From: Propionibacteriaceae bacterium
GTDB taxonomy: Bacteria; Actinomycetota; Actinomycetes; Propionibacteriales; Propionibacteriaceae
Direction of reading: 5' to 3'
Length of the DNA stretch: 14,497 nucleotides
Assembly (NCBI GenBank): GCA_027346035.1
Contig: DAIESZ010000103.1
Span: 1-14,497, forward strand
Below, piece by piece: positions 1 through 14,497 of this stretch (the first letter of the stretch is position 1; each line of letters starts with the position of its first letter). Under the pieces are notes generated by a model that ran no database searches, was not told where the DNA came from, and worked only from the letters and a program-made list of their open reading frames with translations. The position numbers were made by a program, and so were the translations under genes.

Positions 1-2
1 CG

Positions 3-3000
3 GCCGCGGCCGAGCTCGGCGAACAGTTCCGCGCCGCCAGCGACTCCCAGCAAGCCACCCCAGGGTCGATCTCGGACACCCTCGCGATGCTCACCTACGC
101 CCTCGACAACGGCACGCCGCTGCCGGAGTGGGCGCATGACATCAACGAGCGCACGCTCGTCGTCATCGACGAAGCCGGGATGGCCGACACCATCTCGCTC
201 TACACCGCGGTGCAGTTCGTGCTTTCCCGCGGCGGCAGCGTCCGGCTCATCGGCGACGACCAGCAGCTGGCCGCCATCGGTGCCGGCGGGGTGCTTCGCG
301 ACATCCGCGCAACGCACGGGGCCCTCCAGCTCTCGGAGCTGATGCGGTTCAGTGACCAGGCCGAAGGAGCCGCGTCCCTGGCGCTGCGCGAAGGCCGCAA
401 TGAAGCACTGGGCTACTACCTCGACAAGCAGCGCGTCCATGTCGGCGACCTCGCGACGATGACCGAAGAGGTGTTTTCGTCCTGGCAGTTCGACCGCGGC
501 CAAGGCCTCGACGCGATCATGCTCGCCCCCACCCGCGACCTGGTCGCCGACCTCAACCAACGCGCCCGCGCCCACCGCCTCGAGGGCACCGACCCGGCCA
601 CGATCGGTCGCACGGTGCGACTCTCCGACGGCAACGACGCGTCGGTGGGCGACGTCATCATCACCCGCCGCAACCAGCGGTCCCTGCGCATGACCCGCAC
701 TGACTGGGTCAAGAACGGCGACCGCTGGACCATCCTCGACGTCACCAACAAGGGCGCCCTCCAGGTCCAGCACATGAAGACCGGCCGCATGCTCGAGCTG
801 CCTGCTTCCTTCGTCGCGCACAACACCGACCTCGGCTACGCGTGCACCGTTCACACCGCCCAGGGCGTCACCGCCGACGCGATGCACGGCCTGGCCAACG
901 GCGAAGAGTCGCGCCAGCAGCTATACACGATGATGACCCGCGGTCGGCACGCCAACCATGTCTACCTCGGCGTAGTCGGCGACGGCGACCCGCACTCGGT
1001 GATCCGGCCCGAGCTGCTCAACCCGCGCACCCCTACCGACGTTCTCGAGCGGATCCTCGCCCGCGACGCCTCCCCGAAGTCGGCGACCACGCTGCGCCGT
1101 GAGGCCTCCGACCCGGCGGTCCGACTCGCCGACGCGGCCGCCGCCTACACCGACGCCTTGTACGTCGCCGCCGAGAAGACCCTCGGCAGCGACGTCGTCG
1201 CCGGTCTCGACGAAGCCGTCGACCACGTCGTGCCGGGCCTGTCGGAAGAAGCGGCCTGGCCCGCGCTGCGTGCGCACCTCCTGCTACTCGGCGCGGCCGG
1301 GGAGGACCCCGTCGCGATGCTCACCGCGGCCGCCGGCGACCGCGAGCTGACCACCTCACGTGACTCCGCCGCAGTCCTCGACTGGCGTCTGGACGCCTCC
1401 GGACTACGCAACTCGGGCCGCGGACCGCTGCCGTGGCTGCACGCCGCACCCGCCGCGATCGCCTCCCACGAAACCTGGGGGCCCTACCTCAAGCAGCGCG
1501 CCCAGTTCGTCACCACCCTCGCCGAGCAGGTCAGGGACCGTGCCGAGTCGAGCACCATCACGCCAGCCTGGGCCACGAACGGCGCCCGCCTGGAGCCCAC
1601 AGTTCGCGGCAACGTCGAGGTCTGGCGGGCAGCGATGGGGGTCGATCCCACCGACCGTCGGCCCACCGGTCCCGCACAGCAGCAGAAGGTGGCCCGCACC
1701 TGGCAGCGGCGCCTCAACAAGCAGGTCGCCGGGGACCGGACACCGGCCATCCGCGAGTGGAAGCACGTCCTGGATGGGATCAGCACCAGCATCGCCCAGG
1801 ACGAGTTCACTCCACTTCTGGCCGAGCGTCTCGCGTCGATGTCCCGCGCGGGCGTGAACGCCCGAAGCCTCATCACCGCCGCGGCCCAGGCCGGTCCGCT
1901 GCCCGACGACCACGCCGCCGCCGCCCTGTGGTGGCGCATCTCCCGCCACGTCGCGCCCGCGGTGGCCGCACGCCTCGACGCCCGCGAGCAGGTCACCACG
2001 GCGGCCTGGACCCAGCAGCTCACGGACCTCATCGGCGCCGAGCGGGCCACCGCGCTCCAGCAGAGCTCGTGGTGGCCGGCGCTTGTCTCTGTGGTCGACC
2101 ACGGCCTCCAGCGGGGCTGGGAGCTCCCTCGGCTCCTCGGGCTCGACCCGGACAACCCGGCCCCCGTCGACGTCGACGTCGACGTCGACGAGTGCCAGGC
2201 GATGGTCTGGCGCGCCTCGATCGCCACCGACGACATCCCCACCGACAACCCCGACGACCTGAGGGACATCCCCGAGAACCTCCCGCCCAAGGACCTCGAG
2301 GACCTGCTCAACGACTTCGCCAACGAGCACGCCACCACGGAGCACGCACCTGTCCCCGACGAGCACTGGACTCCCGTCGTCGACGAGCCCTACGACCCGG
2401 CATGGGAGGAGGCCATGCTCGACCCCGAGTGGGACCACAGACACGTGCCAGTCGACACGATCGACCGCGACGACGCGTATGCAGCCGACCTCGCCGCGAC
2501 CCCGAGCGATGCGACCAACGGCCTCGACGACGACGTCGACTTCGAGGTCGACCGGACTCTTCTATTCGCGCGGATGGGTCGCGACTCCCGGATCATCGAC
2601 GAGAAGACCTTCTACTCCGACACCGACATCAGGCGGCAGATGGAGCGCGCCGACGCCTGGCACGAGTCGCCGGTCTCGCAGGAGCGGATGCTCCAGATCA
2701 ACGAGATGGCCCAGCAGTTCTTCGAGCGCCAGTTCACCGCGCCGGGAGCATGGGGCCGCCCGTACCTCACCTCCCGGTTCGGCACCGACCTGGCCGGCCA
2801 TGAGCACTTCCGGCCCGGCCAGGCGCCCGCCGGCTGGAACAACCTGGTCAAGCACCTACGTCGCCAGGGCGTCTCGGACGAAGAGATGGTGGCCACCGGT
2901 GTCGCGACCGTCGCGTCCAACGGCAACCTCATCGACCGCTTCCGTGACCGCGTGATGTTCCCCATCACCCATCCCGGACCCAACGGTCCGCAGATCCTCG

Positions 3001-4073
3001 GCTTCGTCGGCCGCCGGCACCCCGAGGTCACCGACGACCGCAACCCGAAGTACCTCAACACCGGCGCCACACCCCTGTTCAACAAGGGCGCCCAGCTCTT
3101 CGGCGTGATCGAGCCCCTGCTGTCCACAGGCGCCACTCCGGTCATCGTCGAAGGCCCGATGGACGCGATCGCGGTCACCTTGGCCACCGAAGGCGCTCAG
3201 GTCGGCGTCGCACCGCTTGGTACGTCGCTGACCGAGGACCAGGTCGCCCAGCTCGCTCGCCAGTTCCAGCGGACCGGCCGCGATCCTGTCGTGGCCACCG
3301 ACGGCGACCTTGCGGGCCAGGTCGCAGCCGAGCGCGACTTCTGGATGCTCACCGGCCGCGGCCTCGATCCGGCGCACGTCGAGATGCCCGCCGGCAGCGA
3401 CCCGGCCGGCCTGCTGGCCGAGCACGGGCCGGCCGCACTGGCCGAGGCGCTCTCCTCGCCGCGGCCGCTGGGCGAGGTGCTGCTCACCGAGCGGATCGAC
3501 CACCTGACTAACGATCGCGCCCGGCTGGAGGCGGCCAAGGTGCTCGCGGCCCAGCCGAGCCGGGCGTGGGAGCCCGGTCTCGACCAGGTCGTCGCGCGGC
3601 TTCAGGTCTCCCAGGTCCAGGCACGCCGCGACCTCGCGGCCGCAGTCACCGCGTGGGACGCCGACCCGCGACGGGCCGCCAACGAAGGCGCCAACGGCGT
3701 CAGTGACGTCAAGGCCCGCCTCGAGCAGGACAAGGCGGCCGCTCTTAGCCCCGCCGAGCGGTGGGCACCGGTCGCCCAGGCCGCCGATGCACGCCTGGTC
3801 GAGCAGCTCGACTGGCCGCTGCTCGCCAACATGATGCAGGAGATCTCCGACGCTGGGCACGACGTTGCCGCCACGGTGCGCCAGCTGGTCGACGAGGCGC
3901 CGCTCGACGACAAGCCGGCACGCGACCTGCGCTACCGGCTGGTGTCCCGCGTCGACGTCACGGTCAAGACCGGTGAGGGGCCCGCGGCCCCGGGTTCGCG
4001 CCGCGGCGCGGCGCAGGCTCGCCGCCAGCCGGCCCCTCCCCCGACACAGCGGCCGAACGGCCCTCGTCGCTGA
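3..4073 (+). CDS. MobF/TraI-type conjugative relaxase-helicase fused to a DnaG-like primase core (5' partial)
   Basis: The frame is open from base 3, so the first ATG (base 87) is internal and the N-terminal relaxase domain and Walker A lie outside the window. Counting the codon at 3-5 as residue 1, RecD/TraI-like SF1 helicase motifs are present: Walker B VVIDEAGM (D56, E57), GDDQQL (84-89), TVHTAQG (282-288) and MTRGR (311-315). A long poorly conserved, partly acidic middle follows. From about residue 892 a DnaG-type catalytic core begins, with FRDRVMFPI and PKYLNTGATPLFNKG. Its Toprim domain has EGPMD (E1050, D1054) and TDGDLAG (D1100, D1102). No CHC2 zinc finger is visible between helicase and core. 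The tail is basic and Pro/Arg-rich. Known role of the family: nicking at oriT and unwinding the transferred strand. The fused core suggests priming in the recipient (inference). The call is sure; primase activity is not shown. Confidence 0.93.
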   Translation, partial: AAAELGEQFRAASDSQQATPGSISDTLAMLTYALDNGTPLPEWAHDINERTLVVIDEAGMADTISLYTAVQFVLSRGGSVRLIGDDQQLAAIGAGGVLRDIRATHGALQLSELMRFSDQAEGAASLALREGRNEALGYYLDKQRVHVGDLATMTEEVFSSWQFDRGQGLDAIMLAPTRDLVADLNQRARAHRLEGTDPATIGRTVRLSDGNDASVGDVIITRRNQRSLRMTRTDWVKNGDRWTILDVTNKGALQVQHMKTGRMLELPASFVAHNTDLGYACTVHTAQGVTADAMHGLANGEESRQQLYTMMTRGRHANHVYLGVVGDGDPHSVIRPELLNPRTPTDVLERILARDASPKSATTLRREASDPAVRLADAAAAYTDALYVAAEKTLGSDVVAGLDEAVDHVVPGLSEEAAWPALRAHLLLLGAAGEDPVAMLTAAAGDRELTTSRDSAAVLDWRLDASGLRNSGRGPLPWLHAAPAAIASHETWGPYLKQRAQFVTTLAEQVRDRAESSTITPAWATNGARLEPTVRGNVEVWRAAMGVDPTDRRPTGPAQQQKVARTWQRRLNKQVAGDRTPAIREWKHVLDGISTSIAQDEFTPLLAERLASMSRAGVNARSLITAAAQAGPLPDDHAAAALWWRISRHVAPAVAARLDAREQVTTAAWTQQLTDLIGAERATALQQSSWWPALVSVVDHGLQRGWELPRLLGLDPDNPAPVDVDVDVDECQAMVWRASIATDDIPTDNPDDLRDIPENLPPKDLEDLLNDFANEHATTEHAPVPDEHWTPVVDEPYDPAWEEAMLDPEWDHRHVPVDTIDRDDAYAADLAATPSDATNGLDDDVDFEVDRTLLFARMGRDSRIIDEKTFYSDTDIRRQMERADAWHESPVSQERMLQINEMAQQFFERQFTAPGAWGRPYLTSRFGTDLAGHEHFRPGQAPAGWNNLVKHLRRQGVSDEEMVATGVATVASNGNLIDRFRDRVMFPITHPGPNGPQILGFVGRRHPEVTDDRNPKYLNTGATPLFNKGAQLFGVIEPLLSTGATPVIVEGPMDAIAVTLATEGAQVGVAPLGTSLTEDQVAQLARQFQRTGRDPVVATDGDLAGQVAAERDFWMLTGRGLDPAHVEMPAGSDPAGLLAEHGPAALAEALSSPRPLGEVLLTERIDHLTNDRARLEAAKVLAAQPSRAWEPGLDQVVARLQVSQVQARRDLAAAVTAWDADPRRAANEGANGVSDVKARLEQDKAAALSPAERWAPVAQAADARLVEQLDWPLLANMMQEISDAGHDVAATVRQLVDEAPLDDKPARDLRYRLVSRVDVTVKTGEGPAAPGSRRGAAQARRQPAPPPTQRPNGPRR
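2166..2189 (+). repeat. Four tandem copies of GTCGAC inside the relaxase gene
   Basis: Four perfect 6-bp units GTCGAC lie head to tail in frame and encode four Val-Asp pairs. They sit at the start of the acidic linker between helicase and primase parts. Such a repeat can gain or lose units without shifting the frame. I see no other function. Confidence 0.85.
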
Positions 4074-4185
4074 CCCATCCATCGGTGACACCCTCGACGA
4101 CCTCTTCCCGGGGTCGGGGGCAGTCGGCCGAGCATGGGGCGTCTATGCGGGCCACGAGCGGCCCCAACGCCTCACCGCACTGTGA
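4072..4185 (+). pseudogene. Remnant resembling the C-terminus of a DNA methyltransferase
   Basis: One frame reads DPSIGDTLDDLFPGSGAVGRAWG and about 15 more residues to a TGA at 4183-4185. The core DLFPGSGAVGRAW resembles the DPF/DLF-xGSG SAM-binding motif found near the C-terminus of beta-class DNA methyltransferases and of small actinobacterial relatives. The frame has no start codon or ribosome site of its own. Upstream it runs into the relaxase gene in a different frame, and its last bases overlap the 3' end of the opposing umuC. It therefore looks like the tail of a gene whose front part was lost when neighbouring DNA was joined. It could also be a chance resemblance, since the segment is only 37 residues. 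Confidence 0.4.
4149..4164. terminator. Weak hairpin between convergent relaxase and umuC genes
   Basis: GGGCC and GGCCC arms (5 bp) surround a 6-base loop in the 98-bp gap between the two convergent stop codons. There is no T-run on either strand, so an intrinsic terminator is only a guess. The rest of the gap holds the methyltransferase-like remnant. Confidence 0.2.
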
Positions 4186-5449
4186 GCACTTCGGCCCAGC
4201 TGGTGGTCGCTGCGGGTGAGAGTCGTTCGCGGCGCATCTCCCACCGCGGCGCGGTGCGCAGGCCGGCAAGCCCGTAGCCCACGACAGCGCGGCCGTGTCG
4301 GCGAGCGAGCTCGTCGACGGCGACCGCCAGGCGCTCGCGCGCGGGGTCGCTGCCGCCCCACAGGGCCGGCTGGCTCCCGGCCGGGGTGAGGCCAGTCAGG
4401 AGGACCCCGGCACGGTTGTGCGGGTGCCCGGTCCGCATCCGGGCCAGGACGGGCCGGGTCGCCTCGACGAGGCGTAGCGGGTCGGATGTCGGCGGGTCCA
4501 GGGCGACCGAGATCGACTTGTGCTCGACGTGATCCCGGAAACGGCTGCTGCTGATCCAGACGGTCATCAGCGCCGCCTCGAGGTCGTGGATCCTGAGCCG
4601 TCGGGCTGCGCTGGCGGCGTAACTGGCCAACACGTCGCCCATCTCCTGTGGAGAGTCGACGGTCCGGCCGAGCATCCGGGAGAACATGATCTGCTTGCGC
4701 TGGGGTGCCACGTACTCGACGGGCATGCAGGGCACGCCGGCGAGCTCGCGGCCGGTGCGCTCGACGACGACGGACCAGCCGCGTCGCAGCACGCCCGGGT
4801 CGACCAGGGCGAGGTCGAGGGCGGTGTGCACATCGAGGCGTGCAAGGCCGGCCGTCAGCCGGCGGCCGACGCCCCAGACCTCCGAGACCGGGGTCTCGGC
4901 GAGCAGGTCGCGGACCTCCCCGGGCTTCCAAGTCGTCAGGTCCACGAGCGGTGAGCGGGTGGTCTTGGCGTGCCGCTGGGCGACCTTGGCCAAGACCTTG
5001 GTGCTGCCCACGCCTGCGGCGGTGGGCAGTCCGGTCCACCGGCGTACCCGGTGCTGGACCGCTGCGACGTGGCCCGCGGGGTCGCGCCGGTCGGTCTCGA
5101 AGAACGCCTCGTCGACCGAGTAGACGCACGAGACGGCGCTCATCCCCGCGACGATCGTGTGGAAGCGGCTGCTGTAGCCTCCGTACTCCGCGTAGTTCGA
5201 CGACCGGGCCACCAGCGCCGACAAGTGGGGCTTCTCCCGCAGCTTGAACCACGGGTCGCCCATGCGGACGCCGAGTGCCTTGGCCTCGTCGGTCCTACTG
5301 ACGGCGCAGCCGTCGTTGTTGGACAGCACGATCAACGGCACGTCGACCAGGGTTGGGTCGAGTTCGCGCTCGACCGAGCAGAACATGGAGCGGACGTCGA
5401 CCAGGGCGACGGGCTGGGCCGAGCTCGCTCGTCCCCAGGACGGGCTCAC
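4172..5449 (-). CDS. umuC: UmuC-like Y-family DNA polymerase (catalytic subunit of a Pol V-type enzyme)
   Basis: This 425-residue protein matches UmuC in length and motif order. The palm begins LVDVRSMFCSVE (metal ligand D18). VLSNNDGCAVSRTDEAKALG follows at 41-60, then VYSVDEAF with D113 and E114. A helix-hairpin-helix (SEVWGVGRRLTAGL) spans about 189-202. Near the C-terminus, QPALW at 360-364 sits where E. coli UmuC has its clamp-binding QLNLF. All catalytic carboxylates are present. The GTG start at 5449 overlaps the umuD stop as GTGA, so the genes are translationally coupled. The same frame stays open to an ATG at 5914, but that extension lies over umuD in another frame and is Arg/Pro-rich, so I reject it. 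The known role is error-prone translesion synthesis. Control is through the LexA box ahead of umuD. Confidence 0.93.
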   Translation of the reverse strand: MSPSWGRASSAQPVALVDVRSMFCSVERELDPTLVDVPLIVLSNNDGCAVSRTDEAKALGVRMGDPWFKLREKPHLSALVARSSNYAEYGGYSSRFHTIVAGMSAVSCVYSVDEAFFETDRRDPAGHVAAVQHRVRRWTGLPTAAGVGSTKVLAKVAQRHAKTTRSPLVDLTTWKPGEVRDLLAETPVSEVWGVGRRLTAGLARLDVHTALDLALVDPGVLRRGWSVVVERTGRELAGVPCMPVEYVAPQRKQIMFSRMLGRTVDSPQEMGDVLASYAASAARRLRIHDLEAALMTVWISSSRFRDHVEHKSISVALDPPTSDPLRLVEATRPVLARMRTGHPHNRAGVLLTGLTPAGSQPALWGGSDPARERLAVAVDELARRHGRAVVGYGLAGLRTAPRWEMRRERLSPAATTSWAEVLTVR

Positions 5450-5895
5450 CGCACGCGCCGACGCCCGGCGGGCGCGGTCCCGTCGTAGCCGCGGCCAAGG
5501 TCGAGGCGGTGGATCACCCAGGTGACGACACCGAAGACCTCGAGCGGCGCGTCGTCGGGACTGAGCAGCAGTTCCTCCTCGTCGGTGACCAGCGCAGCTC
5601 GGCCGCCGACCGACTCGCACCGGGCGAGCCGGTGCTCGCCCTCGTGGACGAAGACCGCGACCGCACCGAGGCGCGCGGCTTGGGAGCGGTCGACGACGAT
5701 GACGTCGCCGGCTCGAATGCCGAGGCTCGCTAGGGAGTCGGAGGCGACCTGCATCGGGTACGCGGCCTCCCGGCGTGGCATCAGCAGCTTGTCCAGGGAG
5801 ACCAGTCCCTCGTAGTGGTCCTGAGCCGGCGAGGGAAAGGAGGCGGTCTGCTCGACCGCCAATAACTCTCCCTGGATCGAACGTATGTTCGACAT
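5446..5895 (-). CDS. umuD: UmuD-like S24-family protein, apparently unable to self-cleave
   Basis: The protein has 149 residues from the ATG at 5895. It aligns with E. coli UmuD without gaps through the key region: FPSPAQDHYEGLVSLDKLL at 20-38 (E. coli FPSPAADYVEQRIDLNQLL), SDSL with nucleophile Ser54, and the C-terminal LEVFGVVTWVIH. The residue 37 positions after the serine, Lys97 in E. coli, is Ala91 here. The scissile pair Cys24-Gly25 becomes Ala18-Ser19. The fold is clearly kept but the Ser-Lys dyad is not. The start is uncertain: ATG 5895 could be leaderless, whereas TTG at 5862 (codon 12) has AGGGAGAG just upstream and would place the LexA box ahead of the gene. The TTG form would begin only seven residues before the old cleavage point. 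It overlaps umuC by 4 bp. It should act as the UmuC partner under SOS control. Confidence 0.85.
   Translation of the reverse strand: MSNIRSIQGELLAVEQTASFPSPAQDHYEGLVSLDKLLMPRREAAYPMQVASDSLASLGIRAGDVIVVDRSQAARLGAVAVFVHEGEHRLARCESVGGRAALVTDEEELLLSPDDAPLEVFGVVTWVIHRLDLGRGYDGTAPAGRRRVR
5877..5892. promoter_or_regulatory. LexA-binding SOS box
   Basis: TCGAACGTATGTTCGA is a perfect palindrome and an exact match to the actinobacterial/Gram-positive SOS consensus TCGAAC-N4-GTTCGA. It directly abuts the candidate umuD ATG at 5895-5893 and covers codons 2-7 of that reading. If translation starts at TTG 5862, it lies just upstream of the ribosome-binding sequence. Either position would let LexA block the umuDC operon. 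Confidence 0.93.
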
Positions 5896-5902
5896 GATGC
5901 AC

Positions 5903-5908
5903 AGGGTA
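5903..5908 (-). promoter_or_regulatory. Candidate -10 element for umuDC
   Basis: TACCCT on the minus strand fits the loose actinobacterial TANNNT pattern. It lies seven bases before the ATG at 5895, the spacing expected for a leaderless transcript starting at that ATG. No clear -35 is visible at 16-18 bases. The LexA box would then overlap the transcription start. Confidence 0.4.
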
Positions 5909-5950
5909 GACCACCTGCCGAGCACGCAGACGAGACGGCTACGCAGCCCG

Positions 5951-5976
5951 CTCGAATCGAGTCGGTTTCTCGATTC
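5951..5976. promoter_or_regulatory. Inverted repeat in the umuD / small-gene divergent region
   Basis: GAATCGAG (5954-5961) and CTCGATTC (5969-5976) form a perfect 8-bp inverted repeat with a 7-base spacer. The left arm also belongs to an 11-bp palindrome, CTCGAATCGAG (5951-5961). It sits in the roughly 150-bp gap between the umuD start and the rightward small gene. It resembles an operator for a dimeric regulator but does not match the LexA consensus. The regulator is unknown. Confidence 0.4.
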
Positions 5977-6043
5977 TGCTGCGGCGCCCCCGACCTGCGT
6001 GCCACGCCCGAAGACCGCCGGTAGCCTCCACCAGGTAGAGGAG

Positions 6044-6329
6044 TTGCCGCACGGATTCGATGTCCCCATCGACGTCGCCCATGACGGCGAGATCATCTGG
6101 GACGGCAACGCCGTCGCGCAGCCCCAACCCGATCCACGGCTCTGGACCGTCATCGAGTGGCGCGGCTCCCACGGCGTCATCGTCGACGAGCACGCCGACG
6201 AAACCCGGCGGGCTCGTCCAGCTCGTCGAGCTCGACGCGGCCGGCGGCGAGGAGGGCCCGGTCTACACGCTCGAGCACCGCAGCCGTCCGGGCTGGACCG
6301 ACGAGTCCGGCGCGATCGCAAAGCTCTGA
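6044..6329 (+). pseudogene. Small hypothetical gene split by a +1 frameshift
   Basis: Two overlapping frames make one sensible protein. The first runs ELPHGFDVPIDVAHDGEIIW and on to GVIVDEHADE. The second continues PGGLVQLVELDAAGGEEGPV and ends SGAIAKL with TGA at 6327-6329. Removing one A from the run at 6201-6203 joins them as DEHADE-PGGLVQL, about 94 residues. Past that point the first frame turns Arg-rich and meaningless. The likeliest start is TTG 6044, after GTAGAGGAG; a possible -10, TAGCCT, lies at 6022-6027. I do not recognise the family. The soluble, acidic sequence has no membrane segment. The break may be a true mutation or a sequencing error, and programmed shifting is less likely because I see no slippery site. 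Confidence 0.5.
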
Positions 6330-6336
6330 CGACCGA

Positions 6337-6361
6337 CACCGCAGCCGCAAGGGTCGCGGTG
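6337..6361. terminator. Hairpin just after the frameshifted gene
   Basis: CACCGC (6337-6342) and GCGGTG (6356-6361) form a 6-bp stem starting seven bases after the stop codon, with a 13-base loop. No T-run follows, so this is a weak terminator candidate. Confidence 0.25.
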
Positions 6362-6376
6362 CCCTTCGTCGACCCG

Positions 6377-6460
6377 CCCGGAAACGATCAGTTTCGGGCG
6401 ACCTTCAGGAGATCCCCGACTCGCGGGGGATGCGCTACCCGAAACCTTCGGTCGAAACCT
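6377..6460. other. Cluster of three small hairpins in the 241-bp noncoding gap
   Basis: Between the frameshifted gene and the oxidoreductase, three stem-loops lie side by side. The first is CCC-g-GAAAC / GTTTC-GGG (6377-6398, one bulge). The second is ATCCCC / GGGGAT (6412-6431). The third is CCGAA / TTCGG (6439-6451). An 8-bp direct repeat, CGAAACCT, occurs at 6440 and 6453. No gene is apparent in 6330-6570. The cluster could be a convergent terminator zone for the flanking genes or a structured site; the sequence does not decide. Confidence 0.35.
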
Positions 6461-6570
6461 CCCGATAGTGCGCGCGGCATCACCGGCTGTCGAGTTGCGG
6501 CGGAGTCAGCCAGCCGGACTGAGTAGCGCTCGACACCGCGACCGCCGTACCGATCACGGCCACCGACCGG

Positions 6571-7560
6571 CTATCGCTCGGGCATCAATGCGATACGACC
6601 GCTGAGCGATCGGTTCTCCATGCGCTCGTGCGCTGCTGCGGCCTCACTCAGGGGCAGGACGTCAACCTCGGTCTGCCCGAGCCCGGCTGCGACGGCGTCC
6701 ACGGCGGCCTCGAGCGCCGGGCGAATGACCTCCGGGTGAGCGGGGAGTAGGGCGCCGGCATTGAACCCGGCGATCGCGACGCTGCCGAACCAGAGCTGGT
6801 TGGTGTCCAGCGTGTGATCCCACTGGCCGCTCGCGTTGCCCGAGGCGATGAGGCGGCCGCCGGGCGCCATGACGGCCAGGCTGTCGGCGCGAAGCTGTCC
6901 CCCCACGGGGTCGACGACCACGTCGAACCTCTCGTCGCCGAGCACACGCAACAGGTCCGTGGAGTCGACGACCTCGTCATACGGCAGTCTGGTCGACGCT
7001 GCGGCCGCGAGCTTGCTGGGCCGGACAGTCCCGACCACGCGCGAGGCGCCTAGTTCCCGCGCGATGCCGGGGAAGGCCGCCGCGAAGCCACCCAGCGCAC
7101 CATGGATCAGCACACGCTCGCCCGCAGCCAGGTGCGCGATCCGCGTGAGGGCCACATGCGCCATCGCCGCGTTCGGCACCACGGAGACCGCGAGGGCAGG
7201 GTCGATCCCACGTCCTTCGATCGACACCACGGCCGAGGTGGGCGCCACATAGATGGAGGCATAGCCGCCGAGACCGCTGCCGTCGGACATGGTGACGACC
7301 TGCTCTCCGACCTCGAGACCGGTGACACCGTCGCCCAACGCGCGAACCGTGCCGGCGACCTCCAGGCCGGGGACGAAGGGCGGCTTCGCAGACCCGGGCT
7401 GATCCTTGAAGAGGCCCTGACGGAAGAAGACGTCGATGAGGCCGACGGCCGCGTGCGAGACATCGATGGTGACCTGCCCTGGACCCGGCACGGGGTCGGG
7501 GCGCTCTGCGAGCCGCAGCACGGACGGAGCGCCGAAGTCGGTCGCCAGAACAACCTGCAT
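6571..7560 (-). CDS. Zinc-independent quinone oxidoreductase-type medium-chain dehydrogenase
   Basis: This 329-residue enzyme has the full-length MDR layout. The GroES-like N-terminal domain has HAAVGLIDVFFRQGLF (36-51) and PFVPGLEVAGTVRALGDGV (61-79). A Rossmann domain follows with HGALGGFA (153-160), the NADPH-binding turn, and FDVVVDPVGG. No zinc-binding cysteine cluster is seen, which fits the QOR subgroup. Family members reduce quinones or activated alkenes with NADPH in the cytosol; the substrate here is unknown. The ATG at 7560 has AAGGAGAAG seven bases upstream. The gene is divergent from the TetR gene, and its likely -10 overlaps an operator palindrome, so repression by that TetR is expected. 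Confidence 0.9.
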   Translation of the reverse strand: MQVVLATDFGAPSVLRLAERPDPVPGPGQVTIDVSHAAVGLIDVFFRQGLFKDQPGSAKPPFVPGLEVAGTVRALGDGVTGLEVGEQVVTMSDGSGLGGYASIYVAPTSAVVSIEGRGIDPALAVSVVPNAAMAHVALTRIAHLAAGERVLIHGALGGFAAAFPGIARELGASRVVGTVRPSKLAAAASTRLPYDEVVDSTDLLRVLGDERFDVVVDPVGGQLRADSLAVMAPGGRLIASGNASGQWDHTLDTNQLWFGSVAIAGFNAGALLPAHPEVIRPALEAAVDAVAAGLGQTEVDVLPLSEAAAAHERMENRSLSGRIALMPER

Positions 7561-7613
7561 GAGAAGTCTTCTCCTTGGGCCATCGCATCCGGAGGCTCAA
7601 GGCTCGGATCGCG

Positions 7614-7619
7614 TCTATA
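7614..7619 (-). promoter_or_regulatory. Candidate -10 of the oxidoreductase promoter
   Basis: TATAGA on the minus strand is a good -10 match. It lies 53 bases upstream of the oxidoreductase ATG and overlaps the edge of the operator at 7617-7640. No well-spaced -35 is visible (TTGCCG at 7646-7641 would be 21 bases away). Confidence 0.45.
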
Positions 7620-7640
7620 ACGCATCGCACGATGCGTTAT
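7617..7640. promoter_or_regulatory. Operator 1: perfect 11-bp inverted repeat
   Basis: The half-sites ATAACGCATCG and CGATGCGTTAT are exact reverse complements around a 2-bp centre (CA), 24 bp in all. Size and symmetry fit a TetR dimer site. It lies between the divergent oxidoreductase and TetR genes and touches the oxidoreductase -10. Confidence 0.85.
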
Positions 7641-7665
7641 CGGCAAACTACCACGCCGTCCGCCC

Positions 7666-7687
7666 TAGCGCATCACCTGACGCGTTA
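7666..7687. promoter_or_regulatory. Operator 2: imperfect copy of the same palindrome next to the TetR start
   Basis: TAGCGCATCA and TGACGCGTTA (8 of 10 positions complementary) flank a 2-bp centre. They match operator 1 half-sites TAACGCATCG and CGATGCGTTA closely. The centres of the two operators are 48 bp apart. This copy ends nine bases before the TetR ATG and overlaps its likely -10 (TTAAAC, 7685-7690), which suggests autorepression, probably with weaker binding. Confidence 0.7.
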
Positions 7688-7696
7688 AACTCCGGC

Positions 7697-8353
7697 ATGC
7701 GCGAACGGGCTCGGTCGATCCAGGACAAGGCGCAGCGATCGGAAGATCTGCTGGACGCAGCCGAAGCTCTCGCCCTCGAGCTAGGGGGCGTGCGGTTCGT
7801 GACCGTCGTCGCCGTCACCGAGCGGGCCGGCCTTCATCGCACGGGCGCGCGCCGCTACTACGCGAGCAAGGAGGAGCTGCTCCTCGAGCTTGCCGAACGT
7901 GGCTGGGGGCAGTGGCACGGCGCCGTCGTCTCGGAGCTCGCGGAGCGGTCCGATCTCACGCCCAGACAGGTGGCAGAGCTCGTCGCCGAGACCATCGCTT
8001 CTCTTCCGGTGTTCTGTGATCTGCTCTCCCATGTCGCGATGAGTCTCGAGGGCGACGTCGACATCGAACGAGCGCGGCGTTACAAGAGGAACTCATTCGA
8101 CGTTCACGACCGGATGGTGACCTCGCTGGCTGGGGCAAGCACGATGACCACCCGTCAAGTTGAGGAACTTCTCGCAGCTGCCGTTGCGTTCGCCGCGGGG
8201 TTCTGGCAGGTCTCCCATCCGACCTCGAGCCTGGCCGCTCTCTACCGGCAGGTGCCCGAATGGGGCCACATAGCGCTCGACTTCACACCCAAGCTCACTC
8301 ATCTCTTGAGGGCGACGGCCATGGGTCTGGTCGCGCTTGAGCTGAACCACTGA
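7697..8353 (+). CDS. TetR-family transcriptional regulator
   Basis: The 218-residue protein has an N-terminal TetR helix-turn-helix. DLLDAAEALALELGGVRFVT leads into VVAVTERAGLHRTGARRYYASKEELLLEL (about 37-65), with the typical recognition helix and the YYASKEELL end. The C-terminal ligand domain is helical and unassigned. The ATG at 7697 was chosen because the longer open frame upstream crosses the operators and has no TetR-like sequence. No ribosome site is visible, and TTAAAC lies six bases before the ATG, so the transcript is probably leaderless. It likely represses itself and the divergent oxidoreductase through the two palindromes. Its inducer is unknown, perhaps a quinone or electrophile given the partner enzyme (inference). 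Confidence 0.92.
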   Translation: MRERARSIQDKAQRSEDLLDAAEALALELGGVRFVTVVAVTERAGLHRTGARRYYASKEELLLELAERGWGQWHGAVVSELAERSDLTPRQVAELVAETIASLPVFCDLLSHVAMSLEGDVDIERARRYKRNSFDVHDRMVTSLAGASTMTTRQVEELLAAAVAFAAGFWQVSHPTSSLAALYRQVPEWGHIALDFTPKLTHLLRATAMGLVALELNH

Positions 8354-8572
8354 GGCAAGAGCTCGACCGCCTCGTTTGGTTGCGTCACCACACCGGCCGG
8401 GGTGCTGACGATGGCGAGACAAGGGGGCACGTTCATCAAATGGTCGCCAGCCGAACGCTCGACACCGGCTTCTTCGGAGAGCGATCGCTCCGCTGGCGTG
8501 GCGTTCGGGAATCTCGTTCAACAACAAGTGGCGTCGACGAGCTCCCCTCGCTCGAGACGGCTGTCGACTGAG
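8354..8572. other. Noncoding gap between convergent TetR gene and transfer operon
   Basis: No open frame here has protein-like composition. The only structure I see is a 12-bp perfect palindrome, GAGCGATCGCTC, at 8479-8490, flanked by partly complementary bases (CGGAG and CTCCG). It may act as a weak terminator for the TetR gene. The gap marks the boundary between the cargo block and the transfer operon. Confidence 0.4.
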
Positions 8573-8860
8573 TCAGCGTCCCGGCCCGAGGGCCGGGCCA
8601 TCAGCTGCGCTCGGACCCCGCCGCTCGGCTTCCGGACGGCGTACGCCCGAGTCCTGGCGGGCCAACTGCTCGGCCTGCCGCTCCCAGCTCTCAGCCGAGG
8701 CGATGACCCCGGCGTAGCGAGGGTCATCCAGGTCGAGGCAGTCGGCCTCTTCCCGGTCGATCTGCGCTGACCGGAGGCAGCCGTCGACACCGTCCCCCAC
8801 ATAGGGCTCTCGAAGCCTTGTGGCCGGCCTCGGTGTTCTGTCCTCAGTTGGGTGCTGCAT
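8573..8860 (-). CDS. Small hypothetical protein, last gene of the transfer operon
   Basis: The frame encodes 95 residues from the ATG at 8860, with AAGGAAG eight bases upstream, only 31 bp after the DUF4913-type gene. The middle is acidic and helical (REEADCLDLDDPRYAGVIAS, then ESWERQAEQLARQ); both ends look disordered. No membrane segment, signal peptide or known motif is present. I do not recognise the family. A good ribosome site and operon position make it a likely real gene, perhaps a small soluble transfer accessory. Confidence 0.6.
   Translation of the reverse strand: MQHPTEDRTPRPATRLREPYVGDGVDGCLRSAQIDREEADCLDLDDPRYAGVIASAESWERQAEQLARQDSGVRRPEAERRGPSAADGPALGPGR
8580..8597. terminator. 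Strong GC hairpin at the 3' end of the transfer operon
   Basis: CCCGGCCC and GGGCCGGG are perfect 8-bp arms with only GA between them. The effective stem is about 7 bp with a tetraloop. It covers the last codons of the small gene (GPALGPGR), with the stop just beyond. No T-run follows on the minus strand, so termination would be of the U-poor kind or factor-dependent. Confidence 0.35.
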
Positions 8861-8891
8861 CGTGCTCGCTTCCTTTCATCACTTCGGCCTG

Positions 8892-9551
8892 TCAGTCCTC
8901 GACGTCGCCGAGGATTTCGCCGGAGGTGGTGTCGACGATGCTGAGGCGCTTCGGGGTGACTCCGTTGCGGCCGCCGCGGGTGGGACGCGGCACGTTGCTG
9001 AGCGCGTCGAGGTCGGCTGCGTAGACGTTCTCGCGCTCCTCGAGGGAGTCTTCGGAGATGTGACGTGTGTAGCGGCCGCGGGAGGGCCAGCCCTTGTGTC
9101 CGTCGGTGCAGTGGTCCTTGAGCCGGCCGCGCATCCGGTCGACGAAGGAGGGCAGGACGTAGCGGTGCCACTCCTCGAGCGGGTCGCTGGTGACGCCGAA
9201 CATGGTGCGGCGGCGCTGGTCGGCGACGACGGCGACCTCGTGGACGATGTGTGGGTGCATCGGCCAACAGCTGGGGATGAGTGGGGCGACGTCCCAGGCG
9301 TACTCGTGGTTGATCCAGGTGACGACTTCCTCGAGCCAGGCCCAGACCTCGTTGCGGAGCTCGGGGTCCTGGCAGGTCTCGGGGTCCCAGGGCTTGGGGA
9401 GGTTGATGATCGGTCCGAGGGCCTTCTTCTCCTCGTCGGTGCCGTTGATCGCGATGTTGAGTTCCTTGTATGCGAGCGCGATCCGCGGGCCGGGTGTGGG
9501 GAACGGGAGCACCATGAGCTCGTAGGAGACGCGCTCGGGGCTGATCGTCAT
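8892..9551 (-). CDS. DUF4913-type conserved protein of actinobacterial mobile elements
   Basis: The 219-residue soluble protein contains VWAWLEEVVTWINHEYAWDV followed by PLIPSCWPMHPHIVHEVAVV and WHRYVLPSFVDRMRGRL. This W-x-W-L / C-W-x-x-H-P pattern is what I recall for DUF4913, common in actinobacterial plasmids and integrated elements, function unknown. The family name is from memory, not a search. The ATG at 9551 overlaps the coupling-ATPase stop as ATGA, with GAGAGGA upstream, so the two are translationally coupled. That coupling suggests it works with the ATPase, for example as a substrate adaptor (inference). A much longer open frame in the same phase runs back across the ATPase gene and is a high-GC shadow. 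Confidence 0.75.
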   Translation of the reverse strand: MTISPERVSYELMVLPFPTPGPRIALAYKELNIAINGTDEEKKALGPIINLPKPWDPETCQDPELRNEVWAWLEEVVTWINHEYAWDVAPLIPSCWPMHPHIVHEVAVVADQRRRTMFGVTSDPLEEWHRYVLPSFVDRMRGRLKDHCTDGHKGWPSRGRYTRHISEDSLEERENVYAADLDALSNVPRPTRGGRNGVTPKRLSIVDTTSGEILGDVED

Positions 9552-11020
9552 CGGTAGGTCCTCTCGATGCGGGTGTCGCTGGTGAGGCCGCGGCGGCGGG
9601 CCTCGACGAGGGCGGCTTCGGCGGTTGCCTCGGGGGTGACGACGAGCCGCTGGGACTCGTTGAGTTTGTCGCGCAGCCGCTTCTGGTCGGCGAGCAGCTG
9701 GCGGCCGCGGGCGCCTTCGATGGAGCGGTGCAGCTTGGCGATGATGGGCTTGCCGTTCTCGGCGATCACCAGGGCCTGGCCTTCGGGGAGGCGGCGGATC
9801 TCGCCGGAGGTGAGGATCGGGATGTCTTCGCCGGAGATGGTGCGGCCGGCCATCGTGCCGGACTGCCAGCTGGTGCGGTGGACCCTGACGGTGTCGAGCA
9901 GGTCGGAGATCTGCTGGTTGAAGTTGCCGTCTTTGGAGCCGCCGAAGATGGCGAGCACGTTGGTCAGCCCGATGACGGCCTCGGCTTCCTTCTCTCCGAA
10001 GATCGCGTCGAGCTGGGCCCGAACCTGGGCGGCCCAGATGAAGGAGAGACCGAGTGCGCGTTCGTTGGCCATCCGGGTGCGCAGGGTGGGCAGGGGTGCG
10101 GTCGAGGGCATCTCGTCGAGGACCGCGAGCAGCGGCGGACACAGCCGGCCGCCCCATGGGGACTGGTTGGCCAGCAGCAGGCCGGTGTCGAGGACCTGCT
10201 CGGCGACCGCGGTCATCATCGGCGACGCCGAGGCGTAGGGGTCCTCGCGGCCGAGGAGGTAGATGGTGCCGTCGCGGCGTACGACGTCGAGCAGGTTGGT
10301 CACGGGCCGGTCGGGGCCGGGGACGCAGCGGCGGCGGGTCTCTTCCTGGAAGAACAAGGCCATCGACTGCTGCATGGTCGTGATGGTGTTGCCGGCGGTG
10401 CGGTCGTCGCCGTAGAGGGCACGGTGGAGCAGGCCGTTCCAGAACTTCGCGGCGTGCGGGTGCTGGGAGAGGATCTCCTCGGGCTCGGTGGTGCCGGTGG
10501 GGTTGGCGACCCAGCCCAGGACGTCGTCGAGGTTGCGGCCGGTGAGTGCGGCGGCGTGGAAGTAGCACTTGAGGACCTTGGCGGACTCTTCTGCGTAGAA
10601 CCGGGCGGCGTCGTCGCCGGAGCCTTCGGTCATGGCGCCCTTGACGGTGCCGGCGGCGAAGGCCTTGGCTCGCCGTTCGGCGATCCTCGAGGAGACGCAC
10701 CCGTCGATGGGGTCCCAGACGACTTCGTCGACGACGCCCTCGGCGAGACCGAAGGGGTCGAGGACCACGCTCGGTCGGCCGTCGCGGGAGCGCTCGCTGA
10801 GGCTGAGCAGCAGATCCTCGGGTTTGGTGAGGGTGACCAGTGCGGCCCCGGGTGCGTCGAGCAGGGCCGGGGTGAGGATGTCGAGGGTCTTGCCGGATCC
10901 CTGAGGGCCGATCACGCCGGCGGTGCGGTCGAAGGGCACCCACAGCTCGCCGCCGCGGGGTTCGTGGGCGTCGCCGAGACGCCATCCGACGTCGGTGGGG
11001 TTGAGTCCGATCTTCTTCAC
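9548..11020 (-). CDS. VirD4/TraG-type coupling ATPase lacking membrane segments
   Basis: This is a 490-residue P-loop ATPase. Walker A is GPQGSGKT (38-45), Walker B is LLAVLDE (D302, E303), and VLDPFG at 86-91 follows the pattern of TraG-like coupling proteins. It delivers the relaxase-DNA complex to the type IV secretion channel. The usual N-terminal membrane helices are missing: the protein starts at KKIGLNPTDVGWRLG, about 37 residues before Walker A. I chose the GTG at 11020, with GAGGA upstream, which overlaps the preceding stop as GTGA; GTG 11026 is an alternative. The gene just upstream encodes a two-helix membrane protein with the missing anchor region, so the two probably form one coupling protein in two pieces. 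The frame is intact throughout. Confidence 0.92.
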   Translation of the reverse strand: MKKIGLNPTDVGWRLGDAHEPRGGELWVPFDRTAGVIGPQGSGKTLDILTPALLDAPGAALVTLTKPEDLLLSLSERSRDGRPSVVLDPFGLAEGVVDEVVWDPIDGCVSSRIAERRAKAFAAGTVKGAMTEGSGDDAARFYAEESAKVLKCYFHAAALTGRNLDDVLGWVANPTGTTEPEEILSQHPHAAKFWNGLLHRALYGDDRTAGNTITTMQQSMALFFQEETRRRCVPGPDRPVTNLLDVVRRDGTIYLLGREDPYASASPMMTAVAEQVLDTGLLLANQSPWGGRLCPPLLAVLDEMPSTAPLPTLRTRMANERALGLSFIWAAQVRAQLDAIFGEKEAEAVIGLTNVLAIFGGSKDGNFNQQISDLLDTVRVHRTSWQSGTMAGRTISGEDIPILTSGEIRRLPEGQALVIAENGKPIIAKLHRSIEGARGRQLLADQKRLRDKLNESQRLVVTPEATAEAALVEARRRGLTSDTRIERTYR

Positions 11021-11676
11021 AGCCACGTCCTCGTCTTCCCGGTGTTGGTTGCCTTCGGCGTCTTTTCGACCCTCACGGGCGACGCGACGTTCTCGCTGTT
11101 GCGCACGGGCAGGAACCGCTTGGACAGGCCGCGGCCCAGCGAGCTGCTCTTCGGCTCGTAGCCCGGGTCGGGGTCGCGGTAGATGACCTGCTGGGCGGCG
11201 GCGGACTGCTTGCTGCCGTACAGGTCGGGGCGTACGACGCCGGCGACCTTGCGGAGGCGGGTGCGGCCCAGGAGTCGTTCGGCCTCTTCGCGGCTGGCCA
11301 TGCCCAGAACCCGCCATGGCCCCCAGGTGCGCAGCACGTAGAAGGTGGCGACGCCGTAGGCGACCACGAGGACGAATTCGGTGCCGATCACCCATCCGTG
11401 CAGTGCGCCGGTGCTGGCCAGGTGCCCCAGCTGGCGAGGGTAGGCGAGGCCAGCGGCAGGGTCGCCGCCGATGACGTGGAAGATGCTGGTGACGACGTTC
11501 TTGGCCAGCGGCCAGGTGAACCCGGCACCGGCGAACCAGTTGGCCAGGCCGCGTCCGACCTGGATGCCGAGGAGAAGGACCATCAGGAGCATCAGCGCCC
11601 ACAGGGCGAACGGCTCCCAGGTCCAGGGGTATGGGTCGTGCCGGCGGGCGACCTGCATCCGTTCACGAACAGCCAT
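11017..11676 (-). CDS. Two-helix membrane protein, likely detached anchor of the coupling protein
   Basis: The 219-residue protein has two hydrophobic segments, about 23-44 (FALWALMLLMVLLLGIQV) and 95-117 (WVIGTEFVLVVAYGVATFYVL). After them comes a cytoplasmic-type region, MASREEAERLLGRTRLRKV and GVVRPDLYG. As I recall, single-chain actinobacterial TraG-like proteins have a similar segment between their membrane helices and ATPase domain. A basic, Ser/Thr-rich tail ends at the stop, which overlaps the ATPase start. The ATG at 11676 has AAGGAAG seven bases upstream. The role is inferred from layout: membrane anchoring of the ATPase at the secretion channel. It could instead be an independent channel component. 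Confidence 0.8.
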   Translation of the reverse strand: MAVRERMQVARRHDPYPWTWEPFALWALMLLMVLLLGIQVGRGLANWFAGAGFTWPLAKNVVTSIFHVIGGDPAAGLAYPRQLGHLASTGALHGWVIGTEFVLVVAYGVATFYVLRTWGPWRVLGMASREEAERLLGRTRLRKVAGVVRPDLYGSKQSAAAQQVIYRDPDPGYEPKSSSLGRGLSKRFLPVRNSENVASPVRVEKTPKATNTGKTRTWL

Positions 11677-11731
11677 GGCGGTGCTTCCTTCGGTCGGTTG
11701 ATCGGGTTCGTCTCTCACCCACAGAAGGCAT

Positions 11732-11746
11732 CGAGGAGGGTCCTCG
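11732..11746. terminator. Short hairpin after the large transfer gene
   Basis: CGAGGA and TCCTCG pair perfectly around a GGG loop, three bases downstream of the large gene's stop in the 73-bp gap before the membrane-protein gene. No T-run follows. It may act as an attenuator or protect the mRNA end; function not shown. Confidence 0.3.
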
Positions 11747-11749
11747 TGC

Positions 11750-14497
11750 TCACGCGGCGAGGGACGACTTGACCGGTGCGCCCCACGGGACGACCCAGCC
11801 CTTGTAGCCGCCCTGGCTGGCCAGCCACTTCTGCACATCGGCGGCCGGGCCGATCTTGGCGGTGCCATTGCCCCAGGTGTCGGTGCCGGCGACGAGGTTG
11901 TTGCCCAGGTAGACCACGACGTGGTTGTCGCCGTAGTAGAGCCACGCCCCTGCGGGCGGGCTCATCCCGTCGGCACTGCCGGCTGGGTGGGCGGCGCCGG
12001 TGGCCAGGAAGTGCTGCCACGCTGCTGCTGCGGAGTCGTAGCCGCTTGAGGAGCGGCCGTCGAGGTTGGCGACGAAGTGCTGGCAGTCGCGGTACCAGCT
12101 GCCGTCCGGCTCGGTGCCGAAGAACGGGTCCAGGTTCCCGCCGGACCCGTTGAGGGCCATGATCTTCTGCATCCGGGCGACCAGCTCGCCGGGCGAGTAG
12201 GGCCCGACGTAGGCCACCGAGGTGTTCGGCGTGAAGTTTCCGCTGCCGGTCATCCCGGCCGGGAGGGCGCTGCCGGTGTTGCAGGTCGCGACGGCGGGGA
12301 TGGTTCCGCCGGCGACTGCCGCGATGGCCTGGCGGGCGGTGGGCCCATACTTGGTCTCGTTGGCGGCGGTGTGGGCCGACCAGTCGTCGAATCGGCCGGC
12401 GGGGCCGCCGTCGCCGAGCTTGGAGCCACCGCGGCCGAGGTAGAGGGCGAAGGCCTGGCGGGCGTTGGCGAGCGGGTCGTAGATGCCCGGCACGCTGACA
12501 CCGGCGTGGATGGAGCTGATCTGCCACAGCCCGTAGACGTAGTAGGTGTGCCCGCCGGAGGAGTAGTGGTTGATGGCGTGGGTGTTGTAGCTCGACTCGC
12601 CGCCGGCTATCCAAACCATCGTGTAGAGGTCGTTGCCGCGGAACCCGGCCTGGTAGGCGGCCGCGGCGGCAACCTCGGCGTCGTGGAGCGGGCCGGTGCT
12701 GGCGCTGGTCAGGGTGATCGAGTCGCCTCCGGTGCCACCGGTCGGGCAGGGCGGACAGCCGGGCGATCCGGTGGTGTCGCCGACCTGCTCGGTTGATCCC
12801 TGGCCGCTGCTGGTGGGCGGGGTTCCGGAGATTGCGTTCGCGCCGACGCCGCCCATGTCGATGCTGGTGAGCAGGGCGTGGGGGTGGTCGGAGTCGACGT
12901 TGATGAGCCGCTCGCCGACGTCGCGGGTGCCGTGCGGGAAGAACTGGTAGATCACAGCTCGGTCGAAGGAGTAGCCGAACCCGTTGAGCGCCATCTGGTC
13001 CGGTGCCGACCAGCCGCCCTGATCGGGGTGGACGTTCATGTCGCCGGCCATCAGGACCGGGCCGTAGGCGGAGAGCTGCACGACCAGGGCGCGCAGCTTC
13101 GTCATGCCGTCGGCGTACTGGGCGACCCGGGACGGCCACTGGTAGTCGCCGTGGGTGCGGCGCTGCACCTGCGGGTTGGTCATGTTGTGGGTGGAGATGA
13201 CCACGACCTGCGCGCCGTCGGAGGCGCGGCGCAGGATCGCCCAGGTGGCGTAGCGGTTCCAGTCGACCGGCTTGCCCTTGAACACGACCAGGTCGTGCTC
13301 GACGTACTCGTAGCGGCCGGCGTCGACCAGGTGCCACTTGGAGGTGTCCCACATGACGGCGTTCTCCATGGAGTTCGCGCCACCGTCGTGGTGGACGTTC
13401 GTGGCCGGGTCCTTGTAGGCCCCGTAGCCCGGCGCGGCCAAGGCGAGCTGGCGGGCTGACCAAGAGGAGACCTCGTTGAGGGCGATGAAGTCAGGTTGGG
13501 CGGCCGCGATCGTGCGGATCGAGCCGGCGCGGCCGCCGACGTGTGACTGGGGAAGGTTGGCGGCGGCCATCTTGACGATGCCTTGCACCGGCTGACCGGG
13601 CTGCGCGTTGCGGACCACCGGGAGTACGCCGAGCTGCTCGCCGGAGCCGACCTGACCGCCCTGGGCCTGCGGGTCTCCCGCGACCGCGTCGCCGGCTCCG
13701 TGTGCGTTCCCGCCCGATGCAGAGTTTCCGGTGGTGTCGCCGGCGGCCGCGGCGACGGTGGCCGTGGTGTGCAGGAACGGGTGGTCGGTGTAGGCGTGGG
13801 CGTTGTCGTTGGTGGACTGGTCGACGACGGTGCCGTTGAAGGTGACGCCGGGGCCGCCCATGATCCAGTCGATCTGCTTGCTGGTGGGGTTGGCGGTCGA
13901 CCAGCCCGGCGTCAGTGAGAGGAATAGCTGCTTGAACCGGGTCTTGTCGTTCATGTCGCCGGTGAAGAACAGGGGCGTGGTGGGGTCGGAGGTTTGCTGC
14001 TGACGTAGCGCCTGGGCCTCGGCCCGGACAGCGGAGTCGCGCATCGTGTTGGAGCCGTTGACGACGTTGGCGGGGTTGTGGGTGTTGAGGACCCACACGT
14101 CTCCGATGCCGGTGGTTGAGGAGAACCGGACGAGTGGGATGTCCTCGGGGGTGCCGCCGTAGTTGATCCTGACGTAGCGGGTCTCGGCGACGGTCCAGGC
14201 CGAGGGCTGGTAGGCGATCGCGTCGCGGGCGTCGGCCTGGCCGTGCACCCGGCCTCGCGCGAGGGCCCACTGGCCGTGGGTGGCGTCGAGGAAGGCTTGG
14301 GCCTGTGGCGGCTCGAACTCCTGGAAGCCGATGATCGAGGCGCCGGAGGCATTGATCTTGGCGATCATGTTCGGGACGCGCTTGGAGTAGGGCTGCTCGC
14401 CGGGGTGCGGGTTCTTCGTGTAGTGCGAGGCGCCGCGCCAGTTGAGCGTGCCGATGCCGAAGTCCCCTCCGCCGCTGCCGCCAGCGGCGGTGGTGCA
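11750..14497 (-). CDS. Multidomain secreted-type protein: two EEP nuclease-fold domains, lytic transglycosylase and Cys/His peptidase (5' partial)
   Basis: The frame is open to the right edge: 915 residues are visible, and the ATG at 14368 is internal. Numbering from base 14497: EEP domain 1 (about 13-248) has TLN (N19), FQE (E60), NTH (H140), GDMN (D181, N183) and TDHP (D238, H239). EEP domain 2 (about 308-548) has AAN (N314), LNE (E342), STH (H437), GDMN (D486, N488) and SDHP (D537, H538). Both catalytic sets are complete. A lysozyme-like domain follows (about 600-735, E634 in GGESSYN, then GLWQIS), then a CHAP or NlpC/P60-like domain (about 760-910, C805 in RDCQHFV, H859 in DNHVVVYLG). Gly/Ser-rich linkers separate them. 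The last two domains resemble VirB1-type wall hydrolases of conjugation systems. The EEP pair is unexpected; substrates could be DNA, RNA or phospho-compounds. Confidence 0.9.
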   Translation of the reverse strand, partial: CTTAAGGSGGGDFGIGTLNWRGASHYTKNPHPGEQPYSKRVPNMIAKINASGASIIGFQEFEPPQAQAFLDATHGQWALARGRVHGQADARDAIAYQPSAWTVAETRYVRINYGGTPEDIPLVRFSSTTGIGDVWVLNTHNPANVVNGSNTMRDSAVRAEAQALRQQQTSDPTTPLFFTGDMNDKTRFKQLFLSLTPGWSTANPTSKQIDWIMGGPGVTFNGTVVDQSTNDNAHAYTDHPFLHTTATVAAAAGDTTGNSASGGNAHGAGDAVAGDPQAQGGQVGSGEQLGVLPVVRNAQPGQPVQGIVKMAAANLPQSHVGGRAGSIRTIAAAQPDFIALNEVSSWSARQLALAAPGYGAYKDPATNVHHDGGANSMENAVMWDTSKWHLVDAGRYEYVEHDLVVFKGKPVDWNRYATWAILRRASDGAQVVVISTHNMTNPQVQRRTHGDYQWPSRVAQYADGMTKLRALVVQLSAYGPVLMAGDMNVHPDQGGWSAPDQMALNGFGYSFDRAVIYQFFPHGTRDVGERLINVDSDHPHALLTSIDMGGVGANAISGTPPTSSGQGSTEQVGDTTGSPGCPPCPTGGTGGDSITLTSASTGPLHDAEVAAAAAYQAGFRGNDLYTMVWIAGGESSYNTHAINHYSSGGHTYYVYGLWQISSIHAGVSVPGIYDPLANARQAFALYLGRGGSKLGDGGPAGRFDDWSAHTAANETKYGPTARQAIAAVAGGTIPAVATCNTGSALPAGMTGSGNFTPNTSVAYVGPYSPGELVARMQKIMALNGSGGNLDPFFGTEPDGSWYRDCQHFVANLDGRSSSGYDSAAAAWQHFLATGAAHPAGSADGMSPPAGAWLYYGDNHVVVYLGNNLVAGTDTWGNGTAKIGPAADVQKWLASQGGYKGWVVPWGAPVKSSLAA

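Follow-up and report, generated by a model that had tools for sequence, protein, structure and literature searches.

Mobile elements of some soil actinobacteria encode a surface enzyme of DNA transfer that apparently opens the cell wall and bears EEP domains, whose family cleaves phosphate bonds. The example analyzed here is encoded at the edge of a window of 14,497 nucleotides (the whole stretch of DNA studied), which is an entire contig from a genome assembly of 384 contigs that is 77% complete. Since such proteins recur beside TraG and their EEP part is undescribed in the literature searched, we regard the protein as a real, recurring variant of the VirB1-type hydrolases, with a putative function for the new part. 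Our best explanation, to which we assign a probability of about 0.5, is an anchored VirB1-type hydrolase that would combine peptidoglycan domains with EEP domains cutting a phosphorylated wall polymer.

The gene is a single open frame of 915 codons on the minus strand, running from position 14497, the contig edge, to a stop at 11750 (open reading frame list and translation). It and its neighbors are laid out as follows.

11750..14497, minus strand: gene of the EEP-EEP-SLT-CHAP-like protein, 915-aa open frame, 5' end missing at the contig edge
13742..14470, minus strand: EEP1 domain, residues 10-252
12839..13600, minus strand: EEP2 domain, residues 300-553
12443..12664, minus strand: SLT_3 lysozyme-like domain, residues 612-685, with Glu634 (Pfam PF18896, 6.5e-9)
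11783..12205, minus strand: CHAP-like Cys/His domain, residues about 765-905, with Cys805 and His859 (by homology to L016 and L027)
11017..11676, minus strand: small membrane protein with its ATG at 11676, encoded between hydrolase and TraG genes (sequence read by eye)
9548..11602, minus strand: TraG/VirD4-type coupling ATPase, matching part 9671-11005 (TraG-D_C 2.7e-21, T4SS-DNA_transf 1.3e-14)
8973..9518, minus strand: gene after TraG, 42% to the gene following TraG in pNOCA01

The first-pass annotation had read four domains in this frame, each with its catalytic residues, and had proposed a domain search. The four domains stand: Exo_endo_phos (Pfam PF03372) matched at 1e-14 in two stretches of the protein, and SLT_3 scored above the cut-off, placing a peptidoglycan-hydrolase domain in the protein, whose Glu is kept in 14 of 14 type-I rows. 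The C-terminal peptidase part, however, had no Pfam match of its own in a search up to an E value of 1, and its link to CHAP runs through homology to L016 and L027; it aligns with L016 at 6e-10, and L016 is a CHAP protein at 4.4e-7 in Pfam. The model of this domain has a mean pLDDT of 50.6, a low confidence too poor for structure search. A match to titin was dropped, as it had no score of its own as a domain. EEP1 retains all eight catalytic positions (N19, E60, H140, D181, N183, D210, D238, and H239), and N, E, H, D, N, D, D, and H are invariant across 16 chosen EEP1 alignment rows, but the claim of a full set fails for EEP2, where Ile516 replaces the Asp of the IDY motif, thought to pair with the catalytic His of EEP domains, and the remaining positions are kept. 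This replacement is common to 15 of 15 distinct type-I EEP2 domains, and Asp512, near Ile516, is invariant among EEP2 domains of the window type. All 77 distinct EEP domains share the same residue at six of the eight catalytic positions, as expected for enzymes. EEP1 and EEP2 fall into separate clades of the EEP tree (where the placement of the long-branched L062 and L070 is uncertain), and a recent tandem duplication of a single EEP domain is therefore ruled out.

The TraG of the window matches that of pNOCA01 at 60%, and the gene after it has no Pfam family at 0.001. The small membrane protein, whose longer open frame (11017-11868) has no Pfam family, may represent the membrane portion of a split coupling protein. 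Elsewhere in the window, the C-terminal part of a TraA-type relaxase/helicase, open at its 5' end (3-4073, plus strand), is in frame with DnaG_N and Toprim primase domains and is a helicase-primase fusion in a conjugation protein. Overlapping frames at 4172-6339 (minus strand), encoding an ImpB/MucB/SamB polymerase with DUF4113 and a Peptidase_S24 protein, are an umuDC-like pair adjoining the transfer genes, and a zinc-binding dehydrogenase with a divergent TetR-type regulator (6571-8353), between the relaxase and the transfer genes, is perhaps cargo.

Ten of 72,556 plasmid records had some match to the window protein. Plasmid pNOCA01 of Nocardioides sp. JS614 encodes a relative at 99% coverage and 42.5% identity, annotated as "endonuclease/exonuclease/phosphatase family protein," and pTC1 of Paenarthrobacter aurescens TC1 one at 72% coverage and 51.2% identity, annotated as "transglycosylase, SLT family." A scan of species genomes added 16 loci, of which 11 (L028-L038) match over long stretches and the other 5 in EEP alone. 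Thirteen relatives are full-length (L023, L024, and L028-L038); each starts with a pair of lysines and a hydrophobic helix, followed by EEP1. The membrane anchor is thus read from the hydrophobic N-terminus of the relatives, the window protein having lost its own at the contig edge, where its residue 1 aligns to residue 37 of the pNOCA01 frame. The idea of a conjugation-operon wall hydrolase with fused EEP domains was borne out by a survey for recurrence of the EEP-EEP-SLT-peptidase architecture: a VirB4-like ATPase gene lies upstream of the hydrolase in 12 of the 13 relatives and TraG downstream in 12 of 13, the exceptions (L028 and L032) both being contig ends; the window likewise ends before the position where the ATPase gene could be seen.

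The 13 relatives, together with other domain orders in named plasmids and genomes, rule out a single-contig artefact. A phage origin was also rejected, with no match among 50,697 phage records and no confirmed locus in viral_contigs. We observed a gap of 4 to 6 kb between ATPase and hydrolase in L024 (11976-17932), L035 (5528-9896), and L038 (5042-9878), which in L024 contains an annotated integrase gene; L026 also has an integrase gene just upstream of the hydrolase, and this gap is possibly an insertion hot spot that spares the hydrolase. Locus L030 lies on a contig filed under Anaerolineales (Chloroflexota), with EEP domains nearly the same as those of L028 (uncultured Propionibacterium), and is perhaps misbinned or recently transferred.

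Using TraG of pNOCA01 as the query against 391 genomes of the window's order, we found a match in 201 at 1e-20 and fetched 93 regions surrounding the TraG genes nearest to the query, as well as 7 regions that are more distant or come from other families; domains in all of them were called with profiles built in this analysis. An EEP protein occurs in 33 of the 93 TraG regions (31 with narrower EEP profiles), always on the same strand as TraG and upstream of it, with a VirB4-like ATPase further upstream in 26 of these 33. Other putative hydrolases occur in 51 of the 93, 4 of them called by the M15-like label alone, and with these profiles no hydrolase was found in 9 of the 93 regions and no EEP in any of the 7 additional ones. 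The seeds of the EEP profile behind the count of 33 included L062, L070, L059, L060, and L100, which therefore match by construction; Pfam backs EEP in all but L062, where the call comes from motifs seen by eye. Some survey regions repeat earlier loci (e.g., L054 is the L031 contig and L107 the L025 contig). Taken together, the searches yielded 47 EEP-hydrolase proteins that are distinct in their last 250 residues; two of these, L004 and L005, seem to be shorter cuts of the genes L122 and L101. In these proteins, EEP is combined with SLT, M23, M15-like, and CHAP-like modules in nine different orders.

EEP-EEP-SLT-CHAP: 5 regions plus the window and its relatives; the C-terminal domain varies
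EEP-SLT-EEP-M15like-M23: 20 regions
SLT-EEP-M15like-M23: 3 regions
EEP-M15like-M23: 1 region
SLT-EEP-M15like: 1 region
M15like-M23-EEP: 1 region
SLT-M23-EEP: 1 region
M23-SLT-EEP: 1 region
SLT-EEP-CHAP-like: plasmid pB-N39

Pfam confirms EEP and M23 together in L025, L026, L060, L070, L092, and L100 and EEP in L027 and L059. The label "M15-like" is weak, coming from a motif seen by eye and a profile built here, and a Pfam M15 match was absent from L025 and L026 at 0.1 and from L059, L060, L092, L100, L117, L080, and L103 at 0.01. As EEP occurs in many orders beside TraG, it is, judged by sequence, an interchangeable module of the VirB1-type hydrolase. On a TraG tree built by a quick method, a minimum of three changes accounts for the distribution of EEP, possibly a single gain plus two losses. 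The window TraG, on a long branch, groups with carriers of EEP-SLT-EEP-M15like-M23, apart from the carriers of EEP-EEP-SLT-CHAP, and hydrolase and TraG therefore seem to have been reassorted. In L116, L100, and L087, the first EEP of a gene of the EEP-SLT-EEP-M15like-M23 type is shortened, absent, or out of frame and the rest is kept; two of the SLT-EEP-M15like-M23 proteins, those of L087 and L116, seem to derive from the longer order by damage or shortening. In a class-wide search with L027, a sample in which three candidates were scored per genome, the matches listed for other taxonomic orders of the class cover the SLT part only, ending by about residue 244. Among plasmids, Streptomyces matches to L027 cover 34 to 41% in two pieces, as if EEP were skipped; L060 was covered to at least 80% by one record, that of Nocardioides QY071, and L070 by none in this sample of plasmid records.

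For the window protein, we infer a secretion topology, activity, substrate, and role at the mating site as follows. The gene product would be a VirB1-type envelope hydrolase of an actinobacterial conjugation system, anchored through a single N-terminal helix and displaying its catalytic domains on the cell exterior. By family, the lysozyme-like and CHAP-like domains would cut peptidoglycan, and the EEP modules, EEP1 above all, would be metal-dependent phosphodiesterases or phosphatases acting on a phosphorylated, teichoic acid-like polymer on or in the wall; this would make a local opening for the DNA channel in the decorated wall of the donor and perhaps of the recipient. EEP2, with its Asp replaced by Ile, may be slower, repaired by the nearby Asp512, or partly binding or regulatory. 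Many Gram-positive walls are rich in phosphodiester polymers lying in the peptidoglycan layer. If the proposal is true, phosphoester-cutting modules on a transfer enzyme would explain passage through this polymer-rich layer and would connect the host range of plasmids to the chemistry of wall polymers in a testable way, and the modules shuffled at one gene position form a natural series for comparing domain function. A further proposal, which we put forward tentatively and with more doubt than confidence, is a VirB1-type class pairing peptidoglycan cutting with EEP "teichoicases" taken from chromosomal surface-polymer loci, the module being swapped between elements to fit donor and recipient wall polymers and helping to set the transfer host range.

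Clues to the substrate come from 21 distinct chromosomal EEP loci (L039-L043 and L154-L171, after removal of L157 and L170 as duplicates of L039 and L165). A LicD-methyltransferase-like protein, as in L039, is found in 12 of them and a PLD-like protein in 11. Pfam LicD scored above the cut-off in all four of the 12 that were checked (L039, L041, L156, and L168), the match being confined to roughly the first 30 of the 227 positions in the profile. An acyl-CoA dehydrogenase-like flanking gene is common to all 12 LicD-type loci, which therefore represent one syntenic locus rather than twelve independent cases. The modules fused in the window protein are neighboring genes in L154, L155, and L156, where LicD- and PLD-like genes are accompanied by separate EEP1-type and EEP2-type genes. 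L040 and L042 have the flanking gene and neither LicD nor PLD, and the examined neighbors at seven other loci with neither (L158, L161, L163, L164, L166, L167, and L171) are mixed; for example, L167 has a DNA-repair glycosylase, L166 a GDSL lipase, and L163 a PIG-L deacetylase. The five EEP1-type chromosomal proteins that were read have a signal- or anchor-like N-terminus. The Nocardioides chromosomal EEPs (e.g., L039 and L041) are the closest aligned EEP1 relatives outside transfer regions (30 to 34% identity); unlike the window protein, the two scanned with Pfam carry no wall-hydrolase domain, and one is fused to a type I phosphodiesterase domain. The variable Nocardioides-like locus (EEP, LicD-methyltransferase-like, and mostly PLD-like genes beside the acyl-CoA dehydrogenase-like gene; L039, L041, L043, L154-L156, L159, and L160, with further members L162, L165, L168, and L169) is possibly a surface-polymer locus of interest in its own right.

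LicD-type enzymes make phosphodiester decorations on surface polymers, and the LicD neighbors, the wall-hydrolase company, and the glycan-phosphatase-like sequence together point to a phosphorylated wall polymer. The top matches of the EEP1 profile are glycan-phosphatase-like Bacteroides EEPs; the nearest solved structures by this profile (3mpr, 3g6s, and the mannosyl-6-phosphatase 4c1r) share the EEP1 fold at 15 to 16% identity in structural alignment, although they were solved without wall-hydrolase domains. By sequence and fold, EEP1 lies near mannosyl-6-phosphatase-like EEPs and is a putative glycan phosphatase. The EEP2 profile list is weak and includes exonuclease III at an E value of 0.1. 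Of the activities proposed in the first-pass annotation, we thus judge EEP action on a phosphorylated wall polymer more probable than the degradation of DNA, nuclease action being a lesser possibility. Against the wall-polymer reading stand the structural matches to TDP2 (22.6), nocturnin (22.3), CNOT6L (21.4), and sphingomyelinase (18.8), the EEP fold alone being unable to tell nuclease, phosphatase, and phospholipase apart, as well as the single syntenic origin and short LicD match of the 12 LicD loci, the seven chromosomal loci among other genes, one beside the DNA-repair glycosylase, the catalytic Asp missing from EEP2, and the N-terminus missing from the window gene.

One alternative is that the EEP domains are surface nucleases that clear extracellular DNA or RNA at the mating junction or destroy competing DNA, but we consider this unlikely, given that DNase I is absent from the EEP1 profile matches at E values up to 1, that the glycan-phosphatase-like EEPs come first, and that a LicD-type neighbor is present at 12 of 21 chromosomal loci; an exposed nuclease beside the channel would also be expected to endanger the transferred DNA. 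The sphingomyelinase match raises the idea of a phospholipase C-like action on envelope phospholipids of donor or recipient, easing pore formation. This is less likely still, since the match list behind it barely samples EEP2, so that the match says little, and the fused partners are wall hydrolases, not lipid enzymes. We give the least weight to EEP domains that mainly bind or regulate and are no longer enzymes here. According to the part considered of the PrgK study, the muramidase of that protein is dampened by its degenerate LytM and by a CHAP domain in which no activity was detected (PMC11323569), and the Asp-to-Ile change of type-I EEP2 fits such a role, but EEP1 keeps every catalytic position, and the conservation across the 77 domains argues for enzymes.

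In the portions considered of a 2025 review of T4SSs, the VirB1-type domains named are CHAP, SLT, MUR, and LytM, and the Gram-positive VirB1-type proteins act on peptidoglycan (PMC12857230). There, the 11 uses of words ending in "nuclease" concern relaxases, VirD proteins, or references and none concerns VirB1, "phosphodiesterase" is absent, and teichoic acid is named once, as a recipient target bound by the adhesin PrgB (PMC12857230). The literature searched, which leaves out preprints and most subscription papers, yielded no description of EEP in VirB1-type proteins. Rather than a new kind of transfer-associated enzyme, as the first-pass annotation suggested, the protein is better described as a new variant of the VirB1-type hydrolases. 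As far as the portions considered of both sources go, PrgK of pCF10 (DELTA class, LytM-MUR-CHAP) is also a membrane-anchored multidomain wall hydrolase of Gram-positive conjugation with lysozyme-like and CHAP domains (PMC11323569, PMC12857230), in which MUR (SLT/MUR) alone is active and the other two domains dampen it (PMC11323569). In contrast to PrgK, the window protein has two EEP domains and no LytM, and its full-length relatives lack a long cytoplasmic domain before the anchor. TraG of pIP501 (ALPHA class, SLT-CHAP) is likewise a membrane-anchored VirB1-type protein with SLT and CHAP in these sources (PMC11323569, PMC12857230), and it differs from the window protein in having no EEP domains.
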